Notes under the pieces: model-generated
The model's database searches: none
What the model was told of the DNA's origin: nothing
The model's input: the letters and a program-made list of their open reading frames with translations, nothing else
Program-made: the position numbers and the translations under genes
In this document: in pieces, positions 1 to 64,000 of the stretch
Numbering within the stretch: position 1 is the first letter of the stretch
How the letters are laid out: every line of letters begins with the position of its first letter
NCBI RefSeq assembly: GCF_014873765.1
Contig: NZ_JADBGG010000014.1
Span: forward strand, 1 to 64,000
DNA length: 64,000 nt
Direction: 5' to 3'
Origin: Desulfomicrobium macestii
Lineage (GTDB): Bacteria > Desulfobacterota > Desulfovibrionia > Desulfovibrionales > Desulfomicrobiaceae

Positions 1-95
1 GTGGTCAGTTTGCCGTGGAATCCGTGGTCAGTTTCCCATGGAATCGGTGGTCAGTTTCCGCCGGAATCCGTGGTCAGTTTGGACCGGAATACGCA
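1..95. mobile_element. Right or left end of an IS21-like insertion sequence (tandem terminal repeats)
   Basis: The 11-bp word GTGGTCAGTTT starts at 1, 24, 47 and 70, an exact 23-bp period; each unit continues with a variant of GGAATC, and the last runs into GGACCGGAATACGCA. Multiple regularly spaced repeats at the element ends, bound by the transposase, are known for IS21-family elements. No transposase gene lies inside the window, so the body of the element is to the left. The sequence changes at about 90 to a truncated LysR-type gene, which marks the insertion point. The family assignment is inference. Confidence 0.6.
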
Positions 96-371
96 CAAGA
101 ATTTGAAGTTGTTTGCGAATCAGAGAGCAACGATGCCATCAAAGAGCTGGTAAAAGATGGTTACGGCATTTCCTTGCTGCCGGAATTCATGGTTCGAAAG
201 GAAATTACAGAAGGTATTTTTTCCGAGATTCTTCTGCGGGAAGCCAAGCTGATGATGTCTTTTTTTCTGATCTATCGCAAACAGGACAACTTATCCAAGT
301 TGCAGCAAGACTTAATCGCATATATATCAGCTTATCCCAAGATGGAGTCTCCCCAATCTCAAAGAACCTGA
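90..371 (+). pseudogene. 3' fragment of a LysR-type transcriptional regulator, cut by the IS element
   Basis: About 90 codons open directly after the IS end and finish at 371. The peptide matches the end of a LysR substrate-binding domain: an acidic, strand-like start (EFEVVCESES), the characteristic VKDGYGISLLPEF segment (the family's 'G-x-GI-x-LLP' motif), and a final helix ending QQDLIAYISAYP. The DNA-binding HTH and the first two thirds of the effector domain are missing, and no start codon belongs to it; the apparent upstream ATGs are in IS repeat sequence. It is therefore a remnant and its original target is unknown. Confidence 0.7.
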
Positions 372-712
372 TTTTTTTCAAATCCTGGATTCTTACACAA
401 TATCACACGTCAGCGATCAAGAATAAAGAGGAGCAAGCCTCACGTTGACCTTTCTTTTACGCTACTCGTAAACAAAAAGGCACCCATTGCCGTATGGTTC
501 CATCCGGAATGTCCGGGTTCTGGCCGATGAGGCAAAGCCCACAAAGTAATAAAGGGATTTCAGCGTGAAAACTGAAATCCCTTGTCTTATTTTGGAGTAT
601 TCTGGTCTGATTAGGAGGCGATAATTCTCTGCGGAAAATCAAATTTCCAGATCCCCAGCTTCATATTCTTCACTGGCGTACATTTTGCTTAATGCCTCTC
701 AGGAGGTGCGTC
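372..712. other. Intergenic stretch with one strong hairpin
   Basis: I see no supported gene here. A perfect 12-bp stem (AAGGGATTTCAG at 552-563, CTGAAATCCCTT at 572-583, 8-nt loop) is followed on the plus strand by GTCTTATTTT, so it may end transcription coming from the left. A minus-strand frame across 457-642 has no ribosome binding site and no recognisable features. Confidence 0.5.
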
Positions 713-1306
713 ATGCGTGTCAGTTCCAAGCAATACCTAGAGGCTACGTCACAGCTATCCAACAATGGCGAGACATCCCAGAACGAGTTGTTCGCCAAGC
801 TCGGAGCGCGGAAATGCTTTCGTGACGGGGATACGAACCGGGACGGGGTCATTACCAAGGACGAGGTGAGCCTGTCTGCCGAAGCTTTTGCGCGGCTCGA
901 CGCCTCCAAGGACGGCAACGTCACCGAGGAGGAAATAACTGCCGCCATGTCGGGGCGTGGGCAGGACGTCTTTTCCTATTACACTTCAAAGAAAAGCGGG
1001 GCCAACTCCCTTGATCTTCTGAGCAATATTCTGGGTGAATCCTCAACAAGCGAGGATACGTCAGCTTCTGGAAAAGCGGCCAAACAGTATATGGCAAGCA
1101 TGGACGCAAACAAGGACGGCGTTCTGTCCAGGGCTGAGGCGTCCCTATCCGCATCTGCCTTCAGCAACATCGACACCAGTGGCAACGGCACCATTGAAGT
1201 GACGGAAATGCAGGCCGCACTCAAGATTCACGAGGCGAAAATTTCCAGTTACTTCTCTTCGCTGGCGGACGGCTCCACCAACTCCACTTTGCAGAAGGAA
1301 GTCTGA
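713..1306 (+). CDS. EF-hand calcium-binding protein
   Basis: A 197-aa protein with four EF-hand loops: DGDTNRDGVITKDE, DASKDGNVTEEE, DANKDGVLSRAE and DTSGNGTIEVTE. They fall in two pairs separated by a Ser/Thr/Gly-rich linker. Each loop keeps Asp at positions 1, 3 and 5 or accepted replacements and Gly at position 6, so Ca2+ binding is likely. The start at 713 is chosen because AGGAGGTG lies at 701-708; an in-frame ATG at 692 has no such site. I see no clear signal peptide, so it may be a cytoplasmic calcium sensor or buffer, or leave the cell by another route. No operon partner; the next gene is on the other strand. Confidence 0.8.
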   Translation: MRVSSKQYLEATSQLSNNGETSQNELFAKLGARKCFRDGDTNRDGVITKDEVSLSAEAFARLDASKDGNVTEEEITAAMSGRGQDVFSYYTSKKSGANSLDLLSNILGESSTSEDTSASGKAAKQYMASMDANKDGVLSRAEASLSASAFSNIDTSGNGTIEVTEMQAALKIHEAKISSYFSSLADGSTNSTLQKEV

Positions 1307-1882
1307 AGAACTTACTGGCGGGAATAATCGTCAGAAATCAGCAGGTCATACACTACTCGCAGAATCACCCAAATAATTCATGATTATATACAGCAGCATT
1401 ACATACTAAAATTACAATCAAAGCATGTATGAAGAAACTGCAAAAGTCGTCATCCTTTTGAAGAATGGTGTTCATGACTTTTTATTTATCTCAAAGGAAT
1501 GGATTCCCGCCTGCGCGGGAATGACACCCAGGCTCTATCGTTACTTTTCTTACATCGCATTCATACATGAAGACACTACAAAATTATTCATTAGTTTAAA
1601 GATGTCACTGCAAAAAGTCGTCATCCCCTTGAAAAAGGGGATCCATGCCTTTTTAACTATCTGAAAAGAATGGATTTCGCGCTATTGCCCGACATGGCCC
1701 GCCTGCGCGGGAATGACACTCGGGTTCTTTTGCGACTTTTTTGCAGTGTCGTCTGAAATGAATGGATTTTTTGCCATTTACCGACATAGCTTGCCTGCTC
1801 GAGAATGATACTTGGGCACTTTCGCTAATTTTTGCAGTGTCGCCATATTTGATATTTGTGGATTTCATGCGAGCAACAAAGG
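1307..1882. repeat. Intergenic cluster of dispersed small repeats
   Basis: No gene is supported. Phrases of the type 'GGATTCCCGCCTGCGCGGGAATGAC' recur in degraded form near 1500-1526, 1670-1718 and 1765-1812. They are flanked by versions of ACTGCAAAAAGTCGTCAT near 1436 and 1605 and the inverse CGACTTTTTTGCAGTGTC near 1734 and 1826. This is the pattern of a short, GC-stem-bearing intergenic repeat present in several diverged copies. Confidence 0.6.
1605..1749. mobile_element. MITE-like unit with inverted ends
   Basis: The left end CACTGCAAAAAGTCG (1606-1620) matches the right end CGACTTTTTTGCAGTG (1734-1748) as an inverted repeat with one extra T. The inside holds a hairpin-prone CCTTGAAAAAGGGG and the CCCGCCTGCGCGGG palindrome. 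At about 145 bp with terminal inverted repeats and no coding capacity it resembles a miniature non-autonomous element. No target duplication was identified. Confidence 0.45.
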
Positions 1883-1921
1883 AGCGGAGCAGAACCGAAA
1901 TCCATCCGGTTCTGCTCCGCT
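1883..1921 (-). terminator. Terminator of the type VI effector operon
   Basis: A perfect 15-bp stem (AGCGGAGCAGAACCG / CGGTTCTGCTCCGCT, 9-nt loop) begins 25 bp after the stop of the minus-strand lipoprotein gene. On the minus strand it is followed by CCTTTGTTGC, a weak T-tract. Confidence 0.65.
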
Positions 1922-1945
1922 GGTTCATCCTTCATTCTGTCCGAT

Positions 1946-2974
1946 TCACGATCTTCTGCCGTAGTATTCCCGCACTGTGGTGAACTTGGTCATGACAGCG
2001 TCCCACATGCGCAGGGCGTCTTCTTTGGCGCTCTCCGGGCAGGTCATTTGAATCTCAACATCGGGTTTTTCCGGATCTTTTGGGACTCCCTGAAATCTCC
2101 AAAAAGCGGTCAGCCTGAGCTCGTCGTCATCCTTGTTGCCGCCGACGTACACTTCTTCCAGCCCTTCCATTCCGGCCAGCACGCGTTTCCGTGAACGCAG
2201 CACATGCAGTTTCATCCCGTATTTCCTGACCACGCCCGAAATGACGGAGATGCTTTTGGGGAATTCGGAAGTGACAGTGGGAAGAGTGTCGAAGCGCAGA
2301 TAAATCTTGGGCCGGGATTCGCTGGCGTGCCGTTTGGCCCCAAGGCTCGCCTGCTCATACCAGGTCTTCAGCCCTTCCACCCTGCCCCCGGCCGAAAAGA
2401 AGCTGTCCGGAGCCACGTTCTTGTTGCCGAAGCGGTAGTGTTTGAACAGGTTCAGGATTCGTTCTTCCATGTCGAGGCATGCATTGCCAATCGGGTAGAA
2501 TCGACTTTCCGTCAGACGCAGAATGGCTTCAGGCAGGCCTATGTGTACGTCGATGTTGTGATCGGCAGTTTTACTCCGATAGCAAAAAAGCATTGCCGGG
2601 TATCCAAAAAGATGACTGACATCTTCTTCGGCCCAACCACCTTGGCTGGCGGGACCGAGCTTTCCGCCTTCAACATATCGTTCCCAGGCTTTCGTTCTTA
2701 CCGGCATCCAAACTTCCTTCAGGTACTCTTCACGATCCCGGCCTTTTTTCCAGGCAATTTCCTCGATGGTTATTTTATTGATATTGTGAATGCCTGCGCC
2801 CAGTTTCATATCCTTGGGAACAGGGACCATAAAGCGCCCTACGGGGAACATGGTCACGGGACAGGGAGGCAAGTTTGGATTCGGGCCGGCGGTGTCGATG
2901 GTCATGTAATGGCATCCTCCAAGAATTAGGGTGAGCAGCAAGATGGACAGGGTCGGGAAAGGGTTCAGCCTCAT
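1946..2974 (-). CDS. Lipoprotein, probable immunity protein to the type VI lipase effector (Tli4-like)
   Basis: A 342-aa protein starting MRLNPFPTLSILLLTLILGGC: a short charged N-terminus, a hydrophobic stretch and a lipobox (LGGC), so it is predicted to be lipidated at Cys21 and held in the periplasm. It is the last gene of the vgrG-DUF4123-unknown-lipase operon, and its ATG overlaps the lipase stop by ATGA. Periplasmic lipoproteins that neutralise phospholipase effectors (Tli proteins) usually lie directly beside the lipase gene. Size, lipobox and position fit that role; the Tli4-like label rests on general resemblance. It could instead be an accessory lipoprotein. Confidence 0.65.
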   Translation of the reverse strand: MRLNPFPTLSILLLTLILGGCHYMTIDTAGPNPNLPPCPVTMFPVGRFMVPVPKDMKLGAGIHNINKITIEEIAWKKGRDREEYLKEVWMPVRTKAWERYVEGGKLGPASQGGWAEEDVSHLFGYPAMLFCYRSKTADHNIDVHIGLPEAILRLTESRFYPIGNACLDMEERILNLFKHYRFGNKNVAPDSFFSAGGRVEGLKTWYEQASLGAKRHASESRPKIYLRFDTLPTVTSEFPKSISVISGVVRKYGMKLHVLRSRKRVLAGMEGLEEVYVGGNKDDDELRLTAFWRFQGVPKDPEKPDVEIQMTCPESAKEDALRMWDAVMTKFTTVREYYGRRS

Positions 2975-4716
2975 GTGAACTCCCCTTTCAGCCAGCCAAT
3001 GCAGAGATTGTGAACGACTCTCTTGACCGCAGCCAGCGCATCACCCTTCCTGTCGACGAAGAACGACGCGTGAACCTCATGATTGACCTGCCCGGTGCAA
3101 AGCCTGCATTCCCCGTTCGGTCCGAACCAGATCGGCAGCAGATGCAGGTGCTTGCCCCAGTCATCCACCTCCGGGTCCATGGCCGTTGCGGAACTGAGCG
3201 GCACCGTTCCGTCGCCCTGATGGCGGAGAGGGTCGTCCGTCAGGCCGGAAACCTCTTCTCCGGCCGCGGTCATGCGCAGCAGATAGAGGCGCAGACCCTG
3301 TTCGCGGATGCGTTTCTGCAGCTTGAAGAGCAATGCGTTGCCGGGAACCACATCGCCCAACGCGCCGTCAGCGTCCCTCCAGCGCACCTCGCCGTATTTC
3401 CCGAAACGGTTGAAATCGGGCACGCAGCTCAGATCCTTCAGGTACCGCAGCGGCTCGTCATCGCGTGAATATCTTTCAATTTGCGCGTCCAGGACATGCT
3501 GCGTGATATCCCTTGCAAGCCAGCACACTTCGGTGATGGTCGTATGTTCGCCGTTGCTGAAGAGCTGGATCGTGCGCGGATGACTGTATGGTCCGATGAG
3601 ACTGTGAACTTCCTTGGCGTCCGAGATAAACATTCCCATCTGTTCGCCGATACCGGGATTATTACCACCATTGCCGCTCTTGTTTTCACCGCGAAGGGCC
3701 TTTTCAATCGTCTCACCGTCCTCGGCATGCGGCTGAAACCATTCGCCATGGATGAGGCCCCAATAGTCCTTATGGTGGCTTTTGGCGTAGATTTCCTCAT
3801 ACGGATCGTTTTCCGGGTAGGACGTGAACAGTTCCGGGTCGTCCAGGTCCTGGATATGCAACCAGGCCTGATCCCCCCTGTTGTTTAGATAGAACTGGTT
3901 GGGCAGGAGCTGCAGGACTCCTGGCGCGTGGGGCATGATGGCGGTCATGTGCGGACCGCTGGGGCCAAGAACCTCGCTGACAACCCTGCCGAGCACGCCT
4001 TCCGCTCCCGTGCCCGCTATGGCCCGATGATAGGCGTCCGGCGCTCCGTGCACGGGCTGGGCGCCATGCACGACGCCCAGTACTTTCCTGGCCAATGCTT
4101 CCCCGCCCTCTCCGGCCAGGGCATACCGCGTCACCAGTCCACCCATGGAATGGGAAATGATGATGACCCTGTCCGCTTTGATGCCCATGATGAATTCCTG
4201 CAGAGCCTTGCCGGAATCTCGGCACGAATCCACCCAGTCAAAGCCGAAGGCATAAACCGGCAAATCCAGAAACACCTTCAGCGGAGTCTTCCAGTCATGC
4301 AGGCCGCCGAGCAGTTGTCCGAAAAAGTCCCAGGCCAGGCCGGTCCACCCGCGCTCTTTGGCTTTCGGGTACTTCTTGAATGTTTTCGAATCCCCTCGAT
4401 CCATGACTTTGCGGCCTTTCTTGATGAGGAGGTTGTAACGCTTCTCCGGGGCACACCAAAAGTACGCGTTTGACATGAAATACAAATCGTCCGGATCCCA
4501 TACGGGCTCATCGTCCAAATTGCTCAACCGCGACGCCATGACCCCCGGCACCACCACTATGGCCACGGTCTGCCGCTTGACCCGAAAAATATGGGTCCGG
4601 TTCACTTCGCAGTTGGAGGCGACGCGGGGCTTGAACATTTCCTGCGGCGTCTTTTCATGGATTCTGGGGCTGACGTATTCATCCTTGGCGCGCTTGATCC
4701 TGACCATTTTTTTCAT
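2971..4716 (-). CDS. Type VI secretion lipase/phospholipase effector (Tle-type alpha/beta hydrolase)
   Basis: A 581-aa alpha/beta hydrolase. The nucleophile elbow is SHSMGG with Ser190; the rest of the likely triad is Asp502 in GDGTVP and a His in NHEVH (546 or 549), an arrangement seen in LCAT-like and Tle lipases. The N-terminal VVVPGVMASRL matches the oxyanion-hole region of such enzymes. The start at 4716 is taken because its ATG overlaps the stop of the preceding gene (ATGA); an upstream in-frame ATG at 4779 lies inside that gene. It would be carried by the VgrG spike and attack membrane lipids of rival cells. Which phospholipid bond it cuts cannot be read from sequence. Confidence 0.8.
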   Translation of the reverse strand: MKKMVRIKRAKDEYVSPRIHEKTPQEMFKPRVASNCEVNRTHIFRVKRQTVAIVVVPGVMASRLSNLDDEPVWDPDDLYFMSNAYFWCAPEKRYNLLIKKGRKVMDRGDSKTFKKYPKAKERGWTGLAWDFFGQLLGGLHDWKTPLKVFLDLPVYAFGFDWVDSCRDSGKALQEFIMGIKADRVIIISHSMGGLVTRYALAGEGGEALARKVLGVVHGAQPVHGAPDAYHRAIAGTGAEGVLGRVVSEVLGPSGPHMTAIMPHAPGVLQLLPNQFYLNNRGDQAWLHIQDLDDPELFTSYPENDPYEEIYAKSHHKDYWGLIHGEWFQPHAEDGETIEKALRGENKSGNGGNNPGIGEQMGMFISDAKEVHSLIGPYSHPRTIQLFSNGEHTTITEVCWLARDITQHVLDAQIERYSRDDEPLRYLKDLSCVPDFNRFGKYGEVRWRDADGALGDVVPGNALLFKLQKRIREQGLRLYLLRMTAAGEEVSGLTDDPLRHQGDGTVPLSSATAMDPEVDDWGKHLHLLPIWFGPNGECRLCTGQVNHEVHASFFVDRKGDALAAVKRVVHNLCIGWLKGEFT

Positions 4717-5030
4717 GGCAGCACCTTTCGGCAGGCCGGTTCTTCGTACAGGTTCACGTGGGCTTCGATGTCCTGGCAAAGAAAGTGGTCTATGGTCACA
4801 TCATTGGTCGGCACGCCCTGCGGATCAAGCCAGACGACATTGTGGACCAGCGACAAGGGCGCGGCGTTTGCCTCGGAGTCCGAAACCGGAAAACATGCAA
4901 ACAGCTCCAAGCCAACGGCAGGGATGGCAGTCCGCGCCGAATCGGCTGCCAGTTCTTCCTCTCCCTGTGATTCCAGCACAAAGGCGATCCAGTACTCTTT
5001 CGGACAGTTCAGACAGATGGGTTCAGCCAC
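4713..5030 (-). CDS. Small protein of unknown function in the type VI effector operon
   Basis: A 105-aa protein that opens at GTG 5030 behind a very good ribosome binding site (AAGGAGG, 6-nt gap). It has an early Cys pair (CLNC) and Trp, and a more hydrophobic middle (AVGLELFACFPV), with no signal peptide or membrane helix. Its start overlaps the end of the DUF4123 gene and its stop overlaps the lipase start, so the three are translationally coupled. I do not recognise the family. Its place between chaperone and effector suggests a loading adaptor or co-chaperone for the lipase, which is inference from context only. Confidence 0.7.
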   Translation of the reverse strand: MAEPICLNCPKEYWIAFVLESQGEEELAADSARTAIPAVGLELFACFPVSDSEANAAPLSLVHNVVWLDPQGVPTNDVTIDHFLCQDIEAHVNLYEEPACRKVLP

Positions 5031-5937
5031 GATAACCTCCTTGGGTGCAGATATTGCGCATGGCGGCGACGGCCGCGTCTTCGTTGACGATCCTGGTGGT
5101 GAAAGGCTTGAGGCCTGGGAAGGATTCGGTGTCGGGAAAGGATTCCCCGTGGAGCAGGCAGCAGTGGATGAACAGTTCCAGGGCTTGTTCGCTGGACAAT
5201 CCAAGGGCGAGCCCCCTTTGCACATGGCGGACGGTGAAGGCCAGGAGCGGTTCATCCCCGGGCGGCATGGGCAAAGGCGCATCCGGCGTCGGGCCGCACA
5301 GGGAGAAGACGATATTGCGGGCCAGAATCTGGGCGCGGCCTTCCCGGAAGACTTCGGCATGGCGTGCGCCAAACATGTACCACGGGCAGGGATGGACAGG
5401 CCGGGGAGCGTCCGGGTTATCGGGGGCATGGTCGATGCGGGCCCAGCCCCCCGCGCTCGTGCGGGTCAGGACCAGCCGCGCCGGACCCAGAAGCAAAGGG
5501 GTTTCTTCGGACATGGCGGCGCAGATACGCGCGAGGATGCGCCCATCCCAGATGCGAAAGATGAGATTTTTCCCTTCCGTCTTGACCAGCAGCAAGCTGC
5601 GCAGATGGGCCAATACATCTTCGATCGGGGCATCTGAAGCCACGACCATGCCCCAGCCCCTCGGATCGTGTTCTTCGAGCCAGTCCAGGATCAATGAACC
5701 GGGCGTCAGGGGAAGAATGCGGGGAGAGAGTTCGTGCATGTGCTCAAGGCGGGAATCAAGGAAGAGCAGCGTCTTTTTCGTTTCGGGTTCCAGGGAGTAG
5801 AGTTGCGCAAGGGCATCCGGATGACAGCCGGGGTCCAGAACAAGCCATGCGCTCCAGCCTTTGTTCCGGATTTCTTCAAGCACGGCTTTGGGATCACCAA
5901 CTTCGCGCACCACTTCATTCATCTGCGATTCATGCAT
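5023..5937 (-). CDS. DUF4123 type VI effector chaperone (Tap/TEC family)
   Basis: A 304-aa protein with the look of DUF4123: a mixed alpha/beta N-terminal lobe containing LEPETKKTLLFLDSR and ILDWLEEHDPRGWGMVVAS, then a C-terminal helical part. DUF4123 proteins load specific effectors on the tip of a cognate VgrG. The start at 5937 sits inside the last codons of vgrG (8-nt overlap), as expected for coupled expression; a longer reading from 5991 would lie deep inside vgrG. The natural client is the lipase two genes downstream. Confidence 0.75.
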   Translation of the reverse strand: MHESQMNEVVREVGDPKAVLEEIRNKGWSAWLVLDPGCHPDALAQLYSLEPETKKTLLFLDSRLEHMHELSPRILPLTPGSLILDWLEEHDPRGWGMVVASDAPIEDVLAHLRSLLLVKTEGKNLIFRIWDGRILARICAAMSEETPLLLGPARLVLTRTSAGGWARIDHAPDNPDAPRPVHPCPWYMFGARHAEVFREGRAQILARNIVFSLCGPTPDAPLPMPPGDEPLLAFTVRHVQRGLALGLSSEQALELFIHCCLLHGESFPDTESFPGLKPFTTRIVNEDAAVAAMRNICTQGGYRG

Positions 5938-7996
5938 CTTTAGGCTCCTGCTCCATGGGACATTCACTGACGACAGGCTCATCCAGTACACGGGCCTGAT
6001 CGAAGATCACTTTCTGGCAGAATGGCGCCCGGCCTTCCTCGGGAAGGAGGCTGTCCACAGGCAAAAGCGGCCTCGCCCCCGAACCCGAACCCGGACTTCC
6101 GCCGGAGTTGATCCCGACCTTGGCTCCGACAATGGTCACTCCGGAAGGGTCGAGCCTGATGAAGCTGCCCCCGGCCTTGACGGTCAGCTCCGTGCCGGCC
6201 TCAAGGACCGCCTTGCTTCCGGCCTTGATGTGGACCTCGCCGCCCGTGCGCAGGAGCCATTTGTCGCTAAAGCGGCTGTGGCTGCTGCCTTTGACCGTCA
6301 GGTGGTCGTCGGACAGGAGCTCGATCTTGCGGTCCTTTTCCACCGTCTGCTGGTCCTCGCCCTTCACCACCGAATACGAAAAGTTGTCCACGGTGCGATG
6401 CTGGTCATGGAGGATGTGTTCTTTCCAATCGTTCTTGACGTACGCATTCACGTCCTTTTCGGCGTGAACGTAGATCTCCTCCTGCCCCTTCTTGTCCTCG
6501 ATGCGCATCTCATTGAATCCGCGCGATTCGCCTTCGATTCCCGGTGTGGACATGGACTTGAAGACCGTGCGCGTCTTGTGCTCGGGCAGCGGGTAAGGAA
6601 CCGGATTTGCGGCGTTGTAGACCCGGCCGGTAACGATGGGCCGGTCCGGATCGCCTTCCAGAAAAGACACGATGACCTCCTGCCCGATCCTCGGGATGGC
6701 CATGGTTCCGTACTGCCCTCCGGCCCAGCCCTGGGAGACGCGAATCCAGCAGGTCGTTTTTTCGTCGAAAGCGCCCAGCCGGTCCCAGTGGAACTGCACC
6801 TTCACCCGGCCATGCCTGTCCGGAAAGATCTCCTCGCCGCCCGGGCCGGTCACGATGGCGGTCTGGTCGCCGATGACGGGATTCTTGGGATGGTCCGAAG
6901 CGGGCATGAAGCGGGTCGAGTCCGGGATGGCCATTAGGCTGGCAAGGTACGTCATGCCTCGGTCCGGGGCCTCGTGCTCCAATACCTGCGGCTGCTCGCC
7001 CCGGTGCGTGACGCGCACCGCCCACCAGCGGTCGTTGAGGTCTGGCCTTGGATGCTCGTGAAGCTCGAAGACATGGCCGGGAGTCATTCTGGAAACGTCC
7101 GTCGTCGCCTTGATGCGGCGGCTCAGACTGAAGTGGCGCAAAAGCTCAAGGCCCGCGTAACGGTTGCCGTCCTTTTGCAGTTGGTAGAGGTGCGGATAAT
7201 GGTATTGCTCAAGGGTCATGCCGACGGGGACCGGGGCCTTGAGCGGGTCCGCCTCCAGCTGGCCGACCTCAAGGTTCAGGCGCGTTTTTTCAAAATTCCA
7301 TTCCCGGAAGGTGCAGGCGTCGCTGCCGATGGTCCGGCGCAGTTCGACGGTTCTGACGGTTGGCGCATCCGTTTCGGTACCCGCTCCGGGATGGAAGCGC
7401 AGCAGGCTCTCGCCCCCGATCAGGGGGCCGCCCTCCCGGTCCGAGAAGCAGAGCACGTGGCGGTCCTGGAAATGCTCGAAGTAGAAATAGATGCCCTCCT
7501 CCTCGCAGAGCCTTGAGATGAAATGCAGGGCCGTCTCGCCGTATTGCACGCAGTATTCGCGCGGCGCGTAGTCGAAGAAGCACTTGAAGGCGTAGGAATC
7601 GCCGGTGAAGTTCTGCTCTTTCAGCACCTGCTCGATGATCCGGGGCACGCTCATGTTCTGGAAGATGCGGTGGTCCGTGACCAGCCCCAGAAACCACAGG
7701 CGCGGGACCAGAACGGCCAGGTAGTGGGTGCGGATATTGGCGGTGTGCAGTTGCGTGAAACGGCGGATGACGCCGTTGACATGACGCACGCCGCCGCTTT
7801 TGTCGGCGATGCCAAGGCAGGCGGGCCGGCCCAGAAGCTCGGCAAAATCAAGACACGCCGAATCGTGGACCAGTTCGATTTCGAATTCGTAGGGTTTGTG
7901 GACTTCTTCGGTGCCGGAAAAGGCGTAGACACGCAGATCGGAATGGGCGGGAGTGTCGAATGTGAACCACGGGCTGTTTGCTGACGGATGCGGCAT
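5930..7996 (-). CDS. vgrG: VgrG, type VI secretion spike protein
   Basis: A 688-aa VgrG. The first about 370 residues form the gp27-like part (FSGTEEVHKPYEFEIELV near the start, then the LVPRLWFLGLVTDHRIFQN and SRLCEEEGIYFYFEH signatures). The gp5-like OB fold follows (DRHGRVKVQFHWDR, SQGWAGGQYGTMAIPRIGQEV) and then the beta-prism (EMRIEDKKGQEEIYVHAEKD). After the prism a Gly/Ser-rich linker and about 50 residues form a short tail that may bind the effector complex. A good site, GGAG with 5 nt to the ATG, precedes it. No structural T6SS genes (tss) or PAAR gene lie in the window, so this is an orphan vgrG island using an apparatus encoded elsewhere. Confidence 0.92.
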   Translation of the reverse strand: MPHPSANSPWFTFDTPAHSDLRVYAFSGTEEVHKPYEFEIELVHDSACLDFAELLGRPACLGIADKSGGVRHVNGVIRRFTQLHTANIRTHYLAVLVPRLWFLGLVTDHRIFQNMSVPRIIEQVLKEQNFTGDSYAFKCFFDYAPREYCVQYGETALHFISRLCEEEGIYFYFEHFQDRHVLCFSDREGGPLIGGESLLRFHPGAGTETDAPTVRTVELRRTIGSDACTFREWNFEKTRLNLEVGQLEADPLKAPVPVGMTLEQYHYPHLYQLQKDGNRYAGLELLRHFSLSRRIKATTDVSRMTPGHVFELHEHPRPDLNDRWWAVRVTHRGEQPQVLEHEAPDRGMTYLASLMAIPDSTRFMPASDHPKNPVIGDQTAIVTGPGGEEIFPDRHGRVKVQFHWDRLGAFDEKTTCWIRVSQGWAGGQYGTMAIPRIGQEVIVSFLEGDPDRPIVTGRVYNAANPVPYPLPEHKTRTVFKSMSTPGIEGESRGFNEMRIEDKKGQEEIYVHAEKDVNAYVKNDWKEHILHDQHRTVDNFSYSVVKGEDQQTVEKDRKIELLSDDHLTVKGSSHSRFSDKWLLRTGGEVHIKAGSKAVLEAGTELTVKAGGSFIRLDPSGVTIVGAKVGINSGGSPGSGSGARPLLPVDSLLPEEGRAPFCQKVIFDQARVLDEPVVSECPMEQEPKDA

Positions 7997-8211
7997 GGAT
8001 TCTCCTTGTGTAACGGTAAACGGCGGGCTTTTTCATACCAGTTTGCCAGCGATTACCGCGTCGCACATTGGGGAGAATGTGTAGTTTTTTTCGATAATTA
8101 TGGGGATTGAGAATGAAGAGGCATGGTTCCGGAAGAGTGCTCTTTTCCGGCACGTGGGGAGGTTATCCGGGAAATGATCGAAGGGCGCAGGGCGCGTGGA
8201 AGGGCACGCTC

Positions 8212-8243
8212 AAAAAGCGCAAAGACCGATGATTTGCGCTTTG
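8212..8243 (-). terminator. Terminator of the response regulator gene
   Basis: The perfect stem AAAGCGCAAA / TTTGCGCTTT (10 bp, 9-nt loop), read on the minus strand, ends in CTTTTTGAG. It lies 42 bp past the stop of the gene at 8285-8638. Confidence 0.75.
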
Positions 8244-8284
8244 TCACGAATGCAGGGCAATAAAGAGGGGCGGGCCGAGTTTTT

Positions 8285-8638
8285 TCAGATGAGCTTTTCA
8301 ACCGCCCGCATCAACTCGGAACTGTCGTACGATTTGACCAGATAGGCGTCGGCGGCGATGGATTTGAGGTCGAAGCGGAAGCTGTCGTAGGCCGTGCACA
8401 GGATGATGGGCAGCGTGGCGTGCCTGCAACGGATGATCTGAAGCATGTCGAGTCCCGACCTGCTCTCAAGTTTGATATCAAGAATGATCAGGTCGGGCTT
8501 GTGATCCTCGACCAGTTTCAGCGGATCTTCGCTCCCGTCCGAAAGTGCGACATCATAGCCCAGGGCACGAAGTTCCTCGGCATAAAGCATTCGCACATGC
8601 TCTTCGTCGTCAATCACCAAAACCGTCTTCCGATCCAT
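8285..8638 (-). CDS. Single-domain response regulator (CheY-like receiver)
   Basis: A 117-aa protein that is only a receiver domain. The acidic pocket is VLVIDDEEH near residue 10, the phosphate-accepting Asp is in LIILDIKLE near 54, the switch Thr is in LCTAYD near 83, and the conserved Lys is in AYLVKSYD near 102. There is no output domain, so it probably signals by protein contact or phosphotransfer. No histidine kinase lies beside it; the hybrid kinase at 22.3-25.6 kb is a possible but unproven partner. It is transcribed alone and has its own terminator. Confidence 0.88.
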   Translation of the reverse strand: MDRKTVLVIDDEEHVRMLYAEELRALGYDVALSDGSEDPLKLVEDHKPDLIILDIKLESRSGLDMLQIIRCRHATLPIILCTAYDSFRFDLKSIAADAYLVKSYDSSELMRAVEKLI

Positions 8639-8824
8639 AAGAGCCTCCCCATCGTCAAATTTTCCACTTCATAGCAGACTTTATCCGACCTTGGGAAGAT
8701 TCTCCTGTTCAAAAATCAATTCCGCAGCAATTTTGGCACGGATCGGCAAAATTGGTCCTGCCGCCCCTGCTGCCTGCTGAAAATTCGATGGAAGCAAAAT
8801 CCGATAAAAGGCAGCCACAAAACA

Positions 8825-8850
8825 CAGGTGCCGCCCGAAGGCGGCACCTG
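8825..8850 (-). terminator. Terminator of the secreted-protein gene
   Basis: A perfect 11-bp GC-rich stem (CAGGTGCCGCC / GGCGGCACCTG, 4-nt loop) is followed on the minus strand by TGTTTTGTGG, 22 bp after the stop of the gene at 8872-9411. Confidence 0.65.
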
Positions 8851-8871
8851 CCCGACAAAGCTCGCGCGCCC

Positions 8872-9411
8872 TTATTCCTGCATTTCGAAAATTGCGTCCA
8901 ATTCGGAAACAAAGGGCTTCACCGTGTCCTGATCTTGCGGCGACGCAGTGAGCACCTTCTCCATTTCCGCCATGCTCGTCTGCATCTGGGCAATCATCTG
9001 GGTCTTGTACTCGGCCGGGATGTCCTTGTTCCCCTCGATCTCGGCGATGGATTGCCGCATCTGACCCATGACATCCTGTCCATCCTTGCCGAGTCGTACG
9101 GCCATGTAAGCCTGGGTCACCTGCTGCGAGACCGTGGACCAGGTGTTGAAGTCAAACCCGTGCTTTCCGAGAATGGCCTCCACATCGCGCTGTTCCTTGA
9201 GGCCCTGGGCCCAATCGGTCACGACCTGAGCGGTGCTCGCAGAATCACCGTCGTCTCCGCTCTCTTCGGCATACTGATCGAAATACGGCTTGAGTTCCTG
9301 CATGGAGGCAATAAAACCCTGCACGTCACTCGCAGTCAGCCCGGAACACCACGCGTTTGAGGAAACACACAACATCATCATGAAAAGCCCCGCCACACGC
9401 ACCAATTTCAT
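8872..9411 (-). CDS. Secreted hypothetical protein
   Basis: A 179-aa protein with a clear signal peptide: MKLVR, a hydrophobic core (VAGLFMMMLCVSS), and likely cleavage after NAWCSG or nearby. The Cys in AWCS does not make a good lipobox. The mature part is helical, acidic and rich in Gln, Met and Glu, with repeated heptad-like patterns such as MAEMEKVL. I do not recognise the family. It is monocistronic and ends at a strong terminator, so it is expressed on its own, probably as a periplasmic protein. Confidence 0.7.
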   Translation of the reverse strand: MKLVRVAGLFMMMLCVSSNAWCSGLTASDVQGFIASMQELKPYFDQYAEESGDDGDSASTAQVVTDWAQGLKEQRDVEAILGKHGFDFNTWSTVSQQVTQAYMAVRLGKDGQDVMGQMRQSIAEIEGNKDIPAEYKTQMIAQMQTSMAEMEKVLTASPQDQDTVKPFVSELDAIFEMQE

Positions 9412-9568
9412 ACTCCCTCCTCGAAGAACGATTAGTAATGCATAATCTATTTTCCGCGCCCCTCATCTCTTTATTGCGCTTTCGTGGCAATATATTTATG
9501 TCAGCGCGAACTCAAGGGGCTGGAAAGATCCAGCGCCGAATCTCCAAAAGACAACACTGGAGGCTGTC

Positions 9569-9949
9569 ATGAATCCCAAGGAACTTCTATACGCAAAATC
9601 CCATGAATGGGTCAAAATCGAAGGCGACGAGGCCGTGGTCGGCATCAGCCATTTTGCCCAGGAACAGCTCGGTGACCTGACCTTCGTCGAACTCCCCCAG
9701 CCCGGCGACCAGGCCGAGGCCGGTGCCGAGATCGGAACCGTCGAATCGGTCAAGGCCGCCAGCGAAATATACTCCCCGGTCAGCGGAGAGATCACCGCTG
9801 TCAACACGGAACTGGAAAACGCGCCCGAGCTGGTCAACAAGGATGCATTCGGCGCAGGCTGGCTGTTCAAGGTCCGCCTTGCCTCCGCTCCCGAAGGACT
9901 CCTGGACGCCGACGCCTACGCAGCCCTGTGCGCCGCCGAAGCGCACTAA
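9569..9949 (+). CDS. gcvH: Glycine cleavage system H protein
   Basis: A 126-aa lipoyl carrier protein. The segment [15 protein letters not shown] (near residue 62) is the conserved lipoylation site with the modified Lys. [18 protein letters not shown] and [15 protein letters not shown] are the standard N-terminal strands. It shuttles the aminomethyl group from the P protein (encoded next) to the T protein. A ribosome binding site (TGGAGG, 6 nt) precedes ATG 9569. gcvPA and gcvPB follow on the same strand; the T protein gene is not in the window. I found no glycine riboswitch in the 157 bp upstream. Confidence 0.96.
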
Positions 9950-10012
9950 CCCTTATCATCGAGGCTGCCCTTCCGCTGCGCGAACGTTCACCCTTTTCCG
10001 CCTGAACTCATC

Positions 10013-10050
10013 GCCTCCGGCCGGATGGACGCAGCCCATCATCCGGAGGC
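10013..10050 (+). promoter_or_regulatory. Hairpin covering the gcvPA ribosome binding site
   Basis: GCCTCCGG (10013-10020) can pair with CCGGAGGC (10043-10050), and inside it CCGGATGG can pair partly with CCATCATCCGG. The right arm contains the GGAGG that serves ATG 10054. The mRNA between gcvH and gcvPA could therefore fold and hide the ribosome binding site, which may set the H:P protein ratio. Function is inferred. Confidence 0.45.
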
Positions 10051-10053
10051 GAC

Positions 10054-11382
10054 ATGCCCTTCATACCGCATACACCTGCCGAACAGAGCGAGATGCTGGC
10101 CACCGTCGGCGTGGACAGCATGGAAGCCCTGTTCGAGGACATTCCGAAAAAATTCCGGGCCGCTGAACTGAACCTGCCCCGGGGCCTCAGCGAAATGGAA
10201 GTCCGCCAGAAGCTCGAAAAGACGGCGGCCAAAAACCACACGGATCTGACCTCTTTCCTGGGGGCCGGATTCTACGATCACTACATCCCAAGCGCCGTGG
10301 ACGCGCTCTGCAGCCGGGGCGAATTCTACACCGCCTACACCCCCTACCAGGCCGAAGCCTCCCAGGGCATGTTGCAGGCAATATTCGAATATCAGACCGC
10401 GGTGGCCCGTCTTCTGGACCTGCAGTACGCCAACGCTTCCCTCTATGACGGCGGAACGGCGCTCTACGAAGCGATCATGATGGCCGTGCGTCAGAACAAA
10501 CGCACACGCATCGTCATCTCCGAGAGCGTGAACCCCATCTACCGGGTCATGCTCGACAGCTACACCACGAACCTGAAGCTCGATCTGGTGACCATCCCTC
10601 ACCAAAACTGCAAAACGGACGTGGACGCACTCCTTGCCGCCCTGAACGACGACACGGCGGCGGTCATCGTCCAGAATCCCAACTTCTTCGGCACGATCCA
10701 GGATTTCACGGCCCTTTTCACCAAGGCCCGCGAACACAAGATCGTCTCCATCATCTCGACCTACCCGATCATGCAGTCCCTGCTCAAGACTCCTGGCGAA
10801 ATGGGCGCGGACATCGCCGTGGCCGAGGGCCAGAGCCTCGGGCTGCCGCTCAGTTTCGGCGGACCGTACCTTGGCATCATGGCCTGCAACAAGCAGCTCA
10901 TCCGCCAGATGCCCGGCCGCATCGTCGGCCGCACCGTGGACAAGACCGGCAAGACCGGCTTCGTGCTGACCCTGCAAGCCAGGGAGCAGCATATCCGCCG
11001 CGAGAAGGCCACCTCCAACATCTGCTCCAACCAGGCCCTGTGCGCCCTGCGCGCGCTCATGTACATGAGCCTCCTGGGGCCCGAAGGCCTGAAGCGCACG
11101 GCCCAGGTCGGCATGGAACGCGCCAATTACGCGGCCCGGCGTCTGGAGCAGCTGCCCGGAGTGCGCGTGGTCAACCAGCCCTTCGGCAACGAATTCACCG
11201 TGGAGCTTCCCGTGCGCGCCTACGAGGTCATCGACAAGCTCCTGGTCGCCAAATACGTCCCCGGATTCCCGCTGGGCCGCTACTATCAGGGCATGGACAA
11301 CCACCTTCTGGTGGCCTGCACCGAAAAAACCACACAGCAGAGCGTCGGCATCCTGGCCGAATTGATTGGAGGTGCCCTGTGA
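10054..11382 (+). CDS. gcvPA: Glycine decarboxylase (P protein), subunit 1
   Basis: A 442-aa protein matching the N-terminal half of P protein. It has PHTPAEQSEMLATVGV at the start, LGAGFYDHYIPSAVD, FYTAYTPYQAEASQG, YANASLYDGGTA, and the GGPYLGIMACNKQLIRQMPGR block near residue 270. With subunit 2 it decarboxylates glycine using PLP and passes the aminomethyl group to GcvH; this half lacks the PLP lysine. The split two-subunit form is common in anaerobic and many other bacteria. GGAGG precedes the ATG by 4 nt. Its stop overlaps the GTG start of gcvPB. Confidence 0.96.
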   Translation: MPFIPHTPAEQSEMLATVGVDSMEALFEDIPKKFRAAELNLPRGLSEMEVRQKLEKTAAKNHTDLTSFLGAGFYDHYIPSAVDALCSRGEFYTAYTPYQAEASQGMLQAIFEYQTAVARLLDLQYANASLYDGGTALYEAIMMAVRQNKRTRIVISESVNPIYRVMLDSYTTNLKLDLVTIPHQNCKTDVDALLAALNDDTAAVIVQNPNFFGTIQDFTALFTKAREHKIVSIISTYPIMQSLLKTPGEMGADIAVAEGQSLGLPLSFGGPYLGIMACNKQLIRQMPGRIVGRTVDKTGKTGFVLTLQAREQHIRREKATSNICSNQALCALRALMYMSLLGPEGLKRTAQVGMERANYAARRLEQLPGVRVVNQPFGNEFTVELPVRAYEVIDKLLVAKYVPGFPLGRYYQGMDNHLLVACTEKTTQQSVGILAELIGGAL

Positions 11383-12830
11383 AAACCATGTTCTCCGATT
11401 CCGCCAAGGGCAGAACCGGCGTGTGGCCCGACGCCCCCAAGGGGAATCCGTCGTCCACCATCCCGGACGAACTGCTGCGCGGCTGCGCCCCGAAACTCCC
11501 TGAACTGTCCGAAATAGACGTCATCCGTCATTTCACCCGGCTTTCGCGCCTCAATTACAGCGTGGACAGCAATTTCTATCCCCTCGGGTCGTGCACCATG
11601 AAGTACAACCCGAAATTCACCGAGGCCGTGGCCGCCCAGCCCGGGTTCACCTCCGTGCACCCGCTCATTCCACAGCTCAAGGGAGCCGGAAACATGACCC
11701 AGGGCGCCCTTGAAGTACTCTACGAGACCGAGCAGCTGCTGGCAGAGATCACCGGCATGGACGCCTTCACCCTGCAACCCATGGCCGGAGCCCACGGCGA
11801 GCTGACCGGGGTCATGCTCATGGCCGCCTATCACAACGACAAGGGCAACAAGAAGACCAAGATCATCGTGCCCGACTCGGCCCACGGCACCAACCCCGCC
11901 TCGGCGGCCATCGCCGGGTACGATGTCGTCTCCATCGAATCCAAGAACGGGATGATCGACCCCGACGAGCTGGAAAAGGTCCTGGACGACGAGGTCGCGG
12001 GCCTGATGATGACCTGCCCCAACACCCTGGGGCTCTTCGAGTGCGGCCTGGAACGCATCGTCAAGCTGGTCCACGGCGTGGACGGACTGCTCTACTACGA
12101 CGGCGCGAACCTGAACGCCATCATGGGCAAGATGCGTGTCGGCGACGTGGGCTTCGACGTCGTGCACCTGAACCTGCACAAGACCTTCGCCACCCCCCAC
12201 GGCGGCGGCGGACCCGGCTCCGGCCCCGTGGGCGTAAGCAAGCGTCTGGTGGACTATCTGCCCGTTTCGCGCGTGGTGAAGCTCGAAGACGGCCAATACT
12301 ACCTGAACTACGACTATCCCAAATCCATCGGGTACATCGCGCCCTTCTACGGCAACTTCGGGGTCATCCTCAAAGCCTACGCGTACATCCTGCGCCTGGG
12401 CCGCGAAGGCATCGTGCGCGCCTCCGAGAACGCGGTCCTGGCCGCCAACTACATGCGCAAGCGTCTGGAGGATCATCTTGAAATCCCCCACGACCGCATC
12501 TGCATGCACGAGTTCGTGGCCTCGGCCGCGAAACAGTCCGAAAAGGGCGTGCGCGCCCTGGATCTGGCCAAGGCACTGCTCGACAAGGGACACTACGCCC
12601 CGACCATCTACTTTCCGCTCATCGTCAAGGAATGCCTGATGTTCGAGCCCACGGAGACGGAAAGCAAGGAAACCCTTGATGGATTCGTCGATGACCTGAT
12701 CGAGATACTCGAACGTGTCGATACCGATCCGCAATCAATTCAAAACGCTCCCGTGACCACTCCAGTGGAGCGCCTCGACGAGGTCCGCGCAGCCAGAAGC
12801 ATGGAGCTTGTGGACGACGCCGGACTCTGA
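11379..12830 (+). CDS. gcvPB: Glycine decarboxylase (P protein), subunit 2
   Basis: A 483-aa protein carrying the PLP site: HLNLHKTFATPHGGGGPGSG near residue 266, where Lys binds the cofactor. Other family blocks are SNFYPLGSCTMKYNPK, MAGAHGELTGVMLM and VPDSAHGTNPASA. The start is GTG 11379, overlapping the gcvPA stop (GTGA), with GGAGG 6 nt upstream; ATG 11388 is too far from that site. A longer frame open from 11040 is only read-through inside gcvPA. The gene ends just before a strong terminator, so the cluster here is gcvH-gcvPA-gcvPB. Confidence 0.96.
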   Translation: MKTMFSDSAKGRTGVWPDAPKGNPSSTIPDELLRGCAPKLPELSEIDVIRHFTRLSRLNYSVDSNFYPLGSCTMKYNPKFTEAVAAQPGFTSVHPLIPQLKGAGNMTQGALEVLYETEQLLAEITGMDAFTLQPMAGAHGELTGVMLMAAYHNDKGNKKTKIIVPDSAHGTNPASAAIAGYDVVSIESKNGMIDPDELEKVLDDEVAGLMMTCPNTLGLFECGLERIVKLVHGVDGLLYYDGANLNAIMGKMRVGDVGFDVVHLNLHKTFATPHGGGGPGSGPVGVSKRLVDYLPVSRVVKLEDGQYYLNYDYPKSIGYIAPFYGNFGVILKAYAYILRLGREGIVRASENAVLAANYMRKRLEDHLEIPHDRICMHEFVASAAKQSEKGVRALDLAKALLDKGHYAPTIYFPLIVKECLMFEPTETESKETLDGFVDDLIEILERVDTDPQSIQNAPVTTPVERLDEVRAARSMELVDDAGL

Positions 12831-12849
12831 TTCCATTCCATTCGCCATG

Positions 12850-12879
12850 AAAAAAGCCTCCGCCATCGGAGGCTTTTTT
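12850..12879 (+). terminator. Terminator of the gcv operon
   Basis: AAAAAAGCCTCCG / CGGAGGCTTTTTT with a 4-nt loop is a textbook intrinsic terminator 20 bp after the gcvPB stop. The flanking A and T runs could let it work on both strands. Confidence 0.92.
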
Positions 12880-13014
12880 CATGGCGTTGCATAATGATCC
12901 ATTCTATATTTCAGACAATTTTACGATGCATATGATGCATGATAAAATTCATTGCAATCACGCACCCGCGTGCTTAAGGAAATTCCACATATTTTCTTTT
13001 CTCACGGGGTAATC

Positions 13015-14130
13015 ATGTCATACATTTTCGTAGTACCAGCACTGCTTGCTTTTGCAGCGCTCATGTATTTTTATGTGTCGCGCAAGCCGGAATTGGAACC
13101 CATCGTCGGCGAGGACCATGATCCCGTAAAGATAAACCCGATCGTCACTGAGCCAAATACATTCAATGAGTGGGAATCGGTGTTGATCCGCGCCCTGGAT
13201 CACATCTACTCCGGTACGCCGTCCACCACCGGCAACCAGATGACCCACGTCTACGAACCGCCTTCGGCGCTGGCTCAAACCGCCATCACGAATCTGGTCA
13301 AGGCCTTCGACAAGGTCGGCACCCTGCATTCCTCCCTGGCCGCCATCGACAAGCCCGGCGTCAGCATGAAGGAACTCGGCGATCTGGTCACCCGCGACCC
13401 ACTGCTCTCCTCGCGCGTGCTGAAAACCATCAATTCCCCGTTTTTCCGCGTGGCCACGGATGTCAAATCCATCCACACGGCCGTGAACATCCTGGGCCTG
13501 ACCAATCTGAAAAACCTCATCGCCTTTGGGGTCATGCCCTATTCGCTGTACAAGCATCCCGAACATCAGCGCATGTTCAAAAGCATCTGGCAGCACATGA
13601 ACTCCACCGCCATCGCCGCCTCATACATGGCCAGGGCCAGGCAGGACCTGGACAGCGGCGCCCTGTACACGGCGGGGCTGATGCACGACATCGGCAAGCT
13701 CGTGCTCATCCTGCTGGTCAAGGATCCCGAGGAGGGTGAAGTATATCCCCAAACCCTGGACCGTGAATACGAGCGCCTCATGGCCACCCATATCCAGGCC
13801 GCCCAGATCATGGCCAGGAGCGGCGGCATACCGGATCAGCTACGCACCCTGGTCCTGAGCCATCACCTCCCCGGCCTGCTGCCGGTTTCACAGCTCGAAT
13901 GCGACGGGCAACAGGCCAAGAGCATGACCGTGCTTTTCCTGGCCAACCAGGTGGCCAAGCTCATTTCGCCGCACGGCACCCTGCTCGACGACGTCCGCAG
14001 GCTCGACCAGCTCGACCCCAGCTTCCGCGAGATCGTCTCGAAACAGGAAGCCCGGGAAATCCTGCTGAGTCCCGGGCTGATAGATGACGTCATGAACAAC
14101 GTGCGCCTGGTGCAGGCGACCCTGAACTAG
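13015..14130 (+). CDS. HDOD-domain protein with N-terminal membrane anchor
   Basis: A 371-aa protein. Residues 1-20 form one membrane helix (YIFVVPALLAFAALMYFYV). The HDOD domain starts near residue 110: MKELGDLVTRDPLLSSRVLK, IHTAVNILGLTNLKNLIAFG, and LMHDIGKLVLILL, where the HD pair is kept. HDOD proteins are usually non-enzymatic scaffolds in signalling and motility. The start at 13015 is preferred because it puts the membrane helix at the N-terminus; the longer reading from TTG 12952 has no ribosome binding site. Monocistronic, with its own terminator. Confidence 0.82.
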   Translation: MSYIFVVPALLAFAALMYFYVSRKPELEPIVGEDHDPVKINPIVTEPNTFNEWESVLIRALDHIYSGTPSTTGNQMTHVYEPPSALAQTAITNLVKAFDKVGTLHSSLAAIDKPGVSMKELGDLVTRDPLLSSRVLKTINSPFFRVATDVKSIHTAVNILGLTNLKNLIAFGVMPYSLYKHPEHQRMFKSIWQHMNSTAIAASYMARARQDLDSGALYTAGLMHDIGKLVLILLVKDPEEGEVYPQTLDREYERLMATHIQAAQIMARSGGIPDQLRTLVLSHHLPGLLPVSQLECDGQQAKSMTVLFLANQVAKLISPHGTLLDDVRRLDQLDPSFREIVSKQEAREILLSPGLIDDVMNNVRLVQATLN

Positions 14131-14150
14131 ACCTGCGCTGCTTTTATCGA

Positions 14151-14187
14151 CTGCCGGAACTTGTGACGTCCGGCAGTCATTTTTTTT
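14151..14187 (+). terminator. Terminator of the HDOD gene
   Basis: CTGCCGGA / TCCGGCAG with a 10-nt loop is followed by TCATTTTTTTT. It overlaps the last codons of the convergent DUF3999 gene. Confidence 0.85.
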
Positions 14188-15460
14188 GATCCAGGGTCCG
14201 CACCAGCCGCCACGCCATGAACCCGAGCAGAACCACCCCCAGGCCAAGCACCGCCCAAAGCACAAATGCGGCATGATTGGATTCCGGCAACAGACGGTCC
14301 TCGCCGCCCAGAACAACCGGCGCCGCGATCACGGCCGTACCCAGCCGCAGCGTCCCGATCTTCTTGTCGCCCAGCATGGCGGCGAGCATGTCGGGGCCGC
14401 GTTTGGCGGAACGGCTGCCCACGGCCAGGGTGAAGGGTCCGGGTCCTTGCGGCATGAAGACAAGCTCGTGAGGCAGCCACCCGACGCGCAAAGGCACCGG
14501 CGCGCCCTGCATCACGATCCGCAAACGCTCATGCGGGCCATGCAGCGCAAGGCCCGGACCTGCCAGCGACTGCCCGTCAACGGTCAGGCGGAATAACGCT
14601 CCCGCCGCGACCTGACGCCAGTCGTCTTTCAAGGGCGAGAGCACTTTCACGCCCAGCACCGCATTCTCCACGTCCCCCAGATCCAGCACATCCACAGGCA
14701 AGGCAGGCGGCAAGATATACTCGTACGTACCTTCCTCGATCAGTTCGCCGGTCAAGGGCAGGAAGCGACGGGTCAAACCCGCATCACCGCTGACTTTGCG
14801 TGCATGGGCCCCAGTCAGAAGGGAAAGGTCGGCCGGACCGGTCAGCAGATAATATTTCCAGCGTTTGCCATGGAGCATGACCCTGTCCTGCAGGATGCGC
14901 CCGTTCTCGTGCTCCATGAAGGCCAGCACCGCGCTTCCGGACGGACGCCAGGAAAACAGGTCGTCACTGCCGCGCACCTCGACACGAAGGAAGGCCGACG
15001 ACGAGGTCCCGGCCTCGAAACGCAGCGCGACGAGGTCTTCGGTGATGGCGGAAGCGTCGAGCAGCAGGGCCTGCTCCGTCTCCGGGGGAAGCGCGGACAT
15101 GCGGGTCTCGAGCACGGCCCCTTGATCGGAGGTGCGCACCTGCATACGAAAATCGTAATCCTGGACGCCCTCACTCCCGCCCGCGACCCTGAACAATGGC
15201 AGAGGCTGTTCCTGCGCAGCGGCAGGCAGTACCTGAATGCGGCGCAGGTGCATGGGCACCTCGGCACCCTCGGCATTGAACACGCGCAGATCAGCCAGAT
15301 CGGCGCGCACGCTGGCATTGTAGACTTCAAAGGGCAGTTCCAGGCGTTGCAGGGCGAAATCCGCCTGCGTTTCCAGAAGGTAGCCCCGGGCAAAATCCAT
15401 GGGCGAGGCGGCCTGAGCGGAAAAAGGCGCAAGCAGAACCAGCAGCACAATGAACATCAT
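14177..15460 (-). CDS. DUF3999 family membrane-anchored protein
   Basis: A 427-aa protein with a signal peptide (FIVLLVLLAPFSAQAA), a long periplasmic, beta-rich body, and one C-terminal membrane helix (AAFVLWAVLGLGVVLLGFMAW) followed by RLVRTLDQKK. Length and layout fit DUF3999, whose genes commonly sit beside DUF2339 genes as here. Its ATG overlaps the stop of the DUF2339 gene (ATGA), so the two are coupled. A longer frame up to 15994 lies inside that neighbour and is rejected. The function of the pair is not established; a cell-envelope role is likely. Confidence 0.8.
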   Translation of the reverse strand: MMFIVLLVLLAPFSAQAASPMDFARGYLLETQADFALQRLELPFEVYNASVRADLADLRVFNAEGAEVPMHLRRIQVLPAAAQEQPLPLFRVAGGSEGVQDYDFRMQVRTSDQGAVLETRMSALPPETEQALLLDASAITEDLVALRFEAGTSSSAFLRVEVRGSDDLFSWRPSGSAVLAFMEHENGRILQDRVMLHGKRWKYYLLTGPADLSLLTGAHARKVSGDAGLTRRFLPLTGELIEEGTYEYILPPALPVDVLDLGDVENAVLGVKVLSPLKDDWRQVAAGALFRLTVDGQSLAGPGLALHGPHERLRIVMQGAPVPLRVGWLPHELVFMPQGPGPFTLAVGSRSAKRGPDMLAAMLGDKKIGTLRLGTAVIAAPVVLGGEDRLLPESNHAAFVLWAVLGLGVVLLGFMAWRLVRTLDQKK

Positions 15461-18156
15461 GATTTTCCCCCCTTGGGCGGCAACGGACAGAAATAGCCCA
15501 CCACAAGCATGAGCAGTCCCACCCCCAGAAACGAGACAATGCGCGCCACGGTGCCACGCCCGTCCAGATCGATCAGAAAAAGCTTGCCGACCACGACCGC
15601 CAGCAGACCGGCCCCGGCCAGCCATGATTGCCGCAAGGCACGCCTGCGGCCAAGGAGCATGGCCCCCAGCGCCGCCAGGGACCAGAGCACCGAATAGGCC
15701 GCCTGCAACACGTCGGAGCGGAACATGGCGTCCAGGGCATAGGGCACATCGCCAAGAAAATGCACCGTCCTGGCCACGACCACGTTCATCCAGACAAAGG
15801 CCCAAGCGCCCAGGATGGCAGGCAAAAAGCGCCCGGCATGGCTGACACCCGGCAGGTCGTGCATGGCCGACTTGCGCGCCCAGAACGCAACGGTGACCAG
15901 CACCAGCGCCTGGGTCAGATCGAGGGGGTTCAGGATCGGAACATACGGCAAGGGGCGAGGGTTGCCGCTGACAAAGCAGGCCCCGATCCACCACAGGGCC
16001 AGAAACGCCGCAAGAGCCCCACCGGCGCGGAGATACGCGGCGAAATGCCTGCGCAGAGGCCAGTCCAGGCGCGGGAAAACGATGACAATGAGCAGCAGGA
16101 CTCCGGTCACGGCCGCTGCGGCATCGGCCCAGCTTCCGCTTTGAACGATATGGATGAGCACCTGCCTGTGCGCTTCACGCAGGGCCAGCACCGCGACCAG
16201 AATCGCGCTGAGCGTATGTACCCAGCCGCGCACCCGCGCGTCCCAGCTCTCTTCCAGGGCAAAAAGCATCCCGAATTGGGCAAGCAGGGCCAGCGGCCAG
16301 CCAATCCATCCCCAGTCCGCCGCAGGATGACCGCTCCACAGCACGGCGCTGCAAAGCAGCAGCACCACCGTGAACTGCGCCAGATGACGGGGCATGAACC
16401 ACAAGGTCCGCCTGTGCATCACGGCCCAGACGCCAAGAGTGCCCAGGGTCGCCGCCAGGAAAATCGGATCCGGATGCACCTGCTCCCCGGCCCAGAAAAA
16501 CCAGGTCCCATACCACCACGCGGCGCCCCACAGCCCCATGGCCAGAGGCAAGGGTTCCTCGCGGGACAGCCGGGCCTCCGGGCAGGCCCAGTAGGACCAG
16601 CTCGAAAAAAAGCCCCCAAGCCCCAGAAAGAGACCGGCCAGGAGATGCCCTTCGTTCAAATGAAGGGACCACAGGGACAGCGAGGCGGCAAAGGCCACGG
16701 CCGCCCCGATCTGCAGCAGCAGACCGAAAATCCTGGTGATGAGCCTTTTTTGTCGCAAACCAAGCCAGATCATCCCCGCGCCTTCAAGGGCCCAGGTTGA
16801 CGCGGTCCATGACGCATCCAGAGCCATGGGCACGGCCAGGGAAAGAAAGATCACCCCCAGGGCGAGATGGGCTTCGGCCAGGAGCCCAAGGCCGCCGCTC
16901 CTCTTCCACATCAGCTTCAGGGGCAGGATGTACCACAGCGCAAGGCCCAGACAACTGAAAGCCCCGCCCATTTCCATGTCCCGCACCAGGGCCATTTGCA
17001 GGCCAAAGGCCGCCAGCGGCAGACCGAAGACCAGCGCGCTGTCGAGCCGGGTACGCCCCTGCTCGCTGTTTGCGCGGGCGAAGAGGATGGAGACGGTCCC
17101 GTACATGAGGAAAAAGAGGATCAGGAAGGGTTCGGTGGTTGCAAAGTATTCCGGGGCGTAGAACCGGGCTCCCCACAGCGCCCCGATGCCAAAGGTGCAG
17201 GCGAACCCGAGCAGGTTGAGCACCCGCCACGTCCTGTACCAGGCGACGCCGAGCACGCCGAGGTTGAGCAAGGCATAGTAGCCGAAGAGCTGCACATGGC
17301 TGCCCTGTCCCGTGGACAGCAGGATGGGAGCCAGAAAGCCTCCCGCCGCGCCGAACACGGCCAGGGCCGAGGCGTTCTGCAGCACGGCCAGGATTCCGGA
17401 AAAGACAACCACCGCGCACATGAGGATCAGAGCCCAAAGCGGCGGGATCATGTCCAAAAACCGGGCTGCCGCGAAAATGGTCAGATACAGCACCCCAACG
17501 CCCCCGCCCTGCACCAGCAAGGCGTAAACGGGATTGCCGTGCCGCAACCGCCAGCCCAGGGCCAGCAAGGCAACGCCCAGCATTCCGGCCCCGGCCATGC
17601 GCAGCTCCACCGGCAGCAGGCTGTGATCGGAAGCGTACTTGAGCAGGAAGGAAACACCGAAGAAAAGCACGACAAGCCCGACCTTGACCACCGGATTCCC
17701 GCCGGTGATCCAGGCCACGGCGTGGGACCAGACGGTGGCGAGCCACTCCGGAGCCGCAGGCTTCGCTTCGCGAACCGTCTGCGACGGGGCTGCGGGCGAG
17801 ATTTCTTCCTGGTCTGAAAAAGTGAAGTTCTCGCCGGGATCCGCCCCTTCGTTCCATCCGAATACGGCCTCATCATCGGTAGGGGCGGCAAATTGCCGCC
17901 CGCTTCCGCTCCGAGCGGAAGCAGTCGTCGCACCGGCATGTGCCGTGGCCTTCTGTTCCCGGAATTGTGCACGGAGCAGTTTTTCCAGTTCCCTTATTTT
18001 TCTGTCCTGCGCGGCAATCCGGGACGCAAGGACAAAGCAGACCACGCCCAGGACCGGAAGAACAAGCAGGACCGGACTGCGCCACCAGTCGTCAAGAGCG
18101 CCGAGAAAGGAAAGCAAAATCAGGATGCCAAGGACAATGCGCACAAACACCTCCAT
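15457..18156 (-). CDS. DUF2339 polytopic membrane protein
   Basis: About 899 aa. An N-terminal helix (VLGILILLSFLGAL) is followed by a coiled coil (RIAAQDRKIRELEKLLRAQF) and a low-complexity linker. From about residue 140 there are some two dozen hydrophobic helices with short loops, including VVKVGLVVLFFGVSFLLKYA, the typical DUF2339 entry segment. The start at MEVFVRIV (18156) is chosen because the upstream residues are unlike the family; no strong ribosome binding site is visible, so it could differ. The first gene of a two-gene operon with DUF3999. Confidence 0.8.
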   Translation of the reverse strand: MEVFVRIVLGILILLSFLGALDDWWRSPVLLVLPVLGVVCFVLASRIAAQDRKIRELEKLLRAQFREQKATAHAGATTASARSGSGRQFAAPTDDEAVFGWNEGADPGENFTFSDQEEISPAAPSQTVREAKPAAPEWLATVWSHAVAWITGGNPVVKVGLVVLFFGVSFLLKYASDHSLLPVELRMAGAGMLGVALLALGWRLRHGNPVYALLVQGGGVGVLYLTIFAAARFLDMIPPLWALILMCAVVVFSGILAVLQNASALAVFGAAGGFLAPILLSTGQGSHVQLFGYYALLNLGVLGVAWYRTWRVLNLLGFACTFGIGALWGARFYAPEYFATTEPFLILFFLMYGTVSILFARANSEQGRTRLDSALVFGLPLAAFGLQMALVRDMEMGGAFSCLGLALWYILPLKLMWKRSGGLGLLAEAHLALGVIFLSLAVPMALDASWTASTWALEGAGMIWLGLRQKRLITRIFGLLLQIGAAVAFAASLSLWSLHLNEGHLLAGLFLGLGGFFSSWSYWACPEARLSREEPLPLAMGLWGAAWWYGTWFFWAGEQVHPDPIFLAATLGTLGVWAVMHRRTLWFMPRHLAQFTVVLLLCSAVLWSGHPAADWGWIGWPLALLAQFGMLFALEESWDARVRGWVHTLSAILVAVLALREAHRQVLIHIVQSGSWADAAAAVTGVLLLIVIVFPRLDWPLRRHFAAYLRAGGALAAFLALWWIGACFVSGNPRPLPYVPILNPLDLTQALVLVTVAFWARKSAMHDLPGVSHAGRFLPAILGAWAFVWMNVVVARTVHFLGDVPYALDAMFRSDVLQAAYSVLWSLAALGAMLLGRRRALRQSWLAGAGLLAVVVGKLFLIDLDGRGTVARIVSFLGVGLLMLVVGYFCPLPPKGGKS

Positions 18157-18300
18157 GCCGGCCGCCGCAGGGCTCCGGTGCGTTGCCCACGCCCGGCTTG
18201 CCCCAAGATTGCAATGACTTTCCAAGGCTTTGCCGAGTGCCTGGGATGTTGGCAAGAAGAATCCAGCGCAGATTCCTCAAGCATGCCGCCGAACGCAACA

Positions 18301-18335
18301 AAGCCCGGCCGTCACACGCATGGAGGGCCGGGCTT
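18301..18335 (-). terminator. Terminator of argB
   Basis: AAGCCCGGCC / GGCCGGGCTT (10 bp, 15-nt loop); read on the minus strand it ends CGGGCTTTGTTG. It lies 20 bp after the argB stop. Confidence 0.7.
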
Positions 18336-18355
18336 CCTCAAGGCGCGAGCCGTGA

Positions 18356-19237
18356 CTATTTGCTCGTGATCTCCGAACCAATACCGCCCTGGGTGAACAT
18401 TTCGAGCAGGATGACGTTCTCCACCCGGCCGTCCAGGATGTGAGCCTTGGACACGCCGCCGTCCACGGCCTCCAGGCAGCACTTGATCTTGGGGATCATG
18501 CCGCCCGTGACCACGCCCTGCTCCAGGGCGTGCACCGCCTGATGCAGGGTCATGGAGGAGATGAGCTCGCCCTTCTTGTCCAGAACGCCGGGCACGTCGG
18601 TCAGCAGAATGAGCTTCTTGGCGCCCACGGCCACGGCCACGGCGCTGGCCACGGAGTCGGCGTTGATGTTGTAGGTGTGCCCTTCCTCGTCCACGCCCAC
18701 CGGGGCGATGACCGGAATGAAATTGGCGGCCTGCAGGGAGCTGATGACCGACGTGTCCACGGCCACAACCTCACCGACATTACCAAGGTCGATGATCTCG
18801 GGCGGCGCGTCGGCGCGCTCCACGGCCATCTCCAGCTTCTGGGCCCAGATCATCCGCCCGTCCTTGCCGGACAGGCCCACGGCCCGGCCGCCCTGGGTGT
18901 TGATCAGATTGACGATCTCCTTGTTGACCTTGCCCACCAGTACCATCTCGACCACGTCCATGGTCGCGTCGTCGGTGACGCGCAGACCCTGGCGGAACTC
19001 GGAGGTGATGCCGAGCTGCTTGAGCATGTTTCCGATCTGCGGCCCGCCGCCGTGCACGATGACCGGATTGACGCCGATGTAGCGCAAAAGCTGGATGTTC
19101 AGGGCGAAACTCTTGCGCAGGGCCTCGTCCTTCATGGCGTGACCGCCGTATTTGATGACGATGGTCTGGCCGTAAAACTCGCGGATATAAGGCAGCGCCT
19201 CCAGAAGAAAGGCGGCTCTCAAGGCTTCTTGTGACAT
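18356..19237 (-). CDS. argB: Acetylglutamate kinase
   Basis: A 293-aa amino-acid kinase that phosphorylates N-acetylglutamate in arginine synthesis. Motifs are VIKYGGHAM near residue 28, [11 protein letters not shown] near 64, [26 protein letters not shown] near 178, and [13 protein letters not shown] near 212. The segment ending at the C-terminus ([25 protein letters not shown]) is also typical. The start at MSQEAL (19237) follows GAGGGAG and fits the family N-terminus; the open frame continues to 19513 but that part is low-quality sequence overlapping a large inverted repeat. hslV-hslU lie upstream on the same strand. Confidence 0.96.
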
Positions 19238-19407
19238 GGCTCCCTCGTGGACGTGAAAGGTGGGGAATGGGGCCGGTTTGACGGCGTGCGGGAATACCTT
19301 GGCAAGGAGGGGGGGAAAATTCAAGCACAATGATGAACGAGGCTTGGGGGCGGGATCACTGATCCGCAAAGATGAAGAATCTGCAGAGACAGGCTCGCTG
19401 GGCGGAC

Positions 19408-19581
19408 GCGCTCCGGGTTGGTCCGGGGCAGGGACCGCCGAAACTCCATCGCGGGCCTCGTAGAGTTGAATCGCTGCGTGCAGGACGGCAAGCCCGGTCA
19501 GCACGCCTGGCAACGATTCAACAAACGATGCCTGGCTCAGTCAAACAGTCGGCGACCCTGCCCCGGACCAACCCGGAACGC
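19408..19581 (-). ncRNA. Nested inverted repeat between hslU and argB, candidate structured RNA
   Basis: The outer arms 19408-19441 and 19549-19581 pair almost perfectly; a 22-bp core (CCGGGTTGGTCCGGGGCAGG and flanks) has no mismatch. Inside, GTTGAATCG (19465-19473) pairs with CGATTCAAC (19514-19522), and within that GCGTGC (19476-19481) pairs with GCACGC (19501-19506). Three co-axial stems in 174 bp, with no coding sense, suggest a folded RNA in the argB leader or a DNA-level element. The strand is taken from the flanking genes and is uncertain. Confidence 0.5.
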
Positions 19582-19625
19582 TTGGACGGAGCAAGGACCA
19601 GCTTTTGCGACTCCGGAACTGATGA

Positions 19626-19667
19626 AAATGCGAAAACGGCGCCATCCCACTGGAGGGGATGACGCCG
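19626..19667 (-). terminator. Terminator of hslU
   Basis: CGGCG-ATCCC (19637-19648) pairs with GGGAT-CGCCG (19656-19667), with a small internal loop. On the minus strand the stem ends CGCCGTTTTCGCATTTTC. A second hairpin, GCCTGC / GCAGGC at 19681-19698, lies between it and hslU and is followed by CCCTTTTTC on the plus strand. Confidence 0.6.
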
Positions 19668-19731
19668 TGATGGACGGAACGCCTGCAAATCAGCAGGCGT
19701 CCCTTTTTCAGCGGGCCTGTTTTGCCAAAGC

Positions 19732-21072
19732 CTACAGGATGTAGCGCGTCAGATCCCTGTCCTCCTGCACATCGTGCAGGGCCGCCTTTACGTAATCCCG
19801 ATCGATGGTCACCGTCGCGGCGTCCATGTCCGGGGCTTCAAAAGACAGGTCGGAGACGATCTTCTCCATGATGGTGTAAAGTCTGCGCGCGCCGATGTTC
19901 TCGGTCTCCTCGTTTATCTTTTGGGCGAAACGCGCGATTTCGCGGAGTGCTTCGTCGGTGTACGCGATCTCGATCTTTTCCGTGCCGAGCAGCGCCTTGT
20001 ACTGCACGGTCAGCGCGTTCTGGGGCTCGGTCAGGATGCGGTAGAAATCATCCCTGGTCAGGGCCGAAAGCTCGACACGCAAGGGAAAACGCCCCTGCAG
20101 CTCGGGCACCAGATCCGAAGGCTTGGACATATGAAAGGCTCCGGCCGCGATGAAGAGAATGTGATCGGTGCGGACCATGCCGTACTTGGTGTTGACGGTG
20201 CTGCCCTCGACGATGGGCAAAAGGTCGCGCTGCACGCCCTCGCGCGAAACGTCGGCCTTGCCCGAACTGTTCCCGCCGCAGATCTTGTCGATCTCGTCCA
20301 GAAAGACGATGCCCGATTCCTGGACCCGCTCACGGGCGGTCTCGTGCACCTTGTCCATGTCGATGAGGCGCTCGCACTCGGACTGGATGAGGATGTCGTA
20401 AGCGTTCTTTACAGCCACCTTCTTGGTCTTCTTTTTCTTGGGGAAGACCTTGGAGAACATGTCCTGCATCTGCATTTCCATGCCTTCCATGCCCGGCACG
20501 CCCATGACCTGCACGCCGCCTCCGGCGGAGACCTCCACCTCGACCAGGCGGTCGTCGAGCTTGCCCGCCCGCCACAGTTGGCGAAGCTTCTCGCGGGTGG
20601 AGTCAGCGGCCTGGGATTCGGGGCCGATGTAATCGACCCCGGCCGATTCCAGCGGCTTGGTGGGCAAAAGCAGGTCCAGCAGGCGCTCTTCGGCCGAAAC
20701 CTCGGCCCTTATGCGCACGCTCGCCTCCTCTTCCTGGCGGACGAGGTTGACGCCGATCTCCATCAGGTCGCGGATGATGGATTCCACATCGCGCCCCACA
20801 TAGCCGACCTCGGTGAACTTGGTGGCCTCGACCTTTATGAACGGGGAACCGGCGAGCCGGGCCAGACGCCGGGCGATTTCGGTCTTGCCCACGCCTGTGG
20901 GGCCGATCATGAGAATGTTCTTGGGCGCGATCTCCTCGGCCAGCTCGGGGTCGAGCTGACGACGGCGCCAGCGGTTGCGCAGGGCGATGGCGACCATGCG
21001 TTTGGCCTGGTTCTGGCCGACGATGTATTTGTCCAGCTCGGACACGATCTCACGGGGGGTCAATGTATTCAT
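19732..21072 (-). CDS. hslU: ATP-dependent protease ATPase subunit HslU
   Basis: A 446-aa AAA+ unfoldase. It opens [20 protein letters not shown], has Walker [10 protein letters not shown] near residue 60, the pore motif GYVGRD near 90, a variable I domain with the [11 protein letters not shown] stretch, Walker [11 protein letters not shown] near 250, and a C-terminal end ...RDLTRYIL that docks into HslV. It unfolds proteins and feeds them to HslV in the cytoplasm. The ATG overlaps the hslV stop by one base (TGATG), so the two are coupled. Confidence 0.97.
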
Positions 21073-21620
21073 CAGGAGTTCCTGGTCACGGTTTCAAAGA
21101 TGATGTGGTCGTTGGTGTACACGCAGATCTCGGCCGCGATGGCCATGGATTTGCGCACGATGTCCTCGGCCGGAAGGTCCGTGTGGCGGCGCAATGCGCG
21201 GGCAGCGGACATGGCGTAGGCCCCGCCGGAGCCGATGGCGGCCACTCCGTCGTCGGGTTCGATGACATCCCCGGTGCCGCTGAGCATGAGGATGTTCTCG
21301 GCATCGGCCACCAGCAGCATGGCCTCAAGACGGCGCAGATACTTGTCGCTGCGCCAGTCCTTGGCCAGCTCCACGCTGGCGCGGACCAGATTTCCGCCGA
21401 ATTCTTCAAGTTTCGCTTCAAATTTTTCGAACAGCGTAAAGGCGTCGGCCGTGGACCCGGCAAAACCGCACACGATGCGGTCACGATACAGACGCCGGAC
21501 CTTGCGGGCTCCGTGCTTGATGGCGATGGCCTGGCCCAGCGTGACCTGACCGTCGCCGGCCACGGAAACGCCCTTGTCGTCCTTGACCGCCAGAATAGTT
21601 GTTCCGCGCATTTCCTGCAT
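21072..21620 (-). CDS. hslV: ATP-dependent protease subunit HslV
   Basis: A 182-aa threonine peptidase of the proteasome-like fold. After MQEMRG comes [20 protein letters not shown]; the first Thr becomes the N-terminal nucleophile after processing. [44 protein letters not shown] are family blocks. ATG 21620 follows AAGGAAG by 5 nt; ATGs further up (to 21668) lack a site. It forms a double hexamer capped by HslU. The operon order hslV-hslU-argB on the minus strand fits a housekeeping cluster. Confidence 0.96.
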
Positions 21621-21836
21621 GTTATCTTCCTTATTGGGTGCGCTCATCAATCTTATCAATCTCATCAATGGCGCGTGAATAAAGCATTCAAGTTGGGCAC
21701 TCCCCCGGCCTTGTCAAGGCGGTCGCGGGAAAATGGCATTTGGAACGTGTGCAGCCAGGGGAAAGAAAAAAATGAAATTCGAGAAAAAAACTGCTTGACG
21801 ATGAAGCCTCTTGTCCATAGTAACCGACTTCTCGAC

Positions 21837-21913
21837 GCGCCCGTAGCTCAGTTGGATAGAGTGCCTGACTACGAATCAGTAGGTCGCATGTTCGAATCAT
21901 GCCGGGCGCACCA
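21837..21913 (+). tRNA. tRNA-Arg (anticodon ACG)
   Basis: 77 nt with the acceptor stem GCGCCCG / CGGGCGC, D-arm TAGCTCAGTTGGATAGAG, anticodon loop CTACGAA with ACG, T-arm GTTCGAATC, and an encoded 3' CCA. ACG (A34 deaminated to inosine) reads CGU, CGC and CGA. A strong terminator follows within 10 nt. Confidence 0.95.
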
Positions 21914-21920
21914 GAAAATC

Positions 21921-21956
21921 AAGGGATTGCTGATCATTCAGCGATCCCTTTTTTTT
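21921..21956 (+). terminator. Terminator of tRNA-Arg
   Basis: AAGGGATTGCTGA / TCAGCGATCCCTT with a 4-nt loop (one mismatch) and eight T residues at 21949-21956. Confidence 0.92.
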
Positions 21957-22285
21957 GTCCCCAAACCCTCGTACGCCCCGTCTTCCTCTCCCGCTTGGCG
22001 ACAAACCTCCCTGCAATTTCAAATTGTCCCGTCACCGCGCGTCCGATCCGCACCGTTGGCGGACCGTCGTTCTGGCCGCGACACATGAAACGGCGCTCCC
22101 GTCTTACGCCTCGATCGGCCACAGGCACCATCACGCTCGCCCCGCCCCGTAAAACGACCGGAACATCCTCCAGTCATCGCTAAATTGTCTTACAAACAGC
22201 TTGCTCCAAGACGCGTGGCTACCATACTGTCGACAAAGATGTTTTTTTGCCGAAGGCCCCTCCTTACCGCACGCCGCATGGACAC
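21957..22285. other. Intergenic stretch before the hybrid kinase; weak promoter only
   Basis: No gene is supported. TTGCTC (22201-22206), a 16-bp gap and CATACT (22223-22228) form a weak sigma-70-like promoter candidate about 60 bp ahead of the kinase start. Confidence 0.3.
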
Positions 22286-25200
22286 ATGCCAAAAACAATA
22301 AACCTGCATTATCAGAAAATGATCAATGATTCCAAAATGAAACCGCAAGATCCCCTTTCGCCTGCCGGTCGCGGCATCAAAAAACCAGGAACTACGGAAC
22401 AGGCTGCGCAGGAAAGTGAAATCCGCTATCGCCTGCTTGCCGATGTCACCATGGAAGGAATACTGATCCATCATGGCGGAATCATCACGGACTGCAATCC
22501 CGCGCTGTTACGCCTTTTGGGATACGGATATGAAGAACTGACCGGAAAAAGCTTCCTGGATATTGCGGTTTTCGAAGATGACCTGGTCACCGCTCGCGAG
22601 AACATGACAAGAGAGCATACCAGTCCGTATTGCATCAGATTGAAGAAAAAGAACGCGGAGATCTTCTTTTCGGAAATCGAAGCCCGCAATTTCATGATCG
22701 GCGGCGAAACGTTCCGGGTGTTGGCCATACGGGACATTACCGAACACAAGAAGATCCAGGACGCGCTCACGAAAAGCGAGTCCCAGCACCGCATAATCTT
22801 TGAAAACGCTCCGCTGGGCATGATTCTCTTCAACAACGAGGGGATCATTGTCGATTGCAACGAATCCTGCGTCCGCCTCATGGGCTCATCGCGCGAAAAA
22901 CTCATCGGTTTCAACACGGCGCTTCAAAGCACGCCCCGGATGCGCGAGACAATCGCGAAAGCCCTGGCCGGGGAAGCAGCGGTCTTCGAGGGCGAATACA
23001 CGTCCGTCACCGGAGGGTTGAAAAGATATCTGCATGTAATTTTCAATCCCATCACGCCCGGACAGAACCCCACCGGAGTCATCGCCACCCTTGAAGACAT
23101 CACCGCCCGCAAAAAGGTGGAGGACAACCTGCGGCATTCCCTGTCGCTCCTCGATGCTACCCTGGAATCGACCACCGACGGCATCCTGGTGGTCGACAGC
23201 AACGGCGCGATAACGAAATGGAACCGCAATTTCCTTGAACTCTGGCATCTTCCGCACGACCTGGCGAACATGCGCGACGAACGCTCGCTGCTTGCCAACA
23301 TCATTGAACAGGTGCCCCATCGGCAGGAATTTGAAGCCGGAGTCCGGGAACTGTACGCACATCCCGAAGAGACAAGCTTTGATCAGATCGAGCTTCTGGA
23401 TGGACGCATATTCGAGCGCTACTCGCTGCCCCAGAAAATCGAGGACCGGATTGTCGGACGGGTGTGGTCGTTTCGCGACATTACCCATCGCCGGCACACC
23501 GAGGACAAGCTGCACAACTATGCCCAGCAGATGGCCCTGAAAAACCTGGAACTCGATGCCGCCCTGGCCAAGGCGGAAAATGCCACCCAGGCCAAAAGCG
23601 ATTTTCTGGCCAACATGAGCCACGAAATCCGCACGCCCATGAACGGGGTCATCGGCATGACGGGCCTGCTCCTGGACACGCCCCTGGACGAAACTCAGCG
23701 CCGCTACGCCGAAGCCGTCCGCTCCAGCGGCGAGGTGCTGCTCAGCCTGATCAACGACATCCTGGACTTCTCCAAGATCGAGTCGGGCAAGATGGAGCTT
23801 GAGATACTGGACTTCGGACTGCGGGCATTGCTCGATGACTTCGCGTCCATAAGCGCCATCAAGGCTGAAGAAAAAGGGCTCGAATTCATCTGCTCGGCGG
23901 ACCAGAACGTGCCGGATCGCCTCTCCGGCGACCCCGGCCGCCTGCGCCAGGTTTTGAACAATCTGACGACAAACGCCCTCAAGTTCACCCAAAGAGGCGA
24001 GGTTGACGTGCGCGTCAGCCTGACCAGGGATGCCGCGGACAATGCGCCCCCCTCCTCTTCCGCACAGTCAGTCACCCTTTTGTTTTCGGTCCGCGATACC
24101 GGAATCGGCATTCCCGAGGACAAACTGGACCGCCTGTTCCAGAGCTTCTCGCAAGTGGATGCCTCGGTCACCCGCAAGTTCGGCGGCACGGGACTGGGGC
24201 TGGCCATTTCCAGGCAACTGGCTGAGCTCATGGGCGGCGAGGTCGGCGTGCAGAGCACCGAGGGGCGCGGCTCCACCTTCTGGTTCACGGCCCGGCTTGA
24301 AACCGCCGCGAATCAGGATAACCTGATGCCCATCTCTGCCGATCTGCACGACCGACGGGTGCTTGTCGTGGACGACAACGCGACCAACCGGGAAATTCTG
24401 CTGGACCGTTTCATGTCCTGGGGAATGCGCCCGGACGAGGCCATGGACGGCCCTGAAGCCCTGCGCCTGCTTTACGCGGCCCTGGCCGAGAACGACCCCT
24501 ACAGCCTGGCCATCCTGGACATGCGCATGCCCGGCATGGACGGCGAGACCCTGGGCCGGGTCATCCACTCGGATCCGAAACTTCAAAAAACGCGCACGGT
24601 CATCATGACCTCCCTTGGCCAGCGAGGCACCGCCAGGCGATTCAGGGACGCCGGTTTTTCGGCGCATCTCTCCAAGCCCCTGTTGCACGGCGAACTGCAG
24701 ACCTGCCTCAACCTGGTCATGGCCGCAAACATATCCGAAGACCTGATCACGCGGCACGCGGCCCGTGAAGCCGCTAAGTGCGCATTGACCACGTTTACCG
24801 CCCACAAGTTCCGCATCCTCCTGGCCGAAGACAACATCACGAACCAGCAGGTGGCCCTTGGAATCCTGAGCAAGCTGGGCCTGCGCGCCGACGCCGTGGC
24901 CAATGGAGCCGAGGCGGTCAGTGCTCTGGAAAACATCCCCTACGATCTGGTGCTCATGGACGTGCAGATGCCGGAAATGGACGGATTCGAAAGCACCTGC
25001 GTCATCCGTGATCCATCTTCCCCGGTCCGCGACCACGATGTGCCGATCATCGCCATGACCGCCCACGCCCTGCCCGGCGACAAGCAAAAATGCCTCCGGG
25101 CGGGCATGAACGATTACATTTCAAAGCCTCTCTCCCCAAAGTCCCTGTCGCTGGTCCTCGGCAAGTGGCTGCCGATCAGGGACGACGAAGCAGGAATTCC

Positions 25201-25576
25201 GACTTGTGCGGTCAAGAAAAAAGAGGACAAAAGGCCGCTCATCTGGGACAAGAAGGCAATGCTCGAAAGGTTGCTGGATGACGAGCAACTGGCCAAGGAG
25301 ATCCTGGCAGGCTTTGCGGAGGACATTTCCCTGCGCATCGCAGGCCTGAAACGCGGACTGGAAGACAACGACCTGGCAACGGCATCCCTGCACGCACACA
25401 GCATCCGCGGCGCGGCCGCGAATCTGGGAGCTGGAATTCTGCAAGATGCCGCCAAGGACATGGAAAGGTGCTGCATGGAAAACGACGCCGGAAATTTCAA
25501 AACCTGCGTTGAATCGCTCGAAAATTCCATCGATTGCTTGCTTAAGGAAATAGCCCTGCGTGAAAATCAAACTTGA
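22286..25576 (+). CDS. Hybrid sensor histidine kinase (PAS-PAS-PAS-HisKA-HATPase-REC-REC-Hpt)
   Basis: About 1096 aa with no membrane helix, so a cytoplasmic sensor. Three PAS domains span about residues 45-410 ([52 protein letters not shown]). HisKA follows with [14 protein letters not shown] near 444, then HATPase ([33 protein letters not shown]). The first receiver has [10 protein letters not shown] and the Asp in [13 protein letters not shown]; the second has [11 protein letters not shown] and [15 protein letters not shown]-terminal Hpt has the His in [13 protein letters not shown]. It is a complete phosphorelay in one chain. The start is uncertain: ATGs at 22286, 22319 and 22337 all lack good ribosome binding sites. 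No partner gene is adjacent. Confidence 0.9.
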
Positions 25577-25863
25577 GCCTCATGCAAACGGACTTCCGCA
25601 TCATCGCGCAGACCGCCTTTGAGCGGCGACAAGGAAGAATTCATTGCCACAGGCATGGGTGGCTCTATGAGCAAGCCGATAGACCTTGATGCGTGCAGAA
25701 CACGATAGATCAGACGCCGCTCGCCAAATCTGGGAATGACGCCGAAACGCATCATGGCCGATGGCGTGCGATCGCCGCCGGAATCACTTGACAGGCTTGG
25801 ACATTCGTGATGTTTGCAGGTCCCGGGTTCAACATGAACCGGGATGATTTCACTTTCTCTGCC
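25577..25863. other. Intergenic stretch between the kinase and ssrA
   Basis: I see no gene. A hairpin, TCCCGGGTTC / GAACCGGGA around 25820-25843, may end kinase transcription, though no T-run follows. Confidence 0.35.
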
Positions 25864-25891
25864 TTGCCTTTAGCAATAACGGATTTATAAG
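25864..25891 (+). promoter_or_regulatory. Probable ssrA promoter
   Basis: TTGCCT (25864-25869), a 16-bp gap and TATAAG (25886-25891) lie 17 bp before the mature tmRNA 5' end, leaving room for a short leader removed by RNase P. Confidence 0.5.
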
Positions 25892-25908
25892 AGACAAGTG
25901 TTCTTTGA

Positions 25909-26299
25909 GGGGCCGCCCTGGTTTCGACGGGGGTGATGAGGCCAAAGTTGCAGGTCGAGGTGCTGGGAGGTCCTCGTCAAAACCCAGCAGAAACATAATT
26001 GCCAATGACAATTATGACTACGCAATGGCTGCCTAGTAAATAGGTAACCCTTGCATGACGACCAAGGTCGTCACATCCGTGCGGTGGATGTCTGATAATC
26101 CGTATCCGGGTGGCAAACCCCATCAGGCTGGCGAAAGGTCACTGTCTGGATGACCAATCGCGAGACACTTTCCAGGCTGGCGCCAAGGAAGCCCGTTCAG
26201 GGGCTAACCGTGGAGCGAGAAGCAAAACCTGAACTAAACCTGTAGAAGCTTTGCGCGGAGCATTCTCGGACGGGAGTTCGATTCTCCCCGGCTCCACCA
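25909..26299 (+). ncRNA. ssrA: Transfer-messenger RNA
   Basis: One-piece tmRNA of 391 nt. The 5' end GGGGCCGCCCTGGTTTCGACGGG and 3' end GTTCGATTCTCCCCGGCTCC-ACCA form the tRNA-like domain, whose acceptor stem pairs GGGGCCG with CGGCTCC and whose CCA is encoded. The tag reading frame runs from GCC at 26001 to TAG at 26034-26036, followed at once by TAA, and gives ANDNYDYAMAA. Pseudoknot-forming segments follow. It rescues stalled ribosomes with SmpB. The 3' end is a frequent integration target for mobile elements, and the prophage begins shortly downstream. Confidence 0.95.
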
Positions 26300-26311
26300 T
26301 TTAGAAAAGAC

Positions 26312-26354
26312 AAACCCGTCTCTCTGGGGTCATTCTCCGGGGTGACGGGTTTTC
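26312..26354 (+). terminator. Terminator of ssrA
   Basis: AAACCCGTC / GACGGGTTT with an internal CTCTCTGGGG / CTCCGGGG region, ending GGGTTTTCTTTTTC. Confidence 0.8.
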
Positions 26355-26662
26355 TTTTTCCCCTTGTTTCTAAAGGGTTTGCGCCCGTTTCACATCTTTC
26401 CAAAGCACCTCTCCGCACCATCGATTCTCTCCATCCTCCCGCCTTTCTTTCTCTGTTTGGCCCCTGATTCTCTGTTTTCTCCGGACCAAGTCCGAAGCTC
26501 GTCCGGAAAGCTACATCCTTGATTGATATGGGTTTGCGGTTGGTTGCCGTTTTTGGCGGTTGTCTTTGGTCATCGTTCGATGCCGCAACCGGACGTTTTT
26601 TTCGAAATCACCCGCTTCGGCCATAAAAAGAAGCGTGGTCAACTCCGGTTTCCTACCACCCA
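26355..26662. other. Junction between ssrA and the prophage; no gene seen
   Basis: About 300 bp without a supported gene. The left prophage boundary should lie here, or at the ssrA 3' end. No second attachment copy can be checked because the right end of the prophage is outside the window. Confidence 0.4.
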
Positions 26663-26692
26663 AAATAGAAAAGCCGACGCTGATGGTCGGCT
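26663..26692 (-). terminator. Terminator of the prophage integration operon
   Basis: GCCGAC (26673-26678) pairs with GTCGGC (26686-26691); on the minus strand the stem is followed by TTTTCTATTTT. It lies 27 bp after the stop of the small HTH gene. Confidence 0.75.
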
Positions 26693-26718
26693 CTCTGGGG
26701 CGGTCTCCGGTCCGGTCG

Positions 26719-27141
26719 TCAGTCGGTGACGAAGCCGAACTGGCGGCGCTGCTCGATCCAGTCCTCGGGAAAGGTCTGGGTCAGTTTGGCCAGCGAGAGC
26801 CCATTGGGTTCCTCACCGTTGATCAGAGCTTCGACGATGTCGGGGGCCAGGGTCGTCAGCTTGAGAATGCGGGCCACATACGAGCCATCGACGTCGAGGG
26901 TACGGGCAAGCTCGCTGATGGACTTGATCTGGCCGGATTCGAGGATGTCGGCCCAGGAAAAGGCCCTTCCCAGCGCCTGGAGGATGGCGGACTGCACCGG
27001 TTCCTGCGCTCCGGTGATTTCTCCATCCAGGGCCTGGGGAGCGATGACCGTCTTGCGGCCACGCATGCGCCGGATCAGCATCGGGATGTGAATCTGCAGG
27101 TTGCCGTTGTCGGCTACGGTAATAGTCGGCTTCATTTTCAT
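26719..27141 (-). CDS. Small HTH protein linked to the serine recombinase (ParB/KorB-like HTH)
   Basis: A 140-aa protein. Residues about 75-110 (KSISELARTLDVDGSYVARI and the following LAPDIVEALING) form an HTH like that of ParB/KorB-type DNA-binding proteins; the N-terminal 40 residues are strand-rich (TITVADNGNLQIHIPMLIRR). Its ATG overlaps the recombinase stop (ATGA), so both are made together. Likely roles are an accessory factor for site recognition or excision, or a regulator of the recombinase. The name is descriptive. Confidence 0.7.
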   Translation of the reverse strand: MKMKPTITVADNGNLQIHIPMLIRRMRGRKTVIAPQALDGEITGAQEPVQSAILQALGRAFSWADILESGQIKSISELARTLDVDGSYVARILKLTTLAPDIVEALINGEEPNGLSLAKLTQTFPEDWIEQRRQFGFVTD

Positions 27142-28724
27142 CGGCTTGCCCTCCGTTCAGTGACTTCGCATGCCAGACCGGCAAGCTCGGCGATGAGCGT
27201 TGTCAGCCCGTTGGTGCGCAGCTCCATGTCGATTCCGGTCTCGCGGATCTCGACCTTATCCACCAGGAGGCGGATGAGCCGGTTTCGTTCCACCGGGAAA
27301 AGGTCCTCCCAGAAGCCCTCGACATTCTGGAAGGCCTCCGAAACGTCCTGTTCCGTGATGCTGTTCCCCTGGTAGGCTTTGCAGCGCTCGCTCACATGGG
27401 TCAGTTGTTTCGAGAGCTCGACCGCCTGGCGATTGACCGTCGTCAGCATCTCGGTCTTGCCCGGCTGATCGTTGCCGGGTTTCATCAATTCGAGTGCCTG
27501 CTCCCGCGCCTGCGACAGTTCCATCTCGAGTTGGGCTTTCTGCTTGAACAACCGCTCCCGCTCTGCCTGCTCGATGTCCCGGGCCGCGAAGTAGGTCTTG
27601 GCCACCAGCGTCGGTGTGCGGAACACGGCGCTCAACTGTTCGATTACCGCCTGCTCGATGTCCCCGGCGGGAATCCGTTTGAGCGGGCACCGGCTCACGG
27701 TCCGCTTGCTGTCCTTCTGACAGATGTAATAGGTGTAATGGCGGCCGTTTTTGCGGGCGTAGGTCGGCCCCATCGAGCAGCCGCAGTGGCCGCAGCGGAT
27801 GACGCCTTTCAGCGGGGCGACCATTTTGGTTCTGGCCATGGAAACCTTGACCGGTTTGTTGTCCTCCAGAATGGCCTGCACCTTGTCCCAAGTCGCCCGG
27901 TCGATGATCCCTTCGTGCTCGCCGGGGTAACTGCGATCCTTGTGGGCGATCTCGCCGATATAGATCCGGTTGTTGAGCAGCCGGTAGATGTGGGCGGTGT
28001 TCCATTCGGAGCCCTCGCGCACCTTTCCTTTCTTGGTGGTCCAGGCCTTGGTACGGTATCCCTGTTCGTTCAATTCCTGGCCCAGCTTCTTGGCCGAGCC
28101 GATCTGGATGAACCGGCGGAAGATGTATTGCACCGTCCTGGCTTCATCTGGGTTGACCAGCAGCTTCTTGTTGTCCCTGTCGACGTCGTATCCGAGGATG
28201 GGTACGCCGCCGCAGTATTTCCCCCGGCGCTTGGCAGCCGCCACCTTGTCCCGGATACGTTCGGCGATGACCTCCCGCTCGTACTGGGCGAAGGTGATCA
28301 GGATGCCGAGAAACATCCGGCCGGTGGGATCGGTGGTGCTGAAGTGCTGGGTGACCGAGACGAAGCTGACACCCTTCTCGTTGAAGAGGTCGATCATCTT
28401 CATGAAGTCCAGCAGCGAGCGGGACAGCCGGTCGACCTTGTAGACGACGATCACATCGATCTTCCCGGCGTCGATGTCCGCCAGCAGGCGGCGCAGCCCC
28501 GGACGCTCCATGTTCCCGCCCGAGAAACCACCATCGTCATAGCGATCCGGCAGAGCCGTCCAGCCCCGCATCCTCTGAGCTTCGATATAGTGTTCCGCCG
28601 ATTCCCGTTGCGCATCCAGCGAGTTGAACTCCTGTTCGAGCCCTTCCTCATGACTCTTGCGTGTGTAAATGGCGCAGCGCAGGGTCTTGTTTTTGCCCGG
28701 CGCGACATTGCTGTTATCAAGCAT
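27138..28724 (-). CDS. Large serine recombinase (prophage integrase)
   Basis: A 528-aa recombinase. The N-terminal resolvase domain has the nucleophile in AIYTRKSHEEG (Ser near 24), then DRYDDGGFSGGNMERPGL, VYKVDRLSRSLLDF and GRMFLGILITFAQYERE. The recombinase domain follows (GGVPILGYDVDRDNK; HIYRLLNNRIYIGE), then a zinc ribbon (CGHCGCSMGPTY ... YYICQ ... SRCP) near residue 310-345 and a coiled coil near 370-410. This is the layout of phage serine integrases and mobile-element recombinases. It is likely to integrate and excise this prophage. It overlaps the DUF2924 gene upstream and the HTH gene downstream. Confidence 0.92.
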   Translation of the reverse strand: MLDNSNVAPGKNKTLRCAIYTRKSHEEGLEQEFNSLDAQRESAEHYIEAQRMRGWTALPDRYDDGGFSGGNMERPGLRRLLADIDAGKIDVIVVYKVDRLSRSLLDFMKMIDLFNEKGVSFVSVTQHFSTTDPTGRMFLGILITFAQYEREVIAERIRDKVAAAKRRGKYCGGVPILGYDVDRDNKKLLVNPDEARTVQYIFRRFIQIGSAKKLGQELNEQGYRTKAWTTKKGKVREGSEWNTAHIYRLLNNRIYIGEIAHKDRSYPGEHEGIIDRATWDKVQAILEDNKPVKVSMARTKMVAPLKGVIRCGHCGCSMGPTYARKNGRHYTYYICQKDSKRTVSRCPLKRIPAGDIEQAVIEQLSAVFRTPTLVAKTYFAARDIEQAERERLFKQKAQLEMELSQAREQALELMKPGNDQPGKTEMLTTVNRQAVELSKQLTHVSERCKAYQGNSITEQDVSEAFQNVEGFWEDLFPVERNRLIRLLVDKVEIRETGIDMELRTNGLTTLIAELAGLACEVTERRASR

Positions 28725-29241
28725 CCGAACCTCCCTCGACTTTTCTGCCGTAAACCTTCTTCAGTCCGAAAAAGACCTTGCCGTTCCACCTGGTCCCGGT
28801 GATCTCCCTGGCCACCGCGCTGAGCGACCGGAAGGTGCGGCCTTCGAACTCGTAGCCATCGGCAAGGACGATCACCTCATAGCGCCGGTCGTTCCATACC
28901 CGCACCAGCCTGGTCCCGGGCAGGATCGCCTCGTTTGATTTCCGCTCCTCTGGGATGCGTCGATTGACAGTGGCGACCGGGTCCTCCTTGGCGGCCTGCT
29001 GAAGATGGACCTTGGCCTGCTCCGACAACCCACCGTAAAAAAGCTCCTGGATGCGATAGGCCAGCCGCTTGATGAGGAATTGCTTCTTGTACTGGGGCGG
29101 CTCTTCGCCGTAGAGGTCGAGCCATTTTTCCCGGAGCTGCTCCAGGGACATGGATTGCAGCAGGGCCATCTGCCGAAGGACCGAGTTTCGGGTTCGGTCC
29201 TGATTCTTGCCGCCTGTGGCGGCGTTCTGTAACTCATTCAT
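28717..29241 (-). CDS. DUF2924 protein
   Basis: A 174-aa protein. The N-terminal part is helical (LEQLREKWLDLYGEEPPQYK, FLIKRLAYRIQELFYGGLSE), and the C-terminal part carries the DUF2924 signature (LPGTRLVRVWNDRRYEVIVL, YEFEGRTFRSLSAVAREITG, then W-NG-VFFGL). DUF2924 genes are regularly found directly upstream of large serine recombinases in phages and islands, which fits here; their job is unknown. ATG 29241 follows AAGGAG by 7 nt, better than earlier ATGs. Its end overlaps the recombinase start by 8 nt. Confidence 0.82.
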   Translation of the reverse strand: MNELQNAATGGKNQDRTRNSVLRQMALLQSMSLEQLREKWLDLYGEEPPQYKKQFLIKRLAYRIQELFYGGLSEQAKVHLQQAAKEDPVATVNRRIPEERKSNEAILPGTRLVRVWNDRRYEVIVLADGYEFEGRTFRSLSAVAREITGTRWNGKVFFGLKKVYGRKVEGGSDA

Positions 29242-29275
29242 TTTCCACTCCTTATCTTGGTTTCCGGACGAGTTG

Positions 29276-29518
29276 TCATGAATGAATGCTCTGTTCCGGC
29301 AATGAATCAAGTCCTTCTCCGAGCACAGGGGAAGAATCTTCGAAAAACTCTAACTCACTGCCTACACATACTTTTTTGGCCTTTCGGCGCAGGATCGCAG
29401 TGGCAAGAATGGAAGCGGCTGACTGGAGCCTCGCCTCACCCGAAAGGCGGCCGGGTTTGCCGTTTTCGCCAAGGTCATCCAACCCCGGCACATCATTCAT
29501 TTCCTGTACATCCAACAT
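29276..29518 (-). CDS. Small hypothetical protein, first gene of the integration operon
   Basis: An 80-aa acidic protein starting MLDVQEMNDV. It is supported by a strong ribosome binding site (GGAGGTG, 5 nt before ATG 29518) and by its place 34 bp before the DUF2924 gene on the same strand. The middle (SAASILATAILRRKAKKV) may form a helix with a basic end. I recognise no family. It could be a small regulator of the integration genes. Confidence 0.55.
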   Translation of the reverse strand: MLDVQEMNDVPGLDDLGENGKPGRLSGEARLQSAASILATAILRRKAKKVCVGSELEFFEDSSPVLGEGLDSLPEQSIHS

Positions 29519-29735
29519 CGAACACCTCCGGTGGGACCGGGGGGCTGGATAGTGTGGATGCCAGAAAACGGCGGCGGTCGGGATGCACGTTCGATGGCAC
29601 CCACAACCGCCTCAGCTCCGCCTCTGGTCGGTTATCTGGTTTCTAACTGCTCGTCCGGTTTCAAACCGGCATTCTTCAGGCCTTACCTACCGAGGGGCTC
29701 GTGGAAGTGTCGGAAATCAGGTGTGAGATTATTTC
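29519..29735. other. Divergent control region between integration genes and repressor
   Basis: No gene is supported. Besides the promoter and operator listed next, an extra half-site ATCAGGT occurs at 29716-29722. Confidence 0.4.
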
Positions 29736-29763
29736 TTGACCTGATATGCATCAGGTTTATATT
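29736..29763 (+). promoter_or_regulatory. Promoter of the LexA-like gene with embedded operator
   Basis: TTGACC (29736-29741), a 16-bp gap and TATATT (29758-29763) form a sigma-70-type promoter. An inverted repeat, ACCTGAT (29739-29745), 4 bp, ATCAGGT (29750-29756), fills the gap and touches the -35. A dimeric repressor bound there would block polymerase, so the downstream LexA-like protein probably represses itself. Confidence 0.7.
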
Positions 29764-29819
29764 ATTAGGATTTGCTGGCGCATTGCGCCTTTTTGTCTTT
29801 CAACAGAAATGGAGACGCC

Positions 29820-30452
29820 ATGGGCAAAGCGAAGACGGATGAGATAACGCCGTTGCAGCGGAAAACGCTTGAAGCGATATGTCGTTTTGTCGATGCCAAG
29901 GGCTTCCCTCCAACGGTGAAGGAACTGAGCGAGATCTTTGAAATCAGCCCGGCGAGTGCCCACGACCGGATCAACCAACTGGTGCGCAAGGGATACCTGA
30001 AGCGAGAGGACGGGAAGTCTCGCGGCATTGCCGTCGCCCGCCGTCCCAGCGAGATGGCTGCCTCCCTGGTTTCAGTACCTGTAGTGGGTATGGTGGCGGC
30101 TGGCTGCCCCATCCTGGCTGAGGCGAACATCATCGGCCAAGTACTGGTCGAATCGAACGTCGTTCGTTCCGGTCAGCACTTCGCACTCCGTGCGGTGGGT
30201 GACAGCATGGTCGGTGCCGGTATCAACGATGGTGATTTGATCATCGTGCGGCAGCAGCCCATCGCCGAGGACGGAGACATCGTTGTCGCGCTGCTCAACA
30301 ACGAGGCGACTGTCAAGCGCCTGAAAATCAAAGACGAGCTCATCGAATTGGTGCCCGAGAACCCGGAGGTAAGAAAGATCCAGATCAGGCCGGAGGATGA
30401 TCTTCGCGTGTTGGGTAAGGTCGTTGCCGTTAGGCATAAACAAGGGAGGTAA
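29820..30452 (+). CDS. LexA-like phage repressor
   Basis: A 210-aa protein with full LexA layout. A winged HTH comes first (LQRKTLEAICRFVDAKGFPP; ELSEIFEISPASAHDRINQL). The cleavage site is VAAGCP (Ala-Gly), the active Ser is in AVGDSMVGAGI and the Lys in ATVKRLKI. RecA-stimulated self-cleavage would link prophage induction to DNA damage. MGKAKTDE at 29820 is chosen as start to match LexA; a longer reading to 29772 crosses the leader. It lies 6 bp before the next gene and is probably co-transcribed with the two cargo genes. It could regulate host SOS genes as well. Confidence 0.88.
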   Translation: MGKAKTDEITPLQRKTLEAICRFVDAKGFPPTVKELSEIFEISPASAHDRINQLVRKGYLKREDGKSRGIAVARRPSEMAASLVSVPVVGMVAAGCPILAEANIIGQVLVESNVVRSGQHFALRAVGDSMVGAGINDGDLIIVRQQPIAEDGDIVVALLNNEATVKRLKIKDELIELVPENPEVRKIQIRPEDDLRVLGKVVAVRHKQGR

Positions 30453-30457
30453 GAAAA

Positions 30458-31585
30458 ATGGGGAAGCCGAAACATCGAACCTTTAACGCAGAGCGGTTTT
30501 TGGATAAATTCCAAGGCTATGAGCCCATTCTCCGCAGTTTCGTTGAACTTTGGAATGGCCATCTTGAGCTTGATTCCGCATCGCTTGATGTTCCCCTCTT
30601 CAAAGAATTCCTCGTTAATGGCGATGGCTATAGCAAGGATGATCTGCTTGAGAGTCTCTATATGGCTTATGACCTCTGTACAGAGCGAGGTCATGAAGAC
30701 CTCTTGGCAGCTTGTCAGGAATGCAATTATTCGCCGGAAGGAAACGGGGAGTTGCCGGTCGAGTGCCTGAGCCTTAAGGTCAGAACTGAAAATGAGGAGG
30801 CTTTTAATCTCGCATATGATCGGTATACCCTTTGGCGTGCAGAACGATTCACCATATTTCGCGGGAAGACTGCAGCAGCCATTGCAGACGTAGATACAGC
30901 TTCCGGAGTCTTTCAATCAAAACTTGCCGAGATTTTCAAAAATCATAAAAACAGTGACCGTGTTCTCGTCCGCTACTATCAAGAAGGAGCATACACTAAT
31001 TTCATCATTTACCACGAGAAGCGGGTCAAAGCGGAACTGATATTCAAAGGAACCACTGCAAGTCCGAAAGTCTCCCCGACCATCCTACGTCCGGCCCAGC
31101 AAGATTTCATCAGCTATAACAACGAGACCGGCCAGATTGAAATTGAGGCTGCTGTTGAAAAAGAAGAGACGGCTCTCCGCAAGGCTTTTGCTGAGTGCTG
31201 CCTCAAAGACGAAGACTTTTTCGACTCGCCCGGATCAGCAGATAGACTAAACCTCGCCAGGATCGCGGAGGAGGACTTTGACATGCCGGTTGACGAAGAT
31301 CATTCAGTCATCCTCGCCGAGATCCATTTCAACCTTCCGCAAGCGCCGTTCCCATCATTTATAGTGCGGTCCAAGAATGTGATGGAGACGCTTGAAAAGA
31401 CTTACCTGCGTAAGCGTTTGGGGGGTGGCACGATCCGACGGGCCGTATTTAAAATCATGTTCCCCGATGACCGACGGGGAAAACGCATCGAATTGTCCGG
31501 CACCAACAAAATCAAGTTCAAACGGGCCACACATGCCGAAGACGTATTCCGATATCTGAAGAATTGGGGGATCGTCGTTGACTGA
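30458..31585 (+). CDS. Unknown prophage cargo protein A
   Basis: A 375-aa soluble protein of no family I recognise. It is acidic overall, with helices in the first 150 residues (ESLYMAYDLCTERGHEDLLA) and a more basic C-terminal end (LRKRLGGGTIRRAVFKIMF, FKRATHAEDVFRYLKNWG). It starts 6 bp after the lexA-like stop with GGAGG upstream, and overlaps the next gene by 8 nt, so lexA-A-B form one operon. The DNA is visibly more A+T-rich than the surrounding phage genes. Location next to the repressor is where temperate phages often carry lysogeny-time genes such as superinfection exclusion or defence. Confidence 0.75.
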   Translation: MGKPKHRTFNAERFLDKFQGYEPILRSFVELWNGHLELDSASLDVPLFKEFLVNGDGYSKDDLLESLYMAYDLCTERGHEDLLAACQECNYSPEGNGELPVECLSLKVRTENEEAFNLAYDRYTLWRAERFTIFRGKTAAAIADVDTASGVFQSKLAEIFKNHKNSDRVLVRYYQEGAYTNFIIYHEKRVKAELIFKGTTASPKVSPTILRPAQQDFISYNNETGQIEIEAAVEKEETALRKAFAECCLKDEDFFDSPGSADRLNLARIAEEDFDMPVDEDHSVILAEIHFNLPQAPFPSFIVRSKNVMETLEKTYLRKRLGGGTIRRAVFKIMFPDDRRGKRIELSGTNKIKFKRATHAEDVFRYLKNWGIVVD

Positions 31586-32645
31586 GGGGCTCCTCAACTT
31601 CATCTTTCAGCGTCTCGACCAAGTCGAGAGTCCTGTCTTTCTGCACGGGGAACTGGAGTGTTACCCAGAAGATGAGTTCCGTGTCCTTCGAGAGAAAGGA
31701 ATCCTGAGGGAAACATCAAGAGCAACGGAGATTCCTCGACCGAAACGTTTCCCCCTAGGTGGCGATCTGATTGTCCGCCAGACCTCGAAGGGCATATTTG
31801 GGGTTGCTGATGAGGACAATTATTTCGATCCGATCCCGCTCACCGAGGACGACGTCCGGCAGTATGAACTCTCCCTTCCAAAACTCACGACAGTGATCCG
31901 CCAAGCGAATGGCATTGAAGGCAGCGGGTTTGCCAATCATCACGGCCTGATTCCTATGGGGCTTAAGACACTTGATAGCCTCGGGACGTTGGAAATTTTT
32001 CTTTCGATTCCAAACCTGGATGAAGATGATGTTATTGCTCGATGCAGGAGACTTGACCGAGAGCTTGATACCGTGGGGATTGTCATTTTAACCCCAGGCG
32101 GCATCGCACTTTCCCCAGAAATCCGCCAACAGATGAAACGACTTGGAATTATTATGGTCGCCATCACAACAAACTCTTCTTGTGCTTTCTTGCTGGATTG
32201 GCATGCCATTGCCAAGAAAGCGGATTTGCATGTTGCACATTCCATTGATCACGCCGGAGAGGCACTGCGGGAAGACGAATCGAGAGACGATTCTGTAAAT
32301 ACAATAACCGAAGAGGATAAGATCGTTCTCGAACGAAAAGAAATCGGCGAGAGAGTCCACTGGTTCGTGAACGGGGTGGATAAAGGACACATTTTTGTCC
32401 GCAATGAGTCCATCGTCGCCAAGATCATGGAAATTCTTTATGATCAGATCGGCCACGGATGGGTGCAGCATAAGACTTTTATGAATGCGTGTGCGTGGAA
32501 GAAAGATGAGTATTTTCCCGCTTCGGCAGACCCAGGCCGTATGCAACGACAACTGACTAATATCCGGAAAAAACTAGGTGTTGGTATAGACTTTCGCAAG
32601 GGGAAAGGCGTGCGTTTTCCCGAAAACATAGTCAAGTCCAAATAA
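31578..32645 (+). CDS. Unknown prophage cargo protein B with C-terminal winged-helix-like segment
   Basis: A 355-aa protein beginning at TTG 31578 inside the end of gene A, behind GGGGG; no ATG is better placed. Residues about 95-210 look alpha/beta (LGTLEIFLSIPNLDEDD, IVILTPGGIALSPEI, IIMVAITTN). The last 70 residues resemble the DNA-binding winged helix of OmpR/PhoB-type regulators: RMQRQLTNIRKKLGV and FRKGKGVRFPE match the 'RLRKKLG...GVGYR' pattern. It could be a DNA-binding effector or regulator that acts with protein A. The function is not known. Confidence 0.72.
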   Translation: MTEGLLNFIFQRLDQVESPVFLHGELECYPEDEFRVLREKGILRETSRATEIPRPKRFPLGGDLIVRQTSKGIFGVADEDNYFDPIPLTEDDVRQYELSLPKLTTVIRQANGIEGSGFANHHGLIPMGLKTLDSLGTLEIFLSIPNLDEDDVIARCRRLDRELDTVGIVILTPGGIALSPEIRQQMKRLGIIMVAITTNSSCAFLLDWHAIAKKADLHVAHSIDHAGEALREDESRDDSVNTITEEDKIVLERKEIGERVHWFVNGVDKGHIFVRNESIVAKIMEILYDQIGHGWVQHKTFMNACAWKKDEYFPASADPGRMQRQLTNIRKKLGVGIDFRKGKGVRFPENIVKSK

Positions 32646-32688
32646 CAGTCCAAAGAAACTTTTCTTAAAAAATATTTCCGCGCAACCG

Positions 32689-32727
32689 AGGCCGCAGGTG
32701 AAAAACCTAGCGGCCTTTTGTTTTTTT
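32689..32727 (+). terminator. Terminator of the repressor/cargo operon
   Basis: AGGCCGC / GCGGCCT with AGGT / ACCT inside the loop, followed by TTTGTTTTTTT. Confidence 0.85.
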
Positions 32728-32837
32728 GGGCCGCTCATTTTGGACAGTCCAAAGACAAGTCCAGAAAACAGGGCTTCATGAAAACCGGATTTATTCTGCC
32801 CTCCAGAAACATCAAACCATGCTTAGGAGGCAGAACG

Positions 32838-33155
32838 ATGAACAAAAAAAATCTCACCCCATCGAAGCGGCGACTCATCGAGCTGATGCAGGACATCAAC
32901 TTCGGCCGCATCACCAACATTCCGGTCCGCGACGGCGAGCCGGAACTCACCCCTGACACGGTCATCGAGCGCGAAATCAAGCTGGGCGGACAGAGCGGTC
33001 CCCGGCCCGAGCGCGACCAGGATGACTTCATCCTCAAGCAAGAGGTCGTGGCGCTGCTGGAGCACCTCGCGCAGATGGGCAGCGGAAAAGTCTGCCTGCT
33101 CGAGATCAAGCACGGTCTCCCGTTCCTGATGCGCATCGAGGAACGGGCAGCCTGA
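32838..33155 (+). CDS. Small phage protein, unknown
   Basis: A 105-aa protein with AGGAGG 7 nt before ATG 32838. It begins with a basic helix (KKNLTPSKRRLIELMQDINF) followed by FGRITNIPVRDGEPELTP and an acidic C-terminal half ending LLEIKHGLPFLMRIEERAA. It is the first gene after the cargo terminator, so it starts the phage early region. I do not recognise a family; the basic helix could bind nucleic acid. Confidence 0.65.
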   Translation: MNKKNLTPSKRRLIELMQDINFGRITNIPVRDGEPELTPDTVIEREIKLGGQSGPRPERDQDDFILKQEVVALLEHLAQMGSGKVCLLEIKHGLPFLMRIEERAA

Positions 33156-33217
33156 ACACATAACGACCTGAACCCTTAGACACTGGACAACAAGCTGGAC
33201 GCATGGCGGAGGCTGTT

Positions 33218-33345
33218 GTGGGTGTCGCCGAGCCGAATACGGCAATTGGCGGCGTACCTGCGACCCCTTCGCCCACGCGACAGCTTTGTCCTGTGATCTG
33301 GCCCGTGCCGACACCCACGCGGACCTCCTCCTCGCTCCGAGGAGG
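33218..33345 (+). promoter_or_regulatory. Structured leader of the phage sigma gene that hides its ribosome binding site
   Basis: Two long-range or local stems stand out. GTGGGTGTCG (33218-33227) pairs perfectly with CGACACCCAC (33309-33318). CCTCCTCG (33327-33334) pairs with CGAGGAGG (33338-33345), and the latter contains the Shine-Dalgarno GAGGAGG for ATG 33351. The second hairpin would block translation unless opened, so this is a candidate translational switch. Confidence 0.55.
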
Positions 33346-33350
33346 CCCCG

Positions 33351-33935
33351 ATGGTTTCTCAGAATTCTTACGACGGCATCGACAAGTATGCCGCCGACCT
33401 CATTCGGCACAAAGCACGTCAACTCGTAGGCAAGGCCGGATTCACCGAGGACGACAGACCCGACCTCGAACAGGAACTGATGATCGATCTGCTGCAGCGG
33501 ATGCGGCATTTCAATCCCGCCAAGGCCAAGAAGACCACCTTCATGGCCCGGATCGTCGAACGTCACATCTCCACCATCCTGGAGGCCCGGTTCGCCCAAT
33601 GCCGGGACTGGCGGCTCTGCCAAACCTCACTCAACGAACCCCTCGACAACGGCGAAGGCAACACCACCGAGCGGATCGACTTCCTGGACAGCGAGGGCTC
33701 CCTGGGAGGCGGCACCCGCGAGACAAGGGAGCGTCTCGCCCATGAGATCCGCATGGACCTCGACCGGGCCATCGCCTCGCTGCCGGAAGAGCTCCGGGAT
33801 CTGTGCGTGCGCCTGCACGACAGCACCATGGCCGAAATCGCCCGGGAGATGGGCATTCCCAGAACCACCCTCTACGACCGGCTGAGCAAGCTGCGGGAGG
33901 CTTTCAGCGAGGCTGGCCTGACCGACTACCTGTGA
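33351..33935 (+). CDS. Phage-encoded sigma-70-like factor
   Basis: A 194-aa protein with sigma layout. An N-terminal helical part (YAADLIRHKARQLVGKAGFT; DLEQELMIDLLQRMRHFNP; TTFMARIVERHISTILEAR) resembles sigma region 2. The C-terminal part (DLDRAIASLPEELRDLCVRL and MAEIAREMGIPRTTLYDRLS) is a region 4 HTH. It probably directs host RNA polymerase to phage promoters. A repeated promoter-like element begins one base after its stop. A sigma-like HTH regulator without polymerase binding is the alternative. Its ribosome binding site is held in a hairpin. Confidence 0.75.
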   Translation: MVSQNSYDGIDKYAADLIRHKARQLVGKAGFTEDDRPDLEQELMIDLLQRMRHFNPAKAKKTTFMARIVERHISTILEARFAQCRDWRLCQTSLNEPLDNGEGNTTERIDFLDSEGSLGGGTRETRERLAHEIRMDLDRAIASLPEELRDLCVRLHDSTMAEIAREMGIPRTTLYDRLSKLREAFSEAGLTDYL

Positions 33936-33971
33936 TCTCCGACGCATCGGCTCCGGCTCCGGTAAGTAAGC
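33936..33971 (+). promoter_or_regulatory. 36-bp bipartite promoter-like repeat, copy 1
   Basis: TCTCCGACG at the left end and CTCCGGTAAGTAAG at the right, with CCGAC and GGTAAGTAA separated by 17 bp as in the other copies. It starts one base after the sigma gene stop and lies 68 bp before the early operon. A hairpin (GCACC / GGTGC) follows at once. Confidence 0.65.
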
Positions 33972-34039
33972 ACCGTGCCGCATGGTGCGGCTATCCGGGG
34001 CCTCGGAAATCAGAACCTGAACAAAAGAGGAGTTCAACC

Positions 34040-34375
34040 ATGACTCACGACACCTACAAGTACCGTTTTGACGAGTCGGTCCCGGCCCAGGAACTGGAAG
34101 ACACTTTCATGCTGGCAATGCTGGCCGTCGAAAGCCTGCATGGCCGTTCCCGTGTGCGGATGGAGAGCCGGTTCAATCTGGACAAGGCCCGACGCACCTG
34201 CGTGATCGACGCCTCCACCGATGTCGGCAGCGACCTCGCCCGCATCTTCACCGGCTTCGCCACCAAGGAATACGGCGAACGCTCGGTCCTGATCGAACGA
34301 ACCCAGCCGTCGGGCTGCGCCTGTGCCTCAAAGCATCGCGCAGCGTCCGCCACCGAGGCGGGGGTGGCGGTATGA
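34040..34375 (+). CDS. Phage early protein, unknown
   Basis: A 111-aa protein, start supported by AGAGGAG 6 nt upstream. The body has a mixed pattern (AQELEDTFMLAMLAVESLHG, then RVRMESRFNLDKARRTCVID) and a Ser/Ala/Cys-rich tail. It is the first gene of the recombination/replication operon and its stop overlaps the nuclease start (ATGA). I recognise no family. Co-translation with the nuclease suggests a role in DNA processing. Confidence 0.68.
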   Translation: MTHDTYKYRFDESVPAQELEDTFMLAMLAVESLHGRSRVRMESRFNLDKARRTCVIDASTDVGSDLARIFTGFATKEYGERSVLIERTQPSGCACASKHRAASATEAGVAV

Positions 34376-35388
34376 GCGAGCTGATGACCACCACCTATTC
34401 CATGTGGCGGCTGTTCCGCAACTGCCGCATGGCCTGCAAGTGGCGCTACATCGACGAGCTGGTGCCGCTTGAGCGCGACCCCAATCTGGCCTTCGGCTCG
34501 GTCATCCACGACTGCCTGGAGTGCTGGCACGGCGAGCGGGATCTGGCCAAGGTCCTCGACCACATCGACCGGACCTATCCGAACCGGGCGCAGGACGACC
34601 ATCAACAGGCCGACTGGCATCTCGCCCGGGCCATGATGAGCGCCTATGCGGAACACTACCCGGCCGAAAAGTTCGAGGTCGTCGCGCTCGAGAAAACCTT
34701 CGAAGGTCCCATCGTCAACCCGGCGACCGGTGCCATGTCTCGCAGTTTCATTCTCGCCGGGAAGGTGGACGGCATCGTCCGTCAGGATGGCCAGTATTTC
34801 CTACTGGAACACAAAACCGCCTCGCAGATCGACGCCAGCTACCTGGAGCGGCTGTGGACCGATTTCCAGATCATCCTCTACGCCTGGTACCTGGAGCAGA
34901 CCCTCGGCATCACGGTCAGCGGCATCATCTACAACGTCCTGGTCAAGGCCAAGCTGCGCCAGGGCAAGGGTGAGACCGAGACCGAATTCGAGGCCCGCCG
35001 GGCGGATCTGATCGCCAAGTCGAAAACCGGCAAGAGCAGCGCCAAGCGCAAGCTGCCGGAGGATGACGACACCTTCCAGCAGCGGCTCCAGGAGAAGTAC
35101 CTCGAGCCGGGCATGTTCCACCGCGAGGTGCTCTACATCTCCCGCGACCAGTTCGAGGAACTGCGGGCGGAGCTGTGGGAACTCTCCAAGGCCATGCTCG
35201 ACGCCCGTCGGCGCAACACCTTCTACCGCAACACCAGCTACTGCTTCCAGTACGGAAGGCCCTGCGCCTACTTCCAGCTCTGCCGCTCGGGCGGCAACCC
35301 CAACGTCATCGAAAACCATTTCCAACGGATCGCCCCGCACGAAGAGCTGCGGGACGGAGCCGGTGAAGACGCCGCTCCGGTGTTTTGA
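34372..35388 (+). CDS. PD-(D/E)XK exonuclease, Cas4/AddB-like
   Basis: A 338-aa nuclease. The active site is spread over FGSVIHDCLECWHG (His), AGKVDGIV (Asp) and YFLLEHKTAS (E-x-K), the order seen in the RecB/Cas4 nuclease family. Four Cys may hold an Fe-S cluster: NCRMAC near residue 20-24 and CFQYGRPCAYFQLC near 302-315. In this operon, with an ATPase, an SSB-like protein and a RecD-like helicase, it is likely the exonuclease of a phage recombination system, making 3' single strands. Codon use matches neighbours. Confidence 0.82.
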   Translation: MSELMTTTYSMWRLFRNCRMACKWRYIDELVPLERDPNLAFGSVIHDCLECWHGERDLAKVLDHIDRTYPNRAQDDHQQADWHLARAMMSAYAEHYPAEKFEVVALEKTFEGPIVNPATGAMSRSFILAGKVDGIVRQDGQYFLLEHKTASQIDASYLERLWTDFQIILYAWYLEQTLGITVSGIIYNVLVKAKLRQGKGETETEFEARRADLIAKSKTGKSSAKRKLPEDDDTFQQRLQEKYLEPGMFHREVLYISRDQFEELRAELWELSKAMLDARRRNTFYRNTSYCFQYGRPCAYFQLCRSGGNPNVIENHFQRIAPHEELRDGAGEDAAPVF

Positions 35389-35414
35389 AATCCCAACCAT
35401 AAGGAGACGAAGCC

Positions 35415-36185
35415 ATGCTTCCCAAGACCAAAAGCAAACCCAAACACACGCTCTCGGACCTCACCGCCCTGGTGTACGGCCCGAGCAAGATCGGCAAGAG
35501 CACCTGGTGCTCCAAGGCCGATGACGCACTGTTCCTGGCGACCGAGCCGGGCCTGAACGCCCTGGAGGTGTTCCAGACCCCGATCACCTGCTGGGACGAC
35601 CTTCTGCAGGCCTGCGCCGAAATCGCCGAGGGCAAGCACGAGTTCAAGACCATCGTCGTCGACACGGTGGATAACGCCTACAAGATGTGCTCGGACTACG
35701 TCTGCAAGAAATTTAAGATCGAGCACGAATCCGACCTGGGCTACGGCAAGGGCTACGCGCTGATCAACAACGAGTTCCAGCGTGTCATCAACAAGCTCGC
35801 CTTCCTGCCCTATGGGCTGATCCTGATCTCCCACTCTCAGGAACGGGACATCGAGACCCGGACCGGCAAACACACCCGCATCGTGCCGACGCTGCCGGAA
35901 AAGGCGCGGAAGCTGGTCACCGGTCTGGTGGACCTGATCCTGTTTTGCGACCTGGACATGAAAACCGGCGAGGACGGCAAGCCGGTCTGGCAGCGCGTGA
36001 TGCGCACCAAGCCCAGTCCCAACTACGACGCCGGTGACCGCACCGGCCGACTCCCTGAAGTCATCCCCCTCGATTTTTCGAGCTTCATGAAAGCCTTCAA
36101 CAACACGGCAGCCGGAGCTGCGGCGAGTGCCGCCCGGCCGAAGCCGGAGCCGACCGCGAGTGCGGCGGCGAAACCTCAACAGTAA
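35415..36185 (+). CDS. RecA-like ATPase (Sak4-type / AAA_24), recombination mediator
   Basis: A 256-aa P-loop protein. Walker A is VYGPSKIGKSTW near residue 20 and Walker B is FKTIVVDTVDN near 80; LILISHSQERDIETR follows as a sensor-like strand. Family members in phages (Sak4-like) promote strand annealing together with a phage SSB, and an SSB-like gene follows 12 bp later. The last 30 residues are a low-complexity Ala/Pro/Lys tail (GAAASAARPKPEPTASAAAK). GGAGACG lies upstream of the ATG. Confidence 0.78.
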   Translation: MLPKTKSKPKHTLSDLTALVYGPSKIGKSTWCSKADDALFLATEPGLNALEVFQTPITCWDDLLQACAEIAEGKHEFKTIVVDTVDNAYKMCSDYVCKKFKIEHESDLGYGKGYALINNEFQRVINKLAFLPYGLILISHSQERDIETRTGKHTRIVPTLPEKARKLVTGLVDLILFCDLDMKTGEDGKPVWQRVMRTKPSPNYDAGDRTGRLPEVIPLDFSSFMKAFNNTAAGAAASAARPKPEPTASAAAKPQQ

Positions 36186-36197
36186 GGAGATCCGACC

Positions 36198-36671
36198 ATG
36201 GAACACTACGAAAACCAATCCAACAGCAACCTCGACCTGGCGCAGTTCGACGACGCCTTCGAAACCGCCGAAGTAGAGGAACGTGAATTCGAAGCCGTCC
36301 CCGACGGCAAGTACCAGGTCAACGTCGACCGGGTCGAACTGACCCGCGCCCAGACTTCGGGCAATCCCATGCTCAAGTGGACCCTGCGCATTCTCGCGCC
36401 GACCCACAAGGGCCGTCTGCTCTGGCGCAACAACGTCATGGCCAGCAACGAGAACATCAAGTGGCTCAAGCAGGACCTCTACACCTGCGGGCTGCAGCTT
36501 CAGAAGCTCTCCGACCTGCCGGGCTACCTCGAGCAGCTTCTCAACATCAAGCTGGAGGTGACCAAACGCACTCGCGGTGAAAACGAGAACATCTACTTCA
36601 ACCGTCGCATTGTCATGGCCGACGATGCCGGAGCTCCCGGCGCGGCGATGGACGACATGATCCCGTTCTGA
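36198..36671 (+). CDS. DUF669 protein, probable phage single-strand DNA-binding protein
   Basis: A 157-aa protein with the DUF669 pattern: VPDGKYQVNVDRVELTRAQT, GNPMLKWTLRILAPTHKGR, then LKQDLYTCGLQL and LEVTKRTRGENENIYFNRRI. The tail AMDDMIPF is like the acidic C-terminal tip of SSB (DDDIPF), which recruits partner proteins. It lies between the Sak4-like ATPase and the ERCC4 nuclease, as DUF669 genes often do in phages. It probably coats single-stranded DNA in recombination or replication. Its stop overlaps the next ATG by one base. Confidence 0.78.
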   Translation: MEHYENQSNSNLDLAQFDDAFETAEVEEREFEAVPDGKYQVNVDRVELTRAQTSGNPMLKWTLRILAPTHKGRLLWRNNVMASNENIKWLKQDLYTCGLQLQKLSDLPGYLEQLLNIKLEVTKRTRGENENIYFNRRIVMADDAGAPGAAMDDMIPF

Positions 36672-37153
36672 TGATGGACCGGATCACCGTTGTCGTCGAC
36701 ACCCGCGAACAGGAGCCCTACAGCTTCGATAGCGACAAGGTTTCGGCGGTTCGCAAGGCGCTGCCCGCCGGTGATTACTCGCTGGTCGGCCTCGAGGAAC
36801 GGGTGGCGGTGGAGCGCAAATCCCTGACGGATTTCGTCTCCACCGTCATCCGGGGGCGAAAGCGGTTCCACCGCGAACTGGAAAAGCTCTCCGCCTATGA
36901 AGCCGCCTGCGTGGTTGTCGAGTGCAACTTTCGCGATCTGGTCGATGGCCGCTATCGCAGCGATGCCCATCCGCACGCGCTGATCGGAACGGTCGCCTCC
37001 ATCGTCGTCGACTTCGGTGTCCCCGTCTACTTCTGCTCGGACCGGCAGGCCGCCTGCCGTTTTGTCGAGGAGTACCTGACACGTTTTCACCGGAGGATCG
37101 CGAGATGCCAAAAAGAAATGAGAGTAACCCGGCGCGACTCCGGGGAAGAATAG
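36671..37153 (+). CDS. ERCC4-type nuclease
   Basis: A 160-aa single-domain nuclease. VVDTREQEPY near the start, LPAGDYSLVGLEERVAVERK (the GDY...ERK active site) and SLTDFVSTVIRGRKRFHREL are the ERCC4/XPF pattern with all acidic residues kept. It has no helicase or HhH2 domain, so it may work with the RecD-like helicase encoded next. It would cut branched or flapped DNA made in replication or recombination. Its last 49 nt overlap the helicase gene. Confidence 0.85.
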   Translation: MMDRITVVVDTREQEPYSFDSDKVSAVRKALPAGDYSLVGLEERVAVERKSLTDFVSTVIRGRKRFHRELEKLSAYEAACVVVECNFRDLVDGRYRSDAHPHALIGTVASIVVDFGVPVYFCSDRQAACRFVEEYLTRFHRRIARCQKEMRVTRRDSGEE

Positions 37154-39333
37154 AGCGCGTTTACTATGCCGGACCCAAGTTCTCCGCAGGCCGACTGCTC
37201 ACCCCGACCGGTGAGGAAGTCCAGTTCGCGGGCAATTTGTTCGCCCGGGAAAATCAGCCTGTGGTCCTGCTCGGGTCGTGGTCCACCCATCCCAAATATG
37301 GCCGTCAGTTCAAGGTCGACGGGATGGAGCACGACCTCGAACTCGATCCGGAGGGGCTGATCCACTATTTGGCCAACCATCCGGAGATCAAGGGCATTGG
37401 TCCGGCCAAGGCCAGATTGATCGTCGAGAGTTTCGGCGACGCCTTTGAAGAAACCCTTCTGAATGACCCCGAACGCATCGCGCTCAAGGCTCGACTGCCT
37501 CTGGACGCGGCCCGGCGGCTGCGTGACGAATGGTTGAAGAACCGCAGCGTCAACACCGTCATGGCCTGGCTGTCGGCATTCGGCCTGACCCATCATCAGG
37601 TCACCACCCTGGTCGAAAGACTCGGCGGCAACTGCCTCGATATCCTGAAAGAAGACCCGTACATCCTCATTCGGGAGATCCGGGGATTCGGCTTCAAGAA
37701 GGTCGACAAGATTGCCCGCAAGCTGGGAACCCCCAAGGACCATACCCCTCGTATCCGGGCCGGGCTGAATTTCTGCGTCCGTGAAGCCCTGGACAATGGC
37801 CACTGCTGGATCGAATACGAGGATCTGGTCGACCAGGCCAATCTGCTGCTGGTCATGGATGCCCTGGACAGCCGGGTTCGTATCGAGAGCGCCCTCGACG
37901 CGCTCATCGAAGAACAGGCGCTTGCCTGCGATTCCCACGGCGGACGTTTCGTGGTCGCTCTGCCGGAGATCGTCCGAATGGAGCGGGAGTTGGCCTCGCT
38001 GTTCGGCCAGGCCGAAACACCCAACCCGCATTTCCACTCTGTCAAGAAACTCGATGCCCTGATTCGGCGCTGCGCGGCGACGCTGAACGAGAAGCAGCTC
38101 GACGCGGTCCGCTCGGCCCTCCAGCACAGCATCAGCCTGATTTCGGGTGGAGCCGGTTCGGGCAAGAGCTACACCATTTCGGTCATCAACACCATCTGCG
38201 AGGAGAGCGATCTGGAGGTCGTGCTCGCCGCGCCGACCGGCAAGGCAGCAAAGCGCCTGGAAGAAGTCAGCGGTCGCAGCGGCACCACCATCCACCGTCT
38301 GCTCGGCTATGACGGCAAGGGTTTCTCGCGCAGCAAGGAGAACCCCGTCGATGCCCACGTCCTGGTGGTCGACGAGTTTTCGATGGTGGACGTGCCGTTG
38401 GCCTGGCACCTGTTCGAGGCGGTTGACCTGTCGCGGACCACGGTGCTGCTGGTCGGTGACCACAACCAGCTTCCGCCGGTAGGTCCAGGGAACATCCTGC
38501 GCGATCTGATCCAGACACGCGCCATCCCCACGGTCATCCTCGACAAGGTCGTGCGTCAGGCTGGCGTCCTCAAGGAGAACTGCACTGCCGTTCTGAAGGG
38601 CGAGGTGCGCAAGACCAGCGAGGCGTCGGTGGGCGGATGCCGGGATTGGTATCTGGTGGATCAGTTCACCGACCCGATGGCGGCACGCTCGTTCCTGCTG
38701 GAGCTGTTTCAGGAGCGGCTCGATGCCCTGGGTTTCGACATCATCAAGGACGTGCAGGTGCTGACGCCGACCCACAAGGGGCCGCTCGGCACCAAGGAAT
38801 TGAACGAGGAACTGCAGCGGCTCATCCAGCGCAAGCTCTGGGACACCGAAGTGCCGCCGGTCGCCATGGGCCGCCGCGCCCCGTTTCTCAAGCACGACAA
38901 GGTTATCCAGACCCGGAACAACTACGACCTGAACGTGATGAATGGTGCCATCGGCTATGTGGTCGATGTTCTCACGAACGGCACCCTGGTCATCGATTTC
39001 GACGGCATGCCGGTGGAACTGGAAAAGGGTTCGCCCGACCTGCAGGATCTGCAGCTCGCCTATGCGCTCACCATCCACAAAACCCAGGGGTCCGAATTCC
39101 CCTGCGCCGTGGTGGTGGTCCACAAGGCGCATTCCTTCATGCACCACCGCAATCTGCTCTACACCGGGGTGACCCGCGCCCGGCGCACCGCCATTGTCCT
39201 GGGCGACCATTGGGGCATCCAGAATTGCGCCAAGCGTTGCCAGGTGGATGACCGTCGGACCTTTCTGCCCCTGTTTCTGGACGCCGCCCAGCACGCGGAG
39301 GCCGATTTCGCCCGTGTCGCGGAGGTCGAATGA
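37105..39333 (+). CDS. RecD2-like helicase
   Basis: A 742-aa SF1B helicase. An N-terminal OB-like part (RGRIERVYYAGPKFSAGRLL) is followed by HhH repeats near residue 85-215 (IKGIGPAKARLIVESFGDAF; EIRGFGFKKVDKIARKLG), as in RecD2. Helicase motif I is SGGAGSGKSYT near 350, motif Ia APTGKAAKRL, motif II VLVVDEFSM, motif III LVGDHNQLPPV, motif V/VI ALTIHKTQGSEFP and YTGVTRARR. The start at MPKRNES (37105) has GGAGG 8 nt upstream; the frame stays open to 36922 inside the nuclease gene. Probably unwinds DNA for recombination or replication restart. Confidence 0.88.
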   Translation: MPKRNESNPARLRGRIERVYYAGPKFSAGRLLTPTGEEVQFAGNLFARENQPVVLLGSWSTHPKYGRQFKVDGMEHDLELDPEGLIHYLANHPEIKGIGPAKARLIVESFGDAFEETLLNDPERIALKARLPLDAARRLRDEWLKNRSVNTVMAWLSAFGLTHHQVTTLVERLGGNCLDILKEDPYILIREIRGFGFKKVDKIARKLGTPKDHTPRIRAGLNFCVREALDNGHCWIEYEDLVDQANLLLVMDALDSRVRIESALDALIEEQALACDSHGGRFVVALPEIVRMERELASLFGQAETPNPHFHSVKKLDALIRRCAATLNEKQLDAVRSALQHSISLISGGAGSGKSYTISVINTICEESDLEVVLAAPTGKAAKRLEEVSGRSGTTIHRLLGYDGKGFSRSKENPVDAHVLVVDEFSMVDVPLAWHLFEAVDLSRTTVLLVGDHNQLPPVGPGNILRDLIQTRAIPTVILDKVVRQAGVLKENCTAVLKGEVRKTSEASVGGCRDWYLVDQFTDPMAARSFLLELFQERLDALGFDIIKDVQVLTPTHKGPLGTKELNEELQRLIQRKLWDTEVPPVAMGRRAPFLKHDKVIQTRNNYDLNVMNGAIGYVVDVLTNGTLVIDFDGMPVELEKGSPDLQDLQLAYALTIHKTQGSEFPCAVVVVHKAHSFMHHRNLLYTGVTRARRTAIVLGDHWGIQNCAKRCQVDDRRTFLPLFLDAAQHAEADFARVAEVE

Positions 39334-42300
39334 GTATGGGCGGAACGGATAACGTCAGGGAGTATTACCGGCTCGTCACCGAGATGGACATCGGTGACGT
39401 GGCCCGGGAACTCCTGCCGGGACGGATCACCCAAGAGACCGGCCAGCGCTTGATGTGCGACTGCCCCAACCATCAGAGCCAGTCGCGTCTGTCGCTGCAC
39501 GTGATGCTCGACAAGCAGGGCTGGTACTGCTTCGGCTGCGGAGTCGGCGGTGATGTGCTGCAGCTCGTTGAGTTCATTCAGACAGGCTCGGTCACCGCCG
39601 GGCAATCTGGTCCGATGCCGGACAGCCACCGTCATGCCCGGGACTATCTCGCCAAGAAGGCGGGCTTGCCTCCGCTGTCGCGCTATGGCCTCAGCCAGGA
39701 GCGTCTGGCCCAGACGGAGGCCGACCGCGCCTTCGAACTGCGGGTCAAGGACGCGCTGACCTCGCTGGCCAGGCTTTACCACGCCAGGCTCAAGGAGTCG
39801 CCGGAGGTCCTCGACTGGCTGAAATCCAAATACGCCCTGAGCGAGGAGACCATCGACGATCTCCTGATCGGCTACGCGGACAACGCGTCCGGCGCGGTCG
39901 CCCAACTGACCGGGGGTGAGGACGGTTTTTCCAAGCGGGAGCTCGCCGCCACCGGCGCTTTCCGTCCCACCAGCCAGGACGGCCTGACGCCATTTTTCGA
40001 GCGCCGCATCGTCTTTCCCTACTGGAGCCGTGGCCGGGTAGTGTTCATGATCGGCCGCAAGACGCCGTGGACCCCGGACGTGGGCTGGGAGCAAGGGAAA
40101 TACAAGAAACTGCCGGTTCATGACGAACACCAACGGCCCTACGTCGCCGACTTCATCAACAACGCGCTGCTGTTCAACGAGGACTGTCTGCTGGCCCGGC
40201 CCGGCAAGGTGATCATCACCGAGGGGGTGACCGATTGCCTGGCGCTGATGCAACTGGGCCTGCCCACCGTATCGCCGGTCACCGTCCGCATCCGGGCCGC
40301 CGATTGGGAGCGCCTGATCCCCAAGTTGCGCGGCGTCGAAACCGTCTACATCTGTCAGGACAACGAACTCTCCCAAGCCGGTCTCAAGGGGGCACTGCAA
40401 ACCGCCCGCACCCTGGCCGAACACAAGATCGACACCCGCCTGGTGACGCTGCCCTTGTCGGAGACACAGATCTCAGCCCGGCAGGAGCTGACCGAACGCT
40501 TCGGCCTGACGGCGAGCGTGGGGCCGAAGGAGCTGGCCAAGCTGCTGGCTGGACGGCCCGCCGAGGAAATCCAGGCGGCCGAGGCGCTTCTCGCCACCGC
40601 CAAGATCGACGTCAACGATTACATTGCCGCCGGGCATACCCGGGAGGATTTCGAACGTCTGCTCGCCGAGGCTAGCACGCCCATCGAGTTCGGCGTGCGC
40701 TCGCTGCCCGAGGGCGCTGAAGAGGAGGAACGCAACCGCCTGCTCGAACCGATCCTGGGGGAGATTTCCGAGCAGTCGCCGCTGGAACAGTCCCGCCTGC
40801 TGAAGCTGGTGCAGGAACGCATCGGCGGTGGCGTTTCGATGGCCACCCTGAAAGAGCAGATCCGCGCCATCCAGAAGGACCGCAAGGTCGAGTTCCGTAA
40901 CGAAAAGAAGAAGGCCAAGCGGATGTCCGGCGCGATGCCCGGATCATGCCGCGCCCGGGTCGACGAGGTGCTGATCGACACAGAACTGGAGAACGGCGCT
41001 CCCGACTACACACTGGCCGCCGAGGCCGCCTACGACTGGTTTACCGCCAACGGTGCCCAGTTCTTTCACACCCTGCAGGGCGAGCCGTTCATGTATTTCG
41101 ACAACGCCATCTACTGGATGGATTCGCCGGACCGGGGCCGCAAGCGCCATTACGCGGCCATGCTCTATAAGCACACGGGCATGGTGCCGACCTCCAACGG
41201 CGGACGGACATTTTTCGAGGTGTTGCCAAGCCTGGCGATGATCCGTGGCCAGGTGCGCGACCATTTTTCCTGGCTGCACACGGATGTGGCTTCCTACACC
41301 GTCTATTTCAACCTGAACAATCCGGAGCACGAGATCGCCAAGATCACCCCGGACGAAATTCAGATCATGAAGAACGGCGGCAACGAGGACGGCATCATCC
41401 TGGACGGCTCGCGCAAGATGAAGCCGCTGAAATTCCTGCCCGACGCCGACCTCGAAGAGGCGGACCGGCTCCTGGTCGATCTGCTGGTGGGCAACATGAC
41501 CTGTCCGCAGGGGGATCGCTTTCTCATCCTTTCCTGGCTCTCCTGTTTCCTGCTGATCGACTTCGCCGGGACGCGGCCCATGACTCGCTTCGAGGGCTCG
41601 GCCGGATCGGGCAAGACCACCGCCAGCAAGATCACGTCGACGCTGCTTTACGGCGAGCCCCAGCACAAGAAGGCCACCGACGCGGCGAACTACACCGACG
41701 GCTCGCAGAACCCGCTCATCGTCCTCGACAACATCGAGGTCAAGCAGATGACCGAGGATCTGACCACCTTCATGCTTACCAGCATCACCGGCATCGCCAA
41801 AGAGAAGCGCAAGAGCGGCACCGACAGCGAGACCATCACCGAGCGGACCAAGTGCCTGCTGAACACCACCGGCATCGAGCCGCTGTGCGGGGAGCTTTCG
41901 GAGATCCAATCCCGTAGTTTCGTGATCAACTTCGATGTCACCAACCAGGGCAATGACTGTTTCATCGAATCCGAGATTGTCGCGGGTATCCAGCAGCAGC
42001 GCGACCTTATCATTTCAGCCATCATGAAGCGAACCCGGGTGGTCCTGGCCATGATGCGGGACGGCATGAGACGCCATGCCATGAAGCTTCTGCACGATGC
42101 ATTGGGGAACCACGACAAACGTCGCTGCAATGAATATCTCAGCCTGATGTACCTGATGATGTTGGCTGGATCGAGCCGCCTGGAGATGGAACAGGGATTG
42201 GAAACGCTGGCACCGGCATTTGCCCGGCAGATCGAGTCGCTCAATCGGACCAGCCGGGATACGGCCAGGGAGTCGAATCATACGGCCACCGCGCTGGCGA

Positions 42301-42632
42301 CCTTGTTCAACGCGTGGCGCACTGCGACCGAAACCAATGCGCGGGATGTTTACGGAGACCGCCGGACGGACCCGGTTCAGGAGTTCGTCCAGCGGTATCA
42401 GATCCGCTTTGAAGACGATGGAAGTTTACGGGAGGTTCTATCCCGGGATCTGTTCGTCGCCCTCAAGAGGGTTGCCAGGGATTTCGGTCTGCGTTTCGAG
42501 ATGGATTCATCCCGGCAATTCGCACAGAGGCTGGTGAATGATCTGGAAACTATCCGGGGGGCAGGATTTGAGATTGAAATCGGGCAGAAACGGTACGGCA
42601 CCAAGCTCTACACAATCCGTCGCATTGAATGA
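39330..42632 (+). CDS. Phage primase-helicase (CHC2 zinc finger, Toprim, ATPase)
   Basis: An 1100-aa replication protein. The zinc finger is CDCPNHQSQ ... WYCFGCGVGGD near residue 44-72. A DnaG-like core follows (ALSEETIDDLLIGYAD; FFERRIVFPYWSRGRVVFMI) and Toprim with IITEGVTDCLALMQ near 295 and VYICQDNE. After a linker, a second half carries an ATPase with Walker A EGSAGSGKTTAS near 755 and LIVLDNIEVKQ as Walker B. It is likely both to prime and to unwind phage DNA. The ATG overlaps the helicase stop. It is the last gene of the early operon. Confidence 0.85.
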   Translation: MSMGGTDNVREYYRLVTEMDIGDVARELLPGRITQETGQRLMCDCPNHQSQSRLSLHVMLDKQGWYCFGCGVGGDVLQLVEFIQTGSVTAGQSGPMPDSHRHARDYLAKKAGLPPLSRYGLSQERLAQTEADRAFELRVKDALTSLARLYHARLKESPEVLDWLKSKYALSEETIDDLLIGYADNASGAVAQLTGGEDGFSKRELAATGAFRPTSQDGLTPFFERRIVFPYWSRGRVVFMIGRKTPWTPDVGWEQGKYKKLPVHDEHQRPYVADFINNALLFNEDCLLARPGKVIITEGVTDCLALMQLGLPTVSPVTVRIRAADWERLIPKLRGVETVYICQDNELSQAGLKGALQTARTLAEHKIDTRLVTLPLSETQISARQELTERFGLTASVGPKELAKLLAGRPAEEIQAAEALLATAKIDVNDYIAAGHTREDFERLLAEASTPIEFGVRSLPEGAEEEERNRLLEPILGEISEQSPLEQSRLLKLVQERIGGGVSMATLKEQIRAIQKDRKVEFRNEKKKAKRMSGAMPGSCRARVDEVLIDTELENGAPDYTLAAEAAYDWFTANGAQFFHTLQGEPFMYFDNAIYWMDSPDRGRKRHYAAMLYKHTGMVPTSNGGRTFFEVLPSLAMIRGQVRDHFSWLHTDVASYTVYFNLNNPEHEIAKITPDEIQIMKNGGNEDGIILDGSRKMKPLKFLPDADLEEADRLLVDLLVGNMTCPQGDRFLILSWLSCFLLIDFAGTRPMTRFEGSAGSGKTTASKITSTLLYGEPQHKKATDAANYTDGSQNPLIVLDNIEVKQMTEDLTTFMLTSITGIAKEKRKSGTDSETITERTKCLLNTTGIEPLCGELSEIQSRSFVINFDVTNQGNDCFIESEIVAGIQQQRDLIISAIMKRTRVVLAMMRDGMRRHAMKLLHDALGNHDKRRCNEYLSLMYLMMLAGSSRLEMEQGLETLAPAFARQIESLNRTSRDTARESNHTATALATLFNAWRTATETNARDVYGDRRTDPVQEFVQRYQIRFEDDGSLREVLSRDLFVALKRVARDFGLRFEMDSSRQFAQRLVNDLETIRGAGFEIEIGQKRYGTKLYTIRRIE

Positions 42633-42663
42633 TCTGGTAGAGAGAAACGGATACCTTTTCTCT

Positions 42664-42813
42664 TCAGGGTTCCCTCCGCCGCTCTCGTAGTCGCTTGATG
42701 ACCTCTGCGGCGGGCTGGATCTTGCCATCCCTGATCTGGCGTTCGCCAAGGGCAAGTATTTCTTGTAACGCAGCAGAATGTTTGCTCTGCTCGTTTTGAG
42801 CGGTTTTCTGCAT
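42664..42813 (-). CDS. 49-aa protein downstream of Fic, candidate antitoxin or partner
   Basis: A short frame from ATG 42813 to TGA 42664, 24 bp after the Fic stop on the same strand. The peptide starts MQKTAQNEQSKHSAALQEIL and continues with LGERQIRDGKIQPAAEV and KRLRERR. The phrase G-x-x-Q-I-x-x-G-K-x-x-P-A-A-E-V, then a basic helix, resembles the ends of small type II antitoxins. A GAGG about 15 nt upstream is a weak ribosome binding site, so translation may be coupled to fic. No domain is certain, but the spacing and sense pattern support a real gene. Confidence 0.55.
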   Translation of the reverse strand: MQKTAQNEQSKHSAALQEILALGERQIRDGKIQPAAEVIKRLRERRREP

Positions 42814-42837
42814 GTTCAATCTCAATTTCCTCAAAGC

Positions 42838-44346
42838 TCAGTCCCTCGCATATCCTTCCCGGACGGCGTTCTCCATGGCAGCCAACTCGTCATCGGTCAG
42901 AAATTCGAAATGCGATTCCCTCTTTCGTGCCGAAAGGCGACCATTGTTTTGCAGGCATAGCTGGATAAACAAATCGATGAGGCGGTCAGGCATATCAACG
43001 ATTTCCTGAATGGCCTGCTTGGTCCTGTCGTAATTCGCCAGAAAATCGAGTTCTTCCACCAATTCGTTCTCGATGGTGAGCTTGACAAAATCATACAATG
43101 CCTCCGCCTGAGCGGTCATATCGACGTACCTGTACAGACGCCTGGTCTCGCCCGGCACGGTCATCTGACCCAGATCGTCCAGGTCGTATTCAACCAACCG
43201 CATCAACGGGCTTGAGAACGCCTCAAGGGAGTGGTCGTAAAGCGCCGGATTTTTCAGCATGGCGGCGGAGACCGGGAACATCAGCCCTTTCGGAATCGCA
43301 CCGCGCAGGAACAGGATGTTGTGAATGAGAAACCGGTGAATTCGGCCGTTGCCGTCCTCGAAGGGATGCATGAAGACGAAGCCGTAGGAGATGGCGGCGG
43401 CATGGATAATGGCTGGAACCTCGCCGTCCTTCATCACTTGATGGGCAGCGAGCAATCCCGCCATCAGTTCCGGAAGGTCGTCGGGTTTTGGACAAACAAA
43501 GTGAACGAGTTGTTTCTGGTAGGAAATCGTCTGACCAACGTAGTTCTGGTTAGCCCGATAGTCCGTGTCTCGAAATCGGGGATCGACGATGCGGTTCTGC
43601 ACGTCGATCAGGAGCGGTTTTTCGCAGAAATCCTTGTGCTCGGCCATCTCCAGCAAGCCGATGAATTTCTCGGTTCGGGAGGCACTCGGCTTGATGTGTT
43701 CGATCTCGAATGAGGACTTGGTCTCTTTGTTGTACAGGTAGCTCAGTGCCCGTCTGAGCAGCTCCGGTGGATAGGAGGTCACGACCTCCTCGCACTTTTT
43801 CCGCAGGTCGATCCCCTCCATGGCGGCGAGTTTCTCGGTTCGCCGGATGATGGGACAGAAATCTTTCCCGCCAAGCAGATTGTCGATGACCCTCTGACGC
43901 TGCACGCGACGGCCGGGCGCTGCGGTGTAGTAATGGTCCGGCTCCAGCAGCGGCGTGTAATTCCCCTTGGTCAGATCCGGCAGCGGAAGTTCCCGTCCGG
44001 TCAGGAATTCATACAGGAACCAAATTTTGCGGGCGTATTTCCCAGTCGGTTTCGAGCTGATCCAGGCCGTTATCTCATCCGCAGGGACCACGTCGAAAAG
44101 AGCCGATAGGATGCCAAGATTAACGCCGTCGTATTTGAGGGCGAACTCCAGGTGGTCTCCCGTTCCGTCTCCGGGCCAATAGGACTGAGGATAGACGGAC
44201 TCCACTTGCCCATCCTGAATAGTCGAGCGCAGCGTCCCGGTCGGGCTGACGGAGGACGTATGCCAGTTCGGCAAAGCGCTCAATCCGAAACGCGAGATCA
44301 GAATCGCATATCCCGCCAGTCGGTTCTGGTTCGTGTCCAATGTCAT
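42838..44346 (-). CDS. Fic-domain protein (probable AMP transferase)
   Basis: A 502-aa protein. The Fic core is intact: HPFEDGNGRIHR at 327-338 matches HxFx(D/E)GNGRxxR, so catalysis is likely. The flap strand region lies just before. An inhibitory-helix-like phrase SSFEIEH (211-217) is close to the (S/T)xxxE(G/N) motif but has His where Gly or Asn is expected. N-terminal 200 residues are family-specific, and a C-terminal HTH-like part is possible (LFIQLCLQNNGRLSARKR). It runs against the phage operons and has four direct repeats in front of its start. It may act as a toxin, a defence factor or a regulator in lysogeny. Confidence 0.85.
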   Translation of the reverse strand: MTLDTNQNRLAGYAILISRFGLSALPNWHTSSVSPTGTLRSTIQDGQVESVYPQSYWPGDGTGDHLEFALKYDGVNLGILSALFDVVPADEITAWISSKPTGKYARKIWFLYEFLTGRELPLPDLTKGNYTPLLEPDHYYTAAPGRRVQRQRVIDNLLGGKDFCPIIRRTEKLAAMEGIDLRKKCEEVVTSYPPELLRRALSYLYNKETKSSFEIEHIKPSASRTEKFIGLLEMAEHKDFCEKPLLIDVQNRIVDPRFRDTDYRANQNYVGQTISYQKQLVHFVCPKPDDLPELMAGLLAAHQVMKDGEVPAIIHAAAISYGFVFMHPFEDGNGRIHRFLIHNILFLRGAIPKGLMFPVSAAMLKNPALYDHSLEAFSSPLMRLVEYDLDDLGQMTVPGETRRLYRYVDMTAQAEALYDFVKLTIENELVEELDFLANYDRTKQAIQEIVDMPDRLIDLFIQLCLQNNGRLSARKRESHFEFLTDDELAAMENAVREGYARD

Positions 44347-44351
44347 AACAC

Positions 44352-44547
44352 CTCAAAAAATCGTTACGGTTCTCAAAAAACGATTACGAGAAGCCTTTAA
44401 GCTAAAAATATAGTTAAATTGGCTGCAATTTTCAAGAGAATTGTTTGAAATGCCTGGGGTGAGGTCAAAATGGGGGCGGTTCTCAAAAAACGTGTTTGCA
44501 ACTAAAAATATGATTACAAATGGGCTGCACTCTCAGAAAACAGTTAC
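44352..44547 (-). repeat. Direct repeats upstream of fic, probable operators
   Basis: Four related copies of CTCAAAAAACGATTAC start at 44352, 44372, 44482 and 44532. The second and third are each followed by CTAAAAATAT plus an AT-rich stretch and GGCTGCA (44402-44427 and 44502-44529), so a unit of 51-59 bp is duplicated at 110-bp distance. The first copy is 5 bp from the fic start codon, where a bound protein would block expression. Confidence 0.65.
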
Positions 44548-44586
44548 TGAGGCCGTCGGCATGCGGCGGAGGATGCACAGCCTCCG

Positions 44587-44900
44587 GTAGAAAGACCTTT
44601 CTACGCCGTAGAAAGTCCCTGGAACCACTTTCTACGAAGTAACATGCTGGTTTAACGGTATTTTATGCAAATGCGTAGAAATGGTAGAAAGGTTTCCGGG
44701 GTCACTCCCCCTGACTCACTATTTTTTCGTGCTCTTCGACCTCGGAGTCGGCTCACGGAAAAAATTCCCATGCGGTAAGTAACTTCCATAACCTTTCTAC
44801 ACTTTCTACAATCATAATCATAACCTATTGATTACAAGACTATTTTAGCTTGTAGAAAGGTGCCGTAGAAAGGGTCTGAGGCGTAGAAACCCCTTTCTAC
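44587..44900. repeat. GTAGAAAG iteron array, candidate phage replication origin or control region
   Basis: GTAGAAAG occurs exactly at 44587, 44608, 44684, 44852 and 44865, and its reverse CTTTCTAC at 44597, 44628, 44793, 44802 and 44893. Near-copies are at 44675 and 44883. The first pair forms the inverted repeat GTAGAAAG-AC-CTTTCTAC. An A+T-rich stretch (44806-44848: ATCATAATCATAACC and on) lies between the two clusters. Many iterons plus an AT-rich block is the pattern of an origin. It lies 2 kb from the primase-helicase gene. No gene fits in 44347-44973. Confidence 0.65.
44772..44783 (+). repeat. Partial copy of the promoter-like repeat inside the iteron array
   Basis: GCGGTAAGTAAC matches the right half of the 36-bp repeat, but no CCGAC lies at the proper distance to the left. 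It is probably a decayed or partial copy. Confidence 0.4.
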
Positions 44901-44901
44901 A

Positions 44902-44937
44902 GTTCCGTCACCCGCACAGGGGCTCCGGTAAGTAACG
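44902..44937 (+). promoter_or_regulatory. 36-bp bipartite promoter-like repeat, copy 2
   Basis: Left box TTCCGTC (the only copy with T for A) and right box GGCTCCGGTAAGTAACG at the standard 17-bp spacing. It ends 36 bp before the gene at 44974. Confidence 0.62.
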
Positions 44938-44973
44938 GGAAACGATGACTACCAACGTTTCCGGAGAATTACC

Positions 44974-45747
44974 ATGAGCCTTCTGACTACCATGATCCGT
45001 CACCTCGGCACGGATGCCCCCAAAGCCGACAGCCAAGCCTGCCTCGCTGTTTCCGAAACCTCGCAACATTGCCAGTCCCTTTTCGTCACCACCGATCTTG
45101 AAATCAAGAAGTTCGCCTGGGTCCGGACGGGTGAGATCGACATCGAGCAGAACGGTAAGGTTTTTCGTCTGTTGTCTCCTGAATACTTTGCATGGCTACG
45201 TTCCCGCATGGTCACGGCCCAAGCCGCGCACAAGGCCGGAAAGCTCCCCGAGGATGCCTGGAACACGCTGCGGCAGAGATTCAACGCCCTGCAGGAGCTG
45301 GCCATCAGGGAGTTCGACAAGGAAAGCCTGCAGGAGGTCCTGCAGGCATTTTCCCTAAAGAACTACCGGCCACCCACGCTTCGTCCCGAGCCCCAGGAGA
45401 AACCCGTCGAAGTTCCCAGAAAGGACTGGATTTATCCCGGCAACCAAGCTTGGAAATGTAAGCAGCCGGTGACTTCCCAGGCAGTCGCCAAGGTCGACGC
45501 CATCCGTGAGGAGGCCATGGCCATGGGCTGGTCCGAGGCACGCCTCTATCAGAACCAGGGCCGCTTCCGGTTTCCCTGCGGCGAGGACTACGGTCTGGTC
45601 TGTTTCGTCGATGGCGATCAGGAGATTGGCGAGGTCACCGAGCGTTCTATCGAAATTATCCATGGGCCGAAGTCCGGGCGTCCCAGCACGCTGCGGTTCT
45701 ACAACCCGGACGTGCCGCAGCCGTGGATGAAGAAAGTGGAGGATTGA
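44974..45747 (+). CDS. Phage protein, unknown
   Basis: A 257-aa protein. The first 45 residues are plain, then EIKKFAWVRTGEIDIEQNGK and FRLLSPEYFAWLRSRMVTAQ, a helical middle (RFNALQELAIREFDKESLQEV) and a C-terminal alpha/beta part (GRFRFPCGEDYGLVCFVDGD). I recognise no family. TTTCCGGAGAATTACC gives a ribosome binding site (GGAG, 8 nt). It lies directly after the iteron array and copy 2 of the promoter-like repeat and 3 bp before the HTH gene; a role in regulation or replication is possible. Confidence 0.68.
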   Translation: MSLLTTMIRHLGTDAPKADSQACLAVSETSQHCQSLFVTTDLEIKKFAWVRTGEIDIEQNGKVFRLLSPEYFAWLRSRMVTAQAAHKAGKLPEDAWNTLRQRFNALQELAIREFDKESLQEVLQAFSLKNYRPPTLRPEPQEKPVEVPRKDWIYPGNQAWKCKQPVTSQAVAKVDAIREEAMAMGWSEARLYQNQGRFRFPCGEDYGLVCFVDGDQEIGEVTERSIEIIHGPKSGRPSTLRFYNPDVPQPWMKKVED

Positions 45748-45750
45748 GCC

Positions 45751-46029
45751 GTGAAGAAAAAGAAACGCTACGCCAACGCCAAGGATGTCCTGCCCGAGGA
45801 ACTCTTCGAGCAGATCCAGAAGCACTACACCGGGATTCTCTGGGTCCCGGCTCCGAGCCGCTTTTACCAGGAGCGCCGCGACCTGGTGCTTGCCCTTCAT
45901 CTGCAGGGGATCAGCAGCCAGGAGATCTCCAACCTCGCTGGAGTGACCACCCGCCGGGTCAACCAGATCATCGCCGCCGAACGAAAACAGGACCGGGACC
46001 GACAGTTGGCCGCCGCTTCCGGTAAGTAA
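45751..46029 (+). CDS. HTH protein resembling Mor/CD3324-type activators
   Basis: A 92-aa protein starting at GTG 45751 (the previous stop is 3 bp upstream). YANAKDVLPEELFEQIQKHY followed by GILWVP is the N-terminal signature of small Mor/CD3324-like phage regulators. LALHLQGISSQEISNLAGVT and TRRVNQIIA form the HTH. Mor-family proteins activate middle or late phage promoters. The last codons, GCT TCC GGT AAG TAA, lie inside copy 3 of the promoter-like repeat, so gene end and repeat share DNA. It is the strongest candidate besides the sigma factor for reading that repeat. Confidence 0.75.
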   Translation: MKKKKRYANAKDVLPEELFEQIQKHYTGILWVPAPSRFYQERRDLVLALHLQGISSQEISNLAGVTTRRVNQIIAAERKQDRDRQLAAASGK

Positions 46030-46031
46030 CC
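45996..46031 (+). promoter_or_regulatory. 36-bp bipartite promoter-like repeat, copy 3
   Basis: GGACCGACAG at the left and CGCTTCCGGTAAGTAACC at the right, standard spacing. It overlaps the last 34 bp of the HTH gene, whose stop TAA is part of the right box. A possible hairpin (GGAGGC / GCCTCC) follows. It ends 90 bp before the small terminase gene. Confidence 0.65.
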
Positions 46032-46120
46032 CCTGAACCGGCGGGAGCGCGTTTGGAGGCTAAATCGGCCTCCCGCCCCGCATCCCGGCTTGGGAAAACA
46101 ATATTCGGCAGGATTTCCAC

Positions 46121-46621
46121 GTGGCACTGAACAAACCGGACAAAGAGACGCTGGACCGCTGGCACCGCAACGAGGGCAAGACCGAACCGCCCCGGCGCGG
46201 GCCTGGTGCGCCCGAGGGCAACCAGAACCGGCTGCGTCACGGCATCTTCGCCGACCGCTGTCTGACGCCGGAAGAAAAGGTCATGTTCGACGCGATCATC
46301 GACCGCCTCAACCAGGACTTCGAGTTCAACAAGTCCAGCGACTTCCTGCAAGTGGAGCTGGTGGGCGTCTACTCGGTCAAGCTGGTCCGCGCCCAGATCG
46401 AGGGGAACACCGACGCCGCCGAAAAGCTCGACCGGATGATCCGCTGCCACATGAAGGATCTCAAGACCACCAAGATTGCTCGCGAGGGTGAGGAGCCGAA
46501 AGGCCCGCAGACCTCTCCGGCGGAATGGGCGGCGGCACTGCTTGAGAAGGTGGCCGAGGCTGCCAACACCCCGGGCGCGAAACCCTCCGGCCGCAAGAAA
46601 CACGGAAAGAATTGCGGATAA
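46121..46621 (+). CDS. Putative terminase small subunit
   Basis: A 166-aa protein starting at GTG 46121 with AGGATT 5 nt upstream. GAPEGNQNRLRHGIF near residue 30 is the phrase found in many phage small-terminase or packaging-associated proteins. Helices follow (KVMFDAIIDRLNQDFEFNKS; LVGVYSVKLVRAQIEG), and the end is basic (SGRKKHGKNCG). It would select phage DNA for packaging with TerL. TerL lies 2.8 kb to the right, beyond a reversed recombinase cassette, so the usual terS-terL pair is split here. The function is inferred. Confidence 0.6.
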   Translation: MALNKPDKETLDRWHRNEGKTEPPRRGPGAPEGNQNRLRHGIFADRCLTPEEKVMFDAIIDRLNQDFEFNKSSDFLQVELVGVYSVKLVRAQIEGNTDAAEKLDRMIRCHMKDLKTTKIAREGEEPKGPQTSPAEWAAALLEKVAEAANTPGAKPSGRKKHGKNCG

Positions 46622-47173
46622 CACCATGGAGGGCTTTTCCGATGACCCCGGCACACGGCGACTTGCGGCAGACAGCTTCACCAGGAATTGCGGATAAGAC
46701 GTGTTCCTTGCACTTTCGGAATCGGCATTCTCCGGCTGCCGATCATCATTTCCACTCCTCGACTTCCTCCAGCAGCTCCCGATATCCGCTTGGCATGTGT
46801 GCACATAAGCCGAGCCGCATAACCCAAGCAGATATAGGCATGTTCACGCCGGGGCTCTCTCACACAACCCAAGTAGATATTGGCATGTCGAGACCCAGGC
46901 CGAACCGGACAAGCCCCGCAAACAGCCATTCCTTCGGCAACGGCCCTCGCATATGCCAAGCAGATATTGCCATGTGTGTTCCGCGACTGGAGCGCACAAG
47001 CCAAGCAGTTATAGCGATGTGCGGCCGACAGACAGCGAAGGAGAAATTCCGGTCAATCGATATTTCCCGCCCCACCCGGGATGTAGAGACCCTCCGTCAT
47101 GATCATTCATCATCGGCGGATGTGTTCTTCTGCGGGCACTGTCATTCACTGTCTTCGACACTGTCTCGCCCAA
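46622..47173. other. 600-bp intergenic region with repeats between terminase and recombinase genes
   Basis: No gene is supported. GAATTGCGGATAA at the end of the small terminase gene (46609-46621) is repeated exactly at 46685-46697. The rest holds the palindromic repeat cluster listed separately. Confidence 0.5.
46781..47022. repeat. Cluster of about 27-bp imperfect palindromes
   Basis: Four copies of a sequence like CACAACCCAAGCAGATATTG then GCATGTG have cores at 46822, 46868, 46955 and 46999, spaced 46, 87 and 44 bp, roughly whole numbers of helical turns. A fifth, reversed copy is at 46781-46799 (GATATCCGCTTGGCATGTG). In the best copies the outer CACA/TGTG and inner GCCAA/TTGGC are inverted, so each looks like a site for a dimer. 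It lies next to the end of the tyrosine recombinase gene. A minus-strand frame over it only translates the repeats. Confidence 0.65.
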
Positions 47174-47203
47174 CGAAAACAGGAGCAGCCGAGGCCGCTC
47201 CCA
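47174..47203 (-). terminator. Terminator of the recombinase cassette
   Basis: GGGAGCGGCC / GGCTGCTCC (minus-strand sense, with a mismatch) followed by TGTTTTCG, 19 bp after the recombinase stop. Confidence 0.5.
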
Positions 47204-47221
47204 TCGTCGGGTCCGGAAGGA

Positions 47222-48136
47222 TCAAAGGCGTTCGAGGGCTTCCTCGAGCTGACCGTCCACGAGGTGGGTGTAGATCTGGGTGGTGGACACGTCCCGGTGC
47301 CCCAAGGCCCGCTGCACCACGAGCAGGTCATTGGTCGCGCCGTAGAGGTGGGTGGCGAAGGTATGCCGCAGCCCGTGCGGCGTCAGTTCCTTTTCGATCC
47401 CGGCCTTCCGCAGCCAGTGGGCGAGCCGGTTGGCTATCTGCCGCTGGCAGAGTCTGCCGTCCCGGTTCGACAGGAACAGGGCTTCCATTTCTGGGCGGCC
47501 GTGTCGACGACGCTCGGCCAGGTAACGGCGCAGCAATGTGCGGAGGTCGGTCTTGATGAACTTGACCTGCGGCACATTCCCCTTGGCCCGCACCCGCAGA
47601 TGCTTGGCGTCGAGGTCGATGTCATCCATGTCGAGCGCGGCCAGTTCACCAAGCCTGATCCCCGTGCCCAGCAACACCTCGATCATGGCGCGGTCGCGCA
47701 GCGTGGAGAAATCGGTCCGCCCCTTGAGCTCCTTGAGCAGACGTTTCTTTTCGGCGGCGGTCAGGAAGACTGGCAGCTTTCTTGGCAACCGATGCATGCG
47801 GATGGACCGGGCCGGGTTGTCACCGACCACGCCCGTCTCGGCGGCCCAGGCGAAAAAGGCCCGCACCGCCGCCTTCATCCGATGGAGCGAGGCCGCCGAA
47901 CGTGGGCCTCGCTCACTCTCAGTGACCGCCCCGGCGGAGAACACCTGGTCGAGGAACCCGACCGTGACCTCCCGGCAGACGATCCCAGGGGCCAGCTCCC
48001 CGGCCACGCGGACTACCAGGGCGAGGTCCCGGCGGTATGCGGCTATGGTCGCCGGGGAGCGTCCTTCGGCCGACAGGCGGGCACAGAACGCCTCTGTCGC
48101 GCCCGTCAGATCGAGGTCAGCCGTTCGGTTGCTCAT
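47222..48136 (-). CDS. Tyrosine recombinase (XerC/D-like)
   Basis: A 304-aa recombinase. A SAM-like core-binding domain comes first (ATEAFCARLSAEGRSPATIAAY). The catalytic domain has Arg in GTGIRLGEL near 185, Lys in RAKGNVPQVKF, HGLRHTFATHL (His-x-x-Arg) near 255, LGHRDVSTTQIYTHL with His and the nucleophile Tyr near 288. All catalytic residues are present. XerC/D-size enzymes resolve dimers or move cassettes. It is read against the packaging operon and follows an N-terminal-only recombinase gene. The phage already has a serine integrase, so this one has another task. Confidence 0.9.
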   Translation of the reverse strand: MSNRTADLDLTGATEAFCARLSAEGRSPATIAAYRRDLALVVRVAGELAPGIVCREVTVGFLDQVFSAGAVTESERGPRSAASLHRMKAAVRAFFAWAAETGVVGDNPARSIRMHRLPRKLPVFLTAAEKKRLLKELKGRTDFSTLRDRAMIEVLLGTGIRLGELAALDMDDIDLDAKHLRVRAKGNVPQVKFIKTDLRTLLRRYLAERRRHGRPEMEALFLSNRDGRLCQRQIANRLAHWLRKAGIEKELTPHGLRHTFATHLYGATNDLLVVQRALGHRDVSTTQIYTHLVDGQLEEALERL

Positions 48137-48491
48137 CGCTGGACTCCTTTACCCGGCTGTGGCCCATGGGCGTGCTCTTGGGCAGCGGCAGCTCCTCGAT
48201 GCGCCCCGACTCCCTGGCCCAGACCATCATCATGCGGAACACCCGGACGGTCTTGGCGACGGTGCGCTCGGCCCGCTCCTTGCCGTCGGGGAGTTTGAGC
48301 AGCAAGTCCGACTTGTAGAACTTGCCGACCTGGGGAAGCCGGATCTCGGCGAGCTGGCGATCCGCGCCGAAGAAGGCCTCCACCGCGTCGAGGTCCTTCC
48401 GGTAGGTGTAAAGGGTCCGCTCTTTCTTTCCGGATTCCCGCAGGTAGCCGATGAAAGCCTCGGCGGCTTGATGCACGGTGCATTCGGTCAT
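48117..48491 (-). CDS. Core-binding-domain-only recombinase protein
   Basis: A 124-aa protein that matches only the SAM-like N-terminal domain of tyrosine recombinases (HQAAEAFIGYLRESGKKERTL, YTYRKDLDAVEAFFG, MMMVWARESGRIEELPLPKS). There is no catalytic domain. ATG 48491 has GGAG 8 nt upstream. It overlaps the complete recombinase gene by 20 nt. It may bind the same sites and act as a modulator or directionality factor, or be a fixed remnant of a duplicated recombinase. The clean start and coupled end favour a working gene. Confidence 0.68.
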   Translation of the reverse strand: MTECTVHQAAEAFIGYLRESGKKERTLYTYRKDLDAVEAFFGADRQLAEIRLPQVGKFYKSDLLLKLPDGKERAERTVAKTVRVFRMMMVWARESGRIEELPLPKSTPMGHSRVKESSDEQPNG

Positions 48492-48524
48492 GTCGATGTC
48501 TCCTTTGTCGGTGGCCCGGTGTGT

Positions 48525-48719
48525 TCAGGACAGGAACTCGTCCAGCTCCCGCAGCAGTTCCTCGACGTGGCCGAGGGAGCCGACGCTCGCCCAGGTGATG
48601 TCCGGCTGCTTCGCGTCCGCTTCGAGCTTGCCGCGAATGCCCTCGATCAGCCGGGCGATGTTCTCCTGCTTTTCTCGGTACGCCTTGAGTGCCTGCTGGC
48701 GGTTTCTGTCGTAGGTCAT
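48525..48719 (-). CDS. Small helical protein, first gene of the recombinase cassette
   Basis: A 64-aa protein with GGAGG 7 nt before ATG 48719. It is highly charged and helical (RNRQQALKAYREKQENIARL, LGHVEELLRELDEFLS). I recognise no family. It is transcribed with the two recombinase-type genes, 33 bp ahead of the first, and may be a small accessory or regulator. Confidence 0.6.
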   Translation of the reverse strand: MTYDRNRQQALKAYREKQENIARLIEGIRGKLEADAKQPDITWASVGSLGHVEELLRELDEFLS

Positions 48720-48859
48720 GGCCTGCCTCCGGTTCCGGTTTTCGTGGATGCGGGACCATCCCGCGTCACATCCAATGACGCTTCTATTTCGTTGGAAATC
48801 AAGTGTTTGCAGAGATCTTTCTGCATGTGCCCCAAACCCATAAACCAAAGGAGATCAAC

Positions 48860-49132
48860 ATGTTGAAGAAGACCCTCGAATGGACCATCCCGCTGGCCCT
48901 GGCCGGGATCATGACCGGCTGCGCCACCTACCGACCTCCGGCCCAGATCCAGTCGGCGGTGGCCACCGTCAACCGCCACACACCCGAGTATGTGACCGAG
49001 GCCAACAAGGCGCTGCGCGAGGTCGGCCACCCGGACGCCGAGCGCCTGACTGGTGTCGGCCTGCGCCTGCAGACCGCCGTGGACGCCCTTGACCAGTGGG
49101 CCAACGGTTCGAACCAGGAGGCAGGCCAATGA
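48860..49132 (+). CDS. Small phage lipoprotein
   Basis: A 90-aa protein with signal peptide KTLEWTIPLALAGIMTGCA; the lipobox IMTGC predicts lipidation at Cys20. The mature part (AQIQSAVATVNRHTPEYVTE) is helical. AAGGAG lies 8 nt before the ATG. Small phage lipoproteins are often outer-membrane spanin subunits or exclusion factors; here it precedes TerL rather than lysis genes, so the function stays open. Its stop overlaps the next ATG. Confidence 0.72.
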   Translation: MLKKTLEWTIPLALAGIMTGCATYRPPAQIQSAVATVNRHTPEYVTEANKALREVGHPDAERLTGVGLRLQTAVDALDQWANGSNQEAGQ

Positions 49133-49407
49133 AAGAGATCCTTCAGGAAAACAGCGATGCCGTCCGCCAGGCCGGTGAGGCCCTGGTCGAAATCGGCACC
49201 GAACTGGCGGCGGGACGGATCGAGAACGCCCTCGGTCGTCTGGAAGCGGCTCAGCAGCAGTACCGGGCCTGGGCGGAGTTGGACCAGGCCATCATCGACA
49301 TTCAGGAGGCTGTCCACGACCGGAAGAACACCCTGGCAGTGCAGCAGATCCTGACGGAACTGGTGGGCACCATCCTCGGCAACGCCTTGAGGACGGGAAT
49401 GCACTGA
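49129..49407 (+). CDS. Small phage protein before terL, unknown
   Basis: A 92-aa helical protein (DAVRQAGEALVEIGTELAAGRIENA in two heptad-like helices, then LDQAIIDIQEAVHD). No membrane part. It overlaps the lipoprotein stop (ATGA) and the terL start (TGATG), so all three are translated together. I do not recognise it. It could be a packaging accessory. Confidence 0.65.
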   Translation: MKEILQENSDAVRQAGEALVEIGTELAAGRIENALGRLEAAQQQYRAWAELDQAIIDIQEAVHDRKNTLAVQQILTELVGTILGNALRTGMH

Positions 49408-50930
49408 TGGCGGTAACCGACAAGGAGCGCAAACTCGCGGCGACCCTGAGCGATCCCGTGTTGTGGGGGCAAGCCTACCTCTACAACCGGGATGGCTCAG
49501 GCCGCGACTACTGGCCGCACCAGGTGGAGGACCTGCGCTGCCCGGCCAAGAACATTATCCACCTCGACGGCCGGGACGTGGGCAAGTCCATCGTGCTCTC
49601 GACCGACGCGCTCCATTACGCCTTCACCACCCGAGGCGGCCAGGGCCTCATCGCGGCTCCGCACCAGGGGCACCTCGACACCATCATCGAGGAGATCGAG
49701 TTCCAGCTCGACAGCAACCCGGATCTGATGAACAGCATCGCTCTGACCAAGTACGGCAAGCCCAAGATCCACCGCAAACCCTATTTCCGACTGGAGTTCA
49801 CCAACGGTTCGGTGCTCTATTTCCGCCCGGCCGGGGCCTATGGCGACGCCTTTCGTTCGTTGCATGTCGGCCGCGTCTGGGTCGATGAAGGAGCCTGGCT
49901 GACCGAACGGGCCTGGAAGGCGCTGCGCCAGTGCCTCAAGGCCGGGGGGACGCTACGCATCTACTCCACGCCCAACGGCCTGCGCGACACCACCTATTAC
50001 CGGCTCACCTCGTCGGACCAGTTCCATGTGTTCCGCTGGCCGTCCTGGCTCAACCCTCTTTGGACTGAGGATCGCGAGGCCGAACTGCTGGAGTTCTACG
50101 GCGGCCGCGACAGTTCCGGCTGGCAGCACGAGGTGGCCGGTGAACACGGCAAGCCTTCCTATGGGGCCTTCAATGTCGAGCAGTTCAACCTCTGTCGGCA
50201 GGATCTGCTGGAGTATCAGAAGATCGTCATCACCGATTCCGAGCTACGCGATTGCGACACCGAGGAAGCGGCCCACGACCGGCTGGAGATGCTGCTCAAC
50301 CTCACTCCCCGCAGCGGGCAGTTCTGGGTTGGCGGCGACCTGGGCTACACCAACGACCCCACCGAGATCGTCGTATTCCAGGAGACGGAGATCGGCGAGC
50401 GGACGCTGCTGAAGATGATCCTGCGCGTGCATCTTGAACACGTTTCCTATCCGCACATCGCCCAGATCATCGCGCTGCTGGAGCGTTACTACACCCCGGC
50501 GGGCATCGGCGTGGACAACGGCGGAAACGGTCTGGCGGTGGTTCAGGAGCTGCTCACCCTGGACAAGTACAAAGGGCTGGAGCTGGAAGGCAGGCTCAAG
50601 GGATACGACTTCGGCGGCATGACCCGGCTGGCGGTGCGGGACGGCAAGGAAATCAAGAAGCGAACCAAGGAGCTGATGACCAGCCTCATCAACGGAGCCC
50701 TACAGCGTAAGCAGGTCATTTTCCCCTCGGACGACCTGGAGGTGGAAGACCAGTTCACCACCCACACCTACACCCTGCGGGACGGCAAGATCATCTATTC
50801 CAAGGGCAACGACCACATCATCGACGCGGTGCGCTGCGCCATGCTGATCCGGGAAGAAGGTAACCTCGACCCGGTCGGCGAAGAGGTGGTTTCGCTCAAA
50901 CCCGTGCTCACCAATCCGGTCTTCATCTGA
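49407..50930 (+). CDS. Terminase large subunit
   Basis: A 507-aa terminase. ATPase part: IIHLDGRDVGKSIVLS near residue 50 (a variant Walker A) and VGRVWVDEGAW near 152 (Walker B with the catalytic Glu), followed by GTLRIYSTPNG (coupling motif). Nuclease part: FWVGGDLGYTNDPTEIVVFQ near 310 and IGVDNGGNG near 370, with a final Asp in GNDHIIDAVRCAML near 470. It pumps phage DNA into the prohead and cuts it. The gene for a putative small subunit is separated from it by the recombinase cassette. Confidence 0.9.
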   Translation: MAVTDKERKLAATLSDPVLWGQAYLYNRDGSGRDYWPHQVEDLRCPAKNIIHLDGRDVGKSIVLSTDALHYAFTTRGGQGLIAAPHQGHLDTIIEEIEFQLDSNPDLMNSIALTKYGKPKIHRKPYFRLEFTNGSVLYFRPAGAYGDAFRSLHVGRVWVDEGAWLTERAWKALRQCLKAGGTLRIYSTPNGLRDTTYYRLTSSDQFHVFRWPSWLNPLWTEDREAELLEFYGGRDSSGWQHEVAGEHGKPSYGAFNVEQFNLCRQDLLEYQKIVITDSELRDCDTEEAAHDRLEMLLNLTPRSGQFWVGGDLGYTNDPTEIVVFQETEIGERTLLKMILRVHLEHVSYPHIAQIIALLERYYTPAGIGVDNGGNGLAVVQELLTLDKYKGLELEGRLKGYDFGGMTRLAVRDGKEIKKRTKELMTSLINGALQRKQVIFPSDDLEVEDQFTTHTYTLRDGKIIYSKGNDHIIDAVRCAMLIREEGNLDPVGEEVVSLKPVLTNPVFI

Positions 50931-50936
50931 TCGCAT

Positions 50937-50972
50937 CCTCCGACGCTTTCCACCCCGCTCCGGTAAGTAACC
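50937..50972 (+). promoter_or_regulatory. 36-bp bipartite promoter-like repeat, copy 4
   Basis: CCTCCGACG at the left and CGCTCCGGTAAGTAACC at the right, standard spacing. It starts 7 bp after the terL stop and ends 72 bp before the portal start. GCCGGGTTCGGC and CCGGC...GCCGG stems follow. Confidence 0.68.
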
Positions 50973-51044
50973 GGCATCAAGCCGGGTTCGGCCCACACGG
51001 GCCGGATGTGCGGCTGTCATGGCCGAAACTACCGAGAGGATCAC

Positions 51045-52553
51045 GTGGAAAGCACCGCCCATCAGGACGAACAACCCGAAAGCCTGGACACTACCGGCTT
51101 TGTCATCGCGCCGCTGGCCGCAGCGGCAGCGCTCGACTCGGCAGCCTTCGCCAAGGTCAACGCCGCCGAAGCGATTCCTGCCACCTGGGAAGAACGCGCC
51201 CGTAAGGCCTGGGAATACTACGTCGAGGAGCCGCTGGTGAAGAACTGCGTCAACTCCTGGCGCACCTTCGCTGTGGGCGACGAGATCAAGATCACCAGCG
51301 ATGACGAGACCCTCAAGGAGCAGGCCCTGGAGGCCGCCTGGCGGTTGAACATCACGCAGTTCATCAAGGACATGGTTCTTCAACTCCTGGTGAAAGGCGA
51401 CGCCATCGGCTTCAAGCGCTTTACCAAGTCCGGCCAGGACATCGAGGAGCTGGTCTGCGTCAACCCGGTTTCGGTCAAGGTCAAATACGCCCAGGGCGAA
51501 CTGATCGAGGCCCGGCAATTTCCCGAGGACACCCCCGGCGGCGGGGAATCCATCCCGCTGCCCGTCGAACAGGTGGTCCACCTCAAATGGGATGCTCCGG
51601 CCTTCTCGCCCCGGGGCAACTCCCTCGTGCTTCCAGCCTTTCAAGCCATCGAACTGCTGCGCGACTACCGCCGGGCCGAACAGGCCATCGCCAAGCGCTG
51701 GGCCACGCCGTTCCGCCTGCTCAAGGTGGGCGGCGCGTTCGGCCAGAAGATGGTGATGCCGGACCAGCGAATGCTCGAACAGGTCCGCGACATGGTCAAC
51801 AAGATGGACATGAAAAGCGGCCTGGTGGTCCCGTTCTACGTCAATGTCGAAACCCACGGCACCGATGGCCAAGTCCTCAACGTGGAGGACAAGGTCAAGG
51901 AGGTGAAGGAAGACATCGTGGTGGCCCTGGGTCTGTCACGCTCGCTGGTGACCGGCGACGGCCCGAATTTCGCCACCGCCTCGGTGAGCATGCAGAAGAT
52001 GATGGTCATGATCCGCGAGATCAAACAGGCCGCACGCAAGCTCCTCGACTGGGTTTTCGACGACTGGATGGAGCTGAACGGCCATGGCGACAAAAGCATC
52101 CAGTTCATCTTCAACGACCTCGACCCCAGCGACGCGGTCGATTTCAAGAAGCTCCTCATCGAACTCTACGACCGCAAGCTCATCAGCCGCTCCAGCCTTC
52201 AGCTCAAGATGGACCTGGACCCGGACATCGAGGCCGCCAACCGCGAGACCGAACGCAAGCAGATCGACCTGATGGACGAGAAGCAGGTGAAACCGGTGGT
52301 GGATATGGTCGTCTCCGGCATCCTCAGCGTGCCTCGCGCCCGGAAGATGCTCGGGATTCCTACCGAGGACGATGAACCAACGGCGGAGGCGGCATTGGTC
52401 TGGTCGGGCGACCTGGAGTCCACCGGCATTGCTGCCGTGTGCGACGAGTGCAGCCACTTCATTGCTGACACCAACTACTGCCGGGTCCACAACAGCGAGC
52501 GTACTTTCGACGCCCCGGCCTGTCGTTTCATCGACCGCCGGGAGTCCCGCTGA
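51045..52553 (+). CDS. Portal protein
   Basis: A 502-aa protein of phage portal type: KAWEYYVEEPLVKNCVNSWR, LQLLVKGDAIGFKRFTKSGQ, VVHLKWDAPAFSPRGNSLVL, LLRDYRRAEQAIAKRWATPF, VVALGLSRSLVTGDGPNFAT, and IDLMDEKQ near the end. The start is GTG 51045, with GAGG 6 nt upstream; a longer frame to 51006 has none. The C-terminal end is unusual: CDECSHF, NYC and FDAPAC (four Cys with His) look like a small zinc finger. The stop shares its last base with the start of the MuF gene. Confidence 0.85.
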   Translation: MESTAHQDEQPESLDTTGFVIAPLAAAAALDSAAFAKVNAAEAIPATWEERARKAWEYYVEEPLVKNCVNSWRTFAVGDEIKITSDDETLKEQALEAAWRLNITQFIKDMVLQLLVKGDAIGFKRFTKSGQDIEELVCVNPVSVKVKYAQGELIEARQFPEDTPGGGESIPLPVEQVVHLKWDAPAFSPRGNSLVLPAFQAIELLRDYRRAEQAIAKRWATPFRLLKVGGAFGQKMVMPDQRMLEQVRDMVNKMDMKSGLVVPFYVNVETHGTDGQVLNVEDKVKEVKEDIVVALGLSRSLVTGDGPNFATASVSMQKMMVMIREIKQAARKLLDWVFDDWMELNGHGDKSIQFIFNDLDPSDAVDFKKLLIELYDRKLISRSSLQLKMDLDPDIEAANRETERKQIDLMDEKQVKPVVDMVVSGILSVPRARKMLGIPTEDDEPTAEAALVWSGDLESTGIAAVCDECSHFIADTNYCRVHNSERTFDAPACRFIDRRESR

Positions 52554-55500
52554 TGCCGTCGGACCTCAAGCAGCGTATCCAGGCGGCCACCCTGAAAAGC
52601 CTGACGGCCCGCAACCGCTACAACGACCAGGTTACGGCCCAGCTTACCCAGGCGCTGAAACAGGCCGAAGACGAGGTCGCCCGCGCCATCCTCCAGTACC
52701 GCTCCCTCGGCTCCCTGCCGGACAACAAGCTCGCCGCCCTCAAGGGGCTGGAAAAGCTCCAGCTCGAACTCGACGACACCATGAAGCGGCTCAAGCGGGA
52801 GCAGACCCTGGTCTTTCGCAAGACGACCAAGGACTCCTTCAAGCTCGGTATCCAACAGGGTATCGGAGAACTCGCCGACGCAGCGCTGCCGTTCTACGCC
52901 GACCTCAAGCCCGAAGGCATCGACAAGCTGGCCACCAAGGTGTTCACCATCGTCGACACCAATGCCCTCGACTTCATGGCGCAGTACAACCTTACCCTTG
53001 CCGGTGACGTCCACCGCGAACTCTCAGACGGTATAAAGCGAACCATCCTGAACGGCGTCGCCACGGGCAAGGGAGCCGACGACATCGTCCGGGACATGGG
53101 CAAGGTGATCGTCGACAAGGACTCCTTTCGCCAGGCAGGAAGCCGGGTGTTCAGCAAGGCGCAGTACCGCATGGAGATGATCGCCCGCACCGAGGTTCTC
53201 CGCGCCCACAACATGGGCAGGCTCAAGTTCCACGAGCGGGTCGGCATCCAGAAGCTGGAATGGCTGGCCATGGAGGACGAGCGCATGTGCCCGGTCTGCG
53301 GCGGCCTGGACGGCAAGACCTTTCCCATCGACAAGTTCCCCCAGCAACCCGCACATCCGCACTGCCGCTGCACCAACATCGTGGCCTGGCCGATGACCGT
53401 CTGCGGTAGCGAGATGGCAGCCAAGGCCGCCGCCCAGGCATCGCAGGGGGACGCCTGCATTCTCCCGCCCCATGTGCTGGAAGGCATGGCCGACGCCCAG
53501 GCCAAGGAGAACGCCAAGCTCAAGAGCGCCTTTGAAAACGGCGACATCGCCGACCTCGGTTCGCTGACGGTGAAACAACTCCAGACCCTGGCGAAACAGA
53601 ACGGCGTGGCCATTGCCCGGACCAAGGCCGATTTCATCAAGCTGCTCGATCTGGCCGAACCGGGGATCGATCACGGCGACCTGGCCGGAGCGGCGCTCAG
53701 CGCCAAGCTCAAGGAACACAAGATCGGTCTGCTGCGGACCAAGGAAGAACTGGTCGAGCTGCTCGGACTGAAGCAGGCGGAACTCAAACAGGCCAAGCTG
53801 CTCGCCGCCCAGATGGCGAAGATCCCTCCCGCCGAGGGGCTGGAGGGCATGACTGCCCATCAGCTCAAGGAGATGGCGAAGGAGAACGGCATCTCCCTCA
53901 ACATGACCAAACAGGAGACCATCGAGCTGCTGGATAAGCTGGAGCCCGGTGTGGACCATAGCGGCCTGATGGGCAAGGAACTCGCGGCGGCCAAACAGAA
54001 GCACGGCATCGGCATCCTCAAGAACAAGCAGCAGCTCGTTGAGGCGCTGCAGAAGAAGGCCGGTGCCGACATGGTCGAGTCGGTCAAGAAAAAGGCAGTC
54101 GACGAGGCCAAACAAAAGCTGATCCTGAAACAGAAAACGGCACTCGAAGACGCCGCCAAGGCCGTGGTCGTTCCCGACACGCCGACCGGCTACAAGGATT
54201 TCCTCGACGCGATTGCCAAGGCGGAACAGGCGGTTTCCGGTGGCACCGATCTACCCCAGGATCTGCTGGCGGCCCACAGCAAGGAAATCGCCCTCAAGAA
54301 ACAGCTCTTCCAGGACCAGGTCGGTAAGCTGAAATCGACGGAGCTCAAGACGCTCGCCAAGGAGACCAAGGTTCAGTATTGGCAGTGGGCCAACAAAGAC
54401 GAGCTGACCACGCTCTTCACCGAGACCGATCCCGCGAAAATCAAGGCGGTTCAGGCCAGCATCGACGCCAAGCACGCCGCCTGGGCCGAAAAGCATGGCG
54501 GCAAGAAGAAAACCGCTCCTGCCAAGCCCGCCACGCCGAAGAAAGATCCGCCGAAACCGGCTCCACAGCCGAGCCCGGTTAAGCCGCCCGAGGCCAAGAT
54601 CGGCAAGAAAGGCGCGGAGTTCGCCACAGTCGATTCAGCGTGGCAGCAGAAAGGTCTGCCGTCAAAATTCAAGAAAACCGGCAAGGCCGCTGTCGGCGGC
54701 GCACATGAAAAGGAGTTCTGGACCGACGAAAACGGCGACAAATGGCTGTTCAAGCCCGTTGGCCGCAAGGACGATGAGTTCATCGCCTTCGGAGAGGAAG
54801 CAGCCTACAAGATTGGCCGCCTGATCGACCCCCATTCCATCGAGGTGCGCACCATCCAATTGAACGGCCGCACCGGCTCCATCCAGAAATGGCGCACCGA
54901 TCTGCGGGACGACTTCGATTTTCGCAACATCCTGCCCCAGGATCTGACCACCATCGAACTGGAGCAGATCCAGCGCGAGCATGTGGTCGACTGGCTGATC
55001 GCCAACCACGACGGACATTCCAAGCAGTTCATCCGCGCCCGGGACGGTCGCGTCTACGGCATCGACAAAGGCCAGGCATTCAAGTTTCTGGGGCAGGACA
55101 AGCTCTCGCTCGACTATCACCCCAACGGTGTCTGCGGCGAGGAAGAGCCGTTTTACAACAAGGTCTTCCGGGCGGCCAAGGAAGGGAAGGTACGGGTCGA
55201 TCCGAACGCGACCTTTCGCTATATCCAGGAAGTCGAAAAGATCGCCGACGAGGATTACCTCGATCTGCTGCGGCCCTACGCCGAGGGACGGTTTTCCAAG
55301 GACCCGGCCGGGCTGCGGCATTTCTATGATCTGGTCTTGGAGCGGAAACACAATCTCAGGCGGGACTTCGAAGGCTATTACGCCGATGTGCTGGGGGATC
55401 GGGGCTTCCGTTTCGACAAGCTGAGTACCGCCACCGGGAAGAAAAAGTTGCTCTCCTCCGCCGAAGAGACCCTGGTCGAGGAGGCCCGCAAACTCGGCTG

Positions 55501-57142
55501 GCAGGGCAAGACGCTGCCCTTCGACAGCGGCGACGTGGAGGACCAGAACGCGCTGATCTTCACCGAGAGCTTCAAGGGGAAGAAGCGCACCGTGGTCAAG
55601 ATGAAGATCCGGCCGGACACTGATCGCCGCATCGACGAGGTGCTACGCAGGTATGTGCAGACGGCGGCCGGGGAAAAGGGACAACCGCTGGTCGAAGACA
55701 GCTTCTTTCCGACGATTCTGGACGCCGTCAAAAACGTTAATTTCCACGTGGGCGACGGCAAGTACAACCGGACCAAGATCGACAAGGCCCTGCGCCTGAG
55801 CAAGAAACTGGAGACCCTAAAAAAGAGCGCCGACCCCAAGGTCAAGGAGATGGCGGACCATTATCTGAAATGGGTCAAGGAGATCGAAGAGTCCGTCGAC
55901 TGGGACCGGGCCACCAACGGCGTATTCGATCAGTACTTGCCCAAGCTCGACGCGCAGAAACCCAAGGAGAAACCGCCGTTCAAGGTGGAACGTGGCAAGG
56001 TTACCCATACCAAGCGCAGGATCGGGTCCGGCACCATTACCGTCGAGGCCGACGACATCGACAACCGGACGCTGTTCAATCACAACTCCCGCATGCAGGA
56101 CGGGCACCAGTACACCGTCACCTTCGAGGACGGCACCCGGGTCCGCTATCGCCCCTGGTCCGACACCAACCTCTATGCCCAGCGCGGCGAGTTGGAAATG
56201 ATCCTGGACGGCGACGCCACCCCTAGACGGGTCGAGGCGATGCTGGAAAAGCTCGAACAGCTTGGGATCGATACCCGGGTGGCCACGGCGGAAAACGCCG
56301 AGCAGATGTATCTCGAAAAGCTCGCCTACATCCGCAAGACCGACAAGAGCGCCGACTACAAACGACTGCAGAAATCCCTCGACGACCGCAATGCCACCAC
56401 CACCGAACGGGTCCAGGCTCTGCGCGGCTATTGGCAAAAGGAACTGGGAGTTCAGGACATCACCCAGCTTTCCGGATACAACCCGCTGGGCGAATACCAG
56501 GCGGGTTTTCTGGACCGCGACGCCAAGGGCGGATACCGGCACCAGTTCCGGTTCGACATCACCGATGAGGAGCTGGAAAAACAGATGAAGGGCTATTCGC
56601 TGGTCCACGATCTGACCAACGGCGAGAGCATGTCCGGCTTCATCGACTTGATCATGGAGAACAACGGAGCCATGGTCAGCACGGTCGAGAAGATGCGCAT
56701 GGGCGTGGCTCCGGGCGGAATGTCCCCGGTGGCTGACATGCAGACCGGCGGCGCGAGCTATTTCTTCACCCGGATCAAGAAGCAACCGGCCAGCGACGCC
56801 TCACCGGCCCTCTATTTCAAGAAACAGTTGCTGCGGCGCATGGACGCCATCAGTTATGACCATGACGCCTACGGCAAGGTGATTGACGACTACGTGCAGC
56901 GCAACCGGGGGGCCAGCATCGACGACTGGAAGCGGTTCTCGCAGCGCCATGGCAACGAGACCATCTTCAAATACTCGGTGACGCTGCTGGACAACATCGA
57001 ATTCATCGTCGCCAGAAGCGACAACGAACGCCGGGAGATCATCCAGAGTTTCACCCGGCGCGGCATCAAGAAACTACCCGACGGGCGCAAGGTGGAGGAC
57101 ATCGTCCATACCCCTCAAAGCTGGAGCAAACGCAAACAATGA
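52553..57142 (+). CDS. Giant MuF-type head protein fused to kinase-like and unknown C-terminal domains
   Basis: 1529 aa. Residues about 1-280 are a MuF minor head domain: IARTEVLRAHNMGRLKFHER, then a zinc-type site CPVCGGLDGKTFPID ... AHPHCRC (Cys 246, 249, 271, 273). Two SAP/HeH-like repeats lie near 330-400 and 425-500 (LTVKQLQTLAKQNGVAIART; MTAHQLKEMAKENGISLNMT). A Lys/Pro linker spans about 645-690. Residues about 715-850 look like a HipA/PI4-kinase-type fold (WLFKPVGRKDDEF; VVDWLIANHDGHSKQFI; YGIDKGQAF). The last 380 residues (ETIFKYSVTLLDNIEFIVAR; LPDGRKVEDIV) are unassigned. MuF proteins with C-terminal toxins are known in temperate phages, so this may be packaged and injected. Confidence 0.82.
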   Translation: MPSDLKQRIQAATLKSLTARNRYNDQVTAQLTQALKQAEDEVARAILQYRSLGSLPDNKLAALKGLEKLQLELDDTMKRLKREQTLVFRKTTKDSFKLGIQQGIGELADAALPFYADLKPEGIDKLATKVFTIVDTNALDFMAQYNLTLAGDVHRELSDGIKRTILNGVATGKGADDIVRDMGKVIVDKDSFRQAGSRVFSKAQYRMEMIARTEVLRAHNMGRLKFHERVGIQKLEWLAMEDERMCPVCGGLDGKTFPIDKFPQQPAHPHCRCTNIVAWPMTVCGSEMAAKAAAQASQGDACILPPHVLEGMADAQAKENAKLKSAFENGDIADLGSLTVKQLQTLAKQNGVAIARTKADFIKLLDLAEPGIDHGDLAGAALSAKLKEHKIGLLRTKEELVELLGLKQAELKQAKLLAAQMAKIPPAEGLEGMTAHQLKEMAKENGISLNMTKQETIELLDKLEPGVDHSGLMGKELAAAKQKHGIGILKNKQQLVEALQKKAGADMVESVKKKAVDEAKQKLILKQKTALEDAAKAVVVPDTPTGYKDFLDAIAKAEQAVSGGTDLPQDLLAAHSKEIALKKQLFQDQVGKLKSTELKTLAKETKVQYWQWANKDELTTLFTETDPAKIKAVQASIDAKHAAWAEKHGGKKKTAPAKPATPKKDPPKPAPQPSPVKPPEAKIGKKGAEFATVDSAWQQKGLPSKFKKTGKAAVGGAHEKEFWTDENGDKWLFKPVGRKDDEFIAFGEEAAYKIGRLIDPHSIEVRTIQLNGRTGSIQKWRTDLRDDFDFRNILPQDLTTIELEQIQREHVVDWLIANHDGHSKQFIRARDGRVYGIDKGQAFKFLGQDKLSLDYHPNGVCGEEEPFYNKVFRAAKEGKVRVDPNATFRYIQEVEKIADEDYLDLLRPYAEGRFSKDPAGLRHFYDLVLERKHNLRRDFEGYYADVLGDRGFRFDKLSTATGKKKLLSSAEETLVEEARKLGWQGKTLPFDSGDVEDQNALIFTESFKGKKRTVVKMKIRPDTDRRIDEVLRRYVQTAAGEKGQPLVEDSFFPTILDAVKNVNFHVGDGKYNRTKIDKALRLSKKLETLKKSADPKVKEMADHYLKWVKEIEESVDWDRATNGVFDQYLPKLDAQKPKEKPPFKVERGKVTHTKRRIGSGTITVEADDIDNRTLFNHNSRMQDGHQYTVTFEDGTRVRYRPWSDTNLYAQRGELEMILDGDATPRRVEAMLEKLEQLGIDTRVATAENAEQMYLEKLAYIRKTDKSADYKRLQKSLDDRNATTTERVQALRGYWQKELGVQDITQLSGYNPLGEYQAGFLDRDAKGGYRHQFRFDITDEELEKQMKGYSLVHDLTNGESMSGFIDLIMENNGAMVSTVEKMRMGVAPGGMSPVADMQTGGASYFFTRIKKQPASDASPALYFKKQLLRRMDAISYDHDAYGKVIDDYVQRNRGASIDDWKRFSQRHGNETIFKYSVTLLDNIEFIVARSDNERREIIQSFTRRGIKKLPDGRKVEDIVHTPQSWSKRKQ

Positions 57143-57651
57143 CCATGAAGGACTTTATCGAACAAGAGAAACAGCGGCTGCAGGAAGCGCTGCACTGGTT
57201 CAACAACCGGGGCAGCCGCATGACCGTAAGGGAATCCGGGGATCTCTTTCTGGATACCCTGGTGGACAGTTTCACCGTCACCCGGATCGCACCCCATTTC
57301 GACACCGCTGGCAACCATCTGCGTACCGATTTCTGGCTGTTGTGGAAGGCACTCGGTTACGACGAGGGTTTTCAGCACGCCCACACCATCAAAGTGGTCG
57401 ATGTCCGGGTCGAAGACACCCTGATGGCCGAACATGACGGCAAGGAGGCCGAAGGCTGGCTGATTGTCGAGCTGGCCGACGATCTGGGCCGGATTCACCA
57501 TATCGAAATGATGGAGCCGGTCTCGGAGCCCGAGCTCGCGGCGGACTGGCAACGCTGGATCGCCTACCGACAAAAAAACGCCGAAAGATTCCACCGGATC
57601 GACGCCCAGCTTCTGGCAGAGCATCTCCGGATCGCGGAGGACTGGTCATGA
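57139..57651 (+). CDS. Unknown protein after the MuF gene, candidate immunity or chaperone
   Basis: A 170-aa soluble, acidic protein (DFIEQEKQRLQEALHWFNNR; GWLIVELADDLGRIHHIEMM). It overlaps the giant MuF stop (ATGA) and the next start (ATGA). I do not recognise a family. Small acidic proteins encoded directly after MuF toxins can be immunity proteins; equally it could be a head assembly factor. Confidence 0.62.
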   Translation: MTMKDFIEQEKQRLQEALHWFNNRGSRMTVRESGDLFLDTLVDSFTVTRIAPHFDTAGNHLRTDFWLLWKALGYDEGFQHAHTIKVVDVRVEDTLMAEHDGKEAEGWLIVELADDLGRIHHIEMMEPVSEPELAADWQRWIAYRQKNAERFHRIDAQLLAEHLRIAEDWS

Positions 57652-58001
57652 AACTGCGCTATATGATCGACTCGATAGTCGCCGATCGGGAGGCCACCGT
57701 CCCGGAATACGTGCCCGTGGGCGTCTGGGTTCAGGGGCCGGGTCCCGGTCTGGATGTGGAGATGTACTACCTCGACCGGGGGCCGAGCGGGCTTGCCGAC
57801 CGCAAGGACGAAGCCGCCTGGGTGGTCAACCGTCTGGTCGAGGCCGGGGGCACCTCGCTTCCGGCAGATTTTCTCGAATACCACCGGCTGTCTCGATCCC
57901 CCTATGACGGGGTCTTTTCCGAGATCACCGAGAGCGACGAATACCCCTCCCTCGACGCCTGCGGCAAGGCCGTTCTGGCCCGGCTGAACCCCGTCCGCTG
58001 A
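57648..58001 (+). CDS. Unknown small protein, second gene after the MuF gene
   Basis: A 117-aa acidic protein (YVPVGVWVQGPGPGLDVEMY; LDRGPSGLADRKDEAAWVVN). It is coupled to the gene before it by ATGA and ends just before copy 5 of the promoter-like repeat, so it closes the portal-MuF operon. The family is unknown; the same immunity or accessory options apply. Confidence 0.62.
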   Translation: MKLRYMIDSIVADREATVPEYVPVGVWVQGPGPGLDVEMYYLDRGPSGLADRKDEAAWVVNRLVEAGGTSLPADFLEYHRLSRSPYDGVFSEITESDEYPSLDACGKAVLARLNPVR

Positions 58002-58014
58002 ATTTCGCCGTCAC

Positions 58015-58050
58015 CCTCCGACACATCGCCGACGCTTCCGGTAAGTAACC
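58015..58050 (+). promoter_or_regulatory. 36-bp bipartite promoter-like repeat, copy 5
   Basis: CCTCCGACACATCG at the left and GACGCTTCCGGTAAGTAACC at the right. Nearly identical to copy 6 over all 36 bp. It starts 13 bp after the preceding stop and ends 54 bp before the next start; a short stem (CTCC-CGC / GCG-GAG) follows. Confidence 0.7.
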
Positions 58051-58104
58051 GCTGAACGCTCCCCGCAGGTCGCGGAGAGCACAGCAAACTGACCGGAGAC
58101 GTTG

Positions 58105-60501
58105 ATGGAACTGTTCGCCACAGACCTGGAAAGGCTGGCGTTTCTACTGGAGGCCGATGCGGCGCTGACTCTCGATCCCGATGCGCTTGGGACCGAGGCC
58201 GCCGAACAGTCCGCTCCTGAAGAGCTCCCTCCCGAGAAACGCCCCAAGTACATCACCAACTACATCGGCAGTAAGCAGAAGCTCGTCGACTGGATCTGGA
58301 AGCATACCCCGGAAGGCGTTGGCACCGTGCTCGACGCATTTTCGGGGTCTGCGGTCGTGGCCTACATGTACAAGACCAAGGGCCTCCAGGTCATCGCCAA
58401 CGACCGGCTCCGCTACTGCCACCACGCCGCCAAGGCGATCATCGAGAACAACTCGGTTCGCCTGAGCGAGGACGAGATCGAAGCGCTTCTGGCCGACAAC
58501 GCCAAGGCGGGCAGCTTCGTCCAGGACAACTTCAAGGGCATCTTCTTCGCAAAGGGCGTCCATGCGCTGATCGACACCATCCGCGCCAACTGCGACAAGC
58601 TCTCCGGCTTCAAGAAAGACATCGCTCTGTTCGGCCTTGGCAAGACCTGCATGAGCGGCAAGGGCGGTTTCGGCCACTTCTCGTCCTCCACCGACTATGG
58701 CCGCCGCCAGGACACTCCAGACGAGTTCAAGGATCGTCTGCGCAAGAACCTGCAGCGCATCAACGCCCTGGTCTTCGACAACGACAAGGAGAACAAGGCG
58801 CACCGGCAGGACATCAACGACCTGCTGCCGAAAGCCAAGGCGGATCTGGCCTACTTCGATCCGCCCTACGCCACCGAGTTTTCGACTACCAACTACGAGC
58901 GGGCCTACCACTTCGTGGAGGGGCTCATGACCTATTGGGAAGGGCTCGAAATCAAGGCCGACACCAAGGTCAAGTATTACGAGACCGACCACAAGACCGT
59001 CACCAAGGCCAACGCCAGCGAGTTCTTCCAGACCTTTCTCGGCAACGCCAAACACATCCCGAACTGGCTGATCTCCTACCGCGATCACGCCTATCCCAAC
59101 GAGCAGGAGATGAAGCGGATCATCGGCTCCTTCGGCAAACAGAGCCGGATGAAGTCCAAGGATCACCACTACGCCATCACCTCCAAGCACGGCGAGGCTT
59201 CCAATGCCAAGGAGCGTCTGTTCGTCTGCGCTCCCGGGGCCAAGGCCAGCGCCGAGCGGGAGGAGAAACCCGTTCCGATGGCCGCCGCAGCGAACTTCCA
59301 CACCAGCATTCCCGTGGACATCCGGCTGGGTGAAGGCGAACGCCTCGCGACCGAGGCCATGGATGTCGGCTCGGCGGGCGACCCCCAGTTCAGCTTCGTG
59401 CTCTGCCGCACCGGGACCAACAAGAACGGCGACCACTTCACCGCTGAGGAGTTGTCCGGTCGGCACATGACGGCCGTGAACAAGAAGGTCGATCTGCAGC
59501 ATTCGCAGGAGTTCAACGACATCGTCGGTGGCATCGTCGCCGCCGACTACCTGGAGGACGACAACGGCGGCCGCGTGGAATGCGTCGGCGAGCTGTACGT
59601 CCACGACACCCCGGCTGCCCGGCTGGCCTACAAGCTGATGAAGCGCGGGATCATCTCCCAGGTCTCCATGGAGTGCGACTACCAGGAGGGCGAATGCTCG
59701 GTCTGCCACAAGCGCTTCCAGAACAAGGCCGACTACTGCACCCACCTGCGCAAGTTCAAGGGCCGTGATGTGGGCGGCCAACCCGTTTTCGAGATTCTGC
59801 ACGGCGTCACTTTCACCGGACTGGGACTGCTCGACCGCAAAGGCGCGGACGAGAACGCCAGGATTCTGCAGGTGGCGTCCCTTCAGAGCCAGCCCGACCA
59901 ATCCCAACCCGAAGGAGATTCCACGATGGAAGACAAAACCAAACCCACCGATGAACCGGCCGTCGAAGCGGCCAAGAAGAAACCCGCCCAGCAGGAAGGC
60001 GATCCCGCCCGCGTTACCGACCTGGAAAAGGAAAACCGGCAGCTCAAGGCCCAGGTCGCCGAGCTGCAGAAACGCGTCCAGGAACTGGAAGCCGAACAAA
60101 AGGCGGCCGCCTGCCGCTCCCGGGCCAAGAAACTGCTCACCCGTCTGGAGAAGCAGGGGCTCTCCTTTGCGTCCGATGAGGACCGGGAAGCCGAGCTGAA
60201 ACGCCTGGCCGAACTGTCCGACGAAGCCTTCGCCGCCACCGAAGCCGCTTATGAGCGCCTGCCCAAGTCGGCCAAGGCGGACAAGGACAAGGAAGAGAAA
60301 CCCGCTGACAGCGACCAGGGCGGCAAGCCCGCCGCCAAGGCATCGACGGAAACCCCGCTGCGCAGCGACGCCGGTGTCCGGCCCCACGATGTGGACGACC
60401 GCAAGGTGTCCCTCGAGGACCGTCTGCGCGACGGGTTCATGGCCGCTTACCGCAACCGTGTCGGCGAGGACTCTCCCGAACACTCGCAAATCAACGCATA
60501 A
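58105..60501 (+). CDS. DNA adenine methylase fused to prohead protease and scaffold
   Basis: 798 aa in one open frame. Residues about 45-375 are a D12-class adenine methyltransferase: ITNYIGSKQKLVDWI, VLDAFSGSAVVAYMY (cofactor motif), and LAYFDPPYATEFSTT (catalytic DPPY near 253). Residues about 400-600 look like a prohead protease: SFVLCRTGTNKNGDHFTAEE, DLQHSQEFNDIVGGI with His near 465, ISQVSMECDYQEGECSVC with Ser near 520, and Cys/His residues that may bind zinc (CSVCHKRF, YCTHL). The end is a scaffold-like coiled coil (VTDLEKENRQLKAQVAELQK). GGAG lies 7 nt before ATG 58105. The fusion is unusual; protease action could release the methylase. Confidence 0.82.
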   Translation: MELFATDLERLAFLLEADAALTLDPDALGTEAAEQSAPEELPPEKRPKYITNYIGSKQKLVDWIWKHTPEGVGTVLDAFSGSAVVAYMYKTKGLQVIANDRLRYCHHAAKAIIENNSVRLSEDEIEALLADNAKAGSFVQDNFKGIFFAKGVHALIDTIRANCDKLSGFKKDIALFGLGKTCMSGKGGFGHFSSSTDYGRRQDTPDEFKDRLRKNLQRINALVFDNDKENKAHRQDINDLLPKAKADLAYFDPPYATEFSTTNYERAYHFVEGLMTYWEGLEIKADTKVKYYETDHKTVTKANASEFFQTFLGNAKHIPNWLISYRDHAYPNEQEMKRIIGSFGKQSRMKSKDHHYAITSKHGEASNAKERLFVCAPGAKASAEREEKPVPMAAAANFHTSIPVDIRLGEGERLATEAMDVGSAGDPQFSFVLCRTGTNKNGDHFTAEELSGRHMTAVNKKVDLQHSQEFNDIVGGIVAADYLEDDNGGRVECVGELYVHDTPAARLAYKLMKRGIISQVSMECDYQEGECSVCHKRFQNKADYCTHLRKFKGRDVGGQPVFEILHGVTFTGLGLLDRKGADENARILQVASLQSQPDQSQPEGDSTMEDKTKPTDEPAVEAAKKKPAQQEGDPARVTDLEKENRQLKAQVAELQKRVQELEAEQKAAACRSRAKKLLTRLEKQGLSFASDEDREAELKRLAELSDEAFAATEAAYERLPKSAKADKDKEEKPADSDQGGKPAAKASTETPLRSDAGVRPHDVDDRKVSLEDRLRDGFMAAYRNRVGEDSPEHSQINA

Positions 60502-60513
60502 GGAGGAAACACC

Positions 60514-60876
60514 ATGTCATTCATCAATCCGTGTCACCGCAGCCTCGCCTATGGCGACGGCCACATCCAGGGCGACGGCCAACTCGGCCAGGTGGTCCGC
60601 GTGGTCGGCGACGACCTGTTCGCCGTCAACACCGATCCCACCAAGCGTTCCTTCGGCATCCTGATCAAGGACTACGCCGGTGGCGAAATGCCCGGTATCT
60701 ACTGCGATGGCGGCGTCTACGAGACCGACGCCTTCGAAGGGACCGTCGTCGCCGGAGACGACCTGAAAGTTTCGGCGAACGGTCGCCTGACCAACGGCGT
60801 CGCGGCCGGAGAGCACGTGGTCGCCCACGCCATTTCCGTACAGAGCGGCGTCCTCAAATTTCGCCTGCTCGTCTAA
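60514..60876 (+). CDS. Putative capsid decoration protein
   Basis: A 120-aa, Gly- and Val-rich, beta-type protein (GDGHIQGDGQLGQVVRVVGD; GTVVAGDDLKVSANGRLTNG; VVAHAISVQSGVLKFRLLV). Position between scaffold and major capsid genes, size and composition fit a head decoration protein (as gpD or head-fibre-like proteins in other phages). AAGGAGG precedes the ATG. Confidence 0.68.
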   Translation: MSFINPCHRSLAYGDGHIQGDGQLGQVVRVVGDDLFAVNTDPTKRSFGILIKDYAGGEMPGIYCDGGVYETDAFEGTVVAGDDLKVSANGRLTNGVAAGEHVVAHAISVQSGVLKFRLLV

Positions 60877-60894
60877 CCCAAGGAGCCAACGCAC

Positions 60895-61758
60895 ATGAAA
60901 ACCAATCAGTTGAAAATCCACTCCCAGGAGTACATGGAAACCATGGCGCGGCTCATGAGCGAGGCTCTCGAGTCGCCCGAAGGCATGCGGGCACTTGCCG
61001 CCGCCATTGCCGCGCCCATCGAACAGGAGATCAAGCGCAAGGAGATTTCCTCGCTGCTGCTCACCAAGCACACGCTGCCCAAGGGCGAACGTCCGGTCTA
61101 CCAGAAGAAACCGACCGTCAAGGCTCACTGGATCAGCAAGGACGGCGACGCACAGGAGCAGGAGGTGGGCAAGGACGAGGTCGAGTTCCCCACCAACCGC
61201 ATCCACTCCAATCCGATGGTGGACGTTTCCGTCCTCAAGAACGGCAACATCGGCACGCTGATGGACATCCAGACCAGCGCCGCCGACGCCATCCGCAAGG
61301 AGATGGACCGCCGCACCATCTCGGTGCTCTCCTCGGCCATCCCGGCGATCAACACCATCGAGGTCACTGGCGACTTGCTCACCGAGGAGGCGCTGAACGA
61401 GGCCATCTCGATCATCGAGGACCTGGAGCTGTCGGTGAAGTACATCGTCATGCGCGGCCGCCGGTTCAACGACATGCGCGGCTGGAACCTCGATCCCCAG
61501 ACCAAGCTCGAGCTGCGCCAGAAGGGTGTCATCAAGAACTACGGCACCGGCGGCATTCTGCTGACCGCCTCCATGCCGCTGGACGAGATCATCATCGTCC
61601 CGGATGAAGAGGTCGGAAAGATGCCGGTGCGCGAAAACCTGAAGACGGAGTCCATCGATCAGAAGACCCGCTTCAAGACCGGCTGGCTGGTGTGGTCCGA
61701 AATCGGCCAGGGCATTACCCGCCCTGACATCATGGCCAAGGTCAAACTGGTTCCGTAA
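60895..61758 (+). CDS. Major capsid protein
   Basis: A 287-aa protein in the expected place after protease/scaffold and decoration genes. The N-terminal 60 residues are helical (EYMETMARLMSEALESPEGM), then a beta-rich HK97-like body: KKPTVKAHWISKDGDAQEQE, EDLELSVKYIVMRGRRFNDM, GTGGILLTASMPLDEIIIVP and TRFKTGWLVWSEIGQGI (the last is typical of capsid C-terminal strands). AAGGAGC precedes the start. Confidence 0.82.
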   Translation: MKTNQLKIHSQEYMETMARLMSEALESPEGMRALAAAIAAPIEQEIKRKEISSLLLTKHTLPKGERPVYQKKPTVKAHWISKDGDAQEQEVGKDEVEFPTNRIHSNPMVDVSVLKNGNIGTLMDIQTSAADAIRKEMDRRTISVLSSAIPAINTIEVTGDLLTEEALNEAISIIEDLELSVKYIVMRGRRFNDMRGWNLDPQTKLELRQKGVIKNYGTGGILLTASMPLDEIIIVPDEEVGKMPVRENLKTESIDQKTRFKTGWLVWSEIGQGITRPDIMAKVKLVP

Positions 61759-61776
61759 TCCGGGAGGTGACGTGAG

Positions 61777-62136
61777 ATGAATCGAATCAAGAACATCCGT
61801 CCCGGCGTTCTGGTGATCCCCGACGCCGGGCTGAAACTCAAGCCCGGCCAGGTAGTCGAGGTGGAACGCCTCACCAAGCAGATCCAGGCGGCGCTCAAGA
61901 ACGGCCGCCTGGCCATGGCCGACAAACCGAAGCAGGAACCGCTCGCCCCTCCAGAGCCAGACCAGGACGCGGAACCGGTGGACCTGAGCAAGCTCTCCGC
62001 CACCGACGCGATTTCCAAGGTCAACGAGGAGGCCAATCCGGAGACCCTCAAGGGCTACATGGAAACCGAAAAACGCCGCACGGTGATCGACGCGCTCAAG
62101 AGCCGTCTGGAGGGCCTGCAAGGTGCTGCTGAGTGA
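61777..62136 (+). CDS. Small phage head protein, unknown
   Basis: A 119-aa protein: NIRPGVLVIPDAGLKLKPGQ then VVEVERLTKQIQAALKNGRL, an acidic Pro-rich middle, and a helical end. GGGAGGTGA lies upstream of the ATG. The N-terminal part resembles small phage proteins encoded after the capsid gene. It overlaps the next gene by 14 nt. Confidence 0.65.
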   Translation: MNRIKNIRPGVLVIPDAGLKLKPGQVVEVERLTKQIQAALKNGRLAMADKPKQEPLAPPEPDQDAEPVDLSKLSATDAISKVNEEANPETLKGYMETEKRRTVIDALKSRLEGLQGAAE

Positions 62137-62587
62137 CCTGATCGCCGACCTGCGGCTCGACCTGTCCGATCCGGGCGCATCTCTCTTCGAGGACCAGACT
62201 CTGGAGAGATGCGTCCGGAAAGCCGTTTTCCGGGTCGGCCGTGACCTCGACCAATCGCTGACGATCACGGTCGGAGAGATCACCCCCGATCCCACCGGCG
62301 AGGTCCGCGAGCTCCTGGTGATCATGGCGCAGATCCACGCCTGCCAGGTCATGCGTTCGGCCACCGCCAACGCCTTCTCCTTTTCCAGCGGCGACAAGAG
62401 AGTGGATAAAACCGGACAGCCCGGCCACTGGGCCAAGCTCGAGGCCGATCTGCTCGCCGACTACCGGCAGCGGCTCACCGAGCTGCGTCCGGCCACCCAG
62501 CTCGATCAGGAAGCCTACATCCTGACCCCGAGCGGCCTTACGCCGGTCATCTACGAACAAGGGATCGATCTCGATGTTGTTGAATGA
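62123..62587 (+). CDS. Head-tail connector protein (adaptor-like)
   Basis: A 154-aa protein beginning at GTG 62123 behind GGAGG. Helical pattern LLSDLIADLRLDLSDPGASL, LERCVRKAVFRVGRDL fits the gp6-like DNA-packaging adaptor family that sits under the portal. Its position after the capsid gene and before a neck protein agrees. Overlaps the next gene by 14 nt. Confidence 0.65.
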   Translation: MLLSDLIADLRLDLSDPGASLFEDQTLERCVRKAVFRVGRDLDQSLTITVGEITPDPTGEVRELLVIMAQIHACQVMRSATANAFSFSSGDKRVDKTGQPGHWAKLEADLLADYRQRLTELRPATQLDQEAYILTPSGLTPVIYEQGIDLDVVE

Positions 62588-62933
62588 CCGGGAACGCGCC
62601 GAAGCCGTGGCCGATGTCGCCCGGCTGATCCTCTCCTCGGGCCAGACCGCACGCATCCTGCGCGTGGTTCCCGGCGAGCGGCTCTACGGCACCGACGATG
62701 CCGAATACACGGAAATCTCCGTCATCCCCCTCGAACTGAACGAAACCCCGCCGGAGGAGCTGAGCGGCAAGATCGACGCGCTCGCCTGTGTCCTTCCGGA
62801 TGCCGATGTCCGGGGTGAAGACCGCCTGGCCTCAGACAGGGAAACCTATCGCATACAGAGTGTGGAAGAAGAACACTTCTTCGGCACCGTCACTCATAAG
62901 AACCTGCAACTGGTGAAGCTCAATGGGCGTTAG
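62574..62933 (+). CDS. Head closure-like protein
   Basis: A 119-aa protein (LLNDRERAEAVADVARLILS; TAEYTEISVIPLE-like strands; EHFFGTVTHKNLQLVKLNGR). The final strand pattern 'F-x-x-V-T-H-x-x-L-x-L' resembles head-closure (stopper) proteins, which close the connector channel. Position supports this; the similarity is weak. Its stop overlaps the next start by 11 nt. Confidence 0.58.
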   Translation: MLLNDRERAEAVADVARLILSSGQTARILRVVPGERLYGTDDAEYTEISVIPLELNETPPEELSGKIDALACVLPDADVRGEDRLASDRETYRIQSVEEEHFFGTVTHKNLQLVKLNGR

Positions 62934-63408
62934 GCGGACCGGTGACTGGGACAAGGCCCGCGCCAAGCTGACCACCGGCATGGGGCCACGTCTGGCCACG
63001 GCCCTGCGACAGGCCACGATCCGCAACGCCCTTTTTCTGGTGCGCGAGATCCAGCGGGGGATTCGCTCCCAGGCCCCGGGCGGACAGGCCTTCGTGAAAC
63101 TCGCCGAGAGCACCATCGAGCGCAAAGGCTCAAGCAAGGCGCTCATCGACACCGGCTTTCTCGTCAACGCCATCACCCAGAAGATCATGGCCGACAAGGC
63201 GTTCGTCGGCCTGCTGCGCGGCACCGTCAACAAGGACGGGGAAGACATGGTGAACATCGGTGCCGTCATGGAGTACGGGGCCACCATCAAACATCCGAAC
63301 GGCGCGACCATCATCATCCCCGCCAGACCCTTTCTGCATCCGGTGATGGATAAGTACCGCGAGCAGATCCTCCAGAACTATCGCGAGGCGATCCGCTCCG
63401 CGCTTTGA
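62923..63408 (+). CDS. HK97 gp10-like / virion morphogenesis neck protein
   Basis: A 161-aa protein. Basic start (RRTGDWDKARAKLTTGMGPR), helix RNALFLVREIQRGIRSQAPG, then TIERKGSSKALIDTGFLVNA, GAVMEYGATIKHPNGATIII, and PARPFLHPVMDKYREQILQN. The 'EYGATIKHP...IPARPFL' block is the signature of phage neck/morphogenesis proteins of the gp10/gpG type. It helps join head and tail. The promoter-like repeat copy 6 begins one base after its stop. Confidence 0.78.
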   Translation: MGVRRTGDWDKARAKLTTGMGPRLATALRQATIRNALFLVREIQRGIRSQAPGGQAFVKLAESTIERKGSSKALIDTGFLVNAITQKIMADKAFVGLLRGTVNKDGEDMVNIGAVMEYGATIKHPNGATIIIPARPFLHPVMDKYREQILQNYREAIRSAL

Positions 63409-63409
63409 G

Positions 63410-63445
63410 CCTCCGACACATCGCCAGCGCTTCCGGTAAGTAACC
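63410..63445 (+). promoter_or_regulatory. 36-bp bipartite promoter-like repeat, copy 6
   Basis: CCTCCGACACATCG at the left and CAGCGCTTCCGGTAAGTAACC at the right. Only two bases differ from copy 5. It begins one base after the neck protein stop and ends 22 bp before the next start. Confidence 0.7.
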
Positions 63446-63467
63446 AGGCAGAAAACGGAGGCGTCCC

Positions 63468-64000
63468 TTGAGCACGATACAGACCGTCACAGAAATCCTG
63501 ATCCGCCTGGCCAAACAGGCCATCCACCCGGACACCGTGCTGGTGTTCCCGGATGACCTGTTCGAGGTCCAGCGTACCCCCAGCGTCATCCTCCAGGGGC
63601 CGAAGCTGGCGGAAGACCGTTTCCGCCGCAGCCAGAGCCGCCTGTTTGAGAAGAATGTCGCGGAGCTGAGTTTCGAGGAGTGCCGGTTTCCCCGTCTCTA
63701 TCACCTCGATTTCGACCTGGTGGTGACCGTGGACCGGGAGGCCGAACTGCTTGGTTTTCACGAATCGGTGTCGCGGTTCCTCCAGCTTTACCCGGAGATC
63801 GCCATCGCCGACCAGGGCAGCCTGAACCTTACCGAACTGGTTCCTCTGGGCGGCCTGGCCCGGGTGAACCTCTCCAACCTCCGGCAAAGCTCCGGACGCA
63901 TCCGCATCGAATCCTGCCCGGTGTACGACGGCGACCTGCGCGACGGTCGGCTGATCCGGGACCGGACCTTCCAGTTTCACGGCGACGTGACAGAGCAACG
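63468..64000 (+). CDS. Tail completion-like protein, cut by the window edge
   Basis: The first 177 residues, still open at 64000. The start is TTG 63468, 6 nt after GGAGG. The sequence (STIQTVTEILIRLAKQAIHP; LFEVQRTPSVILQGPKLAED; YHLDFDLVVTVDREAELLGF) suits a small tail-terminator or tail-completion protein, expected here after the neck protein. The C-terminus and full length are unknown. Confidence 0.6.
   Translation, partial: MSTIQTVTEILIRLAKQAIHPDTVLVFPDDLFEVQRTPSVILQGPKLAEDRFRRSQSRLFEKNVAELSFEECRFPRLYHLDFDLVVTVDREAELLGFHESVSRFLQLYPEIAIADQGSLNLTELVPLGGLARVNLSNLRQSSGRIRIESCPVYDGDLRDGRLIRDRTFQFHGDVTEQ

Follow-up and report, generated by a model that had tools for sequence, protein, structure and literature searches.

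Between hslU and argB in Desulfomicrobium macestii lies a long inverted repeat, and the question it raises is whether this structure serves argB or belongs to something more widely dispersed. A reading of the sequence alone had described a 33-bp outer stem enclosing more stems, and had suggested a structured leader controlling argB, a small RNA, or a palindromic mobile element. We followed up the locus within a 64,000-nucleotide stretch of contig (the window); the family, structure, constraint, folding strand and placement reported below are all results of computation. The palindrome was confirmed at 19408-19581. An inverted-repeat search identified ungapped outer arms of 26 nt (19408-19433 and 19556-19581, 96%) and ungapped inner arms of 13 nt (19465-19477 and 19510-19522, 92%). 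The minus-strand RNA fold of 19400-19590 is -118.9 kcal/mol, compared with -78.95 (sd 4.65) for shuffled sequences (z -8.59, with 0 of 200 as good), and the plus-strand fold is -110.4 kcal/mol (z -7.66 against shuffles). From outside to inside, the minus-strand fold consists of 33 outer pairs (26 + 7, with one single-base bulge), a core of short helices and internal loops, and a 13-pair inner stem, which bears out the nested stems of the sequence-only reading. The outer stem of the window copy contains two wobble pairs, both of which are G.T on the minus strand. The features of the locus are as follows.

19408-19581, minus strand: whole palindromic element, from the arms and fold; covariance model R1 matches 19410-19576 on the minus strand with 166.9 bits
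Minus strand: sense (folding) strand of the window copy, which is the strand of hslU and argB
19549-19581, minus strand: 5' outer arm in the sense reading; sequence varies across the family, pairing is retained
19524-19548, minus strand: 5' core, 25 nt, beginning CTGTTTGA in the window copy, from alignment and fold
19510-19522, minus strand: 5' side of the inner stem (13 pairs), from inverted repeat and fold
19478-19509, minus strand: apical region, the lowest conservation within the element, from ortholog divergence and fold
19465-19477, minus strand: 3' side of the inner stem, from inverted repeat and fold
19442-19461, minus strand: 3' core, 20 nt, last bases GGAGTT, from alignment and fold
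19408-19441, minus strand: 3' outer arm in the sense reading, with a single bulged base at 19434, from covariation and fold
19732-21072, minus strand: hslU, upstream neighbor on the same strand; named in the sequence-only reading, matched in all 20 genomes searched
18356-19237, minus strand: argB, downstream neighbor on the same strand; named in the sequence-only reading

The palindrome had also been described as coming after a terminator. The stretch separating hslU from the palindrome does contain a terminator-like hairpin (19679-19700). Its T-run, however, is on the plus-strand side and opposes the direction of hslU and argB, and shuffled sequence yields 0.8 such matches on average compared with the one found, so the description is only loosely right.

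The element is one member of a large family. A DNA search of the window's genome (4,499,618 bases in 99 contigs) with the element returned 57 matches, and R1, a covariance model built from 27 copies, returned 69, corresponding to 50 places (46 of them full length) and 19 opposite-strand echoes. Two complete Desulfomicrobium relatives, G015 and G009, carry 42 forward copies and 51 copies (one weak), respectively, and several species of the genus hold about 40-50 per genome. Across the order, where at most 47 candidates were scored per genome and counts and absences are accordingly lower bounds, R1 matches at least 23 of 61 genomes; the family is found in at least 11 of 16 Desulfomicrobium genomes, with none among the scored candidates in the other five. 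In the rest of the phylum, with at most seven candidates scored per genome, it is found in at least three genomes out of 394, and these three belong to a single genus. The exact core pattern occurs in at least 100 stretches in named species genomes, and the matches listed come from Desulfomicrobium, Desulfonatronum, Desulfovibrionales, Desulfobacterales/Desulfobacteraceae, Candidatus Desulfaltia, a 'Deltaproteobacteria bacterium' and a 'Proteobacteria bacterium' isolate. Viral contigs contain no stretch with the exact core pattern, and blastn comparison of the window copy with phages and plasmids, and of a Desulfobacteraceae copy with plasmids, returned no match; this rejects or at least weakens the idea of phage or plasmid cargo.

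The copies are dispersed and non-coding, and at about 170 bp they fall within the size range of miniature inverted-repeat transposable elements (MITEs). Copies in G015 and G009 are intergenic, with only 1 of 92 checked overlapping a called gene, by 64 nt, when genes are called with a simple codon-score caller. One copy in the window's genome (L029, near 1785) continues into a stretch of N; assemblies may thus break at long hairpins, and draft genomes may miss copies. Several quite dissimilar family copies are present inside 1.3 kb in L097 and other loci of G041 (Desulfonatronum). We found no paper on this palindrome family in the open-access literature on repeats in Desulfovibrio and Desulfomicrobium or on MITEs in Desulfobacteraceae.

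The position of the window copy, upstream of argB with its folding strand on the argB strand, would suit a structured leader or a small RNA that serves argB alone, and the element is present in 6 of the 14 Desulfomicrobium hslU-argB gaps that are readable through to argB. However, the remaining eight gaps lack it, the window's genome holds 50 places, and copies in tandem gaps of the two complete relatives show no sense preference, 24 being sense to the genes and 23 antisense. We consider a role dedicated to argB very unlikely. More probably, the hslU-argB copy is an RNA structure of a dispersed kind that originated in a mobile element, and not an argB switch.

Other sequences share this gap. 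Inspection by eye indicates that argB-proximal sequence is retained in four longer element-free gaps. At 19238-19330 of the window, and at the same place in relatives, the sequence TTGAA(T/C)TTTTCCCCCC..CCTTGCCAAGGTA precedes argB; it is kept in most sufficiently long Desulfomicrobium gaps, with or without the palindrome, and is possibly the argB promoter. Another repeat, ATGGATTGCCGCG...CGCAATGACG, occurs in the hslU-argB gaps of G002, G006, G008 and G014, both where the genome has the large element and where it does not. A class of small hairpins (TGGATCCCCGCCTTCGCGGGGATGACG), resembling CGTC-tagged repetitive extragenic palindromes (REPs), is found at 500-1760 of L015 and in the hslU-argB gaps of G013, G009 and G015. 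These either adjoin the large element or alternate with it, in L015 as three units of 328 bp.

The structure itself is well-conserved. In an alignment of 42 diverse copies (A2), the sense strand reads outer arm, CTGTYTGA..G....AGG..TCGT, inner stem, loop, inner stem, ACGA..C.......GAGTT, outer arm. Both outer arms are variable, and the internal-loop core is near-invariant and asymmetric. Changes on both sides with retention of pairing are found at 38 of the 43 stem pairs, and 92.6% of cells are paired compared with 66.4% in shuffles and 38-46% in slid controls, all measured on the same alignment from which the structure was derived. The core motif persists in Desulfobacterales with quite different stems, and a looser form occurs in G026 and G027, again with quite different stems. 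The sequence-only reading had allowed for relatives without any such structure; relatives do have the palindrome, with compensatory changes, and the folded shape is conserved far more strictly than the surrounding DNA.

The element does not correspond to a described RNA family. At the gathering score, Rfam 15 identifies only a tRNA in ten loci with copies, and the best permissive matches to the window copy are hairpin-shaped miRNA models far under the cut-off. Hammerhead-like and kink-turn readings of the core were considered and dropped because the strand arrangement is unsuitable. An intrinsic terminator combines a GC-rich stem with a T-run, and the longest T-run in the 60 nt following 40 G015 copies is only 1 to 4; none was called at the palindrome itself in a terminator search of the hslU-argB region. 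Upstream of 40 G015 copies there is no promoter-like signal (mean best match 7.20 of 12, shuffled 7.28). With neither signal found, an intrinsic terminator and a promoter belonging to the element are rejected or at least disfavored.

A transition in a stem leaves a G.T pair on one strand and an A.C pair on the other, and such pairs can therefore reveal which strand folds. The exact core pattern retained 215 elements (those with a divergent core are not included), of which 187 passed a pairing filter and 41 are non-redundant. In the outer stems of these 41, G.T exceeds A.C by 52 to 2 on the sense strand, and by 303 to 20 in all 187. With an arm alignment the ratios by group are 78:9 for Desulfomicrobium, 21:12 for Desulfobacterales, 14:8 for Desulfonatronum and others, and 27:11 for the remaining unlisted scan loci, so the asymmetry is weak outside Desulfomicrobium. 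The signal is mainly in the outer stem, since in A2 the outer stem shows 58:14, and the core (9:5) and inner stem (16:11) show little asymmetry. The same preference appears between G015 and G009 orthologs, where 974 stem cells in 27 pairs contain 28 single differences between Watson-Crick and G.U pairs, 4 between Watson-Crick and A.C, 18 to other mismatches, and 7 double compensations. The G.U changes derive from G-C (22) and A-T (6) pairs and are spread over 18 of the 27 loci.

We considered replication-driven mutation or lagging-strand instability as the cause of the wobble pairs. The asymmetry does not flip in copies that face the other way relative to the replication fork (22:4 in 14 such copies, compared with 152:32 in the 72 that face with the majority), and undirected transitions in the flanks of 21 ortholog pairs are balanced (201 to 207). 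On these grounds that cause was rejected. Selection on a folded sense strand, which is the minus strand in the window, is the simplest cause, and RNA is most likely the form in which that strand folds, with single-stranded DNA a less likely one. Read-through from the upstream gene as the source of this RNA fits poorly, because the G.T excess is equal in copies antisense to that gene (49:10) and in copies sense to it (122:25). The small-RNA suggestion thus stands insofar as covariation and one-strand wobble indicate a folded sense strand, but the promoter and terminator signals of an independent transcript were not found.

Comparison of orthologous loci indicates that the Desulfomicrobium copies are old and mostly at shared sites. 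Thirty-two of 36 G015 loci have flank-matched element loci in G009, with 4 of the 36 lacking a partner, as do 6 of 38 G009 loci in the reverse comparison. Many ortholog loci are inverted across the replication axis, as expected from symmetric rearrangement. Five sites that differ between the two genomes were aligned. Three retain arm remnants on the empty side and look like hairpin deletions, one is a partial loss in G009, the fifth is ambiguous, and no clean empty site that would display a target-site duplication was found among the five. Individual copies are dispensable, given the partnerless loci and the 5 of 16 genus genomes with no match among scored candidates. At one collinear locus (L148, G015 1,040,188 on the plus strand; L198/L203, G009 1,127,268 and 1,127,508 on the minus strand) the element faces the opposite way, as if it had been inverted in place or replaced. 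Adjacent oppositely facing copies at L151 (G015 1,160,434, minus strand, and 1,160,825, plus strand) and at L194/L206 (G009) are retained in both genomes.

The element forms a valley of divergence at these loci. In 21 ortholog pairs, mismatch is 1.7-2.2% in the core, 2-3% in the inner stem, 4.8-5.4% in the nearest part of the outer arm and 11% in the loop, and a single gap occurs in the core-to-core part across all 21. The 5' flank beyond -40 shows 14-26% mismatch and 5-30% gaps, and the 3' flank, which is partly coding, shows 5-15% mismatch and more gaps. A second profile gives a similar picture (core 2.0-3.5%, loop 10.6%, flanks 31% counting gaps); tandem or ambiguous pairs were left out of both, so that 26 of 34 pairs were kept in this profile and 21 used in the other. 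Orthologous cores are thus about ten times less diverged than the 5' flank.

Evidence for a mobile origin comes from Desulfobacteraceae. In G445, comparison with a 275-bp copy identifies 60 matching places, of which eight align across more than 90% of that copy, and the long copies bear inverted terminal repeats of the TGAGGNGTCGGGGAGTTTT type. Several contigs of this genome reveal a MITE-like element with size classes of about 270, 150 and 95 bp, of which only the longest contains the core. The end pattern has 55 matches in Desulfobacteraceae compared with none for a control. Among 13 copies of a first subfamily inspected by eye, four have an exact 7-bp duplication (L259, L342, L349 and L375), two have duplications with one mismatch (L266 and L283), and seven are worse. 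A second subfamily with other ends has exact 8-bp duplications in L268 and L287, the flanks of its other copies showing no clear duplication. Given the core-less forms and this second subfamily, the core rides in MITE-like elements with different ends, and spread does not require the core. In Desulfomicrobium we did not find terminal repeats, and the outer arms differ between copies. The suggestion of a palindromic mobile element is consequently supported in part, by the scattered copies and by the Desulfobacteraceae terminal repeats and occasional target duplications; the Desulfomicrobium copies are old and mostly at shared sites, and three of the five differences inspected resemble hairpin deletions.

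No mobilizing gene was recognized. In the fragmented G445 genome, a weak search for an autonomous partner found no two ends 1-3 kb apart on a contig. The list of recurrent ORF clusters in 3-kb loci consists of ortholog groups and element-derived ORFs, with no recurrent transposase recognized on inspection, which at least weakens the case for a transposase or other gene traveling with the copies. A REP-type element moved on lagging-strand DNA by a Y1 transposase (RAYT or IS200/IS605) was considered, as the family is palindromic, intergenic, multicopy and replication-oriented, and Y1 matches occur in 38 of the 61 genomes of the order. However, there are no Y1 matches in four genomes that carry copies, namely G041 (at least 75 model matches), G014 (at least 27), G007 (at least 18, 63% complete) and G002 (at least 6), which rejects or at least weakens Y1/RAYT mobilization. 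REPs are palindromes of 20-40 bp with a tetranucleotide tag, and this element is about 170 bp with no common flank tag. Y1 elements are not known to make terminal repeats or duplications, both of which are present in the Desulfobacteraceae relatives. We regard this explanation as extremely unlikely.

It is also possible that the family is simply a selfish MITE-like element without function in place, its copies being relics whose structure reflects past selection during transposition. The terminal repeats, duplications and near-identical copies in Desulfobacteraceae, together with the core-less 150-bp and 95-bp forms, agree with this explanation, as do the patchy presence, the hairpin-deletion-like losses and the random spacing of copies. 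However, relics should drift like the flank, and the constraint on orthologous cores counts against relics. Moreover, differences that arose after the split of the two species still favor wobble over A.C pairs and include double compensations. A purely selfish element is therefore unlikely in our judgment, although it retains appreciable weight.

The orientation of copies follows replication and not neighboring genes. Ninety copies in G015 and G009 have both neighbors called (two edge copies were left out, and gene calls come from the codon-score caller), and lie in 40 convergent, 47 tandem and 3 divergent gaps. Background gap length in these genomes is 12% convergent, 65% tandem and 23% divergent, and the corresponding shares by number are 18%, 62% and 20% of 185 gaps. 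In sampled windows of G015, GC skew changes sign near 1.65 and 3.5 Mb, and relative to the replichores so defined 37 of 42 copies share one orientation (p 4e-7), or 32 of 37 after merging clusters. In G009, 42 of 51 face one way with the same bounds (32 of 41 merged), and 40 of 50 with bounds of 1.60 and 3.25 Mb, which are nearer its own skew change. Together, 75 of the 90 copies agree with the replichore orientation, including 35 of the 40 in convergent gaps; the copies in the two genomes are largely orthologs, and counts across both are non-independent. The 16S rRNA gene of G015 (plus strand, 3.90 Mb) is consistent with an origin near 3.5 Mb, but the presence of only 83 of 192 called genes on the presumed leading strand does not support this skew-based placing. 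If the skew does locate the origin, transcription of the sense strand would run head-on to the fork.

Such an orientation could reflect a chromosome element acting at the DNA level, either as a polar site for the replication or segregation machinery or as a single-stranded DNA hairpin. The replichore bias of both genomes speaks for this, especially in convergent gaps, where transcription is symmetric. Given a correct skew-based origin, however, the folding strand is usually the leading-strand template and not the lagging-strand template. The G.T signature also remains on the element strand in oppositely facing copies, and copy spacing is near random (coefficient of variation 0.93). In addition, known elements acquire such an orientation through insertion bias alone (PMC5371812). 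We find a DNA-level element unlikely. A polar RNA device directed against forks is a more doubtful idea still: the folding strand would be transcribed head-on in 75 of 90 copies, irrespective of the neighboring genes, and each copy would act only on head-on polymerases, ending, cutting or releasing the RNA of those engaged in read-through or antisense transcription, and the family would amount to a genome-wide, selected limit on head-on transcription.

The explanation that we prefer, and to which we give roughly even odds of being correct, is an old MITE-like interspersed palindromic repeat family of sulfate-reducing Desulfobacterota that is kept in place as an RNA hairpin. The family would have begun as a non-autonomous MITE-like element, which it may still be in Desulfobacteraceae, and the Desulfomicrobium copies would descend from ancient insertions with an orientation set by the replication fork. 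Transcription, recognition and an effect on transcripts are further steps that we infer. Copies would be retained because transcripts that span the gap would form a long hairpin; a host RNA-binding or double-strand-cutting factor may recognize the internal loop of this hairpin, with an RNase III-type enzyme the obvious candidate. The hairpin would shape RNA ends between genes, converging genes especially, and the hslU-argB copy would act on transcripts running from hslU towards argB without being an argB-specific switch. Several observations count against the preferred explanation: promoter and terminator signals were not found, the G.T excess is independent of the upstream gene, wobble asymmetry is slight in the core and inner stem and weak outside Desulfomicrobium, terminal repeats were not found in Desulfomicrobium, copies are individually dispensable, and the partly coding 3' flank differs by only 5-15% plus gaps.

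Fork-oriented insertion followed by retention of an RNA hairpin joins the RNA-level action of the small mobile repeats ERIC and NEMIS with the behavior of fork-oriented elements. ERIC (IRU/RU-1) of enterobacteria is described as a 127-bp intergenic multicopy MITE-like repeat that forms an RNA hairpin and affects mRNA stability in one orientation (PMC2229807); the present family is longer, its stems vary with pairing retained, it is oriented by replication and not by genes, and it occurs in another phylum, a distinction drawn from the descriptions. Correia elements (NEMIS) of Neisseria are likewise described as MITEs that have terminal repeats and act through RNA, their RNA hairpin having been proposed as an RNase III substrate (PMC2229807), whereas the Desulfomicrobium copies have no detectable terminal repeats and RNase III cutting is only a candidate here. 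The YPAL (RU-2) repeat of Yersinia is similar in being a palindromic intergenic mobile repeat of about 168 bp, with duplications of varying size (PMC2229807). Compared by description, the present family differs in forming a hairpin of two stems, with an internal-loop motif that hardly varies, and in being constrained in place. REPs with RAYT, including GTAG- and CGTC-tagged repeats, are also palindromic, extragenic and multicopy, but they are 20-40 bp in length (PMC3733652), and Y1 was not found in some copy-rich genomes of the present family. Some copies are flanked by small hairpins with an ATGACG end, which by eye resemble CGTC-tagged repeats. Many transposable elements are fork-oriented via the beta clamp or lagging-strand DNA, and in Tn7 (via TnsE), IS200/IS605 and insertion sequences with a beta-clamp-binding transposase orientation follows replication direction, as it does here (PMC5371812). 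In contrast to these, the present family is tied to no transposase.

The family combines MITE-like spread, fork-oriented insertion and in-place constraint at the RNA level, which are usually studied separately. Its strand signature tells which strand folds, and its divergence profile tells that selection still acts. Bacterial palindromic repeats are usually classed as junk or as old mobile debris. Here, about 26 orthologous copies in one species pair can be tested singly, and if sense RNA is confirmed, the family would provide a test bed for repeats taken into service and for dispersed RNA structures that limit head-on transcription.

What the first reader, a model, noticed from the sequence alone, without database searches (positions are those of the whole stretch)
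44587..44900. Dense GTAGAAAG array: candidate phage origin of replication
Ten exact copies of one octamer (five in each orientation) plus two near-copies fall in 314 bp; by chance one or fewer is expected. They form two clusters around an A+T-rich stretch, the arrangement of many iteron origins. The primase-helicase operon ends 2 kb to the left and an unknown gene starts just to the right. No other window region has this octamer repeated.
Basis: partly seen in the sequence, partly recalled or inferred. Interest (0 to 1): 0.72.

Follow-up and report, generated by a model that had tools for sequence, protein, structure and literature searches.

The report
Phage replication origin with swappable iterons
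The repeats are very probably the replication start site of a prophage, read by the tail of its own primase-helicase; across relatives the repeat word changes together with that protein tail while the spacing of the repeats stays the same, so it is a natural series for working out how replication proteins recognise origins.

Summary
Confirmed and sharpened. Ten exact GTAGAAAG copies (5 per strand) plus two one-mismatch copies lie at 44587-44900, and none elsewhere in the window (0.54 expected). Relatives of this prophage carry the same array geometry at the same place, downstream of the primase-helicase gene and upstream of the 44974 homolog, but the word differs: GTAGAAAG, GCCGAAAG, ACCGAAAG, GGTGAAAG, TGCGAAGG, TGAGAAGG, TGCGGTGG, TGCGGAGG, GGCGGGTG. 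An AT-rich tract sits in the same slot in 35 of 35 loci examined. The word does not follow the 44974, 45751 or terminase products, nor primase residues 1-855. It follows the C-terminal winged-helix domain of the primase-helicase (39330-42632): the left triplet follows the wing, the right triplet follows the recognition helix. L069 and L072 have C-domains nearly identical except for the last ~20 residues (the wing), and different words. Best explanation: a theta-type origin (iterons plus unwinding element) bound by this domain, as in phage P4 alpha and SaPI Rep. Origin activity and binding are inferred, not measured. It is a new variant of a known kind; the unusual part is a readable, repeatedly swapped initiator-iteron code.

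The parts
44587..44900 (.). iteron array (candidate replication origin): 10 exact GTAGAAAG + 2 one-mismatch copies
44587..44635 (.). left group: + 44587, - 44597, + 44608, - 44628
   Evidence: same pattern in relatives
44675..44691 (+). head-to-tail pair, 9 bp apart: GTAGAAAT (44675) and GTAGAAAG (44684)
44692..44792 (.). ~100-bp spacer between the two opposed pairs (T- and A-tracts; only weak extra dyad symmetry)
44793..44809 (-). opposed head-to-tail pair, 9 bp apart (44793, 44802)
44807..44846 (.). AT-rich tract (22% GC), candidate DNA-unwinding element; same slot in 35 of 35 loci
44852..44900 (.). right group: + 44852, + 44865, + 44883 (GTAGAAAC), - 44893
39330..42632 (+). primase-helicase (1100 aa), proposed initiator: CHC2 zinc ribbon, DnaG-like primase core, Walker ATPase, C-terminal winged helix
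41910..42629 (+). C-terminal domain (aa 861-1100), the swapped module that follows the array word
42510..42539 (+). codons 1061-1070, predicted recognition helix (SSRQFAQRLV region); follows positions 5-7 of the word
42567..42623 (+). codons 1080-1098, predicted beta-hairpin wing (FEIEIGQKRYGTKLYTIRR); follows positions 1-3 of the word
42838..44346 (-). Fic-domain gene (PDC-S24-like) in a cargo slot between initiator gene and array; absent or replaced in relatives, so not part of the origin
44974..45747 (+). 257-aa protein of unknown function next to the array; tested and not the specificity determinant
45751..46029 (+). 92-aa helix-turn-helix-like protein; 91-92% identical in two loci, one with the same word and one with a different word, so not the determinant

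Best explanation
The array is the replication origin of a temperate tailed phage. The C-terminal winged-helix domain of the phage primase-helicase (39330-42632) binds the GTAGAAAG iterons, its recognition helix reading the right part of the word and its wing the left part. Binding at the two opposed ++ / -- pairs and the flanking groups would assemble helicase rings, open the AT-rich tract at 44807-44846, load the helicase and prime synthesis. Shown here: the array, its conserved geometry, the AT-rich slot, and covariation of the word with the helix and wing of this domain. Inferred: physical binding, ring assembly, strand opening and origin activity.
For: (1) The array is far beyond chance and unique in the window. 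(2) The same four-group geometry occurs with different words in relatives; an AT-rich minimum sits in the same slot in 35 of 35 loci. (3) Window and L006 share 97% of primase aa 1-860 but about 50% of the C-domain and have different words; window and L004 share the word and ~92% of the C-domain. (4) Inside one C-lineage, GTAGAAAG loci have wing tip QKRY, GCC/ACCGAAAG loci have QNHR, KNRN, TDHK, MDHC or ADCH. (5) L069 and L072 differ in the C-domain almost only in the last ~20 residues and have different words. (6) Correlation of pairwise similarities, controlling for primase N-part and C-domain: right triplet with residues 1060-1070 r 0.82, left triplet with 1080-1090 r 0.57, 257-aa protein about 0; dereplicated permutations 0 of 5000. 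(7) AlphaFold2 puts a helix at 1061-1070 and a beta-hairpin at 1080-1098. (8) Seven loci fetched afterwards carry the word expected from their helix and wing.
Against: No replication or binding data. No GC-skew inflection at the array. The winged-helix model has only weak matches to solved structures (best Z about 4.7, tied with unrelated winged helices). Loci are related by descent and the similarity statistics only partly correct for that; the triplet frame was set by eye. L069 and L072 share a helix but differ at word position 7, so the helix/right, wing/left division is not absolute. The seven later loci belong to word classes already seen.
Confidence: 0.83

Rival explanations
1. The array is bound by the primase-helicase tail but serves as a replication-control or incompatibility site (like P4 crr) or as an operator; the true start site is elsewhere.
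For: Covariation shows who binds, not what binding does. P4 has a second iteron locus, crr (own knowledge). No GC-skew inflection at the array.
Against: No second array of the word in the window; a conserved AT-rich slot inside the array; the primase gene is directly followed by the array in relatives without cargo, as reported for SaPI origins (PMC7581432).
Confidence: 0.1
2. The array is an operator or late-promoter control region bound by the neighbouring 257-aa or 92-aa protein.
For: Both genes lie immediately to the right; the 92-aa protein weakly resembles a late transcriptional activator and the 257-aa protein an anti-repressor.
Against: 92-aa protein about equally identical (91-92%) to the window's in a same-word and a different-word locus. 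The 257-aa N-terminus is nearly the same in L069 and L072 with different words, and L004 (GTAG) resembles L054/L061 (GCCG) more than the window; correlation about 0 after controls.
Confidence: 0.04
3. The array is the packaging (pac) site, being 1.2 kb from a terminase-small-subunit-like gene (46121).
For: Position; weak terminase small subunit match of the 46121 product.
Against: The 46121 product is 92-98% identical between the window and close relatives with a different word, so it does not explain the word change; the helix and wing of the primase-helicase do.
Confidence: 0.02

Closest known systems
Bacteriophage P4 alpha protein with its ori (and crr) iterons
   Same: Fused primase-helicase whose C-terminal winged helix binds origin repeats, followed by unwinding and priming (P4 facts as summarised in PMC4234260).
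   Different: Here the gene belongs to a tailed phage with its own capsid genes; no D5_N or Pox_D5 Pfam match; the word differs and is diversified; a P4-type second locus was not found in the window.
SaPI Rep helicases and their origins (also SCCmec Cch2)
   Same: C-terminal domain recognises short repeats lying just downstream of the initiator gene (PMC7581432).
   Different: Primase and helicase are fused, with a DnaG-like primase; array has a fixed four-group layout; cargo genes may separate gene and origin; no DUF927 or D5-type Pfam match.
V. cholerae PLE RepA and its iterons
   Same: Initiator DNA-binding part and origin covary and are exchanged as a module; RepA works only on its cognate origin (PMC8263062).
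   Different: RepA_N fold, N-terminal binding domain, ~30-bp semi-palindromic iterons; here a winged helix with an 8-bp word and specificity traceable to helix and wing.
Geminivirus Rep and its iterons
   Same: Iteron positions are conserved while iteron sequences vary between close relatives (PMC12548392).
   Different: Unrelated protein and rolling-circle replication; analogy only.

Membership tests
iteron-type replication origin | many copies of a short word in a compact non-coding region | tested here: met
iteron-type replication origin | AT-rich unwinding region beside the repeats | tested here: met
iteron-type replication origin | initiator encoded nearby that matches the word | tested here: met
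   by covariation only:
iteron-type replication origin | replication starts there | not testable with these tools
   needs marker-frequency or plasmid assay
P4 alpha-type initiator | primase and helicase fused in one protein | tested here: met
   CHC2 zinc ribbon and DNAG_N by Pfam, phrog_47 DNA primase E 1.4e-222; Walker A GSAGSGKT at aa ~756-763 seen in the sequence. Helicase activity itself is inferred.
P4 alpha-type initiator | C-terminal winged-helix origin-binding domain | tested here: inconclusive
   winged helix predicted with pLDDT about 90, but matches to solved structures weak
P4 alpha-type initiator | D5/SF3 helicase family by Pfam | tested here: not met
   no D5_N, Pox_D5 or related match at E 0.1; so not filed as a P4 alpha member, only as working like it
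SaPI Rep/ori | origin directly downstream of the initiator gene | tested here: met
   in relatives without cargo (gap 420-550 bp); in the window a Fic gene lies between
SaPI Rep/ori | Rep helicase of DUF927 or D5-related type | tested here: not met

The most novel reading that the evidence does not exclude
The phage family has a two-part origin-recognition code: in a frame NNN-G-NNN-G the wing of the initiator's winged helix sets the first triplet and the recognition helix the second, so origin specificity is changed either by exchanging the C-domain plus array as a cassette or by altering the wing alone, with array geometry held constant.
Probability: 0.6. Interest if true: 0.75.

Novelty: new variant of a known kind. 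Interest (0 to 1): 0.62.

Why it matters
Initiator-origin pairs that swap specificity are known in satellites and plasmids, but usually as a few alleles. Here at least nine words share one geometry and one protein scaffold, in phages of several bacterial phyla, with pairs that differ almost only in the wing. That makes two questions directly testable: which residues set iteron specificity, and why phages diversify their origins (incompatibility, origin-targeting antagonists or drift). It could also give a set of mutually independent replicons for laboratory use.

Tried and rejected
257-aa and 92-aa neighbours as binders: rejected by covariation. Packaging site: not supported. GC skew as origin marker: no inflection at the array, uninformative. 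Extra dyad symmetry in the spacer: p below 0.05 in only a minority of the 19 loci, not claimed. Similar DNA or the 257-aa protein in annotated phage records: none. Solved-structure search by sequence with the C-domain: none; a search with the ATPase part gave one chance-level match. Foldseek and VIA-align: weak, tied matches, with RepE-iteron and Orc1/Cdc6 winged helices among the top; P4 origin-binding domain not listed, which proves nothing. Avoidance of equal words in one host: of 7 co-resident pairs seen, 5 differ (G313, G090, G704, Desulfosarcina alkanivorans, Desulfobulbus rhabdoformis; some G handles may be the same genomes as named ones) and 2 match (G293, one IMG/VR contig); about 79% would differ by chance from the word frequencies, so no evidence for avoidance. 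L040 left out because its primase reading frame is disrupted.

Full report
Observation. The window holds exactly ten GTAGAAAG, five per strand, all at 44587-44900; dinucleotide shuffles give 0.54 on average and never ten. Two one-mismatch copies (44675, 44883) complete a set of twelve. The arrangement is four groups rather than two: + - + -, then a ++ pair 9 bp apart, a ~100-bp spacer, a -- pair 9 bp apart, an AT-rich tract (44807-44846, 22% GC), then + + + -.

What it belongs to. The surrounding genes are those of a temperate tailed phage: a CI-like repressor (29772), sigma-like factor (33351), exonuclease, single-strand-binding protein, ERCC4-type nuclease, RecD2-type helicase, the 1100-aa primase-helicase (39330-42632), then terminase large subunit, portal, Mu F-like head protein and major head protein. 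The window is the first 64 kb of a 104.7-kb contig of a 4.5-Mb genome.

Relatives. Searches with the 257-aa product of 44974, the primase and its C-domain gave relatives in IMG/VR and in GTDB genomes. Primase residues 1-859 are up to 99-100% identical even between Desulfobulbia and a gammaproteobacterial host. In relatives that hold both genes, the non-coding region upstream of the 44974 homolog carries an array of one 8-mer, but the 8-mer differs: GTAGAAAG, GCCGAAAG, ACCGAAAG, GGTGAAAG, TGCGAAGG, TGAGAAGG, TGCGGTGG, TGCGGAGG, GGCGGGTG. More distant primases (L081, L085, L089) have ACTGGAAC-type arrays with opposed 8-9 bp pairs.

Geometry is kept while the word changes. Sites fall in the same order, orientation and approximate spacing (++ pair, about 105-130 bp to the -- pair, then the AT-rich tract) across classes, and the 40-bp AT minimum falls in the same slot in 35 of 35 loci examined. 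L073 is the least complete array: it lacks recognisable minus-strand pair sites.

Which protein follows the word. The window and L006 differ in word; their primases are 97% identical over aa 1-860 but about 50% beyond. The window and L004 share the word and stay about 92% identical in the C-domain. The 92-aa protein and the 46121 product are conserved across words among close relatives. The 257-aa N-terminus diverges with the cassette but fails two tests: L069 and L072 share it and differ in word, and L004 (GTAG) is closer to L054/L061 (GCCG) than to the window. In matched comparisons the C-domain itself can be almost constant: L069 (GGTGAAAG) and L072 (TGAGAAGG) differ almost only in the last ~20 residues, and GTAGAAAG versus GCC/ACCGAAAG loci of one lineage differ consistently at the wing tip.

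Statistics. Over 53 loci, correlations of pairwise similarities controlling for primase aa 1-855 and C-domain 870-1050 give: right triplet of the word with residues 1060-1070 r = 0.82, left triplet with 1080-1090 r = 0.57, all 257-aa segments between -0.24 and 0.15. After dereplication to 28 loci, no permutation of 5000 reached the left-wing value (labels shuffled within helix classes) or the right-helix value (free shuffle). Relatedness is only partly controlled and the frame NNN-G-NNN-G was set by eye. L069 and L072 share a helix yet differ at word position 7, so the division helix/right, wing/left is a tendency, possibly with a register shift caused by the longer wing. Seven loci fetched afterwards carried the word expected, but they belong to classes already seen.

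Fold. AlphaFold2 on the C-terminal 133 residues (pLDDT 83.8) gives helices and a hairpin in winged-helix order, with helix 1061-1070 and hairpin 1080-1098, matching the two covarying segments. Structural matches are weak, so the fold assignment rests on the predicted topology.

Mechanism. I propose an origin: the winged-helix tail of the primase-helicase binds the iterons, rings assemble on the opposed pairs, the AT-rich tract opens and the fused primase starts synthesis. Binding and origin activity are inferred from covariation and from P4 alpha (PMC4234260), SaPI Rep and Cch2 (PMC7581432). Exchange of initiator binding domain with origin has been shown experimentally for PLEs (PMC8263062), where an origin-directed nuclease is one suggested selective force; geminivirus iterons show conserved position with variable sequence (PMC12548392).

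Verdict. The kind of system is known; the variant is a phage family in which one origin layout carries at least nine iteron words matched to the helix and wing of the initiator.

Noticed in passing
window 42838-44346 and homologous slots (L006, L056, L072, L105, L113): Variable cargo slot between primase gene and origin holds defence-like genes: Fic (PDC-S24 model, E 6.7e-184), AbiL/RloB pairs, AbiE pair, ABC/AAA ATPase, PLD-type nuclease; some relatives have none.
   Followed up: partly
window 33961, 44774, 44927, 46021, 50962, 58040, 63435: GGTAAGTAA occurs 7 times, all on the + strand (0.02 expected), mostly just upstream of genes, often preceded by CTCCGAC about 25 bp before; a promoter-like element, perhaps of the phage sigma-like factor at 33351-33935.
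   Followed up: partly
window 44352-44541: Repeats of the type TTCTCAAAAAACGATTAC upstream of the Fic gene; L004 has a different repeat (CTGGCAAAACAGTTA type) in the same place. Possible operator of the Fic gene.
   Followed up: no
L055 (Ectothiorhodospira) versus window: Primase N-part, 92-aa protein and the 46121 product are 97-99% identical between a gammaproteobacterial and a desulfobacterial host, suggesting very recent transfer across phyla (or misassembly).
   Followed up: no
L006 6081-6100 and other TGCGGTGG loci: In TGCGGTGG loci two further iterons lie inside the start of the 257-aa gene, coding for LPPQPPQP.
   Followed up: no
G090:C56 (L040): Primase reading frame appears disrupted in its C-terminal part although the array is intact.
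   Followed up: no
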